NCBI GenBank assembly: GCA_019912545.1
Contig: JAIOIK010000021.1
Coordinates: forward strand, 1 to 64,000
Direction of reading: 5' to 3'
DNA from: Ignavibacteria bacterium
Lineage (GTDB): Bacteria; Bacteroidota; Ignavibacteria; Tepidaquicellales; OLB5
DNA: 64,000 bases
Positions within the stretch are counted from its first letter, which is position 1. Each line of letters opens with the position of its first letter. Shown here piece by piece: positions 1 to 64,000 of the stretch. Made by a program: the position numbers and the translations under genes. The notes under the pieces are model-generated. The model worked only from the letters and a program-made list of their open reading frames with translations. It ran no database searches and was not told the origin of the DNA.

Positions 1-1781
1 TCAATTACTTGTTCGTACATTTCTTTTGATCTTTGGATTTCTCCGCGGTAATAGTATATTGTTGCGAGGTTGTTAAGAAGTGAAGCATAAAGATTCTCAT
101 TATTAGCTAAGGCATTTTTTAGATCGTCAAGATTTTTTTCAATAAGCTCTAAAGCCTTTTTATACTCCCCCAAATTGTAAAGTACTGAACTATAATACGT
201 GACGGAAAAAGCGTATTCAGGTGTATTTTTCCCGATTGTAGTTTCAAGTACTCCTAATAGCTCTTCGTAAAGGGGACTTAACAAACTCCATTTTGCAGCT
301 TCATCAAATGGAGCGCGCACCTGGTCAAACCATTGTTGGAGTTCTTCCGGCCTCAAAGAATTTTTGCCATGGTAAAATGCTTCTTTCAGCGCCGCACAGT
401 CACCATCAATAAGTTCTTTACCAGTTTTGCCGGTGAAGCGTTTACAGTAATAATCAAACAACAGTTTGTTTATGTTTTCCTTGGTTTCATAATCTAACTG
501 AGCCTGCAATCCCTGTTTCATCAGGTCGTGCAGTACAAAGGTTGTTTTGTCACTGGTTTCATCAATGAAAGAAAACCTGCATAGTACTTTCATTGCCGAA
601 ATTGGATAACCGGTTTTATATTCATCAATAAGCAGCTTGAATATTTCCCTGTTCCAGTGCTGGGCAACAGAAAGAACCTTTAGTGTTTCAATTTCGCTTT
701 TATCAAGGTAACGCAAAAACCTTGTCAATACCTCCCGGGGATTTTTTGCAAAATCTTTCTGTTCGGGCTCTCTGTTATGTTTTTGTTTTATCTGCAGGAA
801 AGTATCAACAGCCAGATCAAGATAGTAGGGAATTCCCTGGCTGGAACCAGTGATAATATTCTGAATTTTTTCATCAGTAATTCCGCAGGAATTCAGGAAG
901 CGAGCTGAATCTATTTCCGAGAGCCCGCCCAGAAGATGCTGTTCAACATAATTATCCCAATCATTATCAAGTTCATTCCACCTTAGTTTTTCTCTTCCGA
1001 GTATTACCCACAGAACTGATGGCAGGTGAGCGACCAGCTCACGGATCCATTCATCTCTTAAGAAAAAGCCGCCTTCATGATCAGAGTTTTCCCACAGCGC
1101 TTCATATGTATCAATAAAAATTACCGCATTTGCCCGGTTAGACTGCAAATGATCAGTTAGATCCAGCGCAAAATACATTGGCAGCCGATCAAGAATTTCT
1201 TTTGGACTGAGTGATGGCAGGTCATACAATTCTTTCTGTCCTCTTTTTGTCCACCATTTTTTAAAGATACCCTGTCCTTTGTAAACAGCTTTGGCTATTG
1301 AGGGCAGCAATCCTACTATAGGTATTCCTCCGGTATGAGCGATAAGATCTGATACTACAGTGCCGTCTTCAAGGAAAGGAATGTTTTCTTTTGCAATAGT
1401 AATCTGGGGATGTGTTTTCTGCCAATACACAGTGTAAGCGATATCAAATGTGGGAAACTGGATCTTGTATTTCTCTCTCAGGTTTCTACGCAGATGATAC
1501 AGTGATGTTTCTGCTTCTCGGAATGGCTGAAGCTCGAAATCCGTACAAGACCATATAATGTCCGGGTAGTCCGTTGATAGTATTCTGCCAATCTCTTTTC
1601 TTAATGTTGATTTGCCAATGCCGCCAACGCCATAATACGACAGAATAGAATAACCTTCCTTACCCAACATAGGAATTTTTTTTCTGAATGCTTCTGTAAG
1701 TTCTTCCCTGTCAGTGAACTGTCTTCCCGCTGGTGTGATGTTTGCTTCTTTTGTAATGTTATGTTTTGGCTTTATCGGCAT
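1..1781 (-). CDS. STAND/NB-ARC-like P-loop ATPase with TPR repeats (3' end beyond window)
   Basis: The minus-strand frame stays open from an ATG at 1781 to the window edge, giving at least 593 residues. A Walker A motif, GVGGIGKST, lies at residues 51-59. A Walker B-like strand, AVIFIDTYEAL, has its Asp at residue 224. A motif FVLHDLMKQ follows near residue 430, like the winged-helix part of NB-ARC/STAND proteins. The visible C-terminal part (encoded at about 1-240) is helical and TPR-like, with paired Y/L/A-rich helices. STAND ATPases are signal-activated switches that oligomerise when the repeat region senses a ligand; no effector domain is visible at the N-terminus. The first 50 residues are short and have no recognised domain. 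A GTG three codons upstream is an alternative start. The class is fairly sure; the function (regulation or defence) is not. Confidence 0.75.
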   Translation of the reverse strand, partial: MPIKPKHNITKEANITPAGRQFTDREELTEAFRKKIPMLGKEGYSILSYYGVGGIGKSTLRKEIGRILSTDYPDIIWSCTDFELQPFREAETSLYHLRRNLREKYKIQFPTFDIAYTVYWQKTHPQITIAKENIPFLEDGTVVSDLIAHTGGIPIVGLLPSIAKAVYKGQGIFKKWWTKRGQKELYDLPSLSPKEILDRLPMYFALDLTDHLQSNRANAVIFIDTYEALWENSDHEGGFFLRDEWIRELVAHLPSVLWVILGREKLRWNELDNDWDNYVEQHLLGGLSEIDSARFLNSCGITDEKIQNIITGSSQGIPYYLDLAVDTFLQIKQKHNREPEQKDFAKNPREVLTRFLRYLDKSEIETLKVLSVAQHWNREIFKLLIDEYKTGYPISAMKVLCRFSFIDETSDKTTFVLHDLMKQGLQAQLDYETKENINKLLFDYYCKRFTGKTGKELIDGDCAALKEAFYHGKNSLRPEELQQWFDQVRAPFDEAAKWSLLSPLYEELLGVLETTIGKNTPEYAFSVTYYSSVLYNLGEYKKALELIEKNLDDLKNALANNENLYASLLNNLATIYYYRGEIQRSKEMYEQVI

Positions 1782-1892
1782 TAACTTCACATTCAAATTT
1801 ATGACCTTTTGAATTCAAAAGGCAGGATAAATAAAAATGCCCATTTGGATTTATAACATTCAAATGGGCTTCAAACTAAAACTACACAAGCT

Positions 1893-2081
1893 TTACAATC
1901 CGAGCTTATCTTTTGCCATATCGGCAAGTCCGCCAAGATTTCCACTTAACAGCCCGTCTATTTGCCCGCCTACTCCGGGTATTTTATCTTTTAGAAAACC
2001 GAGAACAGTTTCAACCGCACCCTTAGCCTGCTCTGCTGAAATTCCGGTTTTTTCTGTGACCATTTTAATCAATTGCTCCAT
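1893..2081 (-). CDS. Small helical protein, about 62 aa, unknown function
   Basis: The reading frame is longer, but the ATG at 2081 is chosen because AAGGAAG lies just upstream at proper spacing. The product starts MEQLIKMVTEKTGISAEQAK and ends MAKDKLGL. It reads as two or three amphipathic helices with a glycine-rich hinge (IPGVGGQIDGLLSGNLGG). It has no signal peptide or cysteine. The pattern (Gln-Leu-Ile, then a TG-I-S turn, an AVxxVLGFLKDK helix and a Gly-rich end) is one I associate with small DUF-type proteins common in Bacteroidota, but I cannot name the family with certainty. It stands alone on the minus strand downstream of the STAND gene's start. Confidence 0.65.
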   Translation of the reverse strand: MEQLIKMVTEKTGISAEQAKGAVETVLGFLKDKIPGVGGQIDGLLSGNLGGLADMAKDKLGL

Positions 2082-2403
2082 TTGATTCTTCCTTTCGTTT
2101 ATTTTCAGAAGTAAAAAGTATCTCTCATTAAATATTGCATATGAATCTAAGCATAAAGGATTGATTAGTAAACTCAATTCGGCATCACTTAACAGGTAAA
2201 CAAATTACTTTGATCGATAAAACAGAGTGCTTTTTATGTGGCTTGCGAAAAGATGAAGATTTGGACATTTTCTTATTGGGAGAGACCCCTCCTTTTATTA
2301 ACTGCAAATATTCAGGCGTTTATTTTCAATAACATTCCTTTGATTCATAAGCATCCTTGATGAAACGGGATTGACCCAAAGTCAATATCTGCTCAATTGG
2401 TTC

Positions 2404-3663
2404 TTACTTGATCAGCAGCATTTTCTTTGTTTCGGAAAAAGAAGGAGTTGAAATCATATAAAAATATACTCCTGAACTTTCTTCAGAGGCATCCCAATTT
2501 ATTTCATAATTCCCCGGATTGAGATTCTTGTTCACCAGTGTTCTCTTCTCCTGCCCCTGAGCATCAAATACAGTCAGCTTTACGTTCTCCTGCTTTACAA
2601 CAGAGAACCTGATTGTTGTTGACGGGTTGAAAGGATTTGGGTAGTTCTGTGAGAGCCGGAAGAATTCCGGAAACTCTTTATTATAATTTGCAATCCCAAT
2701 TAATGCAGTTGAGGTAACTAAGATTTTTCCGCTGTCTCCAACGGCCCAGCCGGTATTAGGGTCTAACATGAAAATACTCTTAATACCTTTTCCCCCGGGG
2801 TCAACAGTATCTGCTTTCCAGTTTAAGCCTCCATTTGTTGTTCTGTTTATCAAGGTTGGGTACGATGTTCCTGAAGCAAATACCGTGTCATCATTAAATG
2901 CATATATTTTATACCCAACATAGTTTAATGAATTCCAGGTATAACCTCCATCTGTTGTCTTTTTGCACGATCCATAGTATCCGCAAATGTATCCTGTATT
3001 CTGACTGCTAAATGAAACGGATTCATACAATGGCATAAAAGTACTAATTACATTGTTTACAGTAACCCAAGTAACACCACCATCGGTAGTTCGTGTAATA
3101 TAATTGTATAAATAGTTTTCTGGATTTGGCGGAGGAAGTAATTGCGAAATAAATGACCAGCCTGTTTTTGAATTAATGAATGAGAAATCGTAACCTGAAT
3201 GAGTAAGAGGTGTTATAGTTGACCATGTAGCACCGTTATCGGTGGATCTTACAATGCGTGATACACATCCGACAATCACAGTATCGCCAAAAATAAATAT
3301 GCGGCGGGGAGAATCACCGAGGTATGTTACATTAAGCCAATTCAATCCTCCATTGGTGGATTTCAAGAGTGTCCAGTTATCTCCATCCATATACACTGTA
3401 TTAGCATCCTTGAACCGGACAGCATTATACCAGTTATTCCCATTGTAAGTAGTTACCCAGTTATTGCCGCCGTTTGTCGTCCGCAAAATAACGCCGTAAC
3501 CGCATGCTATTCCTGTATAAGCATTGACGAAATGTACGCATTTCAAATTCTCAAAAGTGTTCGATGTTTGCGGAGTCCAATAGGGTTGTGAGTGTAGATT
3601 TATAGTGAGGATCAAAATCAACACCAGGAACAGAATAATCGAAATTTTTTTCGGGAGTTTCAT
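2404..3663 (-). CDS. Secreted YCF48/HCF136-like beta-propeller protein with T9SS sorting domain
   Basis: 419 residues. Signal peptide at residues 1-26 (MKLPKK, a long hydrophobic run, then LHSQ). Repeats of the form TTNGGxNW and GYxxG alternate through about residues 30-330, the blade signature of YCF48/photosystem-stability-like propellers. The last 85 residues are a type A sorting domain starting FRLSQNYPNPFNPSTTIRF and ending with KKMLLIK. The C-terminal domain should route it through the outer membrane by type IX secretion for cell-surface anchoring or release. A GGAGGTG ribosome binding site precedes the ATG. It stands alone. Its ligand is unknown; such propellers in this phylum are mostly uncharacterised. 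It has relatives at 39863 and, more distantly, 56165. Confidence 0.85.
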   Translation of the reverse strand: MKLPKKISIILFLVLILILTINLHSQPYWTPQTSNTFENLKCVHFVNAYTGIACGYGVILRTTNGGNNWVTTYNGNNWYNAVRFKDANTVYMDGDNWTLLKSTNGGLNWLNVTYLGDSPRRIFIFGDTVIVGCVSRIVRSTDNGATWSTITPLTHSGYDFSFINSKTGWSFISQLLPPPNPENYLYNYITRTTDGGVTWVTVNNVISTFMPLYESVSFSSQNTGYICGYYGSCKKTTDGGYTWNSLNYVGYKIYAFNDDTVFASGTSYPTLINRTTNGGLNWKADTVDPGGKGIKSIFMLDPNTGWAVGDSGKILVTSTALIGIANYNKEFPEFFRLSQNYPNPFNPSTTIRFSVVKQENVKLTVFDAQGQEKRTLVNKNLNPGNYEINWDASEESSGVYFYMISTPSFSETKKMLLIK

Positions 3664-3892
3664 ATGCTACACCTCCATTCATACTTATATTTAAAAATAG
3701 CTCATAGAAAATATATAAGCAATAGAATATTTAGTTAACCATATTGTTTTTATTCTATTTCATTGCTTTTTGAAGTTCACCATGAAATTAAATAAATCCC
3801 TTTTTTGTGTATCATCGATTTATTATCTTTGTCTTAATAGGAAATCAAATGCCGTAAATTTCGGGAATTATTCGGAATAAATGCGATTTTTT
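3664..3892. other. Intergenic leader between the T9SS gene and the tRNA-like echoes
   Basis: This AT-rich stretch should hold the promoter of the minus-strand T9SS gene. I see the GGAGGTG ribosome site at its left end and no further gene. It begins a gene-free interval running to the tRNA at 4139, the rest of which is filled by palindromes and tRNA-like fragments. Confidence 0.5.
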
Positions 3893-3951
3893 GCGGGAAT
3901 GGTCCGCCAGTGGGCGGATAGACTTCATTGGCAGGCAGACGCAACATCTTG
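3893..3951 (+). pseudogene. Broken tRNA-Leu-like copy carrying a palindrome insert
   Basis: The first ten bases (GCGGGAATGG) match the 5' end of the tRNA-Leu at 4139. A 22-base segment containing the palindrome TCCGCC-AGTG-GGCGGA then replaces CGAAAT of the tRNA. Similarity resumes with TGGCAG, then GCAGACGCAACATCTTG (tRNA: ACGCACCATCTTG). The 3' half of a tRNA is missing, so it cannot be functional. It is either a decayed duplicate or a repeat element seeded from the tRNA. Confidence 0.5.
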
Positions 3952-3977
3952 TTGAATCCGGCAAATGCCGGATGAAA

Positions 3978-3993
3978 TCCCGCCTTGGCGGGA
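3978..3993. repeat. 16-bp perfect palindrome, also at 48758
   Basis: TCCCGCCTTGGCGGGA. The inverse of it (the two central bases swapped) occurs at 48758-48773. An adjoining palindrome (ATCCGGCAAATGCCGGAT, about 3955-3973) lies just upstream. These are short intergenic hairpin repeats of unknown role. Confidence 0.6.
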
Positions 3994-4036
3994 AGGGGGT
4001 TTATTTCTGAGTTTTACAAATTTAGTTTTAAAGTTT

Positions 4037-4062
4037 GGATTCCTGCTTTCGCAGGAATGACA
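4037..4062. repeat. Dispersed intergenic palindrome (GTCAT-hairpin-ATCCA family)
   Basis: Read on the minus strand it is GTCAT, TCCTGC, GAAA, GCAGGA, ATCCA. Related copies lie at 11742-11762 and 53638-53664. The stems vary but the stem-loop is kept, which is typical of small mobile palindromes spread in intergenic DNA. Confidence 0.6.
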
Positions 4063-4069
4063 AAGACCA

Positions 4070-4120
4070 GCGGGAATGGTCCGCCGGTAGGCGGATAAAC
4101 TTCATTGGCAGAGGCATTGT
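4070..4120 (+). pseudogene. Second broken tRNA-Leu-like copy
   Basis: It again starts GCGGGAATGG and carries TCCGCC-GGTA-GGCGGATAAACTTCAT, then TGGCAGA, after which similarity fades. The insert matches that at 3903-3924 with about three changes. It stops about 20 bases short of the intact tRNA, so the two damaged copies and the real gene stand in the same orientation within 330 bp. Confidence 0.5.
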
Positions 4121-4138
4121 TCTAAAACGTAATCTTTT

Positions 4139-4221
4139 GCGGGAATGGCGAAATTGGCAGACGCACCATCTTGAGGGGGTGGCGCTCACAAGGCATGGGG
4201 GTTCAAGTCCCCCTTCCCGCA
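4139..4221 (+). tRNA. tRNA-Leu (anticodon GAG)
   Basis: 83 nt with a 7-bp acceptor stem (GCGGGAA/TTCCCGC) and discriminator A. The anticodon stem is CCATC/GGTGG around the loop TTGAGGG, giving anticodon GAG for CUC and CUU codons. There is a long variable arm, as expected for a class II tRNA, and a T arm of the form GGGGGTTCAAGTCCCCC. The 3' CCA is not encoded (ACA follows the stem) and must be added after transcription. No neighbouring tRNA was seen. Confidence 0.92.
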
Positions 4222-4338
4222 CAATTAAATGCGAAACTTATTTTGAGTTTCGCATTTTGTGTTACTACAAGCATTTTAAGTTTTATCTCATGTTAAGGGT
4301 GTTAGCATACCCGTTTTTCCTCTCCATTTTTTTCACAA

Positions 4339-4593
4339 TTATTCTTCATCATCAAGGTCATCTTCAGCAAAGTTTTCCTCAATGAAAAGTTCGTCATTTA
4401 ATTTTTCAATATCTATTTCTTCTTTATAGGCTTCATCTTCATGGGCTTCAGGGCTATCCAGCAGCTCCGGGCTGCACTCAGGGCATTCGCCGCACTCTAT
4501 GTACTCCGGAATCTCACCGTTAAAATGCTTTGCCTTTTCGCCTTCAAATTCATGAACAAGGCCGCAGCTGCAATGTGTCTTTATTTTAGCCAT
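4339..4593 (-). CDS. Small cysteine-rich, acidic-tailed protein (84 aa), unknown function
   Basis: The N-terminal half has C8-x-C10 and, at residues 33-39, a C-G-E-C-P-E-C cluster, which could hold one zinc ion in a small ribbon. The C-terminal half (from about residue 45) is highly acidic, ending in a run of D and E with no basic residue. There is no signal peptide, so it is probably cytoplasmic. It is a lone gene between the tRNA and a T9SS gene. I do not recognise the family; a metal-binding adaptor or nucleic-acid-mimic role would be guesses. Confidence 0.65.
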   Translation of the reverse strand: MAKIKTHCSCGLVHEFEGEKAKHFNGEIPEYIECGECPECSPELLDSPEAHEDEAYKEEIDIEKLNDELFIEENFAEDDLDDEE

Positions 4594-4900
4594 TCAAAAA
4601 TTTAGTTCAAACTCTGTAAAAATAAAGAAACTTTTAAATTGTTTCTATACCTTTATGAGTTAATTAAAAATAATTTAAATTTAATGTATTCGTGTTGCAT
4701 TATTAATGCATTTTCAGGATATTATGAGAATTGAAGTGAAGGGTGATTAAAAAGATACTATTGAGATTATGATGCAAATAATCATTGAATATGTAAAGCA
4801 CCAAGCCGCCTGTTTCGGCGGCTTGGTGCAACTTAACCAGAGGGAAATTGAAAAGTAATTCAAAATCAAAAAATACAAATGAATCAAAGTTCTGAAGAAT
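4594..4900. other. Intergenic gap with promoter region and one strong hairpin
   Basis: About 300 AT-rich bases without a credible gene. The left part should hold the promoter of the minus-strand gene at 4593. The only clear structure is the hairpin at 4798-4829. Confidence 0.5.
4798..4829 (-). terminator. Strong hairpin, probable terminator after the 4901 gene
   Basis: A 13-bp perfect stem (GCACCAAGCCGCC/GGCGGCTTGGTGC) around a 6-base loop, about 70 bases past the stop codon of the minus-strand T9SS gene. Only three Ts follow on the minus strand, so termination may be weak or need a factor; a 3' end stabiliser is an alternative. Confidence 0.5.
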
Positions 4901-6802
4901 CTACTTTACCAGGATCATTTTTTTGACCGAGACGAATGTCGCAGTTTCAATTTTATAGAAATATACACCGCTTGCATATCCGGAAGCATCCCATGAATAT
5001 TCGTACACACCAGGATTTAAAGTTTGCTTTATCAAAACCTCAACCTGCTCTCCAAGTGAATTGTAAACAGCAAGTTTAACAAATTCATTTGAAGGCAATG
5101 AAAAACGGATTTTTGTCTGCGGATTGAACGGATTTGGATAGTTTGAATAGAGTTTAAATTCCTTTGGCAATTCAATACCGATAGGATTGATGCCAAGCGG
5201 AGCCATTGTAGTAAATCTCCAAATTTGCGAATATGAACTCGTTCCAATTGCGTTTCTTGCATTAACTCTCCACCAATATGTTGTACTATTGTTCAATCCG
5301 CTTACTGCTTTTATTGAATCCGTTAAAACAGAATCATTAACAACCAAATTTGTGAATAGTGAATCCGTTGCAAGCTGAACTCTGTAATTTGCAGCAGCAA
5401 TAGATTTGTACCATACCAAATTTAAACTTAAAGGCTGGTTAGCTGCATTATAAACCGGAGATGATAGCAAAGGAATTAAAGGTAAGTATTGTGAATACCT
5501 TATTGTAGCAATATCACCCGAACTCTCGCCTGTAACATAAACATTTCCGCCTTTATCAACTTTTATAGCATATCCCCTATCGAACACTGAGCCACCTTGA
5601 TTATAATTTCTTAACCATTGCTGAACTCCATCTCTGTTGTATTTCAATGTCATAAAGTCACCTCCATTAGTACCTTGACCGCCAGTGATGTAAAATGTTC
5701 CCGAATCACCCATAACCATTGAGCTTCCATCCTCATAAGAACCTGCAAAAGGAGCAAACTCTACAAACCACCTTGATTCACCGAAAAATCCGTATTTCCG
5801 AATGTAAATATGTCCGCTATAATCACTTGAGTATCCTACAACAATTACATTATTTGAATCATCACAAGCTGTACCTACAATTCTAGTTGGATTTGCACTA
5901 TTAATATTAATATTTGTCCACTGTGTTGCGCCAACAGAATTATATTTTCTAGTAAATGAATTGTAGCAGCAGCTTATCCTGTATCCCCCCGCCGAATAAA
6001 TATTACCTATGTTATCGCACGTAATAGCTCCCGCCCAGGTTTCGCCCGTCCCTGCAAGATTATCAAACCATTGCAGAACACCTGAAGTATTGTATTTGAA
6101 TACCAAATACGTCTGAATATTAATTGATACTGTAGCAGAGACACAGGGATTCCCTAAATTATCAATAGCAAGGTCTGTAACATAAACATCATTAGAGGGA
6201 TAACCTGTGTATTTTCTAACCCATAAGGTATCTCCTGTTGAGGGATTCAGTTTAATTGTTATACAATCATTATATGTTCCGTAACTTTGACCTGCAATAT
6301 ATAGGTTGCCTGAATTGTCTATTTTGATTCTCATAGGGAAATCATTCAGGTTAACGGAGGAGTTATTATATCTGTATGTCCATTGCAGCACGCCTGCCGA
6401 ATTATATTTAACTGTTGCAATATCATAACCCGTGCCGGAACCCTTGCTTCTGCCCGTAACGTAAATATTTCCCGAACCGTCAATTGTCATTGAACTAGCT
6501 ATGTCTGTGTCGTTTGCTGAATGATTATAAGATCTTGACCACAATGTATTTCCTGCATGGTCATATTTTAATATTATATAATCAAAACCGGTGCCACCCG
6601 TATTATAACTTGTGCCTGCAACATAAACATTCCCGATTGCATCAAGATCCATTGTGTAGCCTGCGTCGTTGCCGTTTCCGGTTCCGTTATGAAATCTTGC
6701 CCATTGTTGTACTGTTTGGGAATATGAACTCACAGTGCTGAGCAATAGAATAAATAATATTACTGACTTACTCATGATTTTGTATTTCATATTGTTCAAC
6801 AT
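4901..6802 (-). CDS. Secreted SBBP-repeat/fibronectin-type protein with T9SS sorting domain
   Basis: About 633 residues from the ATG at 6802, chosen because AAGGAAGGGAC precedes it; an ATG 11 codons further upstream lacks such a site. The signal peptide is MSKSVILFILLLSTVSSYSQ preceded by a short leader. Residues about 30-440 repeat the pattern 'DxxGNxYVxGxS...YDIATVKYNxxGxxQW', typical of SBBP (beta-propeller) repeats. A fibronectin-III-like domain (about 445-535, with WWRVNARNAIG) follows, then a type A sorting domain (YPNPFNPQTKIRF to KKMILVK). It is predicted to be exported by type IX secretion to the cell surface. A close relative is encoded at 54375. Function beyond surface display or adhesion is not known. 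Confidence 0.85.
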   Translation of the reverse strand: MLNNMKYKIMSKSVILFILLLSTVSSYSQTVQQWARFHNGTGNGNDAGYTMDLDAIGNVYVAGTSYNTGGTGFDYIILKYDHAGNTLWSRSYNHSANDTDIASSMTIDGSGNIYVTGRSKGSGTGYDIATVKYNSAGVLQWTYRYNNSSVNLNDFPMRIKIDNSGNLYIAGQSYGTYNDCITIKLNPSTGDTLWVRKYTGYPSNDVYVTDLAIDNLGNPCVSATVSINIQTYLVFKYNTSGVLQWFDNLAGTGETWAGAITCDNIGNIYSAGGYRISCCYNSFTRKYNSVGATQWTNININSANPTRIVGTACDDSNNVIVVGYSSDYSGHIYIRKYGFFGESRWFVEFAPFAGSYEDGSSMVMGDSGTFYITGGQGTNGGDFMTLKYNRDGVQQWLRNYNQGGSVFDRGYAIKVDKGGNVYVTGESSGDIATIRYSQYLPLIPLLSSPVYNAANQPLSLNLVWYKSIAAANYRVQLATDSLFTNLVVNDSVLTDSIKAVSGLNNSTTYWWRVNARNAIGTSSYSQIWRFTTMAPLGINPIGIELPKEFKLYSNYPNPFNPQTKIRFSLPSNEFVKLAVYNSLGEQVEVLIKQTLNPGVYEYSWDASGYASGVYFYKIETATFVSVKKMILVK

Positions 6803-6902
6803 TTTTGTCCCTTCCTTTATTTTTGAGTGTTTCAAAATTACAAAATGATTTGTAACAAAAATCTCTGAACTGCTATTTCTTGTATCCTTTTATTGTAAAG
6901 TG

Positions 6903-7160
6903 TTACTTTTTTGTTCGTATATTTTTTACATTATTTTTAATTAGGCGGTAAATCGTCATTTTGCTTATGTGATGCTTATTTACTAAATCTTTGATACTTT
7001 TACCCAATCTTATATCTTCCAATATCTTTTCTCTACGTATCATAAACCTTAAAGTTGAAAATGATACAGGCTTTGATTTTATAAGCTCGTGCATTTTGTT
7101 AATTTTCTCTTCACCAAGAATTTCTATCAATTTTATCGATATTTCAGGAGTTAGCTTCAT
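6903..7160 (-). CDS. Small helix-turn-helix DNA-binding protein (85 aa)
   Basis: Residues about 50-75 form a helix-turn-helix (GKSIKDLVNKHHISKMTIYR), the 'recognition helix after an S-x-x-T-I-Y' form seen in resolvase-type and Mor-like proteins. The N-terminal half is helical and the tail is basic (KNIRTKK). There is no sensor or enzymatic domain and no signal peptide. It has no operon partner; it is transcribed away from the neighbouring gene at 7349, and the promoter at 7173-7201 overlaps its upstream region, so it may regulate that gene or itself. It could also be a leftover recombinase DNA-binding domain. Confidence 0.6.
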   Translation of the reverse strand: MKLTPEISIKLIEILGEEKINKMHELIKSKPVSFSTLRFMIRREKILEDIRLGKSIKDLVNKHHISKMTIYRLIKNNVKNIRTKK

Positions 7161-7172
7161 ATGTTTTTACAC

Positions 7173-7201
7173 TTGACAAAAATATGTTACGGGTATATAG
7201 T
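7173..7201 (+). promoter_or_regulatory. Sigma-70-like promoter for the 7349 gene
   Basis: TTGACA at 7173-7178, 17-base spacer, TATAGT at 7196-7201, followed by TTTG. The predicted start is near 7208, giving a leader of about 140 bases. This is one of the best promoter matches in the window. Confidence 0.55.
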
Positions 7202-7348
7202 TTTGCAAAGACACATTTTTTGAGTTGTTACTAATTCTGCATTAGTATCAGTTAATAGAATTTTGAGAAATAATCATTAAAATGCACAAATTACCCTTAA
7301 ATCAATGGTTTGAAATTATCAAATTGTTACTATATTTTAGTTGAGATA

Positions 7349-8818
7349 ATGAAGAACTCCAAACTCATAACACTGCTTAAGACTTTTTCAAAGGAAGAGA
7401 TGAGAAGTTTTGGTAAGTTTATTGACTCTCCGTACTTCACAAGCGGAAGAAATCTAAAACCTCTTTTCACAATTCTAAAAAGACATCACCCGAAGTTTGA
7501 AAGTTCGCAGCTATCCGACAGAAGAATACTAACCAAGCTTAACCCCGAGGAAGAGTTTGATAAAAATAAATCTGCTGTTTATTTGAGAGTTTTGTTCTCA
7601 GAGATGACGAAGATAGCCCGTGATTTTATGGCAACGGAAGTTTATTTATCCAACGAAAGAAATTATGAACGAAGGATGGATTTGTGTGCAGCGCTCAGAA
7701 ATAAGTGGCTCACCGGAGAAGCTTTAAAAGTGCTTGACGAAACAAAAAAAATTTTAGATGCCGAAAATAAAGCAGAGAATTACTATTACAGGCAGATATT
7801 CTTGAACTGGACTATTATGAGTGCCCTTAAAGAGAAGGATAATCAACTTAGCGCACATGAATATGAAATAAATAATATTTTTAACATTTATGCGTGCATG
7901 TTCACTTTCTTAAAAACGACTGTCAATAATCTTTTTGTCGGCAAATACAGAAGTAATACAAGATTCAGAGGATTCGAAATGGTTGAATCATTCATAAGAA
8001 GTTTTGATGTTGAAATGTTCAAAAGAGTATTTGATGATGACGAATTTGAATCTAAGAACCAGGTTCTATACAATTACTATCTTATTAAATCACGTCTTGA
8101 TGAAAATGACAAAGAAAGCCTTTTGATCCCGCTTGAATTGTTCTACAAGTTCTTTGATAAAGTTTCGCATATATCCAAATGGAATAACTTTATTTCCCTG
8201 AACAATCGCTTTATTGGAAGAAGCCGGATGGACAGGATGTATTTGATCAAAGCTAATGAATTGATTGACTTTGTATTGCGAAATGGGCTGTATGATTTTG
8301 ATGAGAATGTTTATGTTGATCTAAGTATATATGCAACTGCACTTAGAATTAAAGCCTATCTTTTGAATGCCGAAACCCTCAAAAAATTCATAAACAAATA
8401 TTCCGGAAAAGTGTCACCTAAATATGCACCGGATATTAGAATATTTTCAATGGCAATCTATAACTTTAAGATTGAGAATTTCGAAAAATGTCTTGAATTA
8501 ACCTCAAAAAGCGATAATTTTGATGTGAACTATAAAATAAACAAATATAAACTGAAGATGTGTTCTCTTTTCGAGCTTGGTTATTATGAAGAGGCTCACT
8601 ATGCCGTACTTGCGTTTGAGCGATTTATGAACAGAAAAGAAAAGATTGGTTCGTTGCTGAAAAAAGATACTTTAGAATTTATTGAAGGGATGAAAAAATT
8701 AATCTATTACAAAACTCATGAAGACAGAAGGAAGATCGATTCTGAAAGCTTAAGAGATTTACATAAGAACACAATATTTGGCGACTGGTTTATTAAGAAA
8801 GCTCATGATTTAAAATGA
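7349..8818 (+). CDS. Conserved hypothetical helical protein, 489 aa (paralog of 38098-39555)
   Basis: The ATG at 7349 (MKNSKLITLLKTF) is preferred over 7310 because it aligns with the start of the paralog (MHNSNVISILRKF). Both proteins open with a short helix, then F-S-x-x-E, a Phe-rich stretch with SPF/SPY and an N-x-x-x-x-x-I repeat, and continue as about 450 residues of long helices like TPR or HEAT folds. There is no signal peptide and there are no catalytic motifs. The two genes lie 30 kb apart in opposite orientations, each next to a secreted-protein gene. I recognise no described family. A scaffold or sensor role is possible but unproven. Confidence 0.75.
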   Translation: MKNSKLITLLKTFSKEEMRSFGKFIDSPYFTSGRNLKPLFTILKRHHPKFESSQLSDRRILTKLNPEEEFDKNKSAVYLRVLFSEMTKIARDFMATEVYLSNERNYERRMDLCAALRNKWLTGEALKVLDETKKILDAENKAENYYYRQIFLNWTIMSALKEKDNQLSAHEYEINNIFNIYACMFTFLKTTVNNLFVGKYRSNTRFRGFEMVESFIRSFDVEMFKRVFDDDEFESKNQVLYNYYLIKSRLDENDKESLLIPLELFYKFFDKVSHISKWNNFISLNNRFIGRSRMDRMYLIKANELIDFVLRNGLYDFDENVYVDLSIYATALRIKAYLLNAETLKKFINKYSGKVSPKYAPDIRIFSMAIYNFKIENFEKCLELTSKSDNFDVNYKINKYKLKMCSLFELGYYEEAHYAVLAFERFMNRKEKIGSLLKKDTLEFIEGMKKLIYYKTHEDRRKIDSESLRDLHKNTIFGDWFIKKAHDLK

Positions 8819-8840
8819 CCATTATAACAAGAATTGGTTT

Positions 8841-8890
8841 TTATTTCCACGTCCGCACTTTTACGTCGCCGTATGGATATCAAGGTTGAA
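8841..8890 (-). pseudogene. Remnant of a second copy of the 3' end of the 9341-10159 gene
   Basis: These 50 bases match 9341-9390, exactly 500 bp downstream, over the last codons and stop of the minus-strand gene. About nine bases differ, one of them a single-base deletion that breaks the frame. The encoded tail K-V-R-T-W-K-stop is shared. No similarity continues upstream of it, so only the tail survives. Confidence 0.6.
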
Positions 8891-8949
8891 CACATTTCAA
8901 AATATAAGTATATTAAGATAATTATATCTTCCCAAATTGAAATATAACA

Positions 8950-9288
8950 ATGAACGAAATCAAAAGATTCAGAGAAATTTATGCTCTTATTTGGAAGGCA
9001 AATGAGCCGGATGAGACTTTTAAACAGCAAGAATTTGATTCACGTATACCAAAACTCATGGAATGGTTGAAAAGTCTGCATAAATCGGGTAAACTTGTTG
9101 CCTGCGGTGGTGGTGGATTTCAAGACCGCCCTGGCGGGCTTACTTTGATAAATTCATCTTCACCTGAAGAAGCATTAGAAATGAGTTCAGGTAACCCGAT
9201 GAATGAGATTGGAACTACCGAGATAATGATTTGGGATGTTTATTTTGCCAATATCAATGAAATTGAAATGGAAAGTAAACTAAAATAA
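8950..9288 (+). CDS. YCII-related (YciI-like) domain protein, 112 aa
   Basis: A single small alpha/beta domain. The middle reads KSGKLVACGGGGFQDRPGG followed by a polar strand and SSSPEEALEM, and a C-terminal strand reads EIMIWDVYF. This fits YCII-type dimeric alpha-beta barrels, where a conserved His/Asp pair is often catalytic; here the usual His is not evident. No signal peptide, so cytoplasmic. It sits alone between two minus-strand copies of the same gene tail, suggesting it arrived by a local insertion. Substrate unknown. Confidence 0.65.
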   Translation: MNEIKRFREIYALIWKANEPDETFKQQEFDSRIPKLMEWLKSLHKSGKLVACGGGGFQDRPGGLTLINSSSPEEALEMSSGNPMNEIGTTEIMIWDVYFANINEIEMESKLK

Positions 9289-9340
9289 CAAGAAAGTTAT
9301 TCAAGCAGGAAATGTTTAGTTTTCCCGGAAATTAATAACA

Positions 9341-10159
9341 TTACTTCCATGTCCGCACTTTTACGTCGCCATAAGGATAGTCAACTTTGAAATCCAGATA
9401 GCTTTGGTTCAGGTTAACTGATTCAAGCGATACTCTGAAATACTCACCCTGCTTCGGGCGCCTGATCTCGATCTTTTTAGCGTATGAGCCTGTGCCGTAA
9501 TTTGAGAAATTTGAAAACTCAAAAGAGATCAGAGTCAGTCCCTTGCTGCTTAAATAAATATATTTGTAAACCGAGTAATTATCCTTATCAACCCAGTATT
9601 TTCTTGTTATCGTTCCGCGTTTTAGCGAAAGGACATACTGGTTTCCTTCTTCAGACATTTCCAGAATATCTTTTTTCCCTTTGGATATTCTTACAGTTCC
9701 CGAAAACGAATTCAGCATATCATCAAAAGTGCAGCGAATTCGGGTTAATGTTCCTATGTTCAGAATTGTGGTTGAGCCCGTTGTAACAACATCGTTAAGG
9801 TCATCAAAAAATGTGAACCTATCGCGGTTAAAATGTGCAACAGCTGCGTCAATTCCAAGCGGTCCTTCTATCTTAAACCAAAGGTCATTTTTTTTCTTAA
9901 CGTGGATCTCTATATCACCCGTTTCGTCTATCTTGGGTGTTTTTATCTTTATCTCACCTGATGAAATAATATTATCAATTTCCGCCGCCCTGCTGTTGAC
10001 CTCTTTTATTATTCTTGAAATTTCAAGCTTTACCGGATCGGTTTCCGTTACTTGTACAGTATCCTCGGCTACTTTTATAGTATCCTGTTCATCCTGAGCA
10101 AGCAGTGGGGTAAAATTTAAAGTAATGAGAAATAAAAATGAGCAAAAAAGAGTTTTCAT
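9341..10159 (-). CDS. LolA-like outer-membrane lipoprotein-sorting family protein
   Basis: 272 residues. Signal peptide at 1-21 (MKTLFCSFLFLITLNFTPLL, then AQ). From residue about 50 the pattern is one of a LolA-type half-barrel: an alpha helix (EISRIIKEVNSRAAEIDNI), then strands in 'GEIKIKTPKIDETGDIEIHV', 'KNDLWFKIEGPLGIDAAVAH' and 'YVLSLKRGTITRKYWVD'. This family carries lipids or lipoproteins across the periplasm; the exact cargo is unknown. It is monocistronic and divergent from aspA. Its 3' end is partly duplicated at 8841. A DUF4292-type assignment is likely but not proven by eye. Confidence 0.6.
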   Translation of the reverse strand: MKTLFCSFLFLITLNFTPLLAQDEQDTIKVAEDTVQVTETDPVKLEISRIIKEVNSRAAEIDNIISSGEIKIKTPKIDETGDIEIHVKKKNDLWFKIEGPLGIDAAVAHFNRDRFTFFDDLNDVVTTGSTTILNIGTLTRIRCTFDDMLNSFSGTVRISKGKKDILEMSEEGNQYVLSLKRGTITRKYWVDKDNYSVYKYIYLSSKGLTLISFEFSNFSNYGTGSYAKKIEIRRPKQGEYFRVSLESVNLNQSYLDFKVDYPYGDVKVRTWK

Positions 10160-10209
10160 GGAATTTTGTCTATAACTAATAATAATTAATCATTAAATTA
10201 ATGAATATT

Positions 10210-10237
10210 TTGAAACAAATCATCACTTTAATATAGT
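10210..10237 (+). promoter_or_regulatory. Promoter for aspA
   Basis: TTGAAA at 10210-10215, 16-base spacer, TATAGT at 10232-10237. The predicted start is about 50 bases before the aspA ATG, which has an AAGGAC ribosome site. Confidence 0.5.
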
Positions 10238-10291
10238 AGTTTTTAATACCAGTAAATATCACAATTCTAGTCGAAAGGACAGCAAATTCAG

Positions 10292-11680
10292 ATGAAAACC
10301 CGCATTGAGAAAGACTCCCTAGGCGAGATACAGATCCCGTTAGATGCATATTACGGCGTACAGACACAAAGAGCGGTGGAAAACTTCCCAGTCAGCGGAT
10401 GGAAGGCACATCCTGTTATGGTTGATTCCTATGTTTACATAAAAAAAGCCGCAGCAATTACAAATGCAGAGATCGGGCTGCTGGATAAGAAAGTAGCCGG
10501 CGCAATTGTTAAAGCAGCAGATGAAGTACTTGGCGGTAAGCACCGCGATCATTTTGTTGTAGATGTTTACCAGGCGGGTGCAGGGACATCTCATAATATG
10601 AACACCAATGAAGTGCTGGCAAATCGTGGAGTAGAAATACTGGGCGGAAAAAAGGGGGATTACGCTCTTATCAACCCGAATGATCATGTTAATATGGCGC
10701 AATCAACCAACGATACTTTCCCAACTGCAATGAGGCTAGCCTCGCTTATAATGGTACAGAGATTGCTGCCGGTAATAAAACATTTTCAGGCAACGCTTGC
10801 AAAGAAATCCAGACAGTTCAGTAAAGTGGTTAAATCCGGAAGGACACACCTGCAGGATGCCTCGCCGATCACACTAGGGCAGGAGTTTGAAGGATATGCA
10901 GAGATCGTAAGCAAGCATTACGAACTTATTTCATCAACGCAGAAACATTTAGCAGAGCTTGGCATAGGCGGTACTGCGGTTGGTACGGGACTCAACACCC
11001 ATATTAGATACCGCAGCCTGATGACAAAGAACCTTTCAAAAGTAACGGGCCTGAAACTAAAACCGACCCGCAATTATTTCGAGGCAATGCAAAGTATGCT
11101 GCCATTTATGGAGCTATCATCAGCGGTAAATAATTTTGCAATTGATATGACGAAGATAACCAATGATCTCCGTTTACTTGCTTCCGGTCCTACAACAGGG
11201 TTTGCAGAAATTATTATGCCGGCAGTTCAGCCGGGGTCTTCTATCATGCCGGGAAAAGTAAATCCTTCAATGGCTGAAATGATGAACCAGGTTCTCTTTC
11301 AGGTCATGGGTAATAACCATACTGTAATGATGTGTTCCCAGGCAGGGCAATTAGAACTGAACGTTATGATGCCTGTTATGATATTTAATATTGTCTGGAT
11401 GATAGAAATTCTAAAAAATGCACTTAAAGTATTTGATGATAAATGTGTTGCCGGACTTGTTGCTGATGAAAAAAAATGCCGTGACTATGCCGAGAAATCC
11501 ATCAGCATAGTAACTGCTCTGAATCCTATAATAGGGTATGCCAGAGCGGCTGAAATTGCCAAAGAAGCTGTGAAAACGCACAGGTCGATTATGGATGTAA
11601 TACGCTCTAAGAACATTATGCCTGAAAAAGAGCTTAATAAGGTACTGGACCTGGTGAAACTTACAAAGCCAGGGCTGTAG
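10292..11680 (+). CDS. aspA: Aspartate ammonia-lyase (or class II fumarase-like)
   Basis: 462 residues. The product carries the fumarase/aspartase hallmark GSSIMPGKVN (residues 315-324), whose serine loop closes over the substrate, and DVYQAGAGTSHNMNTNEVLA at 91-110. N-P-N-D-H-V-N occurs at 128-134. The AspA-like form of the last two motifs is the reason for calling aspartase (L-aspartate to fumarate plus ammonia) over fumarase. Length matches the family. It has its own promoter and is followed by a repeat and then alr. A class II fumarate hydratase is the alternative. Confidence 0.82.
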   Translation: MKTRIEKDSLGEIQIPLDAYYGVQTQRAVENFPVSGWKAHPVMVDSYVYIKKAAAITNAEIGLLDKKVAGAIVKAADEVLGGKHRDHFVVDVYQAGAGTSHNMNTNEVLANRGVEILGGKKGDYALINPNDHVNMAQSTNDTFPTAMRLASLIMVQRLLPVIKHFQATLAKKSRQFSKVVKSGRTHLQDASPITLGQEFEGYAEIVSKHYELISSTQKHLAELGIGGTAVGTGLNTHIRYRSLMTKNLSKVTGLKLKPTRNYFEAMQSMLPFMELSSAVNNFAIDMTKITNDLRLLASGPTTGFAEIIMPAVQPGSSIMPGKVNPSMAEMMNQVLFQVMGNNHTVMMCSQAGQLELNVMMPVMIFNIVWMIEILKNALKVFDDKCVAGLVADEKKCRDYAEKSISIVTALNPIIGYARAAEIAKEAVKTHRSIMDVIRSKNIMPEKELNKVLDLVKLTKPGL

Positions 11681-11741
11681 GTTTTGATATTATGGAGTCC
11701 TCCATAAATCGAAGAGACTCTGCTTAAACTAAATTATGTAT

Positions 11742-11762
11742 AGATTCCCGCTTTCGCGGGAA
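11742..11762. repeat. Palindromic repeat copy before alr
   Basis: AGATTCCCGCTTTCGCGGGAA, a copy of the GTCAT/ATCCA hairpin family also at 4037 and 53638. It lies within 15 bases of the alr start codon, so it could influence its expression. Confidence 0.6.
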
Positions 11763-11772
11763 CAGGAACAAT

Positions 11773-12921
11773 TTGAATCCAACACGCGCAGAAATAGATT
11801 TTTCGAAGCTTGCATTTAATGTGGAGCAGATACGAAGGCATATTCATGGCGAGTATCCTAGACGTAAAATAAAAATTTGCGGCGTAGTTAAAGCAAATGC
11901 ATACGGCCACGGAATTGAACCGGTGAGCAAAAAACTGGTTGAGCTTGGAATAGATTTTCTTGGAGTTGCAAACTATGATGAAGCAATTAAACTCAGAAAC
12001 GAAATACCCAATACCCCTATACTGGTTTTTGGAACGCTGATACACTCAAAACTGGAGCCTGCAAAGTATGTTTCGATCCTTCACAAACATAACTTGACCG
12101 CAACAGTAGCCTCTTATGATACTGCTAAATTTATAAACGATTACAGCCGGCGCTTTAAGAATAAATTTAAGATTCACATAGAAGTAGATACAGGTATGCG
12201 CCGTATAGGGCTTGATTACAGGCGCGCTTACCGCAATATTATGCGTATAGCCGCGCTTAGAAATCTTGAGCTTGAAGGAATATTTACGCATTTTGCATCA
12301 TCTGAAGAGAAAAATAAATCATTTTCCCGCCTGCAGTTAACAAGGTTCTATAAACTGCTTGGTGATCTGAAGAAAGCAGGAATAGAATTTCCGATAATAC
12401 ACGCAGCTAACAGCGGGGGAGTGCTGGATCTGAAAGATTCGTACTTCAATATGGTTCGTCCAGGACTTTTATTATACGGCTATTACCCCGGAAGCGGAGT
12501 TAGAAATAAAATTGAGCTGAAACCTATAATGAACCTGAAATCGAAGGTTACCTATATAAAAAAAATTGAAGAGGGCGAAAGCGTTTCGTATAACAGGAAG
12601 TTCTTTGCGAAAAAGCCTGAGTTCATCGGTTCAATTCCCATCGGTTACGGAGATGGTTATTGGCGGAGGCTTACAAACAGATCAAAAGTGCAGATCGGAA
12701 AAAAGCTTTACCGCCAGGTTGGAGCAGTAACTATGGACTGGATAATGGTTGAGCTTGGTTCACGATATAATATTGCGATCGGGGATGATGTATTGCTGAT
12801 GGGTGAAGATAACGGCGTCAATCTAGGGGCTGATAAACTTGCTAAGATGTGCGGGACAATTCCATACGAAATATTATGTGCGGTTGCTGATAGGGTTGAA
12901 AGAGTTTACCTGAATTATTAG
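11773..12921 (+). CDS. alr: Alanine racemase
   Basis: 382 residues, starting at TTG with AGGA upstream. The PLP-binding lysine is K40 in VVKANAYGHG. A second conserved stretch, SVSYNRKFFAKKP, holds the catalytic tyrosine that acts from the opposite face. The later GYGDGYWR and AVTMDWIMVELG also match alanine racemases. It converts L-alanine to D-alanine for peptidoglycan, in the cytoplasm. The gene may be co-transcribed with the GxxExxY cassette and the acidic protein after it. No truncation. Confidence 0.93.
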   Translation: MNPTRAEIDFSKLAFNVEQIRRHIHGEYPRRKIKICGVVKANAYGHGIEPVSKKLVELGIDFLGVANYDEAIKLRNEIPNTPILVFGTLIHSKLEPAKYVSILHKHNLTATVASYDTAKFINDYSRRFKNKFKIHIEVDTGMRRIGLDYRRAYRNIMRIAALRNLELEGIFTHFASSEEKNKSFSRLQLTRFYKLLGDLKKAGIEFPIIHAANSGGVLDLKDSYFNMVRPGLLLYGYYPGSGVRNKIELKPIMNLKSKVTYIKKIEEGESVSYNRKFFAKKPEFIGSIPIGYGDGYWRRLTNRSKVQIGKKLYRQVGAVTMDWIMVELGSRYNIAIGDDVLLMGEDNGVNLGADKLAKMCGTIPYEILCAVADRVERVYLNY

Positions 12922-12941
12922 AATATTATGATAATGATATA

Positions 12942-13386
12942 TTAACCGCAAAGACACAAAGGCGCAAAGATATGGACAAAGGGAAATTAAACGAGCTATC
13001 CAAGGTTTTATTGGATTCCTGCATTGAAGTTCATAAGTTAATGGGTCCGGGTCTGCTTGAATCTGTTTATGAAGTTTGTTTGCTAAAAGAACTTGAAATT
13101 AGAAATATTAGAGCAGAAGGGCAAGTGCCGGTTGCATTGCATTACAAAGGATTTGAACTTTTAAAAGATTTTAGAATTGATATCTTAGTAGAAGATGAAA
13201 TAATTATTGAAGTTAAAGCTTGTGACCAGTTGCTACCGGTGCACGAAACTCAATTAATTTCGTATTTAAAATTAACAAACAAAAAATTAGGATTTCTGGT
13301 CAACTTTAAACAAAAATTACTAAAAGAAGGATTCAGAAGATTTGTGAATAATTTTTGAACTTTGCGTCTCTGCGTCTTTGCGGTAA
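12942..13386 (+). mobile_element. Compact GxxExxY cassette with terminal inverted repeats
   Basis: A 28-bp end (TTAACCGCAAAGACACAAAG plus GCGCAAAG) at 12942-12969 is mirrored at 13360-13386 by its reverse complement with about three mismatches. Between them lies only the GxxExxY gene. A solitary related end occurs at 47802-47830. No target-site duplication is obvious. The cassette boundary falls 9 bases before the next gene's ATG. Mobility is inferred from the layout, not shown. Confidence 0.6.
12972..13358 (+). CDS. GxxExxY protein (PD-(D/E)XK nuclease-like)
   Basis: 128 residues. The name-giving motif is GPGLLESVYEVCL at about residues 26-38. A later stretch, D-F-R-I-D-I-L-V-E-D-E followed by I-I-I-E-V-K-A, gives the Asp and ExK of a PD-(D/E)XK core. 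The rest matches the usual length of the family. Its role is unknown in general. It sits inside inverted repeats, consistent with a mobile gene rather than a partner of alr. It starts three bases after the left repeat. Confidence 0.85.
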   Translation: MDKGKLNELSKVLLDSCIEVHKLMGPGLLESVYEVCLLKELEIRNIRAEGQVPVALHYKGFELLKDFRIDILVEDEIIIEVKACDQLLPVHETQLISYLKLTNKKLGFLVNFKQKLLKEGFRRFVNNF

Positions 13387-13394
13387 AAGAAAAA

Positions 13395-15203
13395 ATGACA
13401 TTCAAAAAAGATTACGTAAACTACCTGCTTTATACAGTTATCAATTCGTCTGCTAACGGACTGAAGGAAAACTACCGCTTAAGGAAACTTGTTGACAGCA
13501 TTATGCTGATTGATGACATAATGAAGATTACTTACCTTATCGGCAAGACCGCGGGACTGGATATGCTTTTTAAATATATCCTGTACATCTCCGATAAGAT
13601 TGATAAATCACAGGTAACAGTCTTTAATCTGAAGGATAATTTTGAATACGACAGACGAAATCTCGAGAAGATCTGCGGGAAGATAAACCAATACAGGAGT
13701 GAAAGTCATGATACAATTGATATTATAGAAGAAGAATCCGCTTCTGTTTCAACAGGAGATATTTCCGGCAAATTGAGCGAAGATGAAGATGGTACTGATG
13801 TTAATGCTGAGGATTCAGCAGATAACATTATGGATATTGAGAACACTTCCGGATCAGGTGAGGATGATTCTGCAGAAAGCGATGATAGTAAGCTTACTTT
13901 GATAGAAAATGTTGAAAGCTATACAGGTGATGCTGAAGTATTTGAGCTGGATAGCATCAGTGAGTCCGTTGAAAACTCAGGATTGGAAGAAAATAATGCT
14001 TCAACGGGTGATGATGATGAAAAAGATGAAGGATTTAGCAATGTTGATGATGCTGAAATAGAAGAAGAGACCGATGATACAGTTGGCAATGATGCCGAAA
14101 ACGAAGTATTTGAGCTTGATGATGAAGATGATATTCCAGAAGACCTGCCTGAGCTGGAGATTGAAGTTCATAAACCTGTCGGAGCTTCAAATGAAGTAGA
14201 GCACATTAAGGAAGAAACCATTACAAACGAAGCATATAATAAATTCGAAACCAAGTTCTTCGAGGAAGTAAAGATACTTGAAAAATTGTTTGCCACAATT
14301 GAAAAAGACTGCAAAACAGATGATAATGGCAAACTGCATGAAAAATGCCTGCAAAGCTTAACCGAGATCATCGGAATTTCCAGCGAGCTTTCGAACCTTT
14401 CCCGGCAGCTTTCATTTGATCTTATTGCGGATATTTTCCTAACAATGAATATTTACTTTACAAAAGCGATTTCTCAGCCTGCTATTTTAACGGGAGAGAG
14501 GATAAAGCTTCTGGATTCTTCGCTTGCACTTGTAAATAGCCTTATAAAAGGCGAAGATTATCTTAATTATGATACAATTGTGGACAAGATGGAGGCAATG
14601 AAAGCTGATCTCAGCAGAGCCCCCGAAAAAGATTACCCTCTCGGCGAAGAAATTGATGTAAAGGATAATTATAAAGAGCCAGAAGCTGAAGTGCAGAATA
14701 ATCTTTCCTCAGAAGAGAATGTGCAGGTGTACAAGGAAGCAAACGTATCTGAAGATAGTACCGAGAGCACTAAGATTGAGTTTATCCCGCTTGTTAAAAA
14801 ACCGGCATTGAAGCAATCACAATTGGATTCCGCTGTATTTAAGCTGAAATACCTTATCAGGGAATTTGAAAAGACTTTTAACGCGATCAATAACTTAAAG
14901 GGTGAATACAGCAAGTTTGATGCTCATGAGAAGATCAGCGAGCTTAACAATGCCCTGAGGCTGATCGCTAAAATTTCAGCAATTATTAAACAGCAGGATG
15001 TGCTGAAACTTGCCGAGGTTACTTATGTATTCCTAAAGTATGTTAAAGATTACAGGATGGATCTTCAGGAAGCAGAGATACAGCAAATAATCAAATACAT
15101 TATATTTACATTCAAGATGCTTTTGACCAGCCGGAAGCCTGAAGATTTCAACGTGTTGGTGCAGCATTTGAATAATCCCGTTAAGATCTTCGCAGATTCA
15201 TAA
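13395..15203 (+). CDS. Acidic hypothetical protein of 602 aa
   Basis: The ATG at 13395 (MTFKKDYVNYLLYTV) is used; an upstream in-frame start would lie inside the cassette's inverted repeat. Residues 1-105 are helical. Residues about 110-265 are extremely rich in D, E, S and G, with near-repeats such as EVFELD. The rest forms two helical blocks, about 270-400 and 475-602. These last blocks resemble degenerate HPt/CheA-P1-like four-helix bundles, without an obvious phospho-accepting His. There is no signal peptide. It sits 18 bases upstream of manC. I do not recognise the family. A scaffolding role is a guess. Confidence 0.7.
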   Translation: MTFKKDYVNYLLYTVINSSANGLKENYRLRKLVDSIMLIDDIMKITYLIGKTAGLDMLFKYILYISDKIDKSQVTVFNLKDNFEYDRRNLEKICGKINQYRSESHDTIDIIEEESASVSTGDISGKLSEDEDGTDVNAEDSADNIMDIENTSGSGEDDSAESDDSKLTLIENVESYTGDAEVFELDSISESVENSGLEENNASTGDDDEKDEGFSNVDDAEIEEETDDTVGNDAENEVFELDDEDDIPEDLPELEIEVHKPVGASNEVEHIKEETITNEAYNKFETKFFEEVKILEKLFATIEKDCKTDDNGKLHEKCLQSLTEIIGISSELSNLSRQLSFDLIADIFLTMNIYFTKAISQPAILTGERIKLLDSSLALVNSLIKGEDYLNYDTIVDKMEAMKADLSRAPEKDYPLGEEIDVKDNYKEPEAEVQNNLSSEENVQVYKEANVSEDSTESTKIEFIPLVKKPALKQSQLDSAVFKLKYLIREFEKTFNAINNLKGEYSKFDAHEKISELNNALRLIAKISAIIKQQDVLKLAEVTYVFLKYVKDYRMDLQEAEIQQIIKYIIFTFKMLLTSRKPEDFNVLVQHLNNPVKIFADS

Positions 15204-15221
15204 GAATAGAAAAGGTAAACT

Positions 15222-16310
15222 ATGAAATCATACGCAATAGTTATGGCAGGTGGAGTGGGTGCAAGGTTTTGGCCCTACGGTACCTCAAGGCTGCCCAAAC
15301 AGTTCCTGCCCATAGCTAACTCTAACGATACAATGCTTCAGCTTACTATTAAACGGCTGCATGATATTATTCCGTTAAACCAGGTTTTTGTTGTAACAAA
15401 TAAACAGTATGTTGACCTGGTGAAAAAACAGCTTCCTAAAATACCTAAAGAGAATATTATCGGCGAACCTGTTGGCAGAAATACTGCTCCGTGCATCGGG
15501 CTTGCTTCAATTATATTACGGCAGTATGAAGAAAAGGCGAAGATGTTCGTTATCCCTGCCGATCACATTATAGAAAACGTTGATGAGTTTACCAAAGCCG
15601 TAAACACAGGCCTGAAGTTTGTTGAAGATAAAGATGCAATTGTAACTCTTGGCATTGTGCCAACGCATCCCGAAACAGGTTACGGTTACATCCAGTTTAT
15701 AGAAGATGCTTATTACAAAGAAGGAAACAGTGGCTCTGATATCTTCCGTGTGAAAACATTTGCAGAAAAACCTACGCTTGATGTTGCAAAGGTATTTCTT
15801 GAAAGCGGAGACTTTTTGTGGAACAGCGGAATGTTCATATTCAGGGCTGATACAATGCTAAAGGAAATGGAAAATTTCCTGCCTGATCTTTACCATGCGC
15901 TTCAAAAAATAGAAAAAGCCATTCACTCGGCTAAATATCAGAACGTGCTGGAACAGGTTTTTGCAGAAATAAAGGGCATATCCATAGATTACGGCATCAT
16001 GGAAAAGGCCAAAAATGTTTATGTCATTAAAGCCGATCTTAAATGGAGCGATCTTGGCAGCTGGGATGAAGTATTCAGGCTTAGAAAAAAAGATAAAAAT
16101 GATAACGCAATAATAGGAGATAGTTTTATCAAAGACTCTCACAACAACCTTATAATGTCAACTAAAGGTTTTGTAGGAGTAATCGGCGCAGATGACCTGA
16201 TAATTATCAATACAAAAGACGGCCTTCTTATTTGCAAAAAAGACAGAAGCCAGGAAGTAAAAGAAATAGTTGACTATTTAAAAAGAAAGGGATTAAGCGA
16301 CTATATATGA
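15222..16310 (+). CDS. manC: Mannose-1-phosphate guanylyltransferase
   Basis: 362 residues, a single nucleotidyltransferase domain without the C-terminal phosphomannose isomerase fusion. The nucleotide loop is MAGGVGARFWPYG then SRLPKQFLPI at residues 8-28. FAEKPT and WNSGMF (about 187-210) and the signature Y-G-I-M-E-K, then W-S-D-L-G-S-W follow in order. It makes GDP-mannose from mannose-1-phosphate and GTP for polysaccharide or glycan synthesis. It overlaps the next gene by four bases (ATGA). Its place next to a GT9 glycosyltransferase and an O-antigen ligase fits cell-surface sugar assembly. Confidence 0.92.
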   Translation: MKSYAIVMAGGVGARFWPYGTSRLPKQFLPIANSNDTMLQLTIKRLHDIIPLNQVFVVTNKQYVDLVKKQLPKIPKENIIGEPVGRNTAPCIGLASIILRQYEEKAKMFVIPADHIIENVDEFTKAVNTGLKFVEDKDAIVTLGIVPTHPETGYGYIQFIEDAYYKEGNSGSDIFRVKTFAEKPTLDVAKVFLESGDFLWNSGMFIFRADTMLKEMENFLPDLYHALQKIEKAIHSAKYQNVLEQVFAEIKGISIDYGIMEKAKNVYVIKADLKWSDLGSWDEVFRLRKKDKNDNAIIGDSFIKDSHNNLIMSTKGFVGVIGADDLIIINTKDGLLICKKDRSQEVKEIVDYLKRKGLSDYI

Positions 16311-16705
16311 TAAGCAAAATTTCACATTTAGGCATAGCAGTAAAAGACCTTAAGACAGCTTCTGAAATGTACAAAAAACTCCTTCAATCAGAACCTTCCG
16401 AAATAGAGTATGTAGAAGAGCAGAAAGTGAATGTTGTTAAATTCAATGTTGGTGAATCCACAATTGAGCTTCTGGAAGGTACCTCGGAGGACTCTCCAAT
16501 CACAAAATTCATAGAAAAACGCGGAGAGGGAATTCATCACGTTGCATATGAATCTGATGATGTAGTTAGTGATCTTAAACGGCTTGATGAATCCGGTTTT
16601 GAGCTTATCAATAAGGAGCCGCGTGTCGGTTCTGATAATATGCTTATTGCTTTTGTTAAGCCAAAATCAGTTGGCGGAGTGCTAACCGAAGTTTGCCAGC
16701 ATTAA
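16307..16705 (+). CDS. mce: Methylmalonyl-CoA epimerase
   Basis: 132 residues, one glyoxalase/VOC-type domain. The start reads ISKISHLGIAVKDL, where His7 is the first metal ligand. The later GEGIHHVAYES (with a His pair) and a C-terminal GVLTEVCQ with Glu give the remaining ligands. It swaps (2S)- and (2R)-methylmalonyl-CoA in propionate metabolism. Its four-base overlap with manC suggests translational coupling, although the two functions are unrelated. Confidence 0.9.
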   Translation: MISKISHLGIAVKDLKTASEMYKKLLQSEPSEIEYVEEQKVNVVKFNVGESTIELLEGTSEDSPITKFIEKRGEGIHHVAYESDDVVSDLKRLDESGFELINKEPRVGSDNMLIAFVKPKSVGGVLTEVCQH

Positions 16706-16721
16706 AAAACCAGATATTGGC

Positions 16722-17903
16722 TTGAAAGAACAATACTTGGTCAAATACACGGATAAAATACTTTTCATTGCAGAAGGACAGCTTGGTGATAACCTGTTAC
16801 TGGGACCCGCCTTAAGGGCATTTAAGCAAAAGTATCCAAAGAGTTCTGTGACGGTACTGATAATGCATAGAAGAAAGTACATTAAAGAAGCCGGACCTCC
16901 CGGTGATAAATTTTCTCTTATTTACGAAAGCAATTATACGGGAACCTCAGAAGTTTACAGAAATCACCCCTATGTTGATAAAGTGATAGAACTTAACAGG
17001 GAAAAAGTAAAAGAATTAAGAGGAGCTAAACGCTTAAGAGCTGAGTGGGACTGTATAAGTTATATTCGGAAATTTAAATTCTCGGCTGTTGTTTGTACTT
17101 TTCCCTCTGAAAGATTTACGACCCTGGCGTTTCTTTCTGGTATAAAAATGAGGATAGGTGACAGTAATCAGAAATTGAGTTATCTATTGAATACCAAACC
17201 TGAAAAGTGCAATAAAGACCTGAATGTCCTTGATTATTACTGCTGCCTGCTTGAACCGCTGGGCGTTAGAAGTACTTCAAACGAAACTTTTTTTAATATA
17301 TCGGAGAATGCAGAACGGTTCGCAGATAGTTTTTTTAAAGAAAACGGAATTGCAGAGTCAAAAAAAGCGATAGCTATTCATCCGGGTGCCAGCCTGAGAT
17401 CAAAACAGATGCCACCGAAGTTTTTTGCTGAACTTATGAATATGCTGATTAATGAAGATCGTTATGATGTTTTTCTTTGTTTCAGTGAATTTGACAGTGA
17501 TTATATTGATATCCTGAGGAAGTATCTGAACAAACCAGTACCGGAAGCTCAAACCCCCGTCCCGGAACTTGCCGCACTTCTGAAAAAAAGCAGCATGGCT
17601 ATTATGCCCGATTCCGGTCCGCGGCACCTAGCTGCTGCGGTTGGCACTAAGACTATTGCACTTATTCAGGACTTTGCTGAAAAAAGGTGGGAAGTCTATA
17701 GGGATGAATCCAGGCATGTTGTTATAATGTCACACAATATCTGTGATACCTGTAAAAAAGATGGAAAATGCTATGGTTACCCGCCTGATGGCGAGAAATA
17801 CGGAAGCATGTGTATGAGTTCTATACAGCCGGCAGATGTTTTTTCAAGAGTAGAATCATTATTAAATAATAAGTATTTTTCAGAAATGAATGAAAATAAA
17901 TGA
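16722..17903 (+). CDS. Glycosyltransferase family 9 (heptosyltransferase-like)
   Basis: 393 residues from TTG at 16722. The N-terminal Rossmann part has an LGDNLLLGPALRAFKQKYPKS-type opening (with D in the LGD loop). The C-terminal half has AIHPGASLRSKQMPPKFFAEL-type nucleotide binding near residue 217 and MPDSGPRHLAAAVGT near 295, both hallmarks of ADP-heptose:LPS transferases. Cysteines follow (C-D-T-C-K-K-D-G-K-C) and may bind a metal or be structural. It probably adds a sugar during lipopolysaccharide or glycan assembly at the inner membrane. It overlaps the following gene by four bases. Confidence 0.85.
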   Translation: MKEQYLVKYTDKILFIAEGQLGDNLLLGPALRAFKQKYPKSSVTVLIMHRRKYIKEAGPPGDKFSLIYESNYTGTSEVYRNHPYVDKVIELNREKVKELRGAKRLRAEWDCISYIRKFKFSAVVCTFPSERFTTLAFLSGIKMRIGDSNQKLSYLLNTKPEKCNKDLNVLDYYCCLLEPLGVRSTSNETFFNISENAERFADSFFKENGIAESKKAIAIHPGASLRSKQMPPKFFAELMNMLINEDRYDVFLCFSEFDSDYIDILRKYLNKPVPEAQTPVPELAALLKKSSMAIMPDSGPRHLAAAVGTKTIALIQDFAEKRWEVYRDESRHVVIMSHNICDTCKKDGKCYGYPPDGEKYGSMCMSSIQPADVFSRVESLLNNKYFSEMNENK

Positions 17904-18367
17904 AAGAAATAATCCCGTCTTTGGCTTTGGCAATTATCTTTTTATCGGGGGATTGCATGGCACAGAATGATGAAATGAAAAAACTGGAATGGATTGTTGA
18001 CAACTGGATAAGCTCAAACGGAGAAACAAAATCATATGAACACTGGAAAAAAATAGATGATGAGCATTTTGTTGGAGGCTCAGAAACTGTGAAAAATGGG
18101 GATACTCTTTTTTCGGAATCGCTTAAGCTGGAAAAAAACGCTGAGGGAATTTTTTATATTGCATATGTAAAACATAATCCCGCACCGGTAAAATTCAGGT
18201 TGATTGAAGTCTCGGATGTAAAAGCAGTATTCGAAAATCCTGACCATGATTTCCCGCGGAAAATATCATATGAACTTAATGATGGCAATCTTCACGCATG
18301 GATTGAAGGTCCCGGAAAAGACAGCAAGTGGAAAAAGGTTGATTTCTTAATGACGAAAATGAGATAG
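17900..18367 (+). CDS. Secreted or periplasmic DUF6265-like protein, 155 aa
   Basis: A signal-like N-terminus (MKEIIPSLALAIIFLSGDCM then AQ) is followed by a beta-rich domain. The pattern FENPDHDFPRKISYEL with HAWIEGPG near the end is one I associate with DUF6265-type proteins. The cysteine at residue 19 is not in a clean lipobox. It overlaps the GT9 gene by four bases and lies six bases before mscS, so all are likely in one operon. Function unknown. Confidence 0.65.
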   Translation: MKEIIPSLALAIIFLSGDCMAQNDEMKKLEWIVDNWISSNGETKSYEHWKKIDDEHFVGGSETVKNGDTLFSESLKLEKNAEGIFYIAYVKHNPAPVKFRLIEVSDVKAVFENPDHDFPRKISYELNDGNLHAWIEGPGKDSKWKKVDFLMTKMR

Positions 18368-18373
18368 CCCATA

Positions 18374-19195
18374 ATGTTCGATCAATATACTATACAAAAA
18401 GCTATTGAAATGGTTTTGGAGTACCTGCCAAGGCTTGCCCTTGCTTTAGTTACACTTGTTGCCGGATTATGGCTGATCAAGCAGCTTATAAAGTTCCTCA
18501 GCCGCTTAATGGAAGCCCGGAAAGTTGACGAATCACTACGTCCGTTTTTCAGAACTCTGATATCCGTTGTATTAAAAGTACTGCTGATTATCAGCGTAAT
18601 GGGAATGATCGGTATCGAAATGACTTCCTTTATTGCCCTGCTTGGCGCTATAGGTATTTCTATCGGAATGGCGCTATCGGGTTCGCTTCAGCATTTTGCA
18701 GGGGGTATACTTCTTCTCATCTACAAGCCTTTCAAAAAAGGTGATTTTATTGAAGCGCAGGGACATAAAGGCACCGTAAGAGAGCTGAGGATTTTCAATA
18801 CAGTATTAAACACGCTTGATAATAAGATAGTATTTATACCCAATGGACCACTTTCCACAGGGACAGTTGTTAACTATAATACAGAACCAACCCGACGCTT
18901 AGACCTTGTTTATGGAATTGATTATAACAGTGACCTGGATAAAGCTAAAAAAGTACTTGATACGATCATAAGAAATTATCCGCGCATTTTAAAAGATCCT
19001 CCTCATGTTATCGGAGTGAAGGAATTAGCCGCAAATTCTGTAAATCTTGAAATAAGAGTGTGGTTAGATACGGCAGATGTTATTGATGCAGGCTTCTATC
19101 TCAACGAGGCTGTGAAAAAAGAATTTGACCGCGAAGGGATCAGCATTCCGTTTCCGCAAATGGATGTTCACATCAGGAACGGAAATTCTGATTGA
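18374..19195 (+). CDS. Small-conductance mechanosensitive channel (MscS family)
   Basis: 273 residues. Three hydrophobic helices lie near residues 18-38, 58-80 and 84-108; the third is the Gly/Ala/Ser-rich pore helix (GISIGMALSGSLQHFAGG). A beta-rich cytoplasmic domain follows (YKPFKKGDFIEAQG, then IPNG at the beginning of the next loop) with the usual C-terminal alpha/beta end. It opens under membrane tension to release solutes in hypo-osmotic shock. Length matches the smaller MscS class. Immediately followed by an O-antigen ligase gene, three bases apart. Confidence 0.92.
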   Translation: MFDQYTIQKAIEMVLEYLPRLALALVTLVAGLWLIKQLIKFLSRLMEARKVDESLRPFFRTLISVVLKVLLIISVMGMIGIEMTSFIALLGAIGISIGMALSGSLQHFAGGILLLIYKPFKKGDFIEAQGHKGTVRELRIFNTVLNTLDNKIVFIPNGPLSTGTVVNYNTEPTRRLDLVYGIDYNSDLDKAKKVLDTIIRNYPRILKDPPHVIGVKELAANSVNLEIRVWLDTADVIDAGFYLNEAVKKEFDREGISIPFPQMDVHIRNGNSD

Positions 19196-19198
19196 TCA

Positions 19199-21202
19199 TT
19201 GGCTAATCCGGAAGATAAAACCACAGGAATTCCGTTTCTTCTTTTCTCTCTGCTCATTGCTTCTGTTCCCTTAACAATAACAACTTACCTTAATAACCAA
19301 TCCGATCTTCCAAAAAATGCAGCATTACAAATTACCGGAAGCTTGTTTATAATTTCGGTTATTGTGGTGTACTTTAGAAGTGTGCTAAAAGGCAGTCAAA
19401 AAACATTTGCCGGATTGCTTTATTTTAAGAAGTCCCTTGATCCTTTTATACTATTGTTTTTGTTTGCTGCACTAATTTCAACAGTGTTCTCGCTGAATCC
19501 TGAAATCAGCTACACCGGTCAATACGAAAGACAGTATGGATTGGTGCTTATCATTTTTATAACATTGATCTATTTCCTCTCTCCCGCAGTTTACAAACGG
19601 GAAAACAGTATCCCGCAGCTTCTATTTATTATGGAAATTGTTTCCATTGCCGTTGCTGCTTATGCAGTATTGCAGTGGTGTGGCATAGATCCGTTCGCTT
19701 TTCAGCCTGTAAACGATAAGCGTCCGGTTTCGTTTCTTGGAAATGCAGTATTTACAGGCGGATTTCTTGCAATTAACCTTCCAATTTCTCTGCTGAATAC
19801 CTCCGGTAAAAAGAATTTGCCGGCAAAGATTATTTTTCCGCTGGTCATTGTTTTTGGAATAGCTGCTACCGGGACGCGCTCAGCTTATATTGCGGTGACC
19901 GCTGCTTTCATTGTACTGGCCTTCTTTTATCCCGTTGCAGCCGGAATGGGGGGAGCAAGCCTCAAGAAGACTATAAAAGTGAGCGGACTAATACTCTTTG
20001 GTGGAATTGTTCTGGCAATAGCAGTTACTATCATTTTCAATAATAATCCTTTTATACTAAGAGTGTTAAGTATTTTTTCTAGCAGTGATAACCCGCGCTT
20101 TGCCCTTTGGCGAGATTCATTTGACATTTTTCTGAAATACCCGCTTTTCGGCCCCGGAATCGGGATGTTTCCAAACGCACTGGAGGAGTTCTATTCCTTA
20201 AGGCTTCGAAACGATGAGATCAGAAAGTATTTTGATAATGCACACAATAATTACATTCAAGTACTTTGTACAATGGGTATTACCGGATTAATCGCGTATA
20301 TGCTTATTCTTTTCAGCAGTATTAATGCCAGCATTAAAGGTATCTATTCATCAACTGAAAAGAGAGACAAACTGTTATTTCTTTCACTTATGTGTGTGCT
20401 TGCTGCTTATGCAATCTACGGACTCACCAATTTTGATGAAATAGCAATAACACTGTACATATTTGTTTATTTATCTGTGATACGTTTTGTTTATAAAAAA
20501 AATACTATGCAGTACAAGTGGGATTCAAAAGGATTCCTTTTCACTTCAATTGCTATATCTTTGATAATATTATCATTTTGCTCATACAGCACTTATAACA
20601 TTATCAATAACATCAGGGCAGATAGGTATTATCTTGAAGGGATAAAATATTTTTCCGATCAGAAATTTACAGAAGGTGTGAATAAAATCAACAGCGCTAT
20701 TCTGCTTAACAGCTCATGCGGAAACTTCAGGTATAACCTGGCTGTTAATGTTTACGGATTTGCTGTAACCAATAATAAGCTGAGCGTGGAAAGCAAAAGC
20801 AATCTGCTCAACCAGGCAGCCGGGGAAATGCTTAGAGCAAGAAAAACATTTATCAGCATTAATAGCTGTGATGCAATACTTGCAATGATATACTACGAGC
20901 AGGGTGATATAAACAAAGCAGATAGCACCAAAAATGAAGTATTTAAGCGTGATCCCCTCAGCATGAATTTCAGATTGAATCTGATCATGTACTATTCGAA
21001 AAGCGATCAAATGGATAAGGCGCGGGAGAATATGAAGCAGGTTTTGAAAACAGGATTTGAATCAGTGGGTGTATGGAATGCAGCAGCTTACTACTACTAC
21101 AAAACTGGCGATAAAGTTAAGGCTTCGTTCTATTACAACAAAGTGCTGAGTGCAGAACCGGGAAACAAAGCAGTAATCGATATGCTCGAAAAGCTTAAGT
21201 GA
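19199..21202 (+). CDS. O-antigen ligase-like membrane protein with C-terminal TPR
   Basis: 667 residues from TTG. About ten to twelve hydrophobic segments occupy residues 10-470. Between them lies the Wzy_C/WaaL-type loop, with GTRSAYIA at about 225, FGPGIGMFPNA near 322 and FDNAHNNYIQV near 348; the last carries the conserved His. Residues about 480-667 are cytoplasmic- or periplasmic-facing TPR-like helices. It probably joins or polymerises glycans on undecaprenyl carriers at the inner membrane. Fused TPRs are common in this phylum. It ends the plus-strand run that begins at 13395. Confidence 0.8.
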   Translation: MANPEDKTTGIPFLLFSLLIASVPLTITTYLNNQSDLPKNAALQITGSLFIISVIVVYFRSVLKGSQKTFAGLLYFKKSLDPFILLFLFAALISTVFSLNPEISYTGQYERQYGLVLIIFITLIYFLSPAVYKRENSIPQLLFIMEIVSIAVAAYAVLQWCGIDPFAFQPVNDKRPVSFLGNAVFTGGFLAINLPISLLNTSGKKNLPAKIIFPLVIVFGIAATGTRSAYIAVTAAFIVLAFFYPVAAGMGGASLKKTIKVSGLILFGGIVLAIAVTIIFNNNPFILRVLSIFSSSDNPRFALWRDSFDIFLKYPLFGPGIGMFPNALEEFYSLRLRNDEIRKYFDNAHNNYIQVLCTMGITGLIAYMLILFSSINASIKGIYSSTEKRDKLLFLSLMCVLAAYAIYGLTNFDEIAITLYIFVYLSVIRFVYKKNTMQYKWDSKGFLFTSIAISLIILSFCSYSTYNIINNIRADRYYLEGIKYFSDQKFTEGVNKINSAILLNSSCGNFRYNLAVNVYGFAVTNNKLSVESKSNLLNQAAGEMLRARKTFISINSCDAILAMIYYEQGDINKADSTKNEVFKRDPLSMNFRLNLIMYYSKSDQMDKARENMKQVLKTGFESVGVWNAAAYYYYKTGDKVKASFYYNKVLSAEPGNKAVIDMLEKLK

Positions 21203-21220
21203 TGTTTAAATACAATAAAT

Positions 21221-21588
21221 GGAAAGCTCATAAGCCGGATTCTGTCTAATTCCGTTTAACGGGAATCGAGCAGCCATTTATCTGATGCAGTCTACCCTGT
21301 ATCACACCGCACGAGGCGGATTTGAGCGAGCAGCCCAAGATTGATACTTTACGCGGCCTTGCACTCTTGCGGGGTTTATCTTGCTGCAGGCATTACTGCC
21401 TGCACGGTGGTCTCTTACACCGCCTTTTCACCTTTTCTCCGGTTGCCCGGAGTAGTTTATTTTCTGCGATACTATCCGTTACATCGGGTTTGCCCCGCTG
21501 TACCCGCGCTTTCACACGGCGCATTGCTCTTGAGTGTCCGGACTTTCCTCTCTTAATTTTACTTAAGAGCGGCTGCCTGAGCTTTCCG
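21221..21588 (-). ncRNA. rnpB: RNase P RNA (bacterial type A)
   Basis: On the minus strand the 5' end reads GGAAAGCTCAGGCAGCC, followed about 35 bases on by the diagnostic GAGGAAAGTCCGGAC. The 3' end ATCCGGCTTATGAGCTTTCC pairs with the 5' end to close P1. About 368 nt, a normal bacterial length. It is the catalytic RNA that trims the 5' leader of tRNA precursors. It lies downstream of and co-directional with RNase HI and the zinc-ribbon gene. Two short reading frames on the plus strand here are spurious. Confidence 0.93.
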
Positions 21589-21680
21589 TTTATAACGCCA
21601 AAAATAAGGAATATTTATTCTAACTTTAAGTGGGAAAATCTTCTGAAAAGGCTTAAATTATTGAATTTCTATTAGGTTAA

Positions 21681-22106
21681 TCAGATGCTGTTCTTATTAT
21701 CAATTCCCTGGTTTGCCAGCTTATCGGCTTCTTTGTTCAGGCTTCTTTCAACATGCTTAAAAGCATGTGGTATCTTCAGCGAGCTTAGCTGCATTATTGC
21801 TGAATTGTAGAGTTGCTTCAGCCCGGCATCCTTAACTTTATACTGTTTTTTAAGCTGCTTTATCATCAGTTCGCTATCGGCATTGAATTCAATGAACTCA
21901 ATTTCCATTGCCTGATTTAGTTCTTCAATCAACTGAATGCTCTTTAATAAGGCCGAATACTCGGCCTGGTTATTTGTGGTTTTGCCGGTATATTCGTTCC
22001 ACTTCTTAATGATTTTACCGGTATCATCATAAATTATAATACCAATACCGGATTCACCCGGGTTGCCGCGTGATGCACCATCTGTGAATACTTTGAGCCT
22101 GGCCAA
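21681..22106 (-). CDS. rnhA: Ribonuclease HI
   Basis: 141 residues. The four acidic active-site residues are visible: D9 in TDGASRGNPG, E49 in NNQAEYSAL, D77 in FNADSELMIKQL and D128 in NKEADKLANQGI. It cuts RNA in RNA-DNA hybrids. The missing long basic insertion and the short loops resemble the archaeal/plant-like HI form. It starts three bases after the upstream CDS and precedes rnpB. Confidence 0.93.
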   Translation of the reverse strand: MARLKVFTDGASRGNPGESGIGIIIYDDTGKIIKKWNEYTGKTTNNQAEYSALLKSIQLIEELNQAMEIEFIEFNADSELMIKQLKKQYKVKDAGLKQLYNSAIMQLSSLKIPHAFKHVERSLNKEADKLANQGIDNKNSI

Positions 22107-22109
22107 CTA

Positions 22110-22841
22110 TTATGCAGTAATCGTTTCTTCAGCAATAAGAATTCTGCCGCAGGATTCGCAGGCATAAAACTTTTCGGCCATGCGGATCTCAATAGCTTTT
22201 TGAGGCGGAATTGAGCTGTAACAGCCAAGACAGGAACCTTTCCTTACAACAGCAATTGCTTCGCCATACAAAACTTTGCTTATCCTGTTATAGTATGCTA
22301 AGTCTTCTGCATTGATCTGCTTAAGTATGTCTTCCCTTTGCTGGTTAAGTTCACCCTCTTCTTCGCCTGTTTGTTTAGATACTTCTTCAAGTTCTTTACT
22401 ATTGAGGTCAAGCTCGTCATTTATCTCGTCAAGCTGCCCGTTAATTAAAATCATCTCATTTTCAATAGCAGCTTTCCTTCCGGAATTATCATCCTTCGAT
22501 GCCTTCTCATTGGATTTTATCTTCGTTTTTGCGTCTTCAATCTCTTTTGCTAGAGCGTCGTATTCTTTATTTGATTTTACAGCGCCGCTCCTAAGCAGTT
22601 CATCATTCTTCTCTATCTTTATAAGCAGAGTATCGTTTTCGGTCTGGACATTGTTTTCGGCGGCTTCAATTTCCTTCAGTTCTTCCTGCAGTTCAGCAGA
22701 TCTTTCATCAAGTTCGCTCTTTTCTGCCTCCAGGTCTTCGATCTTTGCCGGTATATCTCCCCGGAGACTGTACAGTTCATGCAGTTCTTTATCTATATGG
22801 TTAAGCTTATACAATTGCAGTAATCTTTCTTTCATGCTCAT
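22110..22841 (-). CDS. C4 zinc-ribbon coiled-coil protein (CT398/DUF164 type)
   Basis: 243 residues. Residues 1-190 are a long coiled coil with heptads of L/I and E/K. The C-terminal end is a zinc ribbon: G-S-C-L-G-C-Y at about 204-208 and Y-A-C-E-S-C-G at 228-232. This arrangement is shared by CT398-type proteins, whose function is unsettled but linked to sigma-54 and type III-like or flagellar assembly in some species. It overlaps the next (Nif3-type) gene by four bases and precedes RNase HI by three. Assignment of fold is firm; role is not. Confidence 0.82.
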   Translation of the reverse strand: MSMKERLLQLYKLNHIDKELHELYSLRGDIPAKIEDLEAEKSELDERSAELQEELKEIEAAENNVQTENDTLLIKIEKNDELLRSGAVKSNKEYDALAKEIEDAKTKIKSNEKASKDDNSGRKAAIENEMILINGQLDEINDELDLNSKELEEVSKQTGEEEGELNQQREDILKQINAEDLAYYNRISKVLYGEAIAVVRKGSCLGCYSSIPPQKAIEIRMAEKFYACESCGRILIAEETITA

Positions 22842-23491
22842 TTCAATTCTATATTTAATATTTTTTTGTTTTTCCTGATATACAAAACTTTGTTTTTGGA
22901 TTCCTCAAATTTCGCGTAATGATCGTTATCTAAATTACCGGAATAATCAAATATCACTTTCCGTATCTTTAATTTACTGATTTTCCCCGGGACCATTTTT
23001 AGATCCAGTATCGTATGAACTTTCGATAGTATACTTTTTATGTCAATTTTGCTTTTTAGTGTAACAACAAACCTTCTTTTACTTTGGTCCTGGTTTCTTA
23101 CCAGTACTTTATATACTTCACATGCCGGCTCTTCGTACGGATGTACATTGTAAATTGTATCAAAAACTTTATCAAGCAAATTACCGTCACATATCATTTC
23201 CAGCCTTACTTCTTCAACCATCTCGAACCGGTTCTTTTTTCCTACAACGGGGCTTGTTCCCTCGCCGCCCATAAATGTACCAACACCCGTTGATCTGAAA
23301 GAACAGACACTATATTTTCCTATTTTGCCGGCCCCCGCAGATGCCATAGCAAATGTAAGTTCATCAACACTCTTTAAGGGAACGTAAACTGCAATTTTAT
23401 ATTTTTGGATAAATGAACTGCCTGCCGGCTTTATGCTTCGTATGTTTTGCTTTTTAAAAATCTTAACTGCTGTTTTCTCGGCGAAATTCAT
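22838..23491 (-). CDS. Partial Nif3-family protein (central/C-terminal lobe only)
   Basis: 217 residues, against about 365 in full-length Nif3/DUF34 proteins. Residues 28-145 match the PII/CutA-like insert: KIAVYVP, A-G-A-G-K-I-G-K-Y at 52-60, CSFRSTGVGTF, and HPYEEPACEVY near 117-127. The remaining part resembles the C-terminal lobe up to the first core strand, without the metal-binding His/Glu residues. The N-terminal lobe is also absent and is not found upstream. It is a stand-alone insert-type protein or a shortened gene. It heads the minus-strand run to rnpB and begins just 9 bases after a terminator. Confidence 0.65.
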   Translation of the reverse strand: MNFAEKTAVKIFKKQNIRSIKPAGSSFIQKYKIAVYVPLKSVDELTFAMASAGAGKIGKYSVCSFRSTGVGTFMGGEGTSPVVGKKNRFEMVEEVRLEMICDGNLLDKVFDTIYNVHPYEEPACEVYKVLVRNQDQSKRRFVVTLKSKIDIKSILSKVHTILDLKMVPGKISKLKIRKVIFDYSGNLDNDHYAKFEESKNKVLYIRKNKKILNIELK

Positions 23492-23499
23492 TTTGGCAC

Positions 23500-23529
23500 A
23501 AAAAAAAGTCCCGCTTTTATTTTCGGGAC
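23500..23529 (-). terminator. Intrinsic terminator of the tiny upstream unit
   Basis: On the minus strand: GTCCCG, 10-base loop, CGGGAC, then eight Ts. It ends only 9 bases before the Nif3-type start codon, so it ends something transcribed from upstream and cannot serve the genes after it unless it acts as an attenuator. Confidence 0.75.
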
Positions 23530-23534
23530 GCTGT

Positions 23535-23603
23535 TCACTTAAATCTGTTAATCTTGCTTTTAAGCTTATTCTGAATAGAAAATTTAGTTATTTTTATTCT
23601 CAT
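23535..23603 (-). CDS. Candidate 22-residue basic peptide or small RNA
   Basis: The open frame MRIKITKFSIQN then KLKSKINRFK is small, basic and has no ribosome site. A good promoter ends ten bases upstream and a strong terminator starts six bases downstream, so the transcript would be about 105 nt and nearly leaderless. It may encode a short peptide or be a small RNA that merely contains this frame. It lies in a 210-base gap between divergent genes. No family is recognised. Confidence 0.3.
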   Translation of the reverse strand: MRIKITKFSIQNKLKSKINRFK

Positions 23604-23612
23604 AGTTAAACA

Positions 23613-23641
23613 AAAATAGCAGTACTTAGTTTTAATTTCAA
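23613..23641 (-). promoter_or_regulatory. Promoter of the tiny unit
   Basis: On the minus strand: TTGAAA (23641-23636), 17-base spacer, TATTTT (23618-23613) followed by TG. Predicted start near 23606. Confidence 0.5.
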
Positions 23642-23700
23642 TGCAATTCAAGCCTGTACTATAGAACATTAATTGATTAATATTTGTTAAAATTGTAGGA

Positions 23701-24105
23701 ATGATAGATATGTTCAAAGAAATGCTTGAAAACACCAAATCTATTGCTGTAATCGGCATAAAAAACGACGAAACAGAGATTGCTTACAAAGTACCTTTTT
23801 ACATGCAAAAGCACGGTTATAGGATATATCCTGTAAATCCTAAGTTTGCTGAGGCAAATATTCTGGGTGAACATGTATATGATAAGGTTAATCACATAAT
23901 TGATGTAATTGATATGGTTAATGTGTTCAGGAAACCGGAGTATTTGGTGGTACATGCTGAGGAAATTCTCCAAATGAAGACATTGCCGCAGTATGTTTGG
24001 TTTCAACTTGGCATTTATAATGATTCTGCAGCTGAAATGCTGAAGAATAACGGGATAAAAGTCATACAAAACAGGTGCATTATGGTTGAACACGCAAACT
24101 TGTAA
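23701..24105 (+). CDS. CoA-binding domain protein (YccU-like)
   Basis: 134 residues, a single Rossmann domain. The opening AVIGIKNDETEIAYKVPFYM and Y-R-I-Y-P-V-N-P-K follow the CoA_binding_2 pattern. The later V-D-M-V-N-V-F-R, WFQLGIYND and NRCIMVEH are also typical. It binds CoA in the cytoplasm; its reaction is not known. It is transcribed alone, divergent from the tiny unit. Confidence 0.88.
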   Translation: MIDMFKEMLENTKSIAVIGIKNDETEIAYKVPFYMQKHGYRIYPVNPKFAEANILGEHVYDKVNHIIDVIDMVNVFRKPEYLVVHAEEILQMKTLPQYVWFQLGIYNDSAAEMLKNNGIKVIQNRCIMVEHANL

Positions 24106-24347
24106 AAATTAGAAGGATAATTATTTATATGACATTTATCTCTTCATTTGTATGCTTTATTATGTATGATATGATTTGATTTATTGTTAACTTACAATAT
24201 TGTATTGTTAAAATATTTTAAGTTTATTTTGGATCTTTTTACACGCCTGCCTTAACAATTCTGATAACATTCCTAAAAAGAGATTCACTTATTTTTTGAG
24301 ATTAACTGCAATGAACGTGAATTTTTAATTATTAAATAATAATAAAT

Positions 24348-25268
24348 ATGCTTAGATATAAAGCAGATATAAAAACCCTCATCTATATGGGATTAACAAC
24401 TTCGCTGTTTATACTTCAGTGGTCGGTGTTCGGATTTCATCCGGCAGCTTACATTGTTTACTTATTCCTATCGGTTTCGGTTGCTGTGATAACTCACAAC
24501 CACAACCATGTGAGGATATGGAAATCTGATTTCCTTAATACACTGCAGGATTGGTGGCTTACCGTATTCTATGGCTTCCCCGTGTTTGCGTGGATACCTA
24601 CGCATAATAAGAATCATCATAAACTGAATAACCGCCTGGGTGATTATACTATAACTTATCGCTTCAGCGAAAAAAATAATTTCTTGACACTTCTCACATA
24701 TCCTTCCATCAGTGGATATTACCAGCAAAAAGCGATTAAGGATTACCTCAGGGATATGTACAGAAATAAACGTAACCGGTTTTACCTCAGCATTGCGCAG
24801 TACGTTGTGCTTGTGATCTGGGTAGCTGCATTTTTGCTGCTTGACTGGAAGAAAGCAATACTGTACGTAATTATTCCTCAGCAGGTTTCGCTTTTCAGTG
24901 TATTGATATTTAATTACGTTCAGCATGTGCATGCAAATGAAGAATCTGCATGGAATCACTCACGTAACTTTACGGGATTTTTGAATTTCCTTTTATTCAA
25001 TAACGGACTTCATACAGTACACCATGAAACAGCGGGGCTGCACTGGAGCCAGGTGCCCGCTGAACACAAAAAAGTTGAACATTTGATAGATGATTCTCTA
25101 AAGGAAAGAAGCTTCTGGTGGTATATCTTCAGGAATTATGTAATGGGATTTTTTAACAAAAAGTATAAGACCGATTCCATGAGGTTAAGAAGGATAGAAG
25201 CTGAACGCTTAGCTAAACTTCAGGAAGAAGAATCCAAGGCTCACGAAAGAGAAGCTATTTTAGCTTAA
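24348..25268 (+). CDS. Membrane fatty-acid desaturase
   Basis: 306 residues. Three histidine clusters define the di-iron site: H50-NHNH54, H86-NKNHH91 and H222-TVHH226, with an additional QHVH at 192-195. Hydrophobic stretches near 10-48 and 150-190 flank them. It inserts a double bond (or hydroxyl) into acyl chains at the membrane. It has its own gap upstream and a terminator downstream. Its closeness to serine palmitoyltransferase suggests sphingoid base or acyl modification, which is an inference. Confidence 0.88.
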   Translation: MLRYKADIKTLIYMGLTTSLFILQWSVFGFHPAAYIVYLFLSVSVAVITHNHNHVRIWKSDFLNTLQDWWLTVFYGFPVFAWIPTHNKNHHKLNNRLGDYTITYRFSEKNNFLTLLTYPSISGYYQQKAIKDYLRDMYRNKRNRFYLSIAQYVVLVIWVAAFLLLDWKKAILYVIIPQQVSLFSVLIFNYVQHVHANEESAWNHSRNFTGFLNFLLFNNGLHTVHHETAGLHWSQVPAEHKKVEHLIDDSLKERSFWWYIFRNYVMGFFNKKYKTDSMRLRRIEAERLAKLQEEESKAHEREAILA

Positions 25269-25292
25269 CAATTCTGATTTTCATAATTAGAG

Positions 25293-25320
25293 AGCCCGTT
25301 AATTAATTAACGGGCTTTTG
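25293..25320 (+). terminator. Terminator between convergent genes
   Basis: A 24-bp perfect palindrome (AGCCCGTTAATT/AATTAACGGGCT) followed by TTTG TTTT. It ends the desaturase and, with weaker T-run, could serve the opposite strand. Confidence 0.75.
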
Positions 25321-25341
25321 TTTTGCTCAATTTCTGTTTTA

Positions 25342-25800
25342 CTATTGTCCTGCGGGTATCTTAAGGTTTCTTCTTGCAACTACATCAGTTAGCGTCAAAG
25401 TTGTTTCTTTTAAGCTGAAGTAATACTCATTGTTTTTAAGATCAACGTATTTCTGCAAAAGATAATTCTTAACATTCCCCTCCTTTTCAAGAGATACCAG
25501 CCAAGTGCTTGGAGTTACTTCAACAACTGCGGCACCGTTGTAAGCAGAACCCAGCTTATAGATCTCAGTTTCAATATAAGCTGCAAGATCTTCATCATCA
25601 GAATCAGAAAGAAAATCAATAAGTATAGAGGCAGAGAATTTTTCCTCAGGGGTTAAGTTTGTATCAGCCGGATTGTCGCCTTCTTCTATAGGTGGTTTTT
25701 GTGTATTCTGTTGCTGCGGAGAGTCGTTTTTTGAACATCCGGCAAACACAACCAAAAATACAAGTAAAAGAACTTTAGTCAGAAATATGATGAATTTCAT
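25342..25800 (-). CDS. Lipoprotein of unknown function, 152 aa
   Basis: A lipoprotein signal with lipobox V-F-A-G-C at residues 18-22 ([12 protein letters not shown], then VFLVVFAGC). Residues 23-50 are a disordered Q/N/P/E/D linker. The remaining domain is mixed alpha/beta with strand-like 'VVEVTPSTWLVSLEKEGN'. It overlaps the spt stop by one base, so the two are co-transcribed. Its job could be linked to lipid processing at the membrane, but no motif shows this. Confidence 0.7.
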   Translation of the reverse strand: MKFIIFLTKVLLLVFLVVFAGCSKNDSPQQQNTQKPPIEEGDNPADTNLTPEEKFSASILIDFLSDSDDEDLAAYIETEIYKLGSAYNGAAVVEVTPSTWLVSLEKEGNVKNYLLQKYVDLKNNEYYFSLKETTLTLTDVVARRNLKIPAGQ

Positions 25801-26993
25801 TATGAAATAATTCCAAGTTCTTTGCCGATGCTGCCAAATAGCTCAAGAATTCCATCTAAATGTTCCTTTTCGTGAGTAGTCATAAAAGATGTCCTTAACA
25901 TCGCCATGCCAACCGGAACACCCGGAGAAATAAATGCATTTGTGAAGACGCCTGCATCAAATAATTTACGCCAGAAAATGAATGTACGCTCATCATCACC
26001 AATTATAACCGGCACTATTCCGGTTTGACCGTCAATAATAGTAAACCCAAGTTTAGTGAATCCATCGCGCATATGATCAGCATTCGAAACAAGCTTTTCG
26101 ACTCTCCACGGCTCTTCTTCAAGTATTTCAAGCGCTGCCATTGCTGCTGCAACCGAGGCAGGTGTTGGCGATGCGCTGAATATTAATGCAGGTGCATGAT
26201 GCTTGATGTAATTCAGCACTCTTTCGGTTCCTGCAACAAATCCGCCAAGAGATGCAAAAGTCTTCGAAAACGTGCCCATCGTCATATCAATTTTATCCAT
26301 TAGTCCGTAATGCGAACCTGTGCCTCTTCCTCCAACACCTATTACTCCCACTGAATGCGCATCATCGATCAAAATCCTTGCGCCGAATTCCTGTGCCAGC
26401 TCAACCATTCTTGGCAGGTGAACAATTTCACCTGTTGTGGAAAATACTCCATCAGAAACAATAAGCTTTCCTTTATCTTTAGGAATTCTTTTCAATACGG
26501 CTTCAAGGTCATCCATTTCATTATGCTTATACCTCTTGAACTCGGCAAATGCGCCCTTTGCCATCAGATCTGCTGCAACTATACATGCGTGGTTATCTTT
26601 ATCGGATATTACATACTCTCCTTTTTGAACTAGGGTAGGAATGATTCCCTGTGCCGTCTGGTAGCCGGTTGAAAAGAGCAAAACTGATTCTGTGCCGAAG
26701 TACTTCGCCATTTTGGCTTCAAGCTCAATATGTAGATCAAGTGTTCCTGTCAAATAACGCGAACCGCTGCAGCCTGTTCCGTATTTTTCAACTGCCTTTA
26801 TTGCCGCTTCTTTAACTTTTGGATGAGCAGTCAAACCAAGATAATTGTTCGAGCCTGCCATGATCATCTTCTTGCCTTCTATCTGTACAACCGGGCCTTC
26901 GTTCTCTTCAATTGGGCGAAAATACGGGTAAAGCCCTGATTTTTTGACTTCATCGGCTCTTACAAAATCAAAACACTTCTGAAATAGATCCAC
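25800..26993 (-). CDS. spt: Serine palmitoyltransferase-like alpha-oxoamine synthase
   Basis: 397 residues, PLP-dependent type I fold. The cofactor lysine is K244 in [23 protein letters not shown] at about 210-219 and [11 protein letters not shown] at 70-80 are also conserved. Compared with recalled sequences of Sphingobacterium SPT, the resemblance is strong in K[11 protein letters not shown], the GSR/GTLD stretch and in the SASPTPASV motif. It would condense serine with palmitoyl-CoA to 3-ketosphinganine in the cytoplasm. Glycine C-acetyltransferase and BioF are close relatives. It is transcribed divergently from the epimerase across the REP/RAYT element. Confidence 0.82.
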
Positions 26994-27122
26994 TGTAAAG
27001 ACGCTCCTTGCTTATAGCTAGATTAAATTAATTGATATTACGGTATTTATTGAATATGTTTGAGTACTAATTTAATTCATTTATGAAATTATAACAAGGA
27101 AAATCAGTTTTTTGAATAATTT

Positions 27123-27440
27123 GTAACTCGAATCGCTGATTCGAATGGCGAATCTTTGATTCGCCGAAGGAGGGATTGATTGTATATTCGGGTTTAAAGT
27201 AAATCTTACGAAACTTCGTTTCGTACTCCGATCAGGCGATCGGAGTTACAGTTGGTTTGTTGTAGCTCGAATCGCTGATTCGAGTGGCGAATCTTTGATT
27301 CGCCGAAGAAGGTTTTGATTTTATATTCGGGCTTAAAGTAAATCTTACGAAACTTCGTTTCGTACTCCGATCAGGCGATCGGAGTTACAATAATCCTGTA
27401 ACTCGAATCGCTGATTCGAGTGGCGAATCTTTGATTCGCG
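27123..27440. repeat. Left REP array, five units (A-B-A-B-A)
   Basis: Type A begins GTAACTCGAATCGCTGATTC (hairpin CTCGAATC/GATTCGAG) then GGCGAATC/GATTCGCC. Type B ends GATCGGAGTTAC and contains ACGAAAC/GTTTCGT and CTCCGATC/GATCGGAG hairpins; its reverse complement also starts with GTAACTC. A at 27123, B at 27206, A at 27262, B at 27346, A at 27398. Confidence 0.85.
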
Positions 27441-27467
27441 AGGGTGGATTCAAACTAGTTCAGATTA

Positions 27468-28130
27468 ATGGAAGATATTTTCTATAAAAGAGACTTACCG
27501 CATTATATTCCGGAGAATGGTATAATATTTATTACTTTCCGGCTTACTAATTCCTTGCCAAGACCGATCGTTGATGAATTGAAACGTGAAAAAGTTGAAC
27601 TCGAAAAAAAAGTTCATATAGAGAAAAGCAAAGAGAAACAGAGAGTACTAAAACTAAAGCTGCTGAAAAAGTATTTTGCGAAATTTGATCAATATCTTGA
27701 TAATAATAATAAAGGCTCATTATGGCTGAAGAATGACAGGGTTGCTAAAATTGTATATGATTCCATATTGTTTAGAAATATGAAGCTGTATAAACTATTT
27801 GCTTTTACGATAATGCCGAACCATGTACATATGCTTGTTGGTATTGGACCAGATTATTTGAATGTAAATAAAGAGCCAAGTAAAAAAGAAACTAAGTATT
27901 ATGCTTCTGATGTATTGCGGGATCTTAAGAAATATACAGCGAAAGAATGTAACAAGATATTGTATCGAAAAGGACAATTTTGGCAAAGAGAAAGTTATGA
28001 CCACTTAGTACGAGATCAAAGAGAGTTTGGTAACATTGTAAATTACATATTACAAAATCCGGTGAAAGCGGGATTAGTCAAAAGGGCAGAAGACTGGAAA
28101 TGGTGTTATGTTGATGTATCTTTGTTTTGA
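27468..28130 (+). CDS. REP-associated tyrosine transposase (RAYT, Y1/HUH)
   Basis: 220 residues, normal length for the family. The HUH motif M-P-N-H-V-H-M-L puts the metal-binding pair at H119 and H121. The candidate nucleophile is Y193 in N-Y-I-L-Q-N-P-V-K-A-G-L (Y177 in RESYDHL is a second candidate). The first 100 residues are helix-rich and lysine-rich for DNA binding. Such enzymes cut and rejoin single-stranded REP hairpins. Its position amid REP units is the canonical arrangement. Confidence 0.92.
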   Translation: MEDIFYKRDLPHYIPENGIIFITFRLTNSLPRPIVDELKREKVELEKKVHIEKSKEKQRVLKLKLLKKYFAKFDQYLDNNNKGSLWLKNDRVAKIVYDSILFRNMKLYKLFAFTIMPNHVHMLVGIGPDYLNVNKEPSKKETKYYASDVLRDLKKYTAKECNKILYRKGQFWQRESYDHLVRDQREFGNIVNYILQNPVKAGLVKRAEDWKWCYVDVSLF

Positions 28131-28134
28131 TTTT

Positions 28135-28453
28135 TTACGAAACTTCGTTTCGTACTCCGATCAGGCGATCGGAGTTACAATAATCCTGTAACTCGAATCG
28201 CTGATTCGAGTGGCGAATCTTTGATTCGCCGAAGAAGGTTTTGATTTTATATTCGTGCTTAAAGTAAATCTTACGAAACTTCGTTTCGTACTCCGATCAG
28301 GCGATCGGAGTTACAGTTGGTTTGTTGTAGCTCGAATCGCTGATTCGAGTGGCGAATCTTTGATTCGCCGAAGGAGGGATTGATTGTATATTCGGGTTTA
28401 AAGTAAATCTTACGAAACTTCGTTTCGTACTCCGATCAGGCGATCGGAGTTAC
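28135..28453. repeat. Right REP array, five units (B-A-B-A-B)
   Basis: B at 28135, A at 28188, B at 28271, A at 28327, B at 28410. The A-to-B spacers II then I, and B-to-A spacers y then x, appear in reverse order from the left side, while the unit orientation is the same. Apart from a few bases, units are nearly identical to the left ones, so the array was copied recently. Confidence 0.85.
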
Positions 28454-28482
28454 AAAAAGTTAATTAAAAGGAAAATTATCAA

Positions 28483-29469
28483 ATGGCTACAGCATTTATT
28501 ACAGGCGCAACGGGATTCATCGGCTCTCACTTAGTTGATGAACTGCTAAAAAAGGACTACAAAATCAAATGCCTTATACGAAAAAACAGCAGCAAAAAAT
28601 GGCTTGAAGGCAAGCCTGTTGAATACATCGAAGGTGATCTGTTTACCCAGAGTGTGCTTGAAAAAGCCCTGAGCGGCGTTGATTACGTCTATCATGTGGG
28701 AGGAGTAACTTTTGCAAAGAAGAAAGAAGAGTTCTACCGCGGAAATGTTGAAGCTACCAAAAGCCTGCTTGATGCATGTTACAGGTTTAATCCGGGAGTT
28801 AAGAAATTCGTTCACGTTAGCTCACAGGCAGCAGTTGGCCCATCGTTCGACGGCAAGCCAATTGATGAATCAAGAGATTATCATCCCTTAACAACTTATG
28901 GCAGAAGTAAAGTTGAGGCAGAAAAAGCAGTAATAGAGTATTTCGATAAGATCAAATGCACCGTTGTCAGGCCGCCCGCTGTTTACGGACCCAGAGACTA
29001 TGCCATATACGAATACTTCAAATCAATGAACCGCGGCCTGCAGCCGCTCATTGGATTTGATAACAAGCTCATCAGCCTTATTCACGGAGTTGACCTTGTC
29101 CGCGGATTCATCCTAGCGGGGGAGTCAGATATTTCAGCATCAGAAATATATTTCATTGCATCGGAGAAATTCTACAACTGGCGTGATGTTGGCAATATGA
29201 CTCAAAAGCTTTTGGGAAGAAAAACAGTCCGCGTTGTTATTCCGCATTTTGCAGTAAAGACAACAGCATTCTTCTCGCAGGTGTTCGGAGTGTTTTCCTC
29301 AAAACCAATTGTGCTGAATATAGAAAAATCCAGGGAACTTACTCAGGCGTACTGGATATGCTCAATAGAAAAGGCGCAAAGAGAGCTAGGCTTCAAAGAA
29401 AGCTTCACGCTTGAAGAAGGCTTCCGCGATACAATTGACTGGTACAAAAAGGAAGGCTGGCTGAAGTGA
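28483..29469 (+). CDS. NAD(P)-dependent epimerase/dehydratase (CerR-like candidate)
   Basis: 328 residues, extended SDR fold. The nucleotide motif is TGATGFIGSH at residues 8-17. The catalytic Tyr/Lys pair sits in TTYGRSKVEAEKAV (Y and K four residues apart). R-P-P-A-V-Y-G-P is also present. Closest by eye to dihydroflavonol-reductase and ceramide-reductase-like SDRs. With spt on the other side of the REP element it may act in sphingolipid synthesis, as CerR does in Caulobacter, but substrate is not shown. AAGGA precedes the ATG. Its stop overlaps the start of the following gene. Confidence 0.8.
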   Translation: MATAFITGATGFIGSHLVDELLKKDYKIKCLIRKNSSKKWLEGKPVEYIEGDLFTQSVLEKALSGVDYVYHVGGVTFAKKKEEFYRGNVEATKSLLDACYRFNPGVKKFVHVSSQAAVGPSFDGKPIDESRDYHPLTTYGRSKVEAEKAVIEYFDKIKCTVVRPPAVYGPRDYAIYEYFKSMNRGLQPLIGFDNKLISLIHGVDLVRGFILAGESDISASEIYFIASEKFYNWRDVGNMTQKLLGRKTVRVVIPHFAVKTTAFFSQVFGVFSSKPIVLNIEKSRELTQAYWICSIEKAQRELGFKESFTLEEGFRDTIDWYKKEGWLK

Positions 29470-31400
29470 TGTTATCTAAAACTATGGAACAAAATTTGTT
29501 ATTAATTGCTGCAAAAGCTGCTGCTGAGAATGTTAAAAGAAATGAATTCAAAGAATTACATCCATTCAAGGAAGATGATGTTAATGAAGCAGTTAAAGAT
29601 GCACTTGGAAATATTAATCTAAGAAATGAAATCAGAAAATTACTTTACCCCGAAGGAATCATTATAGGAGAAGTTTTCTTTGAAAAGCTCCAGGAATTTT
29701 ATGTTTTATTAGGTTTTCATAGTATTGTAAACGAGCTTATTAGCGAAATATCTATAGATATATTTAAGGGGATTGAAAAAAAAGATGTGGAAAAGTTACT
29801 GAATTTCTTAGTTAATACAAAAAGTAGGTATTTTTGGATTTACCTAAGAACGTTTGTATTTCTCTTTCAAAAATATACTTTAGATTCTAAATTTATCTCT
29901 AAATGGTTTATCGAAATTTGTGAAAAAATGGGCAATGATTTAGCATCCGGAGATTTTTACACTGCCATTGGAAATTATGCATTTAGTTTCCCATTAGAGG
30001 GACTGCAAATACTAAAGTTATATTCAAATGCAAAGATTGAAAAGATTACTCTGCATATTTCAAGCATTATTATGGGAAATGTTAGAGCTAGAATCATCAC
30101 CGATACGAAAGATATTCTCGATTTTGATGAAGTGGAAGAAGATTATCATGAAAATAAAAATGTGGATAAAAGAGCTATATACTATTGCTCTTATTTACAT
30201 ACTTATCATAAAATAGAGCCAAGTATTGATGAATTAGATAGCATATTAAATGAAGCAATTAGAGATGAAGATAAAGTAAAAGAACAGGCATATTTTATTA
30301 TTAACAGATATGTTAATTCTAAAAGAGAGGATAGTAAAATTGTAGATTTTGGATTGAACTGGATTGAGAAAAATATACATTCTAGTAGTTCCGATATGTG
30401 TAAATATAACGCTGTTGATCTACTTAGATGGATAGTTTTTGAGGATAGAAAAGAAAAAAGTATGACTATTTTTCCTAAAATCAACAGAATATTAGAGAAG
30501 ACGTTACCCATACAAATAGATAATGGTGGTACTTGGAGCAATATACAAGACCTATTAAGAGACACACTTGTTATAGATTTAAAGGAGTTTGAAAAAATGA
30601 TTTTAACGATTTCAAATAATAGCAGTAAAGAATTTTTACATTATTTGAAGGATCAACAATTTGACTTTTTGACACATGAATTGGAAAATGTTGACATAAA
30701 GGATTTTATTTTAGGATTAGTTACTTCAAGAAAGAAAAATGAAAGAAGTCTTGGTTTTACGTTATTAAGAGAACTGCACTCGAAATATCCAGACACTGAA
30801 ACTAAAATTAGCATAAATGATGAGCAAGCGCTTCAAATTTCTTTATTAGAAGCAAAGGCAAAATTAATTTTAGGTAAAGAAATTTGTGAGTATCTAATTA
30901 GTATTGAACCGTTTTTTCGTAATAAATCTAAGGCTCTGCAAAAGGATTTTATTAGAGAGATGGTTTTTCAGGCAATAAATTATCCGGGTGAATGCTTAGA
31001 GAAATGGAAAAAAATTGAAAACCCAAGCGAAATATTTAAAGTTGTAATAGAATCTGCAAATTCTTACTTTGAAAAACTGAATAACACAGCAGATTTGTCT
31101 GCCAATAGTTATTGTTTGCCAATTTTCATAAAAGCTGAACAAGAAGTGAAAAGAAAGATGAGCAAAAATATAAGCGAAGGGGCATATGAAAAATCAATAT
31201 TTATGAAATTCATAAAAAAAACTAATGTATTGTATGGAGATAAGTGGAGTGTAAATCACGATAAATCAATTGGTAATCCTACTCAATTCAGCAAATTTTC
31301 ACATTCTTTTGAACTTCCAAGATTAGAGTATTTAGATCCAGAAGGGATAGTATTGAGAAGAATTAAAGCCAAAATAGAATTAAAAAATCTTGTAAAATGA
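29469..31400 (+). CDS. Large helical protein, first gene of an unassigned three-gene operon
   Basis: About 643 residues. The ATG at 29469 overlaps the epimerase stop (TGATG); the GTG three bases earlier is an alternative. It is almost all alpha-helical with many L/I/F and K/E-rich helices, like an ARM/HEAT or TPR solenoid. There are no transmembrane or signal segments and no recognisable catalytic or nucleotide motif. Base composition is more AT-rich than the genes on either side. It overlaps the following CDS by four bases (ATGA). It could be a sensor, scaffold or substrate-binding subunit. I do not recognise a family. Confidence 0.65.
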   Translation: MLSKTMEQNLLLIAAKAAAENVKRNEFKELHPFKEDDVNEAVKDALGNINLRNEIRKLLYPEGIIIGEVFFEKLQEFYVLLGFHSIVNELISEISIDIFKGIEKKDVEKLLNFLVNTKSRYFWIYLRTFVFLFQKYTLDSKFISKWFIEICEKMGNDLASGDFYTAIGNYAFSFPLEGLQILKLYSNAKIEKITLHISSIIMGNVRARIITDTKDILDFDEVEEDYHENKNVDKRAIYYCSYLHTYHKIEPSIDELDSILNEAIRDEDKVKEQAYFIINRYVNSKREDSKIVDFGLNWIEKNIHSSSSDMCKYNAVDLLRWIVFEDRKEKSMTIFPKINRILEKTLPIQIDNGGTWSNIQDLLRDTLVIDLKEFEKMILTISNNSSKEFLHYLKDQQFDFLTHELENVDIKDFILGLVTSRKKNERSLGFTLLRELHSKYPDTETKISINDEQALQISLLEAKAKLILGKEICEYLISIEPFFRNKSKALQKDFIREMVFQAINYPGECLEKWKKIENPSEIFKVVIESANSYFEKLNNTADLSANSYCLPIFIKAEQEVKRKMSKNISEGAYEKSIFMKFIKKTNVLYGDKWSVNHDKSIGNPTQFSKFSHSFELPRLEYLDPEGIVLRRIKAKIELKNLVK

Positions 31401-32083
31401 GTTACCAAATAGACCCTTTTGCAAGCGAAGCAGGATTTAGGTTTTATTTAGAAAAGCTTAAAGAATTTGGTGAGCTAGACTATTTAATCAAATTTTACTT
31501 AGAAAACATTGAAAATAAACGAATTTATCAGCGACCTAGTAAGGGGCCATATGGTGAAAAAGGTAAAGATATTGTTACTATTGAGAACGAAGAAACATTA
31601 GATTATTGCTCATATATTATTAAGTGTGGTACCCTTCAAGATAATCTAGATGGCGAATATGGTATAATAAAACAGATTGATGATTCAATTAACATTGATC
31701 TGGAAGAAAGTATATATAAAAACAGGAAAAGAACAGCTATTGTTGTTTATAATGGTGAGGAAAAGTATAGGGGGGCAATTAACAAGTTTGAAGAAAATAG
31801 GGTTAAAATACAAAGTAAACTAGATCCCAGACTTTTATTAAGAGATATTGAACGTTGGGATATTAGTGTATTAAGTAAAAAACTATTTTCACATATTAGA
31901 AAAATACGCGAGATAAATGAATTGCAAAATAGAATGAACAGATTATTTGACTCTGAAAGCATTGTTAAAGAATTAAGGGAAGAAACTCAAAAAATTGAAC
32001 TAGGTACAGCACCAACTGATAAACTAATAGACAGATTAATAAATAGAATTAAGAATAGTGAAAGTCAATGGGGAAAATTTTAA
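31397..32083 (+). CDS. Candidate PD-(D/E)XK nuclease-like protein, second gene of the operon
   Basis: 228 residues. Residues 48-76 read G-P-Y-G-E-K-G-K-D-I-V then a strand ending Y-I-I-K-C-G. The Asp at 58 and Lys at 76 fall where the D and ExK of restriction-type nucleases lie, but the usual Glu/Gln before the Lys is replaced by Ile. A later strand IVVYNGEEKYRGAINKF (114-131) and ERWDIS (152-157) match the third protein of the operon. The last 60 residues look coiled-coil. A DNA-targeting role is inferred; catalytic competence is doubtful from the motif. Confidence 0.6.
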   Translation: MSYQIDPFASEAGFRFYLEKLKEFGELDYLIKFYLENIENKRIYQRPSKGPYGEKGKDIVTIENEETLDYCSYIIKCGTLQDNLDGEYGIIKQIDDSINIDLEESIYKNRKRTAIVVYNGEEKYRGAINKFEENRVKIQSKLDPRLLLRDIERWDISVLSKKLFSHIRKIREINELQNRMNRLFDSESIVKELREETQKIELGTAPTDKLIDRLINRIKNSESQWGKF

Positions 32084-32086
32084 TTA

Positions 32087-33916
32087 ATGGTAAACAATAA
32101 AACTATTTTCTTGACAAAATATTTAGTTTCTCTAACTGAGAGAACTAGATCTGAAAAAAGAGGAAGAAAAACAGGTTTAGATTGGGTAATCTATAATCTT
32201 GGCATTCAAAAAGGTTGGACCCCTCATCGCTTACCTTTTCATAGATCAAGTTACGATAAAGAAGTAAAATCTAAAACAGAAGCGGAATTTGGTATTGATA
32301 TTTCGTTTATCAATGAAAGTTGTAATGAACTAATAATCTTTGTTTTAAAAGACGAACCATTGAAGAACGATACTTGGAATAAAAACAACTTTGATTCGGA
32401 TTTACGAATGGCGTCAAAACCAGATATTACAAACTTAAATGTTTCATCCATAAAAATTATCTTAGCATACAATAAGGATGAAGATAGAAACGGTATCATT
32501 TTATTTGAGAATTTCGTTAAAAATACGCCTGATATTGTGGAAAATAAGAAGAACATATCTTTTGAAAGATGGAATTTATCGAAAATTGTAAGTGAAGTTG
32601 AAACTGACTTGTTTAATCCTGATTTACTCCCTCAGCATCTATCTGGTGTTTTTAGTTATTTGTGTTCACAAGTTGGTGATTTCAAGTATGCATCTGATGA
32701 ATGGGTTAATCAATTAATCCCCAATTGGAAACGATTTTTGAAGTTGCTTTTTGAAGAAAAGATTGAAGAAAAAAGAATAGCATTGATTCCCGTAATTCTT
32801 TTCATCATTAAGGATTTTCAGAAAGACACAGCAGAATCGAAAATTGGGTGGCTGGAATTAATAGAAATAGCAATGTTGTATCTGTGGGCTAATTTTAGAA
32901 CAATAGAAAACACAGACCTAAAAAATCAAATCATACTAATATGGTATACACTATATATTACTGAACTAGAATTATATATAAGTAAGAACGAAATTGCATT
33001 AACGACAGAACATGGTATCCATTCTCAAAAATTTCAAGTTGGTAATCTTGCTGCTTTAAACGACTCTGTATTAATTTTTGATATAATAGGTAAAATAGGA
33101 ATTTTAACTTCTCAACTAAACGCACTCATTGACCTAGTCGAAAACCAAGTTAAGGTTGAGTTATCAAAGAAAATATATCATTATTCGGAATTGATAATTA
33201 AGTGTCTAAAAAGTAATCCTGCGATTTTTAGACCATTAATTGATTTGCATCATATTCAATTGTATTTCATCTGGATTATTTTATATCAAACCAAAAAATA
33301 CGATGAAATTATTGATTGGTTCTATGGTCAAGAAACTTATTTAATGATTAGAAGAATAGGAAATTCTACAGTACCTTTCATTGAAGGAAGAAACAGATTA
33401 GATTTGGTCGCTGAATATGCAGCAACTAATGAAAAACCATATGAATTCATTGATGACGCTTCTTGCTTAATAGAAATGTTATTAGAGTTGACTTTTTCTA
33501 TCGAAGAAACAGAAAGAAAAAAGATTCAAACAAAACTCTTTAAGCATATTGTTTTAGGTTTAGGAGATGATGATAAGAATATACTTAAAGTTGAGGAGAT
33601 TATCGATTTGCAAAGTTGGGAACCTCCAGAGGATTGGGATCAACGTATTTTCTTAGAAAATGTCACAGATGGCATATCAATTAGTACAAATAATTTTAAT
33701 GTAGACATAAATAATATAGATGATATAGAGAGTCAATTGAAAACTTTTGTAAATAATGTGGTAAAAAAATTCCCTTCAAAAATTCGATTTGACATTCCTA
33801 TGAGCGTGTATTTTTTAGCATGTATTAAAAATAACTCTCCTTTACCTCCAATATTTTGGCGAAGTACTGTTTTTCCAGAATTTTACAAAGATTTAGAAAA
33901 AAAACCACAAAATTAG
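32087..33916 (+). CDS. Large protein with N-terminal nuclease-like domain, third gene of the operon
   Basis: 609 residues, three bases after the preceding stop. Residues 60-90 read K-T-E-A-E-F-G-I-D-I-S-F then L-I-I-F-V-L-K-D-E, so E67, D71 and K88 resemble a PD-(D/E)XK set, with Val in the ExK position (E90 follows the Lys). Then IILAYNKDEDRNGIILF (125-141) and ERWNLSKIV align with the second protein. The rest (about 175-609) is helical. Its basic N-terminus (RSEKRGRKTGLDW) might contact DNA. AT-rich, like its partners. Confidence 0.6.
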   Translation: MVNNKTIFLTKYLVSLTERTRSEKRGRKTGLDWVIYNLGIQKGWTPHRLPFHRSSYDKEVKSKTEAEFGIDISFINESCNELIIFVLKDEPLKNDTWNKNNFDSDLRMASKPDITNLNVSSIKIILAYNKDEDRNGIILFENFVKNTPDIVENKKNISFERWNLSKIVSEVETDLFNPDLLPQHLSGVFSYLCSQVGDFKYASDEWVNQLIPNWKRFLKLLFEEKIEEKRIALIPVILFIIKDFQKDTAESKIGWLELIEIAMLYLWANFRTIENTDLKNQIILIWYTLYITELELYISKNEIALTTEHGIHSQKFQVGNLAALNDSVLIFDIIGKIGILTSQLNALIDLVENQVKVELSKKIYHYSELIIKCLKSNPAIFRPLIDLHHIQLYFIWIILYQTKKYDEIIDWFYGQETYLMIRRIGNSTVPFIEGRNRLDLVAEYAATNEKPYEFIDDASCLIEMLLELTFSIEETERKKIQTKLFKHIVLGLGDDDKNILKVEEIIDLQSWEPPEDWDQRIFLENVTDGISISTNNFNVDINNIDDIESQLKTFVNNVVKKFPSKIRFDIPMSVYFLACIKNNSPLPPIFWRSTVFPEFYKDLEKKPQN

Positions 33917-34030
33917 TTCAGGCGAACGGATGTTAGGTAGATCGGCTTACTTTCCGGTAAAATACTAAATTACACGAATTTGACTCTTCTGATGTTTTAT
34001 TGATTTATCTCATCCCACCACCCTTTTCAA

Positions 34031-34059
34031 TTGACTAAAAGCCCATTTTTCGCTATTTT
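34031..34059 (+). promoter_or_regulatory. Promoter for rplY
   Basis: TTGACT, 17-base spacer, TATTTT followed by TG, about 50 bases before the rplY ATG. Confidence 0.45.
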
Positions 34060-34111
34060 TGTTGTTCTATACATTTCGATCTATAAATTTAATATAATAT
34101 AAAGGTTAACA

Positions 34112-34771
34112 ATGGCTACTATGAACTTGTCTGCTCAGAAAAGAGAAGATCTGGGCAACTCAACTACTAAGACTGCAAGAAAAAAGGGATTCATTCCCGG
34201 AGTATTCTATTTTAAAGATGCGCCATCTGTTGCTATAAGCGTAAAGGAAACTTCACTGAATCCGTTTGTTTTTACATCAGAGGTAAGAATAATAAATTTA
34301 CAGATCGAAGGCGCTGATAAACCCTACAACTGTATCTTAAAAGAGGTTCAGTTCGATCCCGTAAGTGATAAGCCAATTCATTTTGACCTGCTCGGTATTC
34401 TTGAAAATGAGAAAATTAAAGTTGAAGTGCCGCTTAAGCTTGTTGGCGCTCCTGTTGGAGTAAGAGATGGCGGAGTAGTACAGCATAATCTTCACTCTCT
34501 TGAAGTTGAATGTTTACCTGCATATATTCCGTCTCACATAGATGTACTCATAAGCGAACTTAAGATCGGCGATTCAGTTCATGTCAGCGATCTGAAAATA
34601 GAGAATGTTGAAATACTTTTTGACCCTAATGCTACAATAGTATCATGCGTACCGCCTGCAGTTGAAAAGGCTCCTGAGACAGAAGCCGTAGAAGGCGAAG
34701 CAGCAGCAGCAGAGCCGGAAGTTATTGCCAAGGGCAAGAAAGACGAAGAAGAAGAAGCTGAAAAGAAATAA
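34112..34771 (+). CDS. rplY: 50S ribosomal protein bL25 (CTC/TL5 family)
   Basis: 219 residues, the two-domain form. The N-terminal 5S-rRNA-binding part is present, with R-K-K-G-F-I-P-G-V and 'NCILKEVQFDPVSDKPIHFDLL'. The C-terminal TL5 domain spans about 100-180. The last 35 residues are an acidic E/A/K tail. It binds 5S rRNA in the large subunit. It is paired with pth, as commonly seen in bacteria. Confidence 0.93.
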   Translation: MATMNLSAQKREDLGNSTTKTARKKGFIPGVFYFKDAPSVAISVKETSLNPFVFTSEVRIINLQIEGADKPYNCILKEVQFDPVSDKPIHFDLLGILENEKIKVEVPLKLVGAPVGVRDGGVVQHNLHSLEVECLPAYIPSHIDVLISELKIGDSVHVSDLKIENVEILFDPNATIVSCVPPAVEKAPETEAVEGEAAAAEPEVIAKGKKDEEEEAEKK

Positions 34772-34795
34772 TCCCGTTATGGGATTTTTCTTTTT
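34771..34795 (+). terminator. Short terminator after rplY
   Basis: ATCCC, GTTAT, GGGAT then TTTTCTTTTT directly at the stop codon. The stem is only five base pairs, so partial read-through into pth is likely. Confidence 0.5.
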
Positions 34796-34854
34796 GTATA
34801 TAACCCTTTACCGGCGCAATTGCTTTATGAACAGGATAATTTTTTGAAATTTTA

Positions 34855-35469
34855 TTGAGCAATGTTTATTGTATAGTTGGTTTGGGTAATCCCGGATCAA
34901 AATACCATGATACCCGGCACAATGCCGGTTTTGTGGTGATAGATAAGCTTGCTGAGTTCTTTAAAATAAGTGAGTTTGAGTTTGAAGACAACTACCTTTA
35001 TGCCGTAACTGATTACAAAGATAAACAAATTGCTTTAATGAAGCCCCTTACATTTATGAACCTTAGCGGTAAAGCTGTTAAGGCTTTTTATGATAAGTAC
35101 GAGATCACGGCAGAGAATTTCCTTATTGTTTATGATGATGTCAATCTGGATTTCGGTGCCTTAAGGCTCAGAGCAAATGGCTCCGACGGAGGTCAAAACG
35201 GAATAAAATCCGTGATCTACGAAATGGAAACAGAAAATATCCCAAGACTCAGAGTGGGGATAAGATCTGCTGAGGATTTTGAGAAGCTGCAAAGCGAAGA
35301 AGGATTTTCACTTGCTGATTATGTGCTTTCGGGATTCAGCGAAAAAGAGAATGAGTTAATTGATAAAGTTGCAGATTCCGCAAAAGATGCAGTGCTGAGT
35401 TTTATATATGAGGGTTTAGAAGATACTATGAACAGGTTTAACAGGAATGTTATTGACGACCTTGTATAA
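34855..35469 (+). CDS. pth: Peptidyl-tRNA hydrolase
   Basis: 204 residues from TTG at 34855. The active-site His is H22 in DTRHNAGF, with N12 in VGLGNPGSKY and N71-equivalent in KPLTFMNLSG. D-D-V-N-L-D at about 93-98 is the conserved loop. It hydrolyses stalled peptidyl-tRNA. The TTG start is set by the position of the conserved first strand; no strong ribosome site is visible. Confidence 0.93.
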   Translation: MSNVYCIVGLGNPGSKYHDTRHNAGFVVIDKLAEFFKISEFEFEDNYLYAVTDYKDKQIALMKPLTFMNLSGKAVKAFYDKYEITAENFLIVYDDVNLDFGALRLRANGSDGGQNGIKSVIYEMETENIPRLRVGIRSAEDFEKLQSEEGFSLADYVLSGFSEKENELIDKVADSAKDAVLSFIYEGLEDTMNRFNRNVIDDLV

Positions 35470-35511
35470 CAGGGATTCTTTAGATAAAAATATTACAAAC
35501 TAAATAATAAT

Positions 35512-37905
35512 ATGAAGAAAAACATAATACTAAGTGCTTTGTTATTTCTGTTAAGCTCGGTTACTGCATTTGCAAGCGAAGCCGATCTTAAAATTCCGGA
35601 TCTGAGCGCCAGCCAGAACAATATGCTGATGATAGGTATCGCCGTATGCGCCCTTGGCCTTTTATTCGGTATAATACAGTTCCTGAAGGTAAAGAAATTA
35701 AAGGCGCATCAATCAATGCTTGATGTAGCCCAGATAATTTACGAAACCTGTAAAACTTATCTGAACCAGCAGGGTAAATTCATAGCGATACTATTTGTAT
35801 TTATTGGAGTATGTATTGCCTTTTATTTTGGTGTTCTTAATCACACCAGCATCTACGGGGTTGGTCTTATTTTAATGTGGACCGTTATTGGTATTCTTGG
35901 TTCATTTGGCGTTGCTAAGTTCGGTATAAGAATGAACACACTGGCAAACAGCCGTATGGCTTTTGCATCCCTTGAAAGAAAGCCGATCAAACTTCTGAAT
36001 ATTCCGCTTGATGCGGGTATGAGCATCGGCGTTATGCTTATCTGCGTTGAGCTTATTATGATGTTGATTATCCTTCTTTTCGTTCCGCGTGAATATGCGG
36101 GCGCAAGTTTTATCGGATTCGCAATTGGTGAATCACTCGGCGCATCTGCACTAAGAATAGCAGGCGGTATCTTTACAAAGATCGCAGATATAGGAAGCGA
36201 CCTTATGAAAATTGTGTTCAAGATCAAAGAAGATGACCCGCGCAACCCCGGCGTTATTGCTGATTGTACAGGTGATAATGCAGGCGATTCAGTTGGGCCC
36301 ACTGCAGACGGTTTTGAAACATACGGCGTAACAGGTGTTGCGCTTATCAGCTTTATAGTTCTTGCAGTTCCCAATGTGATGTTTCAAACTGAGCTTTTGA
36401 CGTGGATATTTGTAATGAGAATTCTTATGATCCTTACATCAATAGCGTCATTTTATATTAACGGTATTTGGGCAAAAGCCAAATACGGAAAAGCTGAAGA
36501 TCTGGATTTTGAAAAACCTTTGACATCACTTGTATGGATCACATCAATTCTTTCAATGGTTGTAACTTTTGTTATCAGCAAAGTTCTTATCGGGCATTTA
36601 CCTGATAATCTCTGGCTGACACTTTCAATTATAATCAGCTGCGGAACCCTTGGCGCCGCCCTGATACCGGAGTTCACGAAAATTTTTACAAGCCCCAAAA
36701 GCAAACATGTGAATGAAGTCGTTACGGCATCAAGAGAGGGTGGTGCGTCTCTTACAATACTTTCCGGTTTGGTTGCGGGTAACTTTTCTGCATTCTGGAT
36801 AGGAATGGTATTCTTCTTCCTGATGACAGTTGCATATTTTGCATCGCTTTCAATCCCTGGCGCTATGATTCCTGCTTATGCTTCTATTTTTGCATTTGGC
36901 CTGGTAGCTTTCGGAATGCTTGGCATGGGACCGGTAACAATTGCAGTAGATAGTTACGGACCGGTAACCGATAATGCCCAGTCAATTTACGAGCTTTCAC
37001 TTATCGAATCTCGCGAAGGTATTTCTGCTGAAATAGAAAGAGATTATGGATTCAAGCCTGATTTTGAAAAAGCAAAGCATTACCTCGAAGCAAATGACGG
37101 AGCGGGTAATACATTCAAAGCTACTGCAAAACCTGTGCTTATCGGCACAGCAGTTGTGGGAGCGACAACAATGATATTTTCGCTTATTCTTGTAATTAAA
37201 AATACACTTGGCATTCAGCCCGAGGCAATACTCAGCATACTTAATCCGTATTCGATCCTTGGTTTTATTTGCGGAGGCGCGGTAATATACTGGTTCACGG
37301 GTGCATCAACACAGGCGGTAACAACAGGCGCATACAGAGCTGTTGAGTATATCAAGAAGAATATCAATCTTGATGAAGATGCAAGCATGAGCGCTTCGAC
37401 TGAAAAATCAAAAGAAGTTGTGAAGATCTGTACTAAGTATGCACAAACAGGTATGTTCAACATATTTATTGCAATATTTTCATTTGCACTGGCTTTCGCA
37501 TTCTTTTCTGCGCCGGGCAAAACAAATGAGCCCGTTGCATTCTTTGTCAGCTTCCTTATTTCAATAGCTGTTTTTGGTTTGTTCCAGGCAATGTTCATGG
37601 CTAATGCCGGCGGCGCATGGGATAATGCGAAGAAAGTTGTTGAAGTTGACCTGAAGGAGAAGAATACACCGCTTCATGATGCTACAATTATTGGTGATAC
37701 TGTTGGTGATCCGTTCAAAGATACATCATCAGTTGCACTTAACCCTATAATTAAGTTCACTACACTGTTCGGGCTCTTAGCGATGGAAATGGCAATTTCA
37801 GAGTCATTCCGCGCATCCGCTCCGTATGTTGGCGGATTCTTCTTTATAGTTGCGCTTTATTTTGTATGGCGTTCATTCTACAAGATGAGAATTGTAAAAG
37901 AATAA
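35512..37905 (+). CDS. hppA: Membrane-bound, probably K+-independent proton-translocating pyrophosphatase
   Basis: 797 residues with about sixteen hydrophobic segments. DDPRNPGVIADC then TGDNAGDSVGP and the later GDTVGDPFKDTSS are the diagnostic pyrophosphate-binding loops. GAGNTFKATAKP carries Lys where the potassium-dependent enzymes have Ala, so K+-independence is inferred. It uses PPi hydrolysis to pump H+ (possibly Na+) across the membrane. The N-terminus (MKKNIILSALLFLLSS) looks like a signal sequence or first helix. Followed by a terminator. Confidence 0.93.
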   Translation: MKKNIILSALLFLLSSVTAFASEADLKIPDLSASQNNMLMIGIAVCALGLLFGIIQFLKVKKLKAHQSMLDVAQIIYETCKTYLNQQGKFIAILFVFIGVCIAFYFGVLNHTSIYGVGLILMWTVIGILGSFGVAKFGIRMNTLANSRMAFASLERKPIKLLNIPLDAGMSIGVMLICVELIMMLIILLFVPREYAGASFIGFAIGESLGASALRIAGGIFTKIADIGSDLMKIVFKIKEDDPRNPGVIADCTGDNAGDSVGPTADGFETYGVTGVALISFIVLAVPNVMFQTELLTWIFVMRILMILTSIASFYINGIWAKAKYGKAEDLDFEKPLTSLVWITSILSMVVTFVISKVLIGHLPDNLWLTLSIIISCGTLGAALIPEFTKIFTSPKSKHVNEVVTASREGGASLTILSGLVAGNFSAFWIGMVFFFLMTVAYFASLSIPGAMIPAYASIFAFGLVAFGMLGMGPVTIAVDSYGPVTDNAQSIYELSLIESREGISAEIERDYGFKPDFEKAKHYLEANDGAGNTFKATAKPVLIGTAVVGATTMIFSLILVIKNTLGIQPEAILSILNPYSILGFICGGAVIYWFTGASTQAVTTGAYRAVEYIKKNINLDEDASMSASTEKSKEVVKICTKYAQTGMFNIFIAIFSFALAFAFFSAPGKTNEPVAFFVSFLISIAVFGLFQAMFMANAGGAWDNAKKVVEVDLKEKNTPLHDATIIGDTVGDPFKDTSSVALNPIIKFTTLFGLLAMEMAISESFRASAPYVGGFFFIVALYFVWRSFYKMRIVKE

Positions 37906-37964
37906 GATCAGCTGCAAGTTTCAGGTATCAAATTACAGTTTACAGGTTTCAAGTTAAACGAAAA

Positions 37965-37994
37965 GGCATTCACAATATTTTGAGTGCCTTTTTT
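37965..37994 (+). terminator. Terminator after hppA
   Basis: GGCATTCA/TGAGTGCC stem with one G-T pair around an 8-base loop, then TTTTTT. Confidence 0.7.
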
Positions 37995-38097
37995 GTGTAC
38001 ACTGTTTTCTAAAATTTTGTAACAGAAAATAAATAAGATAAAGATATGCTATTCAACTTTGATTTTTAACATTAAAGCAATATGGAAGTAATATAAT

Positions 38098-39555
38098 TTA
38101 TTTGCTAAGCAATAAAGCGGTTTTTTCGAGAAGCCAGGCTTTTTCATGTATAAAATTGTTTTTTTTCAATATATATAATTTCTCTTTTAGCTTATTATTC
38201 CTGTTTTTTTCTTTTGCTTTCAGAAGGACAGAGTAGAATTTAAGAAATCCTTTATAATTTTCAGTAAATACGGATGGAACAGATTTCTCAGCTTTTATCA
38301 GGAGGTGCCTGGTTGAATCTATTGCCAGTACAGCTTCCTCAAATAATGAGAGTTCAAAATATATTTTCAGCAAAATTACCTTTATCTGTAACTGTGTATC
38401 TGGGTTTTTGGTTTTAATATTTTTTAACCGCGAAAATGATTTAGCAAAATTTCCCTCTGAAAAATCTATTTTAGCCAGGCATATTTGAGTTACTATTTCT
38501 TTAATATTATCCAGAAGAAATTTTTCATTGCTGAAAATAAATGATCTAGCCCACGCTATATCATTAGCACTCAGCGAGGAGTTGACTATTGCGATAAACA
38601 TATACTCTTCTATATATGTTTTGAACGGATATACGATAATATTCTTTGAAACAGCGTTTTTGTACAGAACAAATTGTTCACGTTTAAAATCATGTTTATC
38701 TGTTATAACCTGCTTCGCAAGGTATCTTTGCAGTATATTATGAAGACTATAGAGCTCAGGGTAACTTAGTTTTTGAGCCTCTTTCAAAAATATTAATTTT
38801 AAAGTGTTGTAATATTTTCTATCTCCTTTTGTAAGCAGAAGTATCTCGTTGGTGTAAAGATTAATAAGAGGAGTATCAGAAAATTCTTCGGGATGAGACT
38901 CAAGTGTTTTTAGTATTTGTTCTATAAAACTTAGGTCAATATTTATCTTCCTGTAATATTTTATATATTGTACTTTCCTTAACATTGTCAAACTGGCAAT
39001 AAGGTAAAACCGTGTAAAGTTATCTATTATCAGCTTAAGTGATCCTTCTTCCGGCGTTTTGTTTTTCCTTTTTGTGCCTAGGCTCCAGTTATAAAAAAAG
39101 TATTTATTATCTTCCAGCATTGCCTTATCGTAAAAATAATTCATGGAATTTCCAGGTGTTTCAGAAAGAATTACATCAGCTTTCTTTATTACTGCACGGA
39201 ATTCTTTTTCAAGTTTTCTGAGATTCAGTTCATTAAGAAGGAAAATTTTCTGTGAAAGCGGTCTGTTCCTTATATTTATTACGGTAAGATATTCTTCAAG
39301 TAATTGTGTTAATTTTGAAATTAAAACCCTCATAAAGCCATCATTATACTCTCTTGATTCAAAGATCTTTTTATAAATGAATTTGCGTCCAGTGGCGGTG
39401 AGTTCAAAATCAGGCCATTGCTTCTTAAGATATTCATAAATCTTAACTATGCTTTGATTTTTGTTATAGAATGGAGATCGTATAAACAGAGTGAATTCGT
39501 TAATTTCTGCCTGAGAAAATTTCCTGAGAATACTTATTACATTACTATTATGCAT
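38098..39555 (-). CDS. Conserved hypothetical helical protein, 485 aa (paralog of 7349-8818)
   Basis: The ATG at 39555 (MHNSNVISILRKFSQAEINE) aligns with the N-terminus of the 7349 paralog. Shared points: FSxxExxxFxxFIxSP near residue 12-26 and a helical solenoid-like rest. No signal or catalytic motif. Shares no neighbour with its paralog. Its upstream gap is shared with the divergent 39863 gene. I do not know its function. Confidence 0.7.
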   Translation of the reverse strand: MHNSNVISILRKFSQAEINEFTLFIRSPFYNKNQSIVKIYEYLKKQWPDFELTATGRKFIYKKIFESREYNDGFMRVLISKLTQLLEEYLTVINIRNRPLSQKIFLLNELNLRKLEKEFRAVIKKADVILSETPGNSMNYFYDKAMLEDNKYFFYNWSLGTKRKNKTPEEGSLKLIIDNFTRFYLIASLTMLRKVQYIKYYRKINIDLSFIEQILKTLESHPEEFSDTPLINLYTNEILLLTKGDRKYYNTLKLIFLKEAQKLSYPELYSLHNILQRYLAKQVITDKHDFKREQFVLYKNAVSKNIIVYPFKTYIEEYMFIAIVNSSLSANDIAWARSFIFSNEKFLLDNIKEIVTQICLAKIDFSEGNFAKSFSRLKNIKTKNPDTQLQIKVILLKIYFELSLFEEAVLAIDSTRHLLIKAEKSVPSVFTENYKGFLKFYSVLLKAKEKNRNNKLKEKLYILKKNNFIHEKAWLLEKTALLLSK

Positions 39556-39862
39556 AATGTAATTTATAAACAAATAATTGATATTAAAAAACATAAATAC
39601 AGCTTAAAAGGCTGAATAACCCTAATTTGCAACATTACACTTAATTTTCCCCCCATCTTCTACTTGATAACAATTTGAGTAAACAATCCGTAATTATTTG
39701 CAAAAAAAACAGCATAATAACTGAGTATTAAGGTATCAGTTCTGCAAATATCGAACTGTTTTCCCAATAACATTTGTTAATATGAATCTTTGTAAAGGGT
39801 AAAGAAGAAGTTTAAATTTGAATAAATAATTAATAAGAGTAATATCAAAATAAGGAGTTAAT

Positions 39863-41107
39863 GTGAACAATAAACTAACAAAACATTTATCTTTCATTGC
39901 CGCACTGCTGTTATTATCTCAAAATGTGTACTCACAAACCGGTTGGTTTACCCAGACCAGCGGAAGCACTCAGTTCCTTAATTCAGTAATTTTCATAAAT
40001 GACCAGACCGGGTGGATAGCCGGAAATACCGGGACGATAATAAAAACAAGTAACGGAGGCCTGAATTGGGAGGCTCAGTCAACATTTACCACAGTAAACC
40101 TGATGAATGTTTTTTTTGTAACACCATTACTGGGCTGGGCAGTTGGCGAGCTTGGTGTACTGCGAGCTACTATTGATGGCGGCAATACCTGGGGTTCACA
40201 AACAAGCGGAACATCAAACGCGTTACTGAATCTGTATTTCTTTAATAACTCTACCGGGTGGATCGTCGGGACAACAGGAACAATTTTATATACGGAAAAC
40301 GGCGGAGCTAACTGGAACCCGCAAACAAATCCGGCAGGCGCGGTGGACCTGCGCTCAGTGATGTTTGTAAATTCAACAACAGGCTGGATTGCCGGAAATG
40401 ACGGAAAAATTTTATATACTACCAATGCCGGTACAAATTGGGTACTGCAGACAAGCGGCACTCCAACCACACTAAGAACAGTATGTTTTTTAAACAGCCA
40501 AACAGGATGGGCGGCAGGAAATTCCGGAACGATAATTAAAACAATTAATGGTGGAAGTTTATGGACTCCACAGCCCACCGGAATGACAGATTGGTTTTAC
40601 TCAATTAAATTTGTAAATGCACAAACAGGCTGGGCTGCAGGCGATGGAGGAAAAATAATTGCAACTTCTAATGGAGGAACAAACTGGGTACTGCAGGCAA
40701 GCAATACTTCAAATATGATTACTTCTATATCTTTTGTGAATTCCCTAACTGGCTGGGCGGCAGGCCAGCAGGGTACTATAAGAAAAACGACTGATGGAGG
40801 CGGATTTTTTGCTGGAATCACGCAATTAAGCAGCGAAATACCAAAACAGTATTCACTTGAGCAGAATTATCCTAATCCGTTTAACCCTGTAACAAAGATA
40901 AAGTTTGACATCTTAAAACCATCAATAACAAAACTTGCGGTATATGACGCACTTGGACGCGAAATAGGAACATTGGTGAATGAGTATCTAAAAGCTGGAA
41001 CCTATGAATCTGAATTTGACGCCGCTCAGCTTACATCTGGTATTTATTTCTATAAACTTACTGCAAACTTTTATACTGAAACAAAAAAAATGATTTTAAT
41101 TAAATAA
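39863..41107 (+). CDS. Secreted YCF48-like beta-propeller protein with T9SS domain
   Basis: 414 residues from GTG at 39863 (AAGGAG lies just before it; an out-of-frame ATG overlaps). Signal peptide at 1-24 (MNNKLTKHLSFIAALLLLSQ). Six or more repeats read T-G-W-x-x-G-x-x-G followed by I-x-x-T-x-N-G-G-x-x-W. The type A sorting domain starts with YSLEQNYPNPFNPVTKIKF and ends KKMILIK. Predicted surface or released protein. It begins a run of secreted genes to 44052. Its propeller matches the 2404 protein in type. Confidence 0.85.
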   Translation: MNNKLTKHLSFIAALLLLSQNVYSQTGWFTQTSGSTQFLNSVIFINDQTGWIAGNTGTIIKTSNGGLNWEAQSTFTTVNLMNVFFVTPLLGWAVGELGVLRATIDGGNTWGSQTSGTSNALLNLYFFNNSTGWIVGTTGTILYTENGGANWNPQTNPAGAVDLRSVMFVNSTTGWIAGNDGKILYTTNAGTNWVLQTSGTPTTLRTVCFLNSQTGWAAGNSGTIIKTINGGSLWTPQPTGMTDWFYSIKFVNAQTGWAAGDGGKIIATSNGGTNWVLQASNTSNMITSISFVNSLTGWAAGQQGTIRKTTDGGGFFAGITQLSSEIPKQYSLEQNYPNPFNPVTKIKFDILKPSITKLAVYDALGREIGTLVNEYLKAGTYESEFDAAQLTSGIYFYKLTANFYTETKKMILIK

Positions 41108-41118
41108 GCAAAAATAAT

Positions 41119-42741
41119 ATGAAGATCATAGTAATATTCATTTCAATTATCTTTATTTTGGGTTCGGATATTTTCCCGCAGAATATTACCAATACTCTTG
41201 GCACAAGCGGAACTTATTCGATAAAAGATGGTTCGACAACGTTTTTCACTTTAAGTCAATCGAGCGGAACAATTAGCCTTATTTCTCAATCAGCAGGGGA
41301 TCAAAGAAGCTCGATATTTAAAGGAACTGAAAGGTTTTTGCATACTTATTATGGCTCAGGAACAAATGGATATAATACTTTTCTTGGTTTGCAGTCGGGA
41401 AATTTTGCTATTGGAGGAACTGAAACCGGATTTCAAGGTAGTTACAATACAGGTGTGGGACATTCTTCATTAACGTCATTGACAACCGGATATAGTAACT
41501 CTGCATTCGGATATCAAAGTCTTCTCTCTAACACATCAGGATACAATAATTCTGCATTTGGAAATTATTCGCTTTTTTCAAACACAATGGGCTATAATAA
41601 TTCGGCTTTTGGGTATTTATCTCTTTACTACAACACAATGGGCTATAATAATTCAGCTTTCGGGTATTCATCTCTTCGCTCCAACACAACGGGCGATTTT
41701 AATTCAGCATTTGGTTATCTATCTTTATATTCTAATAACACAGGTAATAATAATTCATCAATCGGAACTGAATCGTTATATTCTAACACTTCAGGCAGTT
41801 CTAATACCTCCGTAGGTTATCAATCATTGTATTACAACACCGTAGGCTATGAAAACACCGCGGTAGGTTATCAATCATTATACAGCAATATTAGCGGTCT
41901 TTCCAACACAGCTATCGGTCTGCAGTCACTAAAAGCAAATACTTACGGAGAGGGAAACACTTCTTTAGGTTATCAATCCCTTCTTTCAAACACGGTTGGG
42001 CATAACAATGTTGCTATGGGTATGTATACATTAGGTTTGAACACAACCGGCGGTTCCAATACCGCTATAGGGGAAGGTTCTTTATCTCAAAATATAATAG
42101 GTGCTAGAAATACAGCGCTTGGTCGTAGTACCGGTAATTCTATAACCACAGGAAGTAATAACACTGTAATCGGATATGAAGCAGATGTCCCCTTCGGAAC
42201 AGCAAGCAACCAGGTAAGGATCGGAAATATATCAGTTACTTATGCAGGTGTTCAGGTAGCATGGACTATAACAAGTGACAGGAGATGGAAACAAAATATT
42301 CTGCCTTCTAATCTTGGGCTTGGGTTTATTTCAAAACTGAATCCTGTTTCGTATTTACGCAATAACGATAAAAGCCGGAAAACTGAATACGGCTTCATTG
42401 CACAGGAAATAGAAGAAGTATTAAAGGAAAACGGAACAGACAACAGCGGAATGCTGACCATAACCGATGAAGGTTTGTATGAGCTGCGCTATAATGATCT
42501 GCTTGCTCCCATGGTGAAAGCCATACAGGAACTGAACCTGAAATGTAATTCACTGCAAAATGAAAACAGAATATTGACTGGTAAACTTAATGAATTAGAA
42601 GATCTCAAAGAAAAACTGGTGAAATTAACTTCACAAATTGAGAACTTAAATTCCATAACAGATGAACTTAAAATGTCATCAGGTAATACAAAGCATAAAG
42701 AAAATAATATACAGGTTATCAGCAATGAAAATACAAAGTAA
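41119..42741 (+). CDS. Secreted repeat protein with C-terminal S74 chaperone domain
   Basis: 540 residues. Signal peptide at 1-20. Residues 108-352 form about thirteen 17-residue repeats of N-T-x-G-x-x-N-S-A-F-G-x-x-S-L type, like trimeric autotransporter or tail-fibre heads. Residues 385-470 are an S74 intramolecular chaperone domain; the Ser-Lys dyad S386 and K391 (in TSDRRWKQNI) is intact, so self-cleavage should occur. A coiled coil follows. It lacks a T9SS sorting domain. Its last 17 bases overlap the next gene's start. It resembles phage tail-fibre design in a bacterial secreted cluster. Confidence 0.85.
   Translation: MKIIVIFISIIFILGSDIFPQNITNTLGTSGTYSIKDGSTTFFTLSQSSGTISLISQSAGDQRSSIFKGTERFLHTYYGSGTNGYNTFLGLQSGNFAIGGTETGFQGSYNTGVGHSSLTSLTTGYSNSAFGYQSLLSNTSGYNNSAFGNYSLFSNTMGYNNSAFGYLSLYYNTMGYNNSAFGYSSLRSNTTGDFNSAFGYLSLYSNNTGNNNSSIGTESLYSNTSGSSNTSVGYQSLYYNTVGYENTAVGYQSLYSNISGLSNTAIGLQSLKANTYGEGNTSLGYQSLLSNTVGHNNVAMGMYTLGLNTTGGSNTAIGEGSLSQNIIGARNTALGRSTGNSITTGSNNTVIGYEADVPFGTASNQVRIGNISVTYAGVQVAWTITSDRRWKQNILPSNLGLGFISKLNPVSYLRNNDKSRKTEYGFIAQEIEEVLKENGTDNSGMLTITDEGLYELRYNDLLAPMVKAIQELNLKCNSLQNENRILTGKLNELEDLKEKLVKLTSQIENLNSITDELKMSSGNTKHKENNIQVISNENTK
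41440..42174 (+). repeat. Degenerate 51-bp tandem repeats within the S74 protein gene
   Basis: About thirteen copies encode the 17-residue unit. Copies 2-4 are nearly identical at DNA level (the N-T-M-G-Y-N-N unit occurs twice in a row), indicating recent duplication. Confidence 0.7.
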
Positions 42742-43498
42742 ACCAGCATTAGCTGCAATATTTCTGCTTTCAATAAAGCTATATAGCCAGGTTTACAGCA
42801 CAATCGACTACAGCACAGGCACACTTATCGATATCGGAAGCGGCGCTGATGTTTGCGCTAATGATATTCTTATAAATGGTACATATAGTGGTACGGGCAC
42901 AATTTGTACAGGACCGCTCCCGGTAGAGTTATCATCATTTACTTCAGCAATTGAAAAAAATAACGTTAAATTAAACTGGGTTACAGAATGGGAGCTGAAT
43001 AATTCCGGGTTTGATCTTGAAAGAAAAGAAACTAAAGCGGAAAGCCAGTGGATGAAAATAGCATTTATAGCAGGCGGTGGAACTACACAGGGGCAGAAAT
43101 TCTATCAATATGAAGATAAAAAGATAAAAACCGGGACTTATAATTTCAGGTTAAAACAAATTGACTATAACGGCAACTACGAATATTTTGAACTTAGTGA
43201 TACTGTAGATGTAAAAGCGCCAAGTGATTTCAAGTTGTCGCAAAACTATCCAAATCCTTCAAATCCTAAGTCGAAAATAGATTACGAAATTCCATTTGAT
43301 GGAAAAGTTAGCTTAAAAGTTTACGACATTTTGGGCAGGGAAGTATTTAAGCTTGTTGATGAATTCAAATCAGCTGATTTCTATACTGTGGAGTTTGATG
43401 GCACTAATCTTGCAAGCGGAATATACTTTTACAGGATAATTGCTGAAGGAAGCGATAAACAATTTACCAAGACACTGAAAATGGTTTTAGTGAAATGA
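42725..43498 (+). CDS. T9SS-sorted secreted protein, 257 aa
   Basis: The ATG at 42725 (MKIQSKPALAAIFLLSIKLYS then Q) gives a signal peptide; the upstream frame would extend into the S74 gene. A short glycine/threonine-rich stretch is followed by the usual 'P-V-E-L-S-S-F' linker and an Ig-like domain near 85-165. The C-terminal type A domain has YPNPSNPKSKIDY (Ser replaces the usual Phe) and ends KTLKMVLVK. Overlap with the S74 gene suggests coupled translation, perhaps a pair that assembles on the cell surface. Confidence 0.8.
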   Translation: MKIQSKPALAAIFLLSIKLYSQVYSTIDYSTGTLIDIGSGADVCANDILINGTYSGTGTICTGPLPVELSSFTSAIEKNNVKLNWVTEWELNNSGFDLERKETKAESQWMKIAFIAGGGTTQGQKFYQYEDKKIKTGTYNFRLKQIDYNGNYEYFELSDTVDVKAPSDFKLSQNYPNPSNPKSKIDYEIPFDGKVSLKVYDILGREVFKLVDEFKSADFYTVEFDGTNLASGIYFYRIIAEGSDKQFTKTLKMVLVK

Positions 43499-44052
43499 TG
43501 AAAAATGTGAAAATGCACATATTGCTTTTTGGTTCATTATTCCTTTTACTGCAAAGCGTTTCATTTTCTCAAAGATGCGGAGACGCCATAAATCTCTGTT
43601 TCAATAGCAGCTCAGAGATGAAGATTGACAGTTCAAGCATTATAGTAACCGGATTTTTTTACGACGAAAATCTATATACTCATGTAGATCTATCCGGAAG
43701 AAAGACATTGTCCATCAAGTACAATTTGGAAAACAGGAATACTCCGGAAACGGTGTATGTTTCTAAAGTTGAAAATCATGTTGAATGGAAAGATAAAGAC
43801 CATTTTCAACTGCGCACATATTGCGGCTTACGCTTAATGGAAATCAATGTATCATATTTGAATAGTGATGAAACCATGAGACTTTTCATTTACAACATCC
43901 CGGGGGACTTGCCTCTCAAGTTGAAAACCACATTTTTTACTGCGGGTTCTTATGAAATTAATCTCAACAGAACTTTGGATACTGTAAGATTTAAGGAAGA
44001 TCCAGATGGAGTTGTTACGATGAACTTCAGCAGCTTTTCAAAAGTAGATTAG
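43495..44052 (+). CDS. Secreted hypothetical protein, 185 aa
   Basis: Two possible ATGs (43495, 43498) overlap the previous stop. A signal peptide ends near S-V-S-F-S-Q. Cysteines at C28 and C36 (R-C-G-D-A-I-N-L-C) may form a disulfide. The rest is beta-rich, with no sorting domain. It is the last gene of the secreted run. Not recognised. Confidence 0.65.
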   Translation: MMKNVKMHILLFGSLFLLLQSVSFSQRCGDAINLCFNSSSEMKIDSSSIIVTGFFYDENLYTHVDLSGRKTLSIKYNLENRNTPETVYVSKVENHVEWKDKDHFQLRTYCGLRLMEINVSYLNSDETMRLFIYNIPGDLPLKLKTTFFTAGSYEINLNRTLDTVRFKEDPDGVVTMNFSSFSKVD

Positions 44053-44168
44053 CCCCACTAGCTTCTATTCCTTCTCCAGAAGGTAGTTGATTTCAGAATT
44101 TGCAATATTCCCTTGCATTATAACTAAATATAAAATAATAAGTTACAATGTTTTCTTGCATTATTAAT

Positions 44169-44197
44169 TGACAAATTCAATTTCCAGAAGTATATTT
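44169..44197 (+). promoter_or_regulatory. Promoter for the 44310 operon
   Basis: TTGACA, 17-base spacer, TATATT followed by TG. Predicted leader about 105 bases. Confidence 0.55.
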
Positions 44198-44309
44198 GTA
44201 AAGCACTTTAAAAAACAAAGTGAATAATTACAAGGATGTTTCTTTAAGGATTTATAAACAGTTAGTTCAAACTGGGCTTTTCTAAATGGCAAAACAAAAC
44301 TTCAAATAA

Positions 44310-44927
44310 ATGGAAAACATACAACCTGATTCAACACAAGCAGAGCTGGAGCTCTCAGTAATAAAGAAAATAATGGAAGACAGCCGAAGTGTGGTTTTGG
44401 ATAACGGCTGGCATTACATCTTCTGGGGAATTACAGTAAGCGCTGCGCTCATAGCCAATTACATTATGGTACTCAGCCGTGTCAGTGGCAATTACCAGGG
44501 TTTGATGTGGTTTGTTCTGATGATATTAGCTTATGCTATTGTGGTTATAATTGAACGAAGAACAGAAAAAAAAATAAAGGTAAAGACATTCGCCGGCAGG
44601 ATCATCAACGCTCTCTGGGCAGCGACCGGAGTTGCCATGTTTATATTCGGCTTCATTGGAGTTATTACCAAATCCTATGATCCCATATTCATTAGCCCGA
44701 TCATTTCAACTGCACTTGGCATATCGTATTACACCAGCGGAGTTATACAGCAGGTAAAATGGCTGCAATATCTCTCTGTTGGTTGGTGGGCAGGTGCATT
44801 AGTTTTATTCTATCAGCCAAGCGTACACACCCTCATCATTTTTGCCGGAATGGTGATATGTTTTCAAATTATACCGGGAATTATTTTGCATAGACAGTAC
44901 CGGAACGAATCTAATAAGTCTGCTTAA
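44310..44927 (+). CDS. Multi-pass membrane protein, 205 aa
   Basis: The N-terminal 35 residues are acidic and cytoplasmic; then about six hydrophobic segments (near 37-57, 62-80, 98-120, 125-145, 150-165 and 168-190). It begins with 'MENIQPDSTQAELEL'. It precedes a winged-helix regulator by seven bases. A regulator-membrane protein pair suggests stress sensing or resistance. No domain recognised. Confidence 0.65.
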   Translation: MENIQPDSTQAELELSVIKKIMEDSRSVVLDNGWHYIFWGITVSAALIANYIMVLSRVSGNYQGLMWFVLMILAYAIVVIIERRTEKKIKVKTFAGRIINALWAATGVAMFIFGFIGVITKSYDPIFISPIISTALGISYYTSGVIQQVKWLQYLSVGWWAGALVLFYQPSVHTLIIFAGMVICFQIIPGIILHRQYRNESNKSA

Positions 44928-44934
44928 ACCGTAA

Positions 44935-45234
44935 ATGACAGATTTTAATTATCATGAAATAGATGATGTAATTCACTCGCGTATTCGTACTGCAATAATG
45001 GCTGTGCTTATAAGCGTTGATGAGGCAGAATTTACATTTATCCGCGAAAAGATCAATGCCACCGACGGCAATCTAAGCGTACATATGAAGAAGCTTGAAG
45101 AGCATGAATATGTTTCTGTGAAGAAAGAATTCGTTGAGAGAAAACCTGTTTCAAAATATAAAATAACCGAAAAGGGACAAAAGGCCTTCGAAGATTATAT
45201 TAAAAAACTTGAAAGCATTATAAAAAAACAATAG
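44935..45234 (+). CDS. Winged-helix transcriptional regulator (99 aa)
   Basis: A MarR/PadR-like winged helix: IHSRIRTAIMAVLISVDEAEF, then T-F-I-R-E-K-I-N-A-T-D-G-N-L-S-V-H-M-K-K-L, then a wing and K-Y-K-I-T-E-K-G-Q-K-A-F. No effector domain. Likely acts on its own operon, including the membrane proteins and the TonB receptor. Confidence 0.85.
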   Translation: MTDFNYHEIDDVIHSRIRTAIMAVLISVDEAEFTFIREKINATDGNLSVHMKKLEEHEYVSVKKEFVERKPVSKYKITEKGQKAFEDYIKKLESIIKKQ

Positions 45235-45264
45235 TCAATTAACAATAATATAAACTATAAAAAT

Positions 45265-45570
45265 ATGGAAACTAATCAGAATAACTTTACCGGAAACCCT
45301 CAGCAAAGAGATGAAAAACTCTGGAAGATTGCGAAAAGAAGAGCCGAGTTTAAAAAACATCTGCTCACTTACATTATAATTAACTTATTCCTTTGGGGTT
45401 TATGGCTCTTCGGAGGAATCAAACGTGGTGACTATAGCTTCCCATGGCCGGCTTTTGTATCTTTTGGCTGGGGAATCGGGCTTGCATTCAATTATATCGG
45501 GGCTTACTCCGGATTTAAAGACAGCCAAACCGAAAAAGAATACCAGAAATTGATAAACAAACAAAATTAA
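45265..45570 (+). CDS. 2TM domain protein, 101 aa
   Basis: Two hydrophobic helices (about 32-50 and 60-82) after a charged helix R-R-A-E-F-K-K-H-L, followed by Y-I-G-A-Y and a soluble tail. This matches the 2TM domain, common in Bacteroidota, often next to DNA-binding regulators. Function unclear. Confidence 0.85.
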   Translation: METNQNNFTGNPQQRDEKLWKIAKRRAEFKKHLLTYIIINLFLWGLWLFGGIKRGDYSFPWPAFVSFGWGIGLAFNYIGAYSGFKDSQTEKEYQKLINKQN

Positions 45571-45589
45571 ACTATATTAAGGGCAGCGA

Positions 45590-47785
45590 ATGAAAACTTT
45601 GATAGTTACAATTTTTTTATCCTTTGTTACATTAACAGCGCTTGGGCAGGATGCAAAAATTACAGGTAAAATTACCGGTGAGAAAAATCTTCCGCTCAAC
45701 GGCGCAAATGTTGTAATTGAAGGCACGATTGACGGTGCGACAACTGACTCAACCGGGTACTATGAATTTGAAACTTCCAAAAACGGAAGCCAGTCGTTAT
45801 TGTTTACCGATATTGACTACAATGAAAAGCGGCAGACAGTTGTGATCGAAGCCGGTAAGACAATTGAACTCAACGTTCAGTTGAAAAAAGGTGAGGTTGA
45901 GACCGAAGAAATTATTGTTACAGCCAGTTCATTTACTTCAGGGCAGCAGTCACAGGTTACAATCACTCCCCTGGAAATTGTGAGGATTCCCGGCTCAGAC
46001 GGTGACCTATTCAGGGCAATAACAACATTTCCAGGCTCTAACCAGGTGGATGAAGGCAGCCGCATTACTGTAAGAGGCGGCGATGCAAATGAAGTACTTA
46101 CTATATTAGACCAGGCATCTTTATATAATCCATTTATCTTTGATGATGATTTCAATACTTCATCATATACTACTATTAATCCATGGGGACTCCGGGGAAT
46201 TAACTTCTCAAGTGGCGGATTTTCTGCTAAATTCGGAAATGTTCTCTCTGCTGTGCTTGATCTTAAATCCTACGAAATGCCTCAGGGAACAGGCGGATTT
46301 GCTTGGCTTGGCCTTGCAAATGTCGGACTTTCGGGTGTGTTTCTATCCAACAATAAAAAATTCGGCGCAACTGTAGATATTGGTCAGACAATACTTGAAC
46401 CGTATTTTAAGCTTAACGGCTATCTGACCGAAAGTTACAATCCCATTCCGCTTGCCCGGGGAATCGGCGGTACGCTCGCATACAAACCTTCAACCAGCAG
46501 TAATATCAAATTCATTTTTGATTACAGTGATGATAAAATAGGCGTGCGTAATACAGGTCCTTCTTTTGACGGTTTCTTCAATTCAGGCTCAAAGACTGTC
46601 TTTGGCAATCTAAAGTATTCTGCCGGCATTGGATCTAGTACTTATATGAGTATGGGACTTTCGTACAGCAACCACAAAGATGATGTTAGCTACGGAGTTT
46701 TGAATACTGTTACTTACCAGCTTTACAGCAAATACAGGCTGGATTTTACTCACAAGCTTTCAGGCAAAGTGGATATTAATACCGGGGCAGAGTATGAGTA
46801 TAACGATGACAGCTTTGAAGGAAGAGTGCCGCAGTTTTCATACAACTTAAGAAATGATGCGCCGTATTTTGATATTAATTCCAGGAATCACACCGGCAGG
46901 GTTGGAGTATACGCAGAAGCGCAGATCAAGCTTTTCAAAAGATTCTTTCTTATTCCGGGCGTAAGGACAGATTACCACACGCTTTCCAAAAAGAATGTGG
47001 TCGATCCAAGGCTATCTATGGGCTGGAAATTCGCAAAGAATCAGATCGTTAGGGGCGCAGTCGGGCTTTATCACCAGTACCCCAGGCTTGAATATTATGC
47101 ACAGACAAACAACTTTGAACTGAAGCCCGAACAGGCAACTCATTACATTTTAGGTTATGAATATAACCTCAATGAAGGCTTATTTCTTTTCAGGGTTGAG
47201 GGTTACTACAAAGATTACAAAAATCTTGTATTGAGGGATCAGAATAACTTCCTTTATAATAGTACAGGTAAAGGATTCGCAAGAGGAGTAGATGTGTTTT
47301 TAAAATCGAGCGTAACAAACAAGTATTCAACATGGATTTCATATGCTTATACCGATTCCAAGAGAATGCAGTACGATGCTATTAAGCAATCACCTGCGAA
47401 TTATGATATTACCCACAACTTAACTTTTGTTGCCAGCTATAATATATCCGATGTTATCACAACAGGATTAACATACAGGCTATCAACAGGTAAGCCGTTT
47501 ACTCCGATTACAGGCGGAGTATTTGACTCCACCTACAACGTATATGAACCAATGTATGCTGATTATAACAGCGGCCGCTTTCCAACTTATCATAGAATGG
47601 ACGTAAATTTTCAGTATATCTTCTCACTATTTGGAAGATTTGCAATTGCGGTATTCCAGATCAATAATATCCTTGGTAACAAAAACCTGTACGACTATAC
47701 TTATAGCACTGATTATAAAGAGAGGAAAGAGATCATCACAACAAATAAACGGCAGTTCTATTTGGGATTAGGATTGCAATTTTGA
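45590..47785 (+). CDS. TonB-dependent outer-membrane receptor with carboxypeptidase-like domain
   Basis: 731 residues. Signal peptide at about 1-19 (MKTLIVTIFLSFVTLTALGQ). Residues 22-105 are a carboxypeptidase-regulatory-like domain (KITGKI...G-A-T-T-D-S-T-G-Y-Y-E-F). A plug follows (G-S-D-G-D-L-F-R-A, V-R-G-G-D-A-N-E), then a 22-strand barrel ending in aromatic F, as expected. It imports a ligand using TonB energy; the substrate (metal chelate, glycan or peptide) is not indicated. No SusD partner is present. It is preceded by the regulator and 2TM genes. Confidence 0.88.
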   Translation: MKTLIVTIFLSFVTLTALGQDAKITGKITGEKNLPLNGANVVIEGTIDGATTDSTGYYEFETSKNGSQSLLFTDIDYNEKRQTVVIEAGKTIELNVQLKKGEVETEEIIVTASSFTSGQQSQVTITPLEIVRIPGSDGDLFRAITTFPGSNQVDEGSRITVRGGDANEVLTILDQASLYNPFIFDDDFNTSSYTTINPWGLRGINFSSGGFSAKFGNVLSAVLDLKSYEMPQGTGGFAWLGLANVGLSGVFLSNNKKFGATVDIGQTILEPYFKLNGYLTESYNPIPLARGIGGTLAYKPSTSSNIKFIFDYSDDKIGVRNTGPSFDGFFNSGSKTVFGNLKYSAGIGSSTYMSMGLSYSNHKDDVSYGVLNTVTYQLYSKYRLDFTHKLSGKVDINTGAEYEYNDDSFEGRVPQFSYNLRNDAPYFDINSRNHTGRVGVYAEAQIKLFKRFFLIPGVRTDYHTLSKKNVVDPRLSMGWKFAKNQIVRGAVGLYHQYPRLEYYAQTNNFELKPEQATHYILGYEYNLNEGLFLFRVEGYYKDYKNLVLRDQNNFLYNSTGKGFARGVDVFLKSSVTNKYSTWISYAYTDSKRMQYDAIKQSPANYDITHNLTFVASYNISDVITTGLTYRLSTGKPFTPITGGVFDSTYNVYEPMYADYNSGRFPTYHRMDVNFQYIFSLFGRFAIAVFQINNILGNKNLYDYTYSTDYKERKEIITTNKRQFYLGLGLQF

Positions 47786-47801
47786 TTATTATAAAAAGAT
47801 T

Positions 47802-47830
47802 TTAACCGCAAAGGTCGCCAAGCCGCAAAG
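47802..47830. repeat. Solitary terminal-repeat-like sequence of the GxxExxY family
   Basis: TTAACCGCAAAGG then a diverged middle and GCCGCAAAG, similar to the ends of the 12942 cassette. Followed at 47849-47868 by the palindrome CCGCGGGTTTTAACCCGTGG. No matching gene or second end is present here. Confidence 0.5.
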
Positions 47831-47965
47831 GGAAAGAAATTTGAGTAGCCGCGGGTTTTAACCCGTGGATTAAAAAAGTAAAATAAAAAGGCTTTAGCCG
47901 CAATTCAAAAAAAATACGTGTTCATTTAATCTAAAATATTTCGTTAAATTAATAATAAATTTAAA

Positions 47966-48742
47966 ATGAAAAAAACATTATTTACACTACTTGTTCTGAT
48001 TATAGGGTTTGTTCAAATCAGCAATTTGTATGCAGATGACTACACTGACGCCATGCTCAAAGCCATCAAAAAAATGGGCGAAGCGTCCGATAAGAATGAC
48101 AAAGCTGCCCTGCTGAAATTAAGGGGTGATTTTGAAAGGATACTCCAGCTTAAAAAAAATGAATGGATGGTAAATTACTATCTCGGCTCAATTGATTATA
48201 TGCTTTCACGCTCTGCCGCCGAAGAAAAAAATAACGATGATGTCAAAAAATATACTGAATCAGCCATTAGCCTTTTTGATAAATGTACCGATATGAAAGA
48301 TGATTTTGCCGATGCATATGTAATGAAAATGGCAGCCCAGGGCAACCGCTGGCAGTATGAACCCGCAAAAATGAATGATATCATCGCTAAATCAACAGAA
48401 GCGAAGGATAAAGCATACAAGCTAGAGCCTGAAAATCCGAGATATTACTTAATAGACGGATATATGACATTCTACACTCCCGAGAGCTTTGGCGGCGGAG
48501 TTGATAAAGCGCAGACCATGTTCGAAAAATCATGGGAATATTTTAAGACATACAAGCCTAAAGATGAAACTTACCCCAACTGGGGCAATGACCAGGCTGC
48601 GGGAATGGTCGCAATGTGCTATATTAAGAACGACAAAATGGAAGATGCAAAGAAATGGATAGATATGGCCAATGAAGTGAAGCCTGAATCAAACTTCATC
48701 AAAGGATTTGTTATGCCTGAATATGAAAAGAATAAGAAATAA
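47966..48742 (+). CDS. Periplasmic TPR-like protein, 258 aa
   Basis: A signal peptide (MKKTLFTLLVLIIGFVQISN) is followed by helical repeats with TPR-like spacing, for example KWIDMANEVKPESNF. Repeats of acidic and lysine-rich helices, no enzymatic motif. It is likely periplasmic. It follows the TonB receptor in the same direction but 180 bases on, with its own terminator. Function unknown. Confidence 0.7.
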   Translation: MKKTLFTLLVLIIGFVQISNLYADDYTDAMLKAIKKMGEASDKNDKAALLKLRGDFERILQLKKNEWMVNYYLGSIDYMLSRSAAEEKNNDDVKKYTESAISLFDKCTDMKDDFADAYVMKMAAQGNRWQYEPAKMNDIIAKSTEAKDKAYKLEPENPRYYLIDGYMTFYTPESFGGGVDKAQTMFEKSWEYFKTYKPKDETYPNWGNDQAAGMVAMCYIKNDKMEDAKKWIDMANEVKPESNFIKGFVMPEYEKNKK

Positions 48743-48757
48743 TTAAATAGTTGTTGA

Positions 48758-48773
48758 TCCCGCCAAGGCGGGA
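48758..48773. repeat. 16-bp palindrome matching 3978
   Basis: TCCCGCCAAGGCGGGA, the counterpart of the palindrome at 3978-3993. Followed by AACCCAAAAGGTTTTC. Confidence 0.6.
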
Positions 48774-48823
48774 CTGCGAAAACCCAAAAGGTTTTCTTGA
48801 AAGTAAAAAAGATGTTAATTATG

Positions 48824-48846
48824 GGGGCTGAAGCCCCTTTTTTTTT
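48824..48846 (+). terminator. Terminator after the TPR-like gene
   Basis: GGGGCT/AGCCCC hairpin with nine Ts, a standard intrinsic terminator. Confidence 0.8.
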
Positions 48847-48900
48847 ATGACTCTATTTATAGTGAAAGTACCTTTATTTATTTATTGGTATTTTTGAAGA

Positions 48901-49743
48901 ATGAAAGACAGCTTTCTTACAAAAAAGCAGAAATCCTTCATTGAATCTGCTCTCGTTAAACAGGATTACAAAAAGATAGTTGGTATTCTTGACTCCATTT
49001 CTACAAAGCACTCCGGTACAGCAAAAATGAAAGATAAGCGTTATGTGATCGCTGAAATAGCAAAACACATTGCAGGTCTGAAGCTTAAAGACTTCTCCCG
49101 CAAGTTCTTCATAACCGGAATGAAGATCTTATCAATAAAATCTGATAATGCCAAAGAAATTGGAATCCACATTCTGTGGCGTGGATACAAACACAATAGG
49201 AAAACTGTATTGCAATGGCTATATAAAATTACAGACGATAACAACTGGGAAGTACGCGAGTTTGCTGCAGGAGCACTCGGCAATTTAACTTCAGCACATC
49301 CGGATTTCTACAATATCCTTAAACGATGGTCAAAAGATAAGCGCGAAAATATTAGGCGCGGAGTTGTCCTTGCTGCGGCAGCCCTTAGGAACAGGAAAGA
49401 CTCGTCATCTACTGTAAAAGCCTTTGCACTTCTGGAACCGCTTTTATATGACAGCTCTGCATACGTGAAGAAAAATCTCGGGCCGTTTATTTTAGGATCA
49501 TACTTCGGCAATGCATTCCCGAATGAGCTGTTTAAGTTTCTTGACAGGATCATAAAAATTGATAATGCGCATGTTAGGTGGAATGCTGCGATGGTTTTCA
49601 ATAATAGCTTCGGTAACAGATATCCAAACGAAGCATTAAAGTACCTGAAGCTGCTTTCAAAGGATACCCGTTCGGTTGTGCAAAGAGCGGTCAAATCCAC
49701 ATTAAATCATTTACGGAAAAGACATAAAAATATTAAACTATGA
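48901..49743 (+). CDS. HEAT-repeat protein of the AlkD-like type
   Basis: 280 residues of helical repeats. Y-K-I-T-D-D-N-N-W-E-V-R-E-F-A-A-G-A-L-G and 'D-N-A-H-V-R-W-N-A-A-M-V-F' are HEAT units that resemble DNA-alkylation-repair glycosylases. An aspartate and tryptophan sit where AlkD-type enzymes make DNA contact, but I cannot verify the active-site residues. It overlaps the next gene (ATGA). Base-excision repair of alkylated DNA is a likely role; a protein-binding scaffold is the alternative. Confidence 0.65.
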   Translation: MKDSFLTKKQKSFIESALVKQDYKKIVGILDSISTKHSGTAKMKDKRYVIAEIAKHIAGLKLKDFSRKFFITGMKILSIKSDNAKEIGIHILWRGYKHNRKTVLQWLYKITDDNNWEVREFAAGALGNLTSAHPDFYNILKRWSKDKRENIRRGVVLAAAALRNRKDSSSTVKAFALLEPLLYDSSAYVKKNLGPFILGSYFGNAFPNELFKFLDRIIKIDNAHVRWNAAMVFNNSFGNRYPNEALKYLKLLSKDTRSVVQRAVKSTLNHLRKRHKNIKL

Positions 49744-50135
49744 ATGATGAATTAGTTCTTGAATTTGTTAAATGTATTAACGAACATGATGTAACAAAGC
49801 TATCACAATTGATGACAGAAGACCATATCTTTACCGATGCCCATAATAATTCCATAACAGGAAAGAATGAATTGATGCTGGGATGGCAAGAGTATTTCAA
49901 AATGTTCCCTGATTATAAAATAGAAATTGATGAATTTTACAGCTGCGGAGATGTTTTTGCTATGTTTGGTTTTGCAAGCGGAACGTACAAAGGCTGTAAC
50001 CCCGAACACAATCACTGGAAACTTCCTGCTGCCTGGAAGGCTTTGGTAATAGGGGGAAAGCTCAGCCATTGGCAGGTTTATTGTGATACAGCCATACCTT
50101 CAGGTATTATGGAGAAAGCAGCAAAAATCCGCTAA
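49740..50135 (+). CDS. NTF2-like/SnoaL-type small protein, 131 aa
   Basis: One cone-like domain: F-V-K-C-I-N-E-H-D-V-T-K-L-S-Q-L-M then D-H-I-F-T-D-A, F-P-D-Y-K-I-E-I-D-E-F, and WKALVIGGKLSHWQVYCD near the end. Family members include enzymes and binding proteins; here no catalytic dyad is confirmed. Coupled to the AlkD-like gene. Confidence 0.75.
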   Translation: MNDELVLEFVKCINEHDVTKLSQLMTEDHIFTDAHNNSITGKNELMLGWQEYFKMFPDYKIEIDEFYSCGDVFAMFGFASGTYKGCNPEHNHWKLPAAWKALVIGGKLSHWQVYCDTAIPSGIMEKAAKIR

Positions 50136-50235
50136 TAACCGATAAATACCCAATAAATTGTTAATTTTTTCTTAACTCTAATTTCACTAACTTTGTAGCA
50201 GAATTTATAATTATGATCCTTCAAGGATAAAGTTC

Positions 50236-50706
50236 ATGAAAATTTCTGATATACTAAGCGCTGATGTAATAGCTGTGAACCTGGAAGTAGCTGATAAAGA
50301 TGATGCAATTCACAAAGTAATTGATCTTGCGGCAAAGTCTGGCAAGATCCTTAACCTGGATAAAGTATCACAAACTATTTTCGAACGGGAAAAGCTTGTA
50401 TCCACCGGAGTTGGCAAAGGGTTCGCCATTCCGCACGGTAAGACCGATTCAATAAGCGACGTGGTCGCAGCTTTTGCTATTACTAAAGAACCTATAGATT
50501 TTGATTCAATTGATGGTGAACCGGTCAGGTTCATTTTTCTTTTAATAGGGAAGGAAAACCTTCTGAACACCCACATAAAACTCTTAAGCCGTATTTCAAG
50601 GCTTATGAATAAAGATGATTTCAGGGAAAGGCTGCTGGAAGCAGATTCTCCGGAAGCAGTACTTGGAATATTCAAGGAAGAGGAGAAGAATTACTTCGAT
50701 ATTTAA
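50236..50706 (+). CDS. PTS EIIA (nitrogen-type, PtsN-like)
   Basis: 156 residues, one EIIA type-2 domain. The phosphorylated His is in G-F-A-I-P-H-G-K (residue about 68), and F-L-L-I-G-K-E-N and a final helix match the family. There is no permease domain here, so a regulatory rather than transport role is likely. It sits 110 bases before pyruvate phosphate dikinase, which controls PEP; a functional link is possible. Confidence 0.88.
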   Translation: MKISDILSADVIAVNLEVADKDDAIHKVIDLAAKSGKILNLDKVSQTIFEREKLVSTGVGKGFAIPHGKTDSISDVVAAFAITKEPIDFDSIDGEPVRFIFLLIGKENLLNTHIKLLSRISRLMNKDDFRERLLEADSPEAVLGIFKEEEKNYFDI

Positions 50707-50815
50707 TACTGATTAATTTTCAGTCCTGAGTTTGACAGGAAGTGTTTGTTTATGAGTTTCGCCACCTTCATAATTGAATAAATAAAATTTGGTTTAATCT
50801 AAAAAATCTGATATC

Positions 50816-53629
50816 ATGCCCAAAAAACTTGTGTATTATTTTGGCGGTAAAAAAGCAGATGGCGATGCCGCGATGAAACCTTTGCTTGGAGGCAAAGGCG
50901 CTAATCTTGCTGAAATGGTTAATTTAAAGCTGCCAGTGCCTCCCGGTTTCACAATTACCACAGAAGTTTGCACCCACTACTACAATAACAACAGAAAATA
51001 TCCGAAAGAATTAAAGCTCCAGGTCCGCGCTGCTTTGGCACGTATGGAAAAGGAGATCGGCAAAAAATTCGGCGATAGAAAAAATCCGCTTTTGGTTTCC
51101 GTTCGCTCCGGCGCGCGCGCATCAATGCCCGGAATGATGGATACTATATTAAACCTGGGTTTGAATGAAGATACTGTGCACGGATTGATCGAAATGACCG
51201 GTAATCAGCGCTTCGCATATGATAGTTACCGCCGCTTTGTACAAATGTACGGCGATGTTGTTATGGAAATGAAACCCCACACAAAAGACGCGCGCGATCC
51301 GTTTGAGCTTATAATAGAAACAAAGAAAAAAGAAAAAGGTATTAAGCTTGATACTGAATTTACCGCCGGAGACTTAAAGGATCTTGTGTATCTCTTCAAA
51401 ATGGAGATAAAGAACAAACTTGGCAGGGAGTTCCCCGAAGACCCCATGGAACAGATAAACGGCGCAGTGGATGCAGTTTTCAACTCATGGATGAATGAAA
51501 GAGCTATTGTTTACAGGAAGCTCAATAATATTCCCGCATCATGGGGAACCGCTGTTAATGTTCAGTCGATGGTATTCGGAAATATGGGTGAGTCATCCGG
51601 AACAGGCGTTGCATTTACACGCGATCCTGCATCGGGCGAAGATGTGTTTTATGGCGAATACCTGATGAACGCACAAGGAGAGGATGTTGTCGCAGGAACT
51701 AGAACTCCACTGAAGATATCTACGCTTGAAGAGCAAAGCCCCGAAATGTATAGCCAGCTTGAAAAAATAAGAGAGATACTTGAGCAGCATTACAAAGATA
51801 TGATGGATATTGAGTTCACCATCCAGGACGGCAAGCTCTATATTTTGCAGTGCCGCGTTGGAAAAAGAACCGGCGGAGCCGCTGTAAGAATTGCCGTTGA
51901 CATGGTGAAACAAAAACTTATCTCGGAAAAAGAAGCACTTCTCAGAATTGAACCTGACCAGCTAAACCAGCTGCTCAGGCCGATTTTTGATAATGCTGAA
52001 AAAGATGCCGCTATAAAACAGGGCAGGCTGATCGCAAAAGGACTAAACGCCGGCCCCGGCGCAGCTACCGGAAAAATATATTTCAATGCTTCTGATGCCG
52101 AAGATGCAGCTCACAGAGGTGAGAAGGTAATTCTTGTAAGAGTTGAAACTTCACCTGAAGATATTAAAGGCATGAATGCCGCAGAAGGTATCCTAACCGC
52201 AAGGGGAGGAATGACTTCCCATGCCGCGCTTGTTGCAAGGCAGATGGGCAAGGTTTGTGTTGCAGGATGCGGATCACTTGATATTGACTATGCAGCCAGG
52301 GAAATGAAAGTTGAGGATGAAAACAAAAATATTACGATCAAAGAGGGCGAGTGGATATCTATAGACGGAACTACCGGCGAAGTAATTGAAGGAAAGCTTC
52401 AGACAAAAGATTCCGAAATACTGCAGGTGTTAATAGAAAAATCACTGAAACCGGAACTTTCGGAAACCTATGGCATATACGATAGAGTAATGAAGTGGGC
52501 AGATAAGTACAGAACTCTAAAAGTAAGAACCAATGCCGATCAGCCTGACCAGTGCAGGAATGCTCTTGCATTCGGCGCTCAGGGTATTGGGCTTTGCAGA
52601 ACTGAGCACATGTTCTTCGGCGGAGATAGAATTGACGCAGTCAGAGAAATGATCCTTGCTGATACACTTGAAGAAAGAGAAACCGCGCTTGCTAAACTTT
52701 TCCCGTACCAGAAGGAAGATTTCCTTGGAATATTTAAAGTGATGGGTGACCTGCCTGTAACCATAAGGACTCTTGACCCCCCGCTGCATGAGTTTTTGCC
52801 TCATGAAGAAAACGAACAGCGCGAACTTTCTGTAAAGCTTTCCAAATCATTTGATGAGATAAAAGCAAAAGTGGAAAGCCTTCACGAGTTCAACCCGATG
52901 ATGGGCCACCGCGGATGCAGGCTTGGCATTATGTACCCTGAAATTACTGCTATGCAGGTACGCGCCATATTCTGCGCTGCCGCCGAAGCAAAGAAATCCG
53001 GCATAAACGTTAAGCCTGAAGTAATGATACCGCTTGTTGGATATAAAAATGAGCTTGTTAACCAGGCCGATCTTGCAAGAAAGATCGCAAAAGAAGTTAT
53101 GGATGAATATGGCGTGAAGTTTGAATACCACGTAGGCACTATGATAGAAGTTCCGCGTGCTGCAGTTACTGCTGATGAAATTGCTGAAGTTGCGGAGTTC
53201 TTTTCGTTCGGGACAAACGATCTAACCCAGCTAACAATGGGACTCTCGCGCGATGATTCCGGAACATTTTTGCCATACTATGTTGATAAAGACCTCATCC
53301 CGGGCGATCCGTTTATTTCTATCGATAGAGCCGTTGCTTCACTTGTAAAGATGGCTGTTGATAAAGGGCGCAGTGTTAAACCGAAGCTTAAGATAGGGAT
53401 TTGCGGCGAGCATGGCGGCGACCCGAAGACGATTCACTTCTGCCACAAGTCAGGGCTTGATTATGTAAGCTGTTCACCATTCAGACTGCCTATTGCAAGG
53501 CTTTCTGCAGCGCAGGCACATTTAATGTATGATGATGCAAAGCACGCAAAGAAATCCGGTAAAAAATCTGTAAAGCAAACAGCAAAAAAGAAAGCCGGGA
53601 AAAAAGCAAAGGGAAAAGGGAAGAAGTAA
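50816..53629 (+). CDS. ppdK: Pyruvate, phosphate dikinase
   Basis: 937 residues, three domains in order: ATP-binding (about 1-350, with [10 protein letters not shown] at 25-34), the swivelling His domain (catalytic H469 in [12 protein letters not shown]) and the PEP/pyruvate barrel (about 540-880, [11 protein letters not shown] and [10 protein letters not shown]). It interconverts pyruvate and PEP with ATP/PPi. The PPi-linked enzyme complements the PPi-driven pump HppA. The last 27 residues are a lysine-rich tail not normally present. Confidence 0.94.
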
Positions 53630-53637
53630 ATTTTATT

Positions 53638-53664
53638 GTCATCCCCGCGCAGGCGGGGATCCAG
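53638..53664. repeat. Third copy of the GTCAT-hairpin-ATCCA palindrome
   Basis: TTGTCATCCCCGCGCAGG followed by CGGGGATCCAG, with CCCCGC/GCGGGG stem. It follows ppdK directly and may act as its terminator or as 3' end structure. Confidence 0.6.
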
Positions 53665-53734
53665 ATTAATGGTCTTTTCATATCATTTGTCTCCGCCTGT
53701 GAAGTAAATCTATTCTTTCTATGAGATTTCTTTT

Positions 53735-53904
53735 CTTGTTCTTTTTGTCTTGACACAAAAAGAACCAAAAAAGTCAAGGCTTATGAAAATTGCCTAAAAT
53801 TATCTTCGCCTAACAGGAAAATAACTCGTTCCGACTTACGTCGGAACTCAGACAGATTTTCCTGTGTCGTTTCTGCTCGATAATTTCTTAACGTCAATTT
53901 TCAT
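53735..53904. repeat. Nested inverted-repeat (MITE-like) block
   Basis: Paired arms in order: TTCTTTTTGT/ACACAAAAAGAA near 53738; ATGAAAATTG (53783) with CAATTTTCAT (53895); AAATTATC (53797) with GATAATTT (53879); AACAGGAAAAT (53812) with ATTTTCCTGT (53856); and GTTCCGAC/GTCGGAAC (53828-53847) at the centre. The 122-bp outer arm set would fold into one long imperfect hairpin. Confidence 0.6.
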
Positions 53905-54028
53905 ATGCCGTTTTTCATGATGTGAAAATGAAAACTAATCGTCCACCCATATTCTTCTCCTTGCTAAAATGAAATCAAAAATTCGCGAAATTAGTGTAAT
54001 TCGTGGTTAATTCTTTGTTTTATTAGTA

Positions 54029-54057
54029 TTGACCTGCGGGTTTTATTGTATTAATTT
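54029..54057 (+). promoter_or_regulatory. Possible promoter for the 54375 gene
   Basis: TTGACC, 17-base spacer, TAATTT followed by TG. Its leader would be about 310 bases, so it is tentative. Confidence 0.3.
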
Positions 54058-54374
54058 TGTACATACTTAAGATTCACAAATGATAAGACATTAGGATCTT
54101 CTTCACTCGACTGGGACCCTTGTGTGCGATAATAAATTTGATACCGATAGCTGATTACAAACCTTTAGACTTTGTAATGTATGCTTAAAAATAAACAAAT
54201 CCCGAAGCACTGCCTATCAATAGGCGCTAAGGCCGACGGCAGGCAAGCCTCCGGAATTCCGAATTTCATTCCGTTCTATTTTCGCTTTTTAACTTTGCTG
54301 GTATTGTCCTATACAGTGCTAACAAAGAAAAATAATGTTTATTACATTAATAGAAGTAAACGAGTATATCCAAT

Positions 54375-56021
54375 ATGAAAAAAATAGTTTACATCTTTGT
54401 AGCGTTTCACGTTTCGCTTTTTACATTTCACGTAATAGCCCAGCAGCCAACACAGGAGTGGGTAAGGAGATATTCTGGTCCAACTTCTGAACGGGCTAAC
54501 GGGGTTTCGCTCAGAGTAGATAACTCAGGTAATGTATTTGTTCTTACAAATGTAAACCAGGGAACAAGCAATTCTGATTTTAGTATTCTTAAATATAGCC
54601 CGACCGGTGCATTACTATGGGAGCGCGTTTATGATAGCCCAGGCAGCATAAATGACAATGGGGTTGGTTTGGCTTTGGATAACGGTGGAAGTGTTTATGT
54701 TACCGCAACCAATGAATTGAATTCAAATTTTCACATAAATACTGTTAAATATAATACAGATGGTGTTTTCCAGTGGGATAGAGTATACAATGGCGGTGCA
54801 AGTGCTGACGAAACATACGGAATTATACTTGATAAAACAGACAATATTGTTGTTTATGGATATACATCCAACGGAGGAGTCGTTTCTGCCTTAACCATCA
54901 AGTATAATGGTAACGGTGATAGCTTATGGGTCAGAAAATTCGCCCAGATTTCCAGCAACAACACTATTAATGACGGAGTAGTTGATGATTCAAATAATGT
55001 TTACTTGGCAGGCAGGACTGGAGCTGATTATTTGATACTAAAATACAGTTCAAGCGGAAGTCAGCAATGGTATGTAACTTATAACAGCCCACAGAATTAT
55101 TTTGATATTGGCTGGTGTATCGCCATTGATAACAATAGAAATGTTTATGTTGTTGGAACAACTGCCATACCTTTTAGATCTTCAAATAATACATTAGTCA
55201 AATTGAATAGTAACGGACTGATACAATGGTCAAGAATTTATGTTGGAATATTTGGTGATAGTGGTGGATGTCAAATTCCACAGGGAATTGTATCAACACC
55301 CGATGGTGCCTCAATTTATTATACCACTTCTTGTAGTAATAATACCGGTGGCGGTGGATACGATATTGTTACTTCAAGATATGATTCACAAGGCGATACA
55401 CAATGGGTAAAAAGATATGGGGGTGGTGTAAATGCCACAGCTAACATGCCGGAGTGTATTAGACTGGACAGCCAAGATAACATATATATTGCCGGACTGG
55501 CCGCTTACTCAGCAACAGGAGATGATTATGTAGTAATCAAATATTTGCCAAACGGTCTTCAGCATTGGGTTGCAGGTTACAACGGGCCCCTTGTAAATGG
55601 TTTTGATCATGCACAAGATTTATTTGTTGACACAAGTTTCAACTTGTATGTTACAGGTTCAAGCAGCCGCCAAAGTAACCCAATACTTTGGGATGCTGCA
55701 ACGATCAAATACAGTCAGCCATTAGATATTAATGTTTTTTCATCTGAAATTCCAACTGATTTTATGCTTTTCCAAAATTTTCCAAATCCATTTAATAATT
55801 CCACTGTGATAAGATATACGATACCCGAAAAGTCATATGTAAAACTAGACATATATAATTTGCTTGGCGAAGAAGTAAGAAAAATTACAAATAGTTTGCA
55901 AAATGAAGGGAATTATATTTTTTATTTGGATTTTGATGATTTACCTTCAGGGATATATTTTTACAGACTTTTGGCAGATGGTAAACAAATAGGAACAAAA
56001 AGAATGATATTGATAAAATAA
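54375..56021 (+). CDS. Secreted SBBP-repeat protein with T9SS domain
   Basis: 548 residues. Signal at about 1-23 (MKKIVYIFVAFHVSLFTFHV then IAQ). Repeats read N-G-G-x-V-Y-V-T-A and YDIVTSRYDSQGDTQW, as in SBBP propellers. The type A domain has FQNFPNPFNNSTVIRY (Phe replaces Tyr at the first core position) and ends KRMILIK. It is a relative of the 4901 protein without the fibronectin domain. A surface or released protein; ligand unknown. Confidence 0.82.
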   Translation: MKKIVYIFVAFHVSLFTFHVIAQQPTQEWVRRYSGPTSERANGVSLRVDNSGNVFVLTNVNQGTSNSDFSILKYSPTGALLWERVYDSPGSINDNGVGLALDNGGSVYVTATNELNSNFHINTVKYNTDGVFQWDRVYNGGASADETYGIILDKTDNIVVYGYTSNGGVVSALTIKYNGNGDSLWVRKFAQISSNNTINDGVVDDSNNVYLAGRTGADYLILKYSSSGSQQWYVTYNSPQNYFDIGWCIAIDNNRNVYVVGTTAIPFRSSNNTLVKLNSNGLIQWSRIYVGIFGDSGGCQIPQGIVSTPDGASIYYTTSCSNNTGGGGYDIVTSRYDSQGDTQWVKRYGGGVNATANMPECIRLDSQDNIYIAGLAAYSATGDDYVVIKYLPNGLQHWVAGYNGPLVNGFDHAQDLFVDTSFNLYVTGSSSRQSNPILWDAATIKYSQPLDINVFSSEIPTDFMLFQNFPNPFNNSTVIRYTIPEKSYVKLDIYNLLGEEVRKITNSLQNEGNYIFYLDFDDLPSGIYFYRLLADGKQIGTKRMILIK

Positions 56022-56164
56022 TTAAAAAGGGCAGATAGAGGCTTTTCAAACGTCGGCAAACGTTAATTAAAAACACTAATTTAATAGTGTTAATGCCTTT
56101 TTTCTGCCCGTTTTTAAAAATAACAAATACTTTCCAGAAAAGTAATCCTAAAAAGGAGGATGAT

Positions 56165-59100
56165 ATGAAAAACATTTTGTTCAAAATTATTTTGCTTTAT
56201 GCTTTCCTTTCATTAACTGATATAATTATAATTTTGGCACAGGATGAGCCCGATGAAATTCATGAAATGAGAAACAAGTGGTTTGAAAGAGACAGAACAT
56301 ACCCCTACGATACATTACAGCAATATGCATTAATTAATGGTTTATCTCAAAGAAACCAACTCACACAGTCACAGGGCTACTCAATAGGTGCCAGTATTTG
56401 GACTAATATTGGACCTGTTTCTTATGAGCAAAACTCTAAGAGGTATTCCGGGAGAGTATCCGTAATAAAATATAATCCGCTCAATCCAAGTACTGTGTTT
56501 ATTGGCGGCGCGTGCGGTGGTGTCTGGAAGACTTTCAATAGCCAGTCCACACCATCCAGCGTAGTGTTCAATCCGTTGACTGACGAGTTGCTCTCACTTT
56601 CTTCAGGAGATATTGTCATTGACCCAAACGATACCAATACAATTTATTATGGTACAGGGCAGGGGATGTATTTTTTTGCATATACTTATTACGGAAGAGG
56701 AGTATATAAATCAACCGACGGGGGTGCAAACTGGTCGGGCCCTTTTACTTCAGGTCTGCCAATGTTAACTACCATATTTCGTATGGCAGTAAACCCTGCA
56801 AACAGCAGTGAAATTTATATGGCTGAAAAACGAGGATTATTTAAAAGCACGGATGAAGGAGAAAGCTGGACAAGAATCATACCTGAGCCAGGCAAGCCGT
56901 CCCGCCAATGTAATGATGTAGTGATTTCTGATAACGGTACAAAAATATATGCCGTGGGTCCAAGTGAGCAATGGACGTGGGGATCAATTGGAGATGAATA
57001 CCGCGGTATGGAATACTGGGTATCAACAAACAGTGGAACTTCATTTACGAAAGTTTCCGGTACCGGATTTCATCCGTCTAGCAGGACTCATATTGTTGTT
57101 GCGCCAAATGATAACGGAAAAGTTTACGCAGTTACAGCAAATCGTAGTAACGGTGACATTTATGCTTACAGATCTACAGATGCCGGTTTGAGCTTTATTG
57201 ATAGTACTGATTTGGGCGATAATAGCGGAATGCTGGCAACGTTTTTATTTATACAAGTTAGTCCGGCAAATTCAAGCAATATTATAATTGGGTGGGGAAA
57301 CGGTACTACCTGGGACCCTTGTCTTTATAAATCCACAAACGCCGGTGCTACTTACACTTCAGTTGATGTGCCATACGCTGATATGGGGTGTGCTGCCTTT
57401 CACCCTACTGACGCAAATCAGCTTATTCTGGGATGTGATGGTGGTCTCTTTATCTCCACTGACTTTGGAGTGAGCTGGCCAAGTCTAAATAATTCATTGG
57501 GTCTTTCTTTGATATACAGAATTACATCTAATCCAAATGATGCCGAAAATGTTTTTGTCGGGGTTCAGGACAATGGTTTTCTGCAGAAAGACAGGAATTC
57601 AACTTTATGGTATTCCAGGCAAAGCGGATGGGATGGCACCAATGTTATCTGGTCGGAAATTAGTAATGACATACTAATCGGAAGCACGGGGACTTCACCA
57701 AATCCATGGGGTTCGAATATCTGGCCATCGGGCAACAAAGGCCAGAACTTTAGTAATGTATTTGTTGAAGGTATTTGGGATGGAGGTAATGACTGGATTG
57801 CGATTATTGAGCCTGATCCGGATATTCCAAATTATTATTATACTGCCAGAAGGTCTACAAATTATGGTAACATAATGACCAGCAAGTCAACAAATAATGG
57901 TTCATACTGGTCAACAAATTCAGGTATTAACCCTATTTCAATACCTGATAGCGGCGCCCCATACACATATACTATTTGTGAGAAGAATCATGATATTTTT
58001 TATTTATCGACAAAAAATGGGTATTTTGGAAGCAATTTATATAGAACAACTAATGGTGGATCTAATTGGTTTAACATGAATATTTATAGTAGTGGCGTAG
58101 CACAAAGAGAAGTTACAAATATAACAACAGATCCTGGAAATGAAAACGAAGTGTATTTAACTGTTTCAGGCTTTGGAAGCGGACATGTTTTTAAATCGAC
58201 AAATAAAGGCGCAAACTGGTTAGACATTAGCGGTTCACCGCCCCCCGGCGGCAGCGGGTTGCCTGATCTGCCAGTTAATGACTTTATCATAAGATATACC
58301 TCATGTACAAATAAGGAAGTAATAGTAGCAACTGATGCCGGTGTATACAAATCAATTCTTGGCTCCGGTACATGGCAAGAAGTTGCTGATAATTTGCCCA
58401 ATAGCATTGCAATGGATTTGGATTTAAATTTGATTTCAGGCAAGCTCAGAACAGCTACTTTCGGAAGAGGCGCATGGGAAATTGGATTGAGCGGTGCAGT
58501 TTTCGTTAAGGATACTTTGGTATTGAGAGATGACCAGTCACTTACCAGTGGTCTTCTAGTCAATGAAGATATAGTGGTTTGTTCAGGCGCTGTTCTAAAA
58601 TTACCACTGGCTAGCACTATCAAGATGAAGAGTGATGCTAAAATTACCATAATGTCCGGCGGTACGATAGATGCTTCATCCGGTAATGCAATAACTTTCA
58701 CTTCGCAATCAGGCACATGGGGCGGCATTGAATTCCAGGGCACGGGCGCAGGGACGCTTAAAAACTGCACGTTCCAGAATACTACAACACCGATAGTTAT
58801 TGAAAGCGACGGGGGTCAAAGCACTGAGCATCCCGAATTGACTATTGATAATTGCACATTCACTAATGCTTCTGTGCAGATCACAAATCGCCCTGAGGTA
58901 ACAATACAAAATTGCAGTTTTACTTACACCTCGGGTGATGCGCCGACAGTGCTTGGCGTGCTTTCAACCGGCTCGGATAATGTTGATATTTACAATAATA
59001 CTGTTACTTCAAACTCCTCTATAACAAGCACGGGCATCAGTGTTGTTTATGGCAATAATGTAAGCGTAAGGGATAATGCAATTGAGAATATGGGTCTTGG

Positions 59101-60598
59101 CATTTCGCTTTCTAACTCAGATGCTTTTGTTGAAAATAACACAATTACTGCAACCGGTGATCCGGGTGATAATATAGGCATCGGCGCTGATAATTCTTAT
59201 TCATGCATAATAAACAAAAATACAGTTACAGATTACTTTTACGGCATTAAGCTGTATTCAAGTTCACCCACAATGCTTGAAAACACTGTTGAAACTGGTA
59301 TTACAGACGCTCACTGCCTGTACTTTGAAGAAGCATCCTCGCCGCGGCTGAGGCCAGATTTTGGAGGAGAAGAAATAATCTGGGATGCAGGGCAGAATGT
59401 AATAAGAAACACTGCTTATGACGCCTTGTATGCTTATCAGGAAAGTATTCCCGATATGGATTACGGCTGTAACACTTTTGCAGCTGACAGGTTATATTTT
59501 GATGCAGATTTTTCTTGGCCAACAACTATACCGCCTACTTATTATTACATAAGGGGAAATACATGGGAAGAACCGTTCAGTACAAGTAAGTTTCATATCA
59601 GCGCTGAGTTTATTTATACACCGACCGGCTGTGACCAGCAAAGAGGCGGAGGCGGTTATCCTGAATTACCAATGCTAAAGGAAGATCCTGGCAGTACTGA
59701 ACCACCTCAGCCGTTAATAGTAAACCACGGCAATGGTATCTATGATACATTGAATACTTCAACAACTTCTCAAACTTTGCCTTCGGACCAATCTTTATTC
59801 ATGCAGGGCATGAAACAGGAACTCATGGGTAATTTCAGCAGCGCTATAGAAATATACAAAAATGTCATTTCAGAGTACAGGGATAGCTTAAGCGCAATTA
59901 GCTCAATGAAACGGCTTGTAAAATGCAATGACAGAATGGGTTCAGATTCAACTGCATATTCACAGCTAAGATCATATTTTCTGAACCTTGCATCAAATAA
60001 TCAAAACGATACCGCATTTGTATATATAGCCCGTGAGCTTTCAACAAAGTGCCTTGTAAGGCAGAGCAAGTATGCAGATGCAACTACAGAATATGAGAAC
60101 TCAATAAGCGGCTATACGGATTCACTTCATATACTAAACGCAGAACTGAACATAATCGAAACGTATATGATCATGAATACACAGCACGGCGATGCAATGG
60201 GCTTTACAGGCAAACTTGCGAATCTAAAGCCAATGAACCCAATGGACGGGTATAAGAAACTTAAAGAAAAATTGTACAGACTAAAAGACGTTCATACTTC
60301 TAATACTGTGCCTGAAAAGTTCAGTTTATCACAGAATTATCCGAATCCGTTCAATCCGGTAACAAAGATCAATTTCACTCTGCCAAATGACTCTAAGGTA
60401 TCTATAAAGATCTATGATATACTTGGAAGAACAGTAAGAGTACTGATAGATGAGTTCAGGAAAAAAGGGACACACATTGTTACGTTTGACGGGACAGGAT
60501 TGGCATCTGGTGTATATTTCTACTCAATAGAAGCCCGTCAAGCCGGATCTACGGCAGTAACATTTAAGGATACGAAGAAGATGGTTTTAGTTAAGTAA
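56165..60598 (+). CDS. Large multidomain T9SS protein (propeller, beta helix, TPR)
   Basis: 1477 residues. The start is the ATG at 56165, which has AAAAAGGAGGATGAT before it. After the signal peptide (MKNILFKIILLYAFLSL) come propeller repeats with N-x-G-x-x-W through about residue 790, like the Vps10/sialidase superfamily. A parallel beta-helix part (about 790-1190; N-C-T-F-x-N, I-x-N-N-x-I) and a TPR-like helical stretch (about 1230-1400) follow. The type A sorting domain has YPNPFNPVTKINF and ends KKMVLVK. It is the largest protein here and probably an adhesin or secreted glycan-binding protein; no catalytic residues are evident. Confidence 0.82.
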   Translation: MKNILFKIILLYAFLSLTDIIIILAQDEPDEIHEMRNKWFERDRTYPYDTLQQYALINGLSQRNQLTQSQGYSIGASIWTNIGPVSYEQNSKRYSGRVSVIKYNPLNPSTVFIGGACGGVWKTFNSQSTPSSVVFNPLTDELLSLSSGDIVIDPNDTNTIYYGTGQGMYFFAYTYYGRGVYKSTDGGANWSGPFTSGLPMLTTIFRMAVNPANSSEIYMAEKRGLFKSTDEGESWTRIIPEPGKPSRQCNDVVISDNGTKIYAVGPSEQWTWGSIGDEYRGMEYWVSTNSGTSFTKVSGTGFHPSSRTHIVVAPNDNGKVYAVTANRSNGDIYAYRSTDAGLSFIDSTDLGDNSGMLATFLFIQVSPANSSNIIIGWGNGTTWDPCLYKSTNAGATYTSVDVPYADMGCAAFHPTDANQLILGCDGGLFISTDFGVSWPSLNNSLGLSLIYRITSNPNDAENVFVGVQDNGFLQKDRNSTLWYSRQSGWDGTNVIWSEISNDILIGSTGTSPNPWGSNIWPSGNKGQNFSNVFVEGIWDGGNDWIAIIEPDPDIPNYYYTARRSTNYGNIMTSKSTNNGSYWSTNSGINPISIPDSGAPYTYTICEKNHDIFYLSTKNGYFGSNLYRTTNGGSNWFNMNIYSSGVAQREVTNITTDPGNENEVYLTVSGFGSGHVFKSTNKGANWLDISGSPPPGGSGLPDLPVNDFIIRYTSCTNKEVIVATDAGVYKSILGSGTWQEVADNLPNSIAMDLDLNLISGKLRTATFGRGAWEIGLSGAVFVKDTLVLRDDQSLTSGLLVNEDIVVCSGAVLKLPLASTIKMKSDAKITIMSGGTIDASSGNAITFTSQSGTWGGIEFQGTGAGTLKNCTFQNTTTPIVIESDGGQSTEHPELTIDNCTFTNASVQITNRPEVTIQNCSFTYTSGDAPTVLGVLSTGSDNVDIYNNTVTSNSSITSTGISVVYGNNVSVRDNAIENMGLGISLSNSDAFVENNTITATGDPGDNIGIGADNSYSCIINKNTVTDYFYGIKLYSSSPTMLENTVETGITDAHCLYFEEASSPRLRPDFGGEEIIWDAGQNVIRNTAYDALYAYQESIPDMDYGCNTFAADRLYFDADFSWPTTIPPTYYYIRGNTWEEPFSTSKFHISAEFIYTPTGCDQQRGGGGYPELPMLKEDPGSTEPPQPLIVNHGNGIYDTLNTSTTSQTLPSDQSLFMQGMKQELMGNFSSAIEIYKNVISEYRDSLSAISSMKRLVKCNDRMGSDSTAYSQLRSYFLNLASNNQNDTAFVYIARELSTKCLVRQSKYADATTEYENSISGYTDSLHILNAELNIIETYMIMNTQHGDAMGFTGKLANLKPMNPMDGYKKLKEKLYRLKDVHTSNTVPEKFSLSQNYPNPFNPVTKINFTLPNDSKVSIKIYDILGRTVRVLIDEFRKKGTHIVTFDGTGLASGVYFYSIEARQAGSTAVTFKDTKKMVLVK

Positions 60599-60705
60599 AA
60601 AGGACATTCTGATAGTAGTCAAAGGCCCCGCAGAACGGGATTTCGTTAGCCCGTAATACATGCTAACTCAACATGCCTTTGACCTACGAATGATTTTAAA
60701 TTTGG

Positions 60706-60729
60706 GCCCCGGGTAAACCGGGGCTTTTT
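60706..60729 (+). terminator. Terminator after the large T9SS gene
   Basis: GCCCCGG, GTAAA, CCGGGGC then TTTTT. Confidence 0.8.
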
Positions 60730-60796
60730 GTCAGATTCTACATATCTATCAATGACAATGACATTGATTTACCTTAAATAAATTAATATTTTTATG

Positions 60797-60830
60797 AACC
60801 ACGATCAGATATTAAAGATCGTGGTTTTTT
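60797..60830 (+). terminator. Second hairpin with T-run
   Basis: AACCACGATC/GATCGTGGTT around a 10-base loop and six Ts. It lies 45 bases before the lipoprotein ATG, so it is either a back-up terminator or a leader element of that gene. Confidence 0.65.
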
Positions 60831-60872
60831 ATGAACTGAACCGTTACTCATGGTTCCTTAGCTTGTAAAAAC

Positions 60873-61409
60873 ATGAAAACTATATCAAAACAAATTGCTT
60901 TCGTAATATTACTGAGCGTCTGTCTTTTTTCCTGCGGTAATGACGATAAGAAAACTGAATATGTTGAAGACGGCAAAGATGTTAAGACTGAACAGAAAAA
61001 ACCCGACGAAGTTAAACAGGAATCCGGCAGCACTTCAGCAAATGATTCAGCTAAACAGAATAATTCTACGGGAAGCAAGGATTACAGCAAAAGTAAAGAT
61101 TCATTCCAGAACGAAAAACCGGTTGCAGAAGTATCTCCGCTGGATGCAGCTAATTACAACGGCAGAACGGTTGTTGTGAAAGGATTTGTGGCCGATATAT
61201 ACCAATCAGAAAAAGTTGCTTACCTGAATTTTGTCGAGAAGTATCCCGATAATCCCTTTACCGCTGTAATTTTCGCAAGTAAATTCGATGACTTTCCGGA
61301 TATCGGGAAATTCAAAGGCAAAAATGTGGAGGTTACAGGCAGAGTCTCAAACTACAAAGGTAAGCCGCAGATAATACTCAACAGCCCGAAGCAGATAGTA
61401 GTGAAGTAA
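60873..61409 (+). CDS. Lipoprotein with OB-fold (tRNA_anti-like) domain
   Basis: 178 residues. Signal with lipobox L-F-S-C at residues 19-22 (C at 22). Residues 23-88 are charged, disordered and Q/K/S-rich. The last 90 residues form an OB fold (VVVKGFVADIYQSEKVAYLNF, then F-P-D-I-G-K-F-K-G-K-N-V-E-V-T-G-R-V). It probably sits in the outer or inner membrane and binds a ligand; nucleic-acid binding is not established for secreted forms. Confidence 0.8.
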   Translation: MKTISKQIAFVILLSVCLFSCGNDDKKTEYVEDGKDVKTEQKKPDEVKQESGSTSANDSAKQNNSTGSKDYSKSKDSFQNEKPVAEVSPLDAANYNGRTVVVKGFVADIYQSEKVAYLNFVEKYPDNPFTAVIFASKFDDFPDIGKFKGKNVEVTGRVSNYKGKPQIILNSPKQIVVK

Positions 61410-61433
61410 GGTTGTTAAACCCTTTTTTGGAGT

Positions 61434-61488
61434 GCATCAACTGTGTTGATGCAAAAGATTCTTGCAGTGTCAGGTCCTCAGACCTGAC
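61434..61488. repeat. Two small hairpins after the OB-fold gene
   Basis: GCATCAAC-TGT-GTTGATGC at 61434-61452 and GTCAGGTC-CTCA-GACCTGAC at 61469-61488. Short dispersed palindromes with no T-run. Confidence 0.55.
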
Positions 61489-61516
61489 GCAACAAATTAA
61501 TCATAATTACTAACTC

Positions 61517-62029
61517 TTGAGAGCAATTAAAGCATTTTGTATAATCCTTGTACTATTTGCTTCCTGCAAGGATGATTATAACAGATCAATATTTGAAGGT
61601 GAATGGTATGATGTCAGCCCACAGACATTGTTAGGGGGCATAAGATACTCGTTCAATTTTAAGAGCAGATCGTTTGATATAAGGAAATCTACCAGTTCGG
61701 ATGTTTGGATCTCTCAATGTAATAAACATTTTAATCAAAATGATTATTTCTCCGGATCTTTCCATTTTAGTGACGATAGCTTATTTTTGAAAGGATCCTT
61801 TGTTAAGAGTACTTATTCTGATACTTCTAAATTAGAGCAGCTTGTGCCGGACTGTAACAATACTTACGGGAAAGAGTATAGATATGTCTATCACTTTAAG
61901 TTTGAGGGTGATACATTAAAGTTGTTTTCAAGGGAGGGTTATGACTTTGGTATTAATAATTTTGTAAGCAAGGATACTGTTACACAAATAATAAGAAACA
62001 AAATGACAATTTTTCTAAAGAGGGAATAG
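61517..62029 (+). CDS. Lipoprotein, 170 aa, unknown function
   Basis: Starts at TTG. Signal ends in the lipobox L-F-A-S-C (C at 17). The rest is beta-rich and aromatic, with G-E-W-Y-D-V near the N-terminus and 'YHFKFEGDTLKLFSRE' near the end, like a lipocalin-type barrel. Two cysteines (C68, C113) could form a disulfide. Function unknown. Confidence 0.7.
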   Translation: MRAIKAFCIILVLFASCKDDYNRSIFEGEWYDVSPQTLLGGIRYSFNFKSRSFDIRKSTSSDVWISQCNKHFNQNDYFSGSFHFSDDSLFLKGSFVKSTYSDTSKLEQLVPDCNNTYGKEYRYVYHFKFEGDTLKLFSREGYDFGINNFVSKDTVTQIIRNKMTIFLKRE

Positions 62030-62252
62030 ATATTGTTTTGGCTGATTTTTTGTTCAAACAGAGTTTCAAGCCGGATGGCTGGAACACTGATTTGTGTAAC
62101 CCACCCCGCGGCTAAAGCCGCACCCCTCCCAAGAGGGGAATTATGATTTGGTTCAAGTAGGGTCTACTGCTTTTGGGGACTCTCCGATAGTATTCACAGA
62201 CAGGTCCCGCTAAATACGGGATGTTCCAAATGTCCTGTGCCACCATACCATA
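62030..62252. repeat. Palindrome-rich spacer
   Basis: It holds GCGGCTAAAGCCGC, CCCCTCCCAAGAGGGG and CCCGCTAAATACGGG-type hairpins in about 150 bases. It is the gap between convergent genes and may hold 3' end signals. No gene seen. Confidence 0.5.
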
Positions 62253-63728
62253 TTAAACCTTAAGCTCTTTCAGTTTTTCTGCCGCATTTACGATCTTCCC
62301 TGCCTTTAAAGCTCCTAAAACATCATCTATATACTTCTTCTGGCGCATGCCAACAAGCGTGCAGCTTACATCATCAAGTGAATTGATCAGCAGTATTGAT
62401 TTTTGCGAGAGTGATAGCTCCTTAAACGCGTCGGCTTCACTTTGCTCAACCATAGTGTTCAGTTTTACATGCAGGTCTTTTGATCTGACATTCGCCATTA
62501 AGCCATAGATGCTATCCACAATTGACATCAGCTTATTGGTCTGCTTCGCTATTTTATCCAACCTGTTTTTCATCTCATCGGTCAGATTTGGTGAAGAAAC
62601 CAGCGTAGTAAACGCAAAGTTTACTCTGGGTATCAGGAATTGCTTCTTTATATCATTAAAGCTTTCCACCGAGCCGAAATTCTTCCAGTTCTCCTTAAGC
62701 ATTTGCCCGGCTTTCAGGAAGAAATTGACTGCCTTTTTATTCTCTTCAGTGAGATTCAGAATTTCCAAATAATCGCGTGTGAAATCCTCTTCCATAGAAT
62801 CCAATAGATTGATCTCTGCAATGATCTGCGCCTCTTCCATCTTTGTGTACTCTTCTGTTACAGGGAAATCAGCAAGTCTTGTGAGGCCTTCTTCGCCAAG
62901 CGCATTTAACGGACGGTTAATAAGTACTCCAAGCCCGTTTTTTGCCGCATAATGCAGAACACTCTGAGTGTCACCAAGATTATTCTTATTCACAACTCCG
63001 CCCCGCTCGAATAAATTAAGCGGGAACTGGATCACCTTAAAATTATTGTTCACTGCATTCCCGCCGGAAATCTCTTCGGCGGCCTTGATGCAGTTTGCAA
63101 GTGAAGTGAACACTGGGTCATCACCCGGCTTTACAAATGAGTTGGATGAAATTCCATAGCAGCCGATCCTTCCGGAAATTACTTCGGTTTCAAGATATTC
63201 AAATGCTTTTTTGATGCGCCTGTAATACTCATGCCTCAGCTCATCAAGCTCAAGAGATTTTGCTGCGGGGGAGTCGAGGAAATATTCAGGGTTGTGGAGC
63301 AGGTAAACATCGATCGTTTCAAGCTTCATTCTATCAAGTGAAAATGTTATCTGGTCCTTCAGGAAATCAGGGTGAATGCAGTGCCAAAGACTCTCGGTGT
63401 ATTCAATAACTTCTTTATAGCCAAGGCTATCTTCCTTCATCTTTTTTGCCGCATCAAGATTTTTTCCCTGCAGGTATCCGCCCTTCGAAACTATCACGAT
63501 CTCTTCGCGTTTAAGCTCGCCGCGGTTTATCATATCACCCAGCACATTGCCGATCAGTATCTCACTGCCGCCATCTGAGTAATTTGAGGATGTATCAATT
63601 AGATTTATCCCGGCCTGGATTGCAAACTCCATAGCCTCAAAATGTTCGCGTACCCTGTAATCTACCCTGTATGCTCCAAACCCGCATGCAGAAATATTCA
63701 GCCCGGTATTGCCGAGTGATTTATGCAT
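62253..63728 (-). CDS. Aldo/keto reductase with helical extension
   Basis: About 491 residues from the ATG at 63728 (MHKSLGNTGLNIS, the normal start). A TTG at 63791 would add 21 residues. The usual barrel residues are visible: Asp and Tyr in NLIDTSSNYSDG, Lys in VIVSKGG and His in YLLHNPEYF. The final 150 or so residues are helical and unusual for the family (about 330). It probably reduces a carbonyl with NADPH in the cytoplasm. It follows the RelE-like gene on the same strand. Confidence 0.8.
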   Translation of the reverse strand: MHKSLGNTGLNISACGFGAYRVDYRVREHFEAMEFAIQAGINLIDTSSNYSDGGSEILIGNVLGDMINRGELKREEIVIVSKGGYLQGKNLDAAKKMKEDSLGYKEVIEYTESLWHCIHPDFLKDQITFSLDRMKLETIDVYLLHNPEYFLDSPAAKSLELDELRHEYYRRIKKAFEYLETEVISGRIGCYGISSNSFVKPGDDPVFTSLANCIKAAEEISGGNAVNNNFKVIQFPLNLFERGGVVNKNNLGDTQSVLHYAAKNGLGVLINRPLNALGEEGLTRLADFPVTEEYTKMEEAQIIAEINLLDSMEEDFTRDYLEILNLTEENKKAVNFFLKAGQMLKENWKNFGSVESFNDIKKQFLIPRVNFAFTTLVSSPNLTDEMKNRLDKIAKQTNKLMSIVDSIYGLMANVRSKDLHVKLNTMVEQSEADAFKELSLSQKSILLINSLDDVSCTLVGMRQKKYIDDVLGALKAGKIVNAAEKLKELKV

Positions 63729-63792
63729 CAGAAGTGGGAATTTGCCGCAAAATGAACTCGTGTTTTCTGATAATGCCCGTGATTTGATCAAA

Positions 63793-64000
63793 CTATCTAT
63801 AAATATCCTTCCTGTGTCCTATTTTCAAAATGATTATTTCATTTTCTGATATAGTATAAATAATCCTGTATTTGCCTATACGGAATTTTCTTAGTGATCT
63901 AAAATCTCCTTTTAGTTTGGGGTATGCAAAAGGGTTTTTTGAAAGCTCAAATTCAATCTTGTCAAGTATTTTCGAAACTTCCGTTTTTGATATACTCTTT
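63793..64000 (-). CDS. RelE/ParE-family toxin (5' end beyond window)
   Basis: An open frame enters from the right edge and ends at 63793 with G-H-R-K-D-I-Y-R. The stretch F-R-S-L-R-K-F-R-I-G-K-Y-R-I-I-Y is the central strand-helix core typical of RelE/ParE toxins. About 69 residues are visible. The antitoxin, if present, would be outside the window. An mRNA-cleaving or gyrase-type toxin cannot be decided. Confidence 0.75.
   Translation of the reverse strand, partial: KSISKTEVSKILDKIEFELSKNPFAYPKLKGDFRSLRKFRIGKYRIIYTISENEIIILKIGHRKDIYR

Follow-up and report, generated by a model that had tools for sequence, protein, structure and literature searches.

A probable Olokun-family defence operon with an additional nuclease-like subunit in an Ignavibacteria bacterium

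Introduction

Three consecutive genes in the genome of an Ignavibacteria bacterium (assembly GCA_019912545.1, contig JAIOIK010000021.1) raise the question of what kind of module they encode. A preliminary description of the first 64,000 nucleotides of this contig (the whole stretch that was analysed, hereafter the window), made from the sequence alone, had proposed a candidate undescribed system for defence or the control of mobile DNA. Here we argue that the trio, which occupies a small insertion, is probably a divergent form of the Olokun anti-phage operon to which one subunit has been added; that it belongs to the Olokun family of defence operons, taken by itself, is highly probable. Olokun has been cited as a system from an earlier screen (PMC10121019) and its mechanism is given as unknown in a 2026 review (PMC12926258). 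Our literature search found no papers naming OloA or OloB in the Olokun sense.

Results

A compact AT-rich operon within an insertion

The operon consists of three genes:

29469–31400, + strand: gene 1, OloA homologue; 643 amino acids from the ATG, with a PADLOC OloA match.
31397–32083, + strand: gene 2, an extra subunit absent from canonical Olokun; 228 amino acids, no family match, with homologues between oloA and oloB in two other genomes (G020 and G566).
32087–33916, + strand: gene 3, OloB homologue; 609 amino acids, identified by PADLOC and hhalign.

Genes 1 and 2 overlap by 4 bases (ATGA) and genes 2 and 3 are spaced by 3 bases; a GTG at 29466 is also possible as the start of gene 1, giving 644 amino acids. 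The GC contents of genes 1, 2 and 3 (28.5, 29.3 and 29.4%) are the three lowest among the 42 open reading frames of at least 150 amino acids, a ranking made within the window only, for which the mean GC is 37.8%. Third-position GC is 20–23% in the trio versus 28–48% in the remaining reading frames of this set. The earlier observation of three abutting genes that are more AT-rich than their neighbours was thereby confirmed, coordinates included. The next lowest GC (30%) belongs to a 498-amino-acid reading frame at 38098–39594 on the − strand; G011, another genome of the genus, has a distant homologue (23% identity) close to this position.

The trio stands alone among housekeeping genes, and no other defence genes adjoin it in the window. 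Upstream lies an NAD-dependent epimerase gene (28483–29469), the stop codon of which overlaps the start of gene 1 (TGATG), and this gene is preceded by an IS200-like/RAYT gene (27468–28130); genes for ribosomal protein L25, peptidyl-tRNA hydrolase and a membrane pyrophosphatase follow downstream. The trio had been placed between a RAYT element and a housekeeping block, and both flanks are indeed present, but the epimerase separates the operon from the RAYT gene. Comparison with the nearest relative found (G006; L25 98% identical) delimited the insertion:

29468–34008, no strand: inserted segment, defined by blastn against G006 and by reading of the junctions.

DNA similarity to this relative breaks off within the stop codon of the epimerase gene (29467) and restarts at 34009, so that about 130 bp, a clean empty site, occupy the slot in which the window has 4.5 kb. 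In five further genus members (six examined in all) the slot also lacks the trio. The interval between the epimerase and L25 (29467–34112 in the window) is variable within the genus, being empty in four genomes (G004, G006, G009 and G012) and occupied by a TonB-dependent receptor and a 434-amino-acid protein in G002 and by a SAM methyltransferase in G011. Neither gene 2 nor gene 3 was found in any of 12 other genomes of the genus. Gain by insertion in the lineage of the window is the simplest reading of this pattern. No integrase or transposase was seen inside the insert, and a repeat scan around it gave no convincing terminal repeats or attachment site.

The neighbouring RAYT segment (27112–28456), in which the IS200-like gene is flanked by repeated palindromes (TACGAAACTTCGTTTCGTA and TCCGATCAGGCGATCGGA), is missing as a whole from G006, and RAYT homologues occur in the same slot of G002, G009 and G012.

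OloA and OloB homologues encoded by genes 1 and 3

Searches of PADLOC matched gene 1 to OloA (PDLC03925; E = 2.4e-22, residues 96–628) and gene 3 to OloB (PDLC03926; E = 1.2e-24, residues 63–594), each match covering most of the model. Because the PADLOC Olokun models are broad, we tested gene 3 independently by using hhalign, in which six gene-3-type proteins aligned over their full length with 11 canonical OloB proteins taken from both genomes and plasmids (99.8%, E = 1.2e-29). Pfam, NCBIfam and PHROGs yielded no convincing match for genes 1, 2 or 3. The earlier statement that the genes show no known enzyme signature thus holds for these three libraries but not for the defence library, which recognises genes 1 and 3. 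The reading of the trio as an undescribed system is not supported, because two of its genes are OloA and OloB homologues and Olokun is already in PADLOC and in the literature.

The breadth of the models is apparent from a differently built gene pair (L018) that they also match and of which the second protein has an LmuA-like C-terminus. Three such pairs (L018, 7669–11662; L020, 7957–11923; L021, 5072–9240) match the OloB model, L018 the OloA model too, and carry a GGxTD...IELKVE motif in addition to an LmuA-like C-terminus. It seems that two kinds of system are mixed in the PADLOC Olokun models. Lamassu was considered since the OloB-model matches in these three loci also match LmuA, and was set aside on finding that the window proteins do not.

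In canonical Olokun (L015, L016 and L017, and plasmid loci L057, L059, L061 and L063), as in the window, oloA is followed by a tightly coupled oloB, and OloB has an N-terminal PD-(D/E)XK-like domain and a helical remainder; canonical loci also lie in defence-gene neighbourhoods. By contrast, the window operon has an extra gene in between, its OloB is only 16–21% identical to the canonical proteins, and the N-terminal domain of gene 3 has longer loops. The order oloA to oloB on the same strand is kept, with gene 2 interposed; as Olokun is described as having two genes only, we filed the locus as a variant rather than as the canonical form. The canonical plasmid loci have a single coupled gene of OloA size upstream of oloB and no middle gene. 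Closer to the window are four OloAB-like pairs from the same diverged branch (L004, from a Verrucomicrobia MAG; L005; L019, from the same class as the window; and L052). Their OloB proteins are 31–39% identical to gene 3 and share with it the motifs FG(I/V)D and IFVLKDE, but the loci comprise two genes only, without gene 2.

Gene 1, like OloA, is probably a helical (HEAT-like) scaffold. A search for HEAT repeats gave no match in the gene 1 protein of the window, and the relative L016 has a HEAT match above the curated cut-off. The sensor role earlier suggested for gene 1 is a guess, whereas the general description of a helical partner with nuclease-like proteins is supported.

Gene 2 resembles the N-terminal domain of canonical OloB

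Gene 2 had no convincing family match in any of four libraries (PADLOC, Pfam, NCBIfam and PHROGs). Weak matches of residues 159–219 to Cas11a/Csa5 (E = 0.04–0.16) were taken as helical-tail noise. In hhalign, gene 2 aligned with the first approximately 117 residues of canonical OloB, at 94.5% with a profile of 3 canonical sequences and at 95.7% (E = 1e-8) with 11. The score against the 3-sequence profile was 61.3; 100 column shuffles gave at most 27.8, and the controls, a reversed profile and the unrelated OloA, scored about 16. The aligned proteins have in common a helix of the form R-x-Y-L-x-x-L-K-E-x-x-E-L-D, a subsequent GKD or GVD, and a strand ending in x-x-K-x-G. Direct comparison of gene 2 with the N-terminus of gene 3 gave a weaker signal (27.9 versus a shuffle maximum of 23.7) in the same register, pairing GKDIV with FGIDI and YIIK with FVLK. 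Because canonical OloB bridges both profiles, genes 2 and 3 share a layout, which bears out the PD-(D/E)XK-like resemblance first noticed in the sequence. The domains are as follows:

31436–31759, + strand: gene 2 residues 14–121, a putative copy of the PD-(D/E)XK-like domain at the OloB N-terminus, from hhalign, shuffle controls and alignment.
32108–32611, + strand: gene 3 residues 8–175, its own nuclease-like N-terminal domain, from alignment and, at modest confidence, the AlphaFold2 element order.

Judged by sequence, gene 2 is remotely homologous to the PD-(D/E)XK-like domain with which canonical OloB begins, and its probable origin is the duplication of a nuclease-like domain of the OloB type. 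At this level of evidence, a catalytic-type aspartate and a lysine on adjacent strands are present in both gene 2 and the gene 3 N-terminus: D58 and K76 of gene 2 are invariant in the three known copies, which are 39–45% identical, and D71 and K88 of gene 3 are invariant in its family. The likeness to the PD-(D/E)XK superfamily extends to the succession of a helix bearing conserved acids, a G-x-D and a strand with x-x-K at its end, and, at modest confidence, to the predicted element order of gene 3, which is compatible with that fold. The trio domains differ from the superfamily in having no conserved acid two residues before the lysine and no Pfam or significant fold match. That position is occupied by I in the gene 2 protein, by V in that of gene 3 and mostly by S, T, F, A or I in canonical OloB, with E in L017 only; because the acid is not conserved, catalysis is uncertain. 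We therefore describe the domain as PD-(D/E)XK-like and not as a confirmed superfamily member.

Structure prediction, for which the input alignments were shallow, gave an AlphaFold2 model of gene 3 of modest confidence (mean pLDDT 55.6), in which the N-terminal element order is compatible with a restriction-endonuclease-like fold and the remainder is predicted to be helical. A fold search of the PDB with this model returned no match at E < 0.001; the best hits (E = 7e-3), helical proteins with low TM-scores, were set aside. The single-sequence model of gene 2 (pLDDT 38.6) was too poor for use, and a sequence search of the PDB found nothing meaningful.

The trio recurs near defence genes

The complete trio was found in the window and in two other genomes. 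One of them, G020, belongs to a different family of the same order and has a gene 2 that is 45% identical to that of the window; in the other, G566, which comes from a further family of the class, the identity is 39%. The trio is kept in three families of one class, the kind of conservation that the preliminary description had named as support. Across 391 genomes of the class, gene 3 occurs in four and gene 2 in three, the latter being exactly the trio genomes, and gene 2 lies between oloA and oloB in 3/3 occurrences. Chance co-occurrence would be about 4 in 10 million for independent draws, a figure that is indicative only, given shared ancestry. The trio clade is well supported in the gene 1 tree (0.998) and weakly in that of gene 3 (0.36); a single origin is likely. 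Searches by tblastn with genes 1–3 against plasmids and with genes 2 and 3 against phages, and two scans of viral contigs, found nothing.

In G020, the trio follows the end of a type I restriction enzyme and a PifA-like KAP NTPase and precedes PDC-S26, and in G566 a type IIG enzyme-methylase is nearby. Among the two-gene relatives, L005 neighbours a DpdE/DrmD-like helicase and a DrmMI-like methylase, and L052 an Mrr-type nuclease, an LmuA-like metallo-hydrolase and an IetS-like subtilase; the surroundings of canonical plasmid loci include TIR and SIR2 genes, a NACHT NTPase and a DEAD helicase. The preliminary description had named proximity to defence genes as what would speak for a defence module, and these neighbourhoods, together with the Olokun homology, do so.

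On a Tolypothrix plasmid (L056, 1808–2895), a canonical oloB is immediately preceded by two ISAs1-family transposase genes, in the place at which an adjoining oloA would be expected. In L017 (6631–12089), the canonical OloAB pair lies between an RlaP-like nucleotidyltransferase and a second nucleotidyltransferase-like reading frame.

Discussion

That the operon is a housekeeping or mobile-element module with no part in defence is very improbable. Its surroundings are housekeeping genes and the start of gene 1 is fused to the epimerase stop, yet the slot lacks the trio in all six genus members examined, the operon is rare in the class, the insert contains no integrase or transposase, and relatives adjoin defence genes. 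Also improbable, although less so, is that the operon is a defence system in its own right, linked to Olokun by remote common descent alone and with another mode of action: the low identity of the OloB-type proteins to canonical members, the added gene and the match of the PADLOC models to a differently built pair are all compatible with this. On the other side, gene 3 matches canonical OloB over its full length in a profile comparison that is independent of PADLOC, and gene order, tight coupling and the OloA match of gene 1 are the same as in Olokun.

Within an Olokun-family operon, gene 2 could instead be a regulatory or decoy subunit, a catalytically dead nuclease-like domain that sits in the OloA site or covers OloB as long as there is no infection; the operon would then function as ordinary Olokun does, with an extra safety control. 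We regard this as unlikely but as the strongest of the three alternatives. The missing acid before the lysine and the ability of canonical systems to manage without gene 2 fit a decoy; the invariance of D58 and K76 in such diverged copies suggests a kept active site, and gene 3 lacks the same acid too.

Under the preferred reading, a divergent Olokun operon with an added subunit, the helical OloA scaffold would hold two PD-(D/E)XK-like modules, one within OloB and the other being gene 2. Infection would activate the complex, which would then cut or seize nucleic acid, presumably that of the invader; gene 2 would contribute another active site, or act as a dimer partner or as a control subunit. 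Action on nucleic acid through the nuclease-like domains is the likeliest mode of action, although one that we hold tentatively. Slightly better placed, but still short of an even call, is the proposal that the trio represents a distinct three-subunit Olokun class, in which the nuclease-like domain occurs twice, fused in OloB and as a separate protein, and effector or control is split between two related modules on one helical scaffold. The third, additional gene may be dispensable, since canonical Olokun and four sister loci have two genes.

Olokun itself is already known; the middle gene is the new part, absent from the libraries searched, and it suggests that defence finders searching for OloA and OloB alone miss a third subunit. 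For mutagenesis the variant offers the residue pairs D58/K76 (gene 2) and D71/K88 (gene 3), and it also provides a small protein for purification. The presence of the OloB nuclease-like domain a second time, as a small protein of its own, points to this domain as functionally central.
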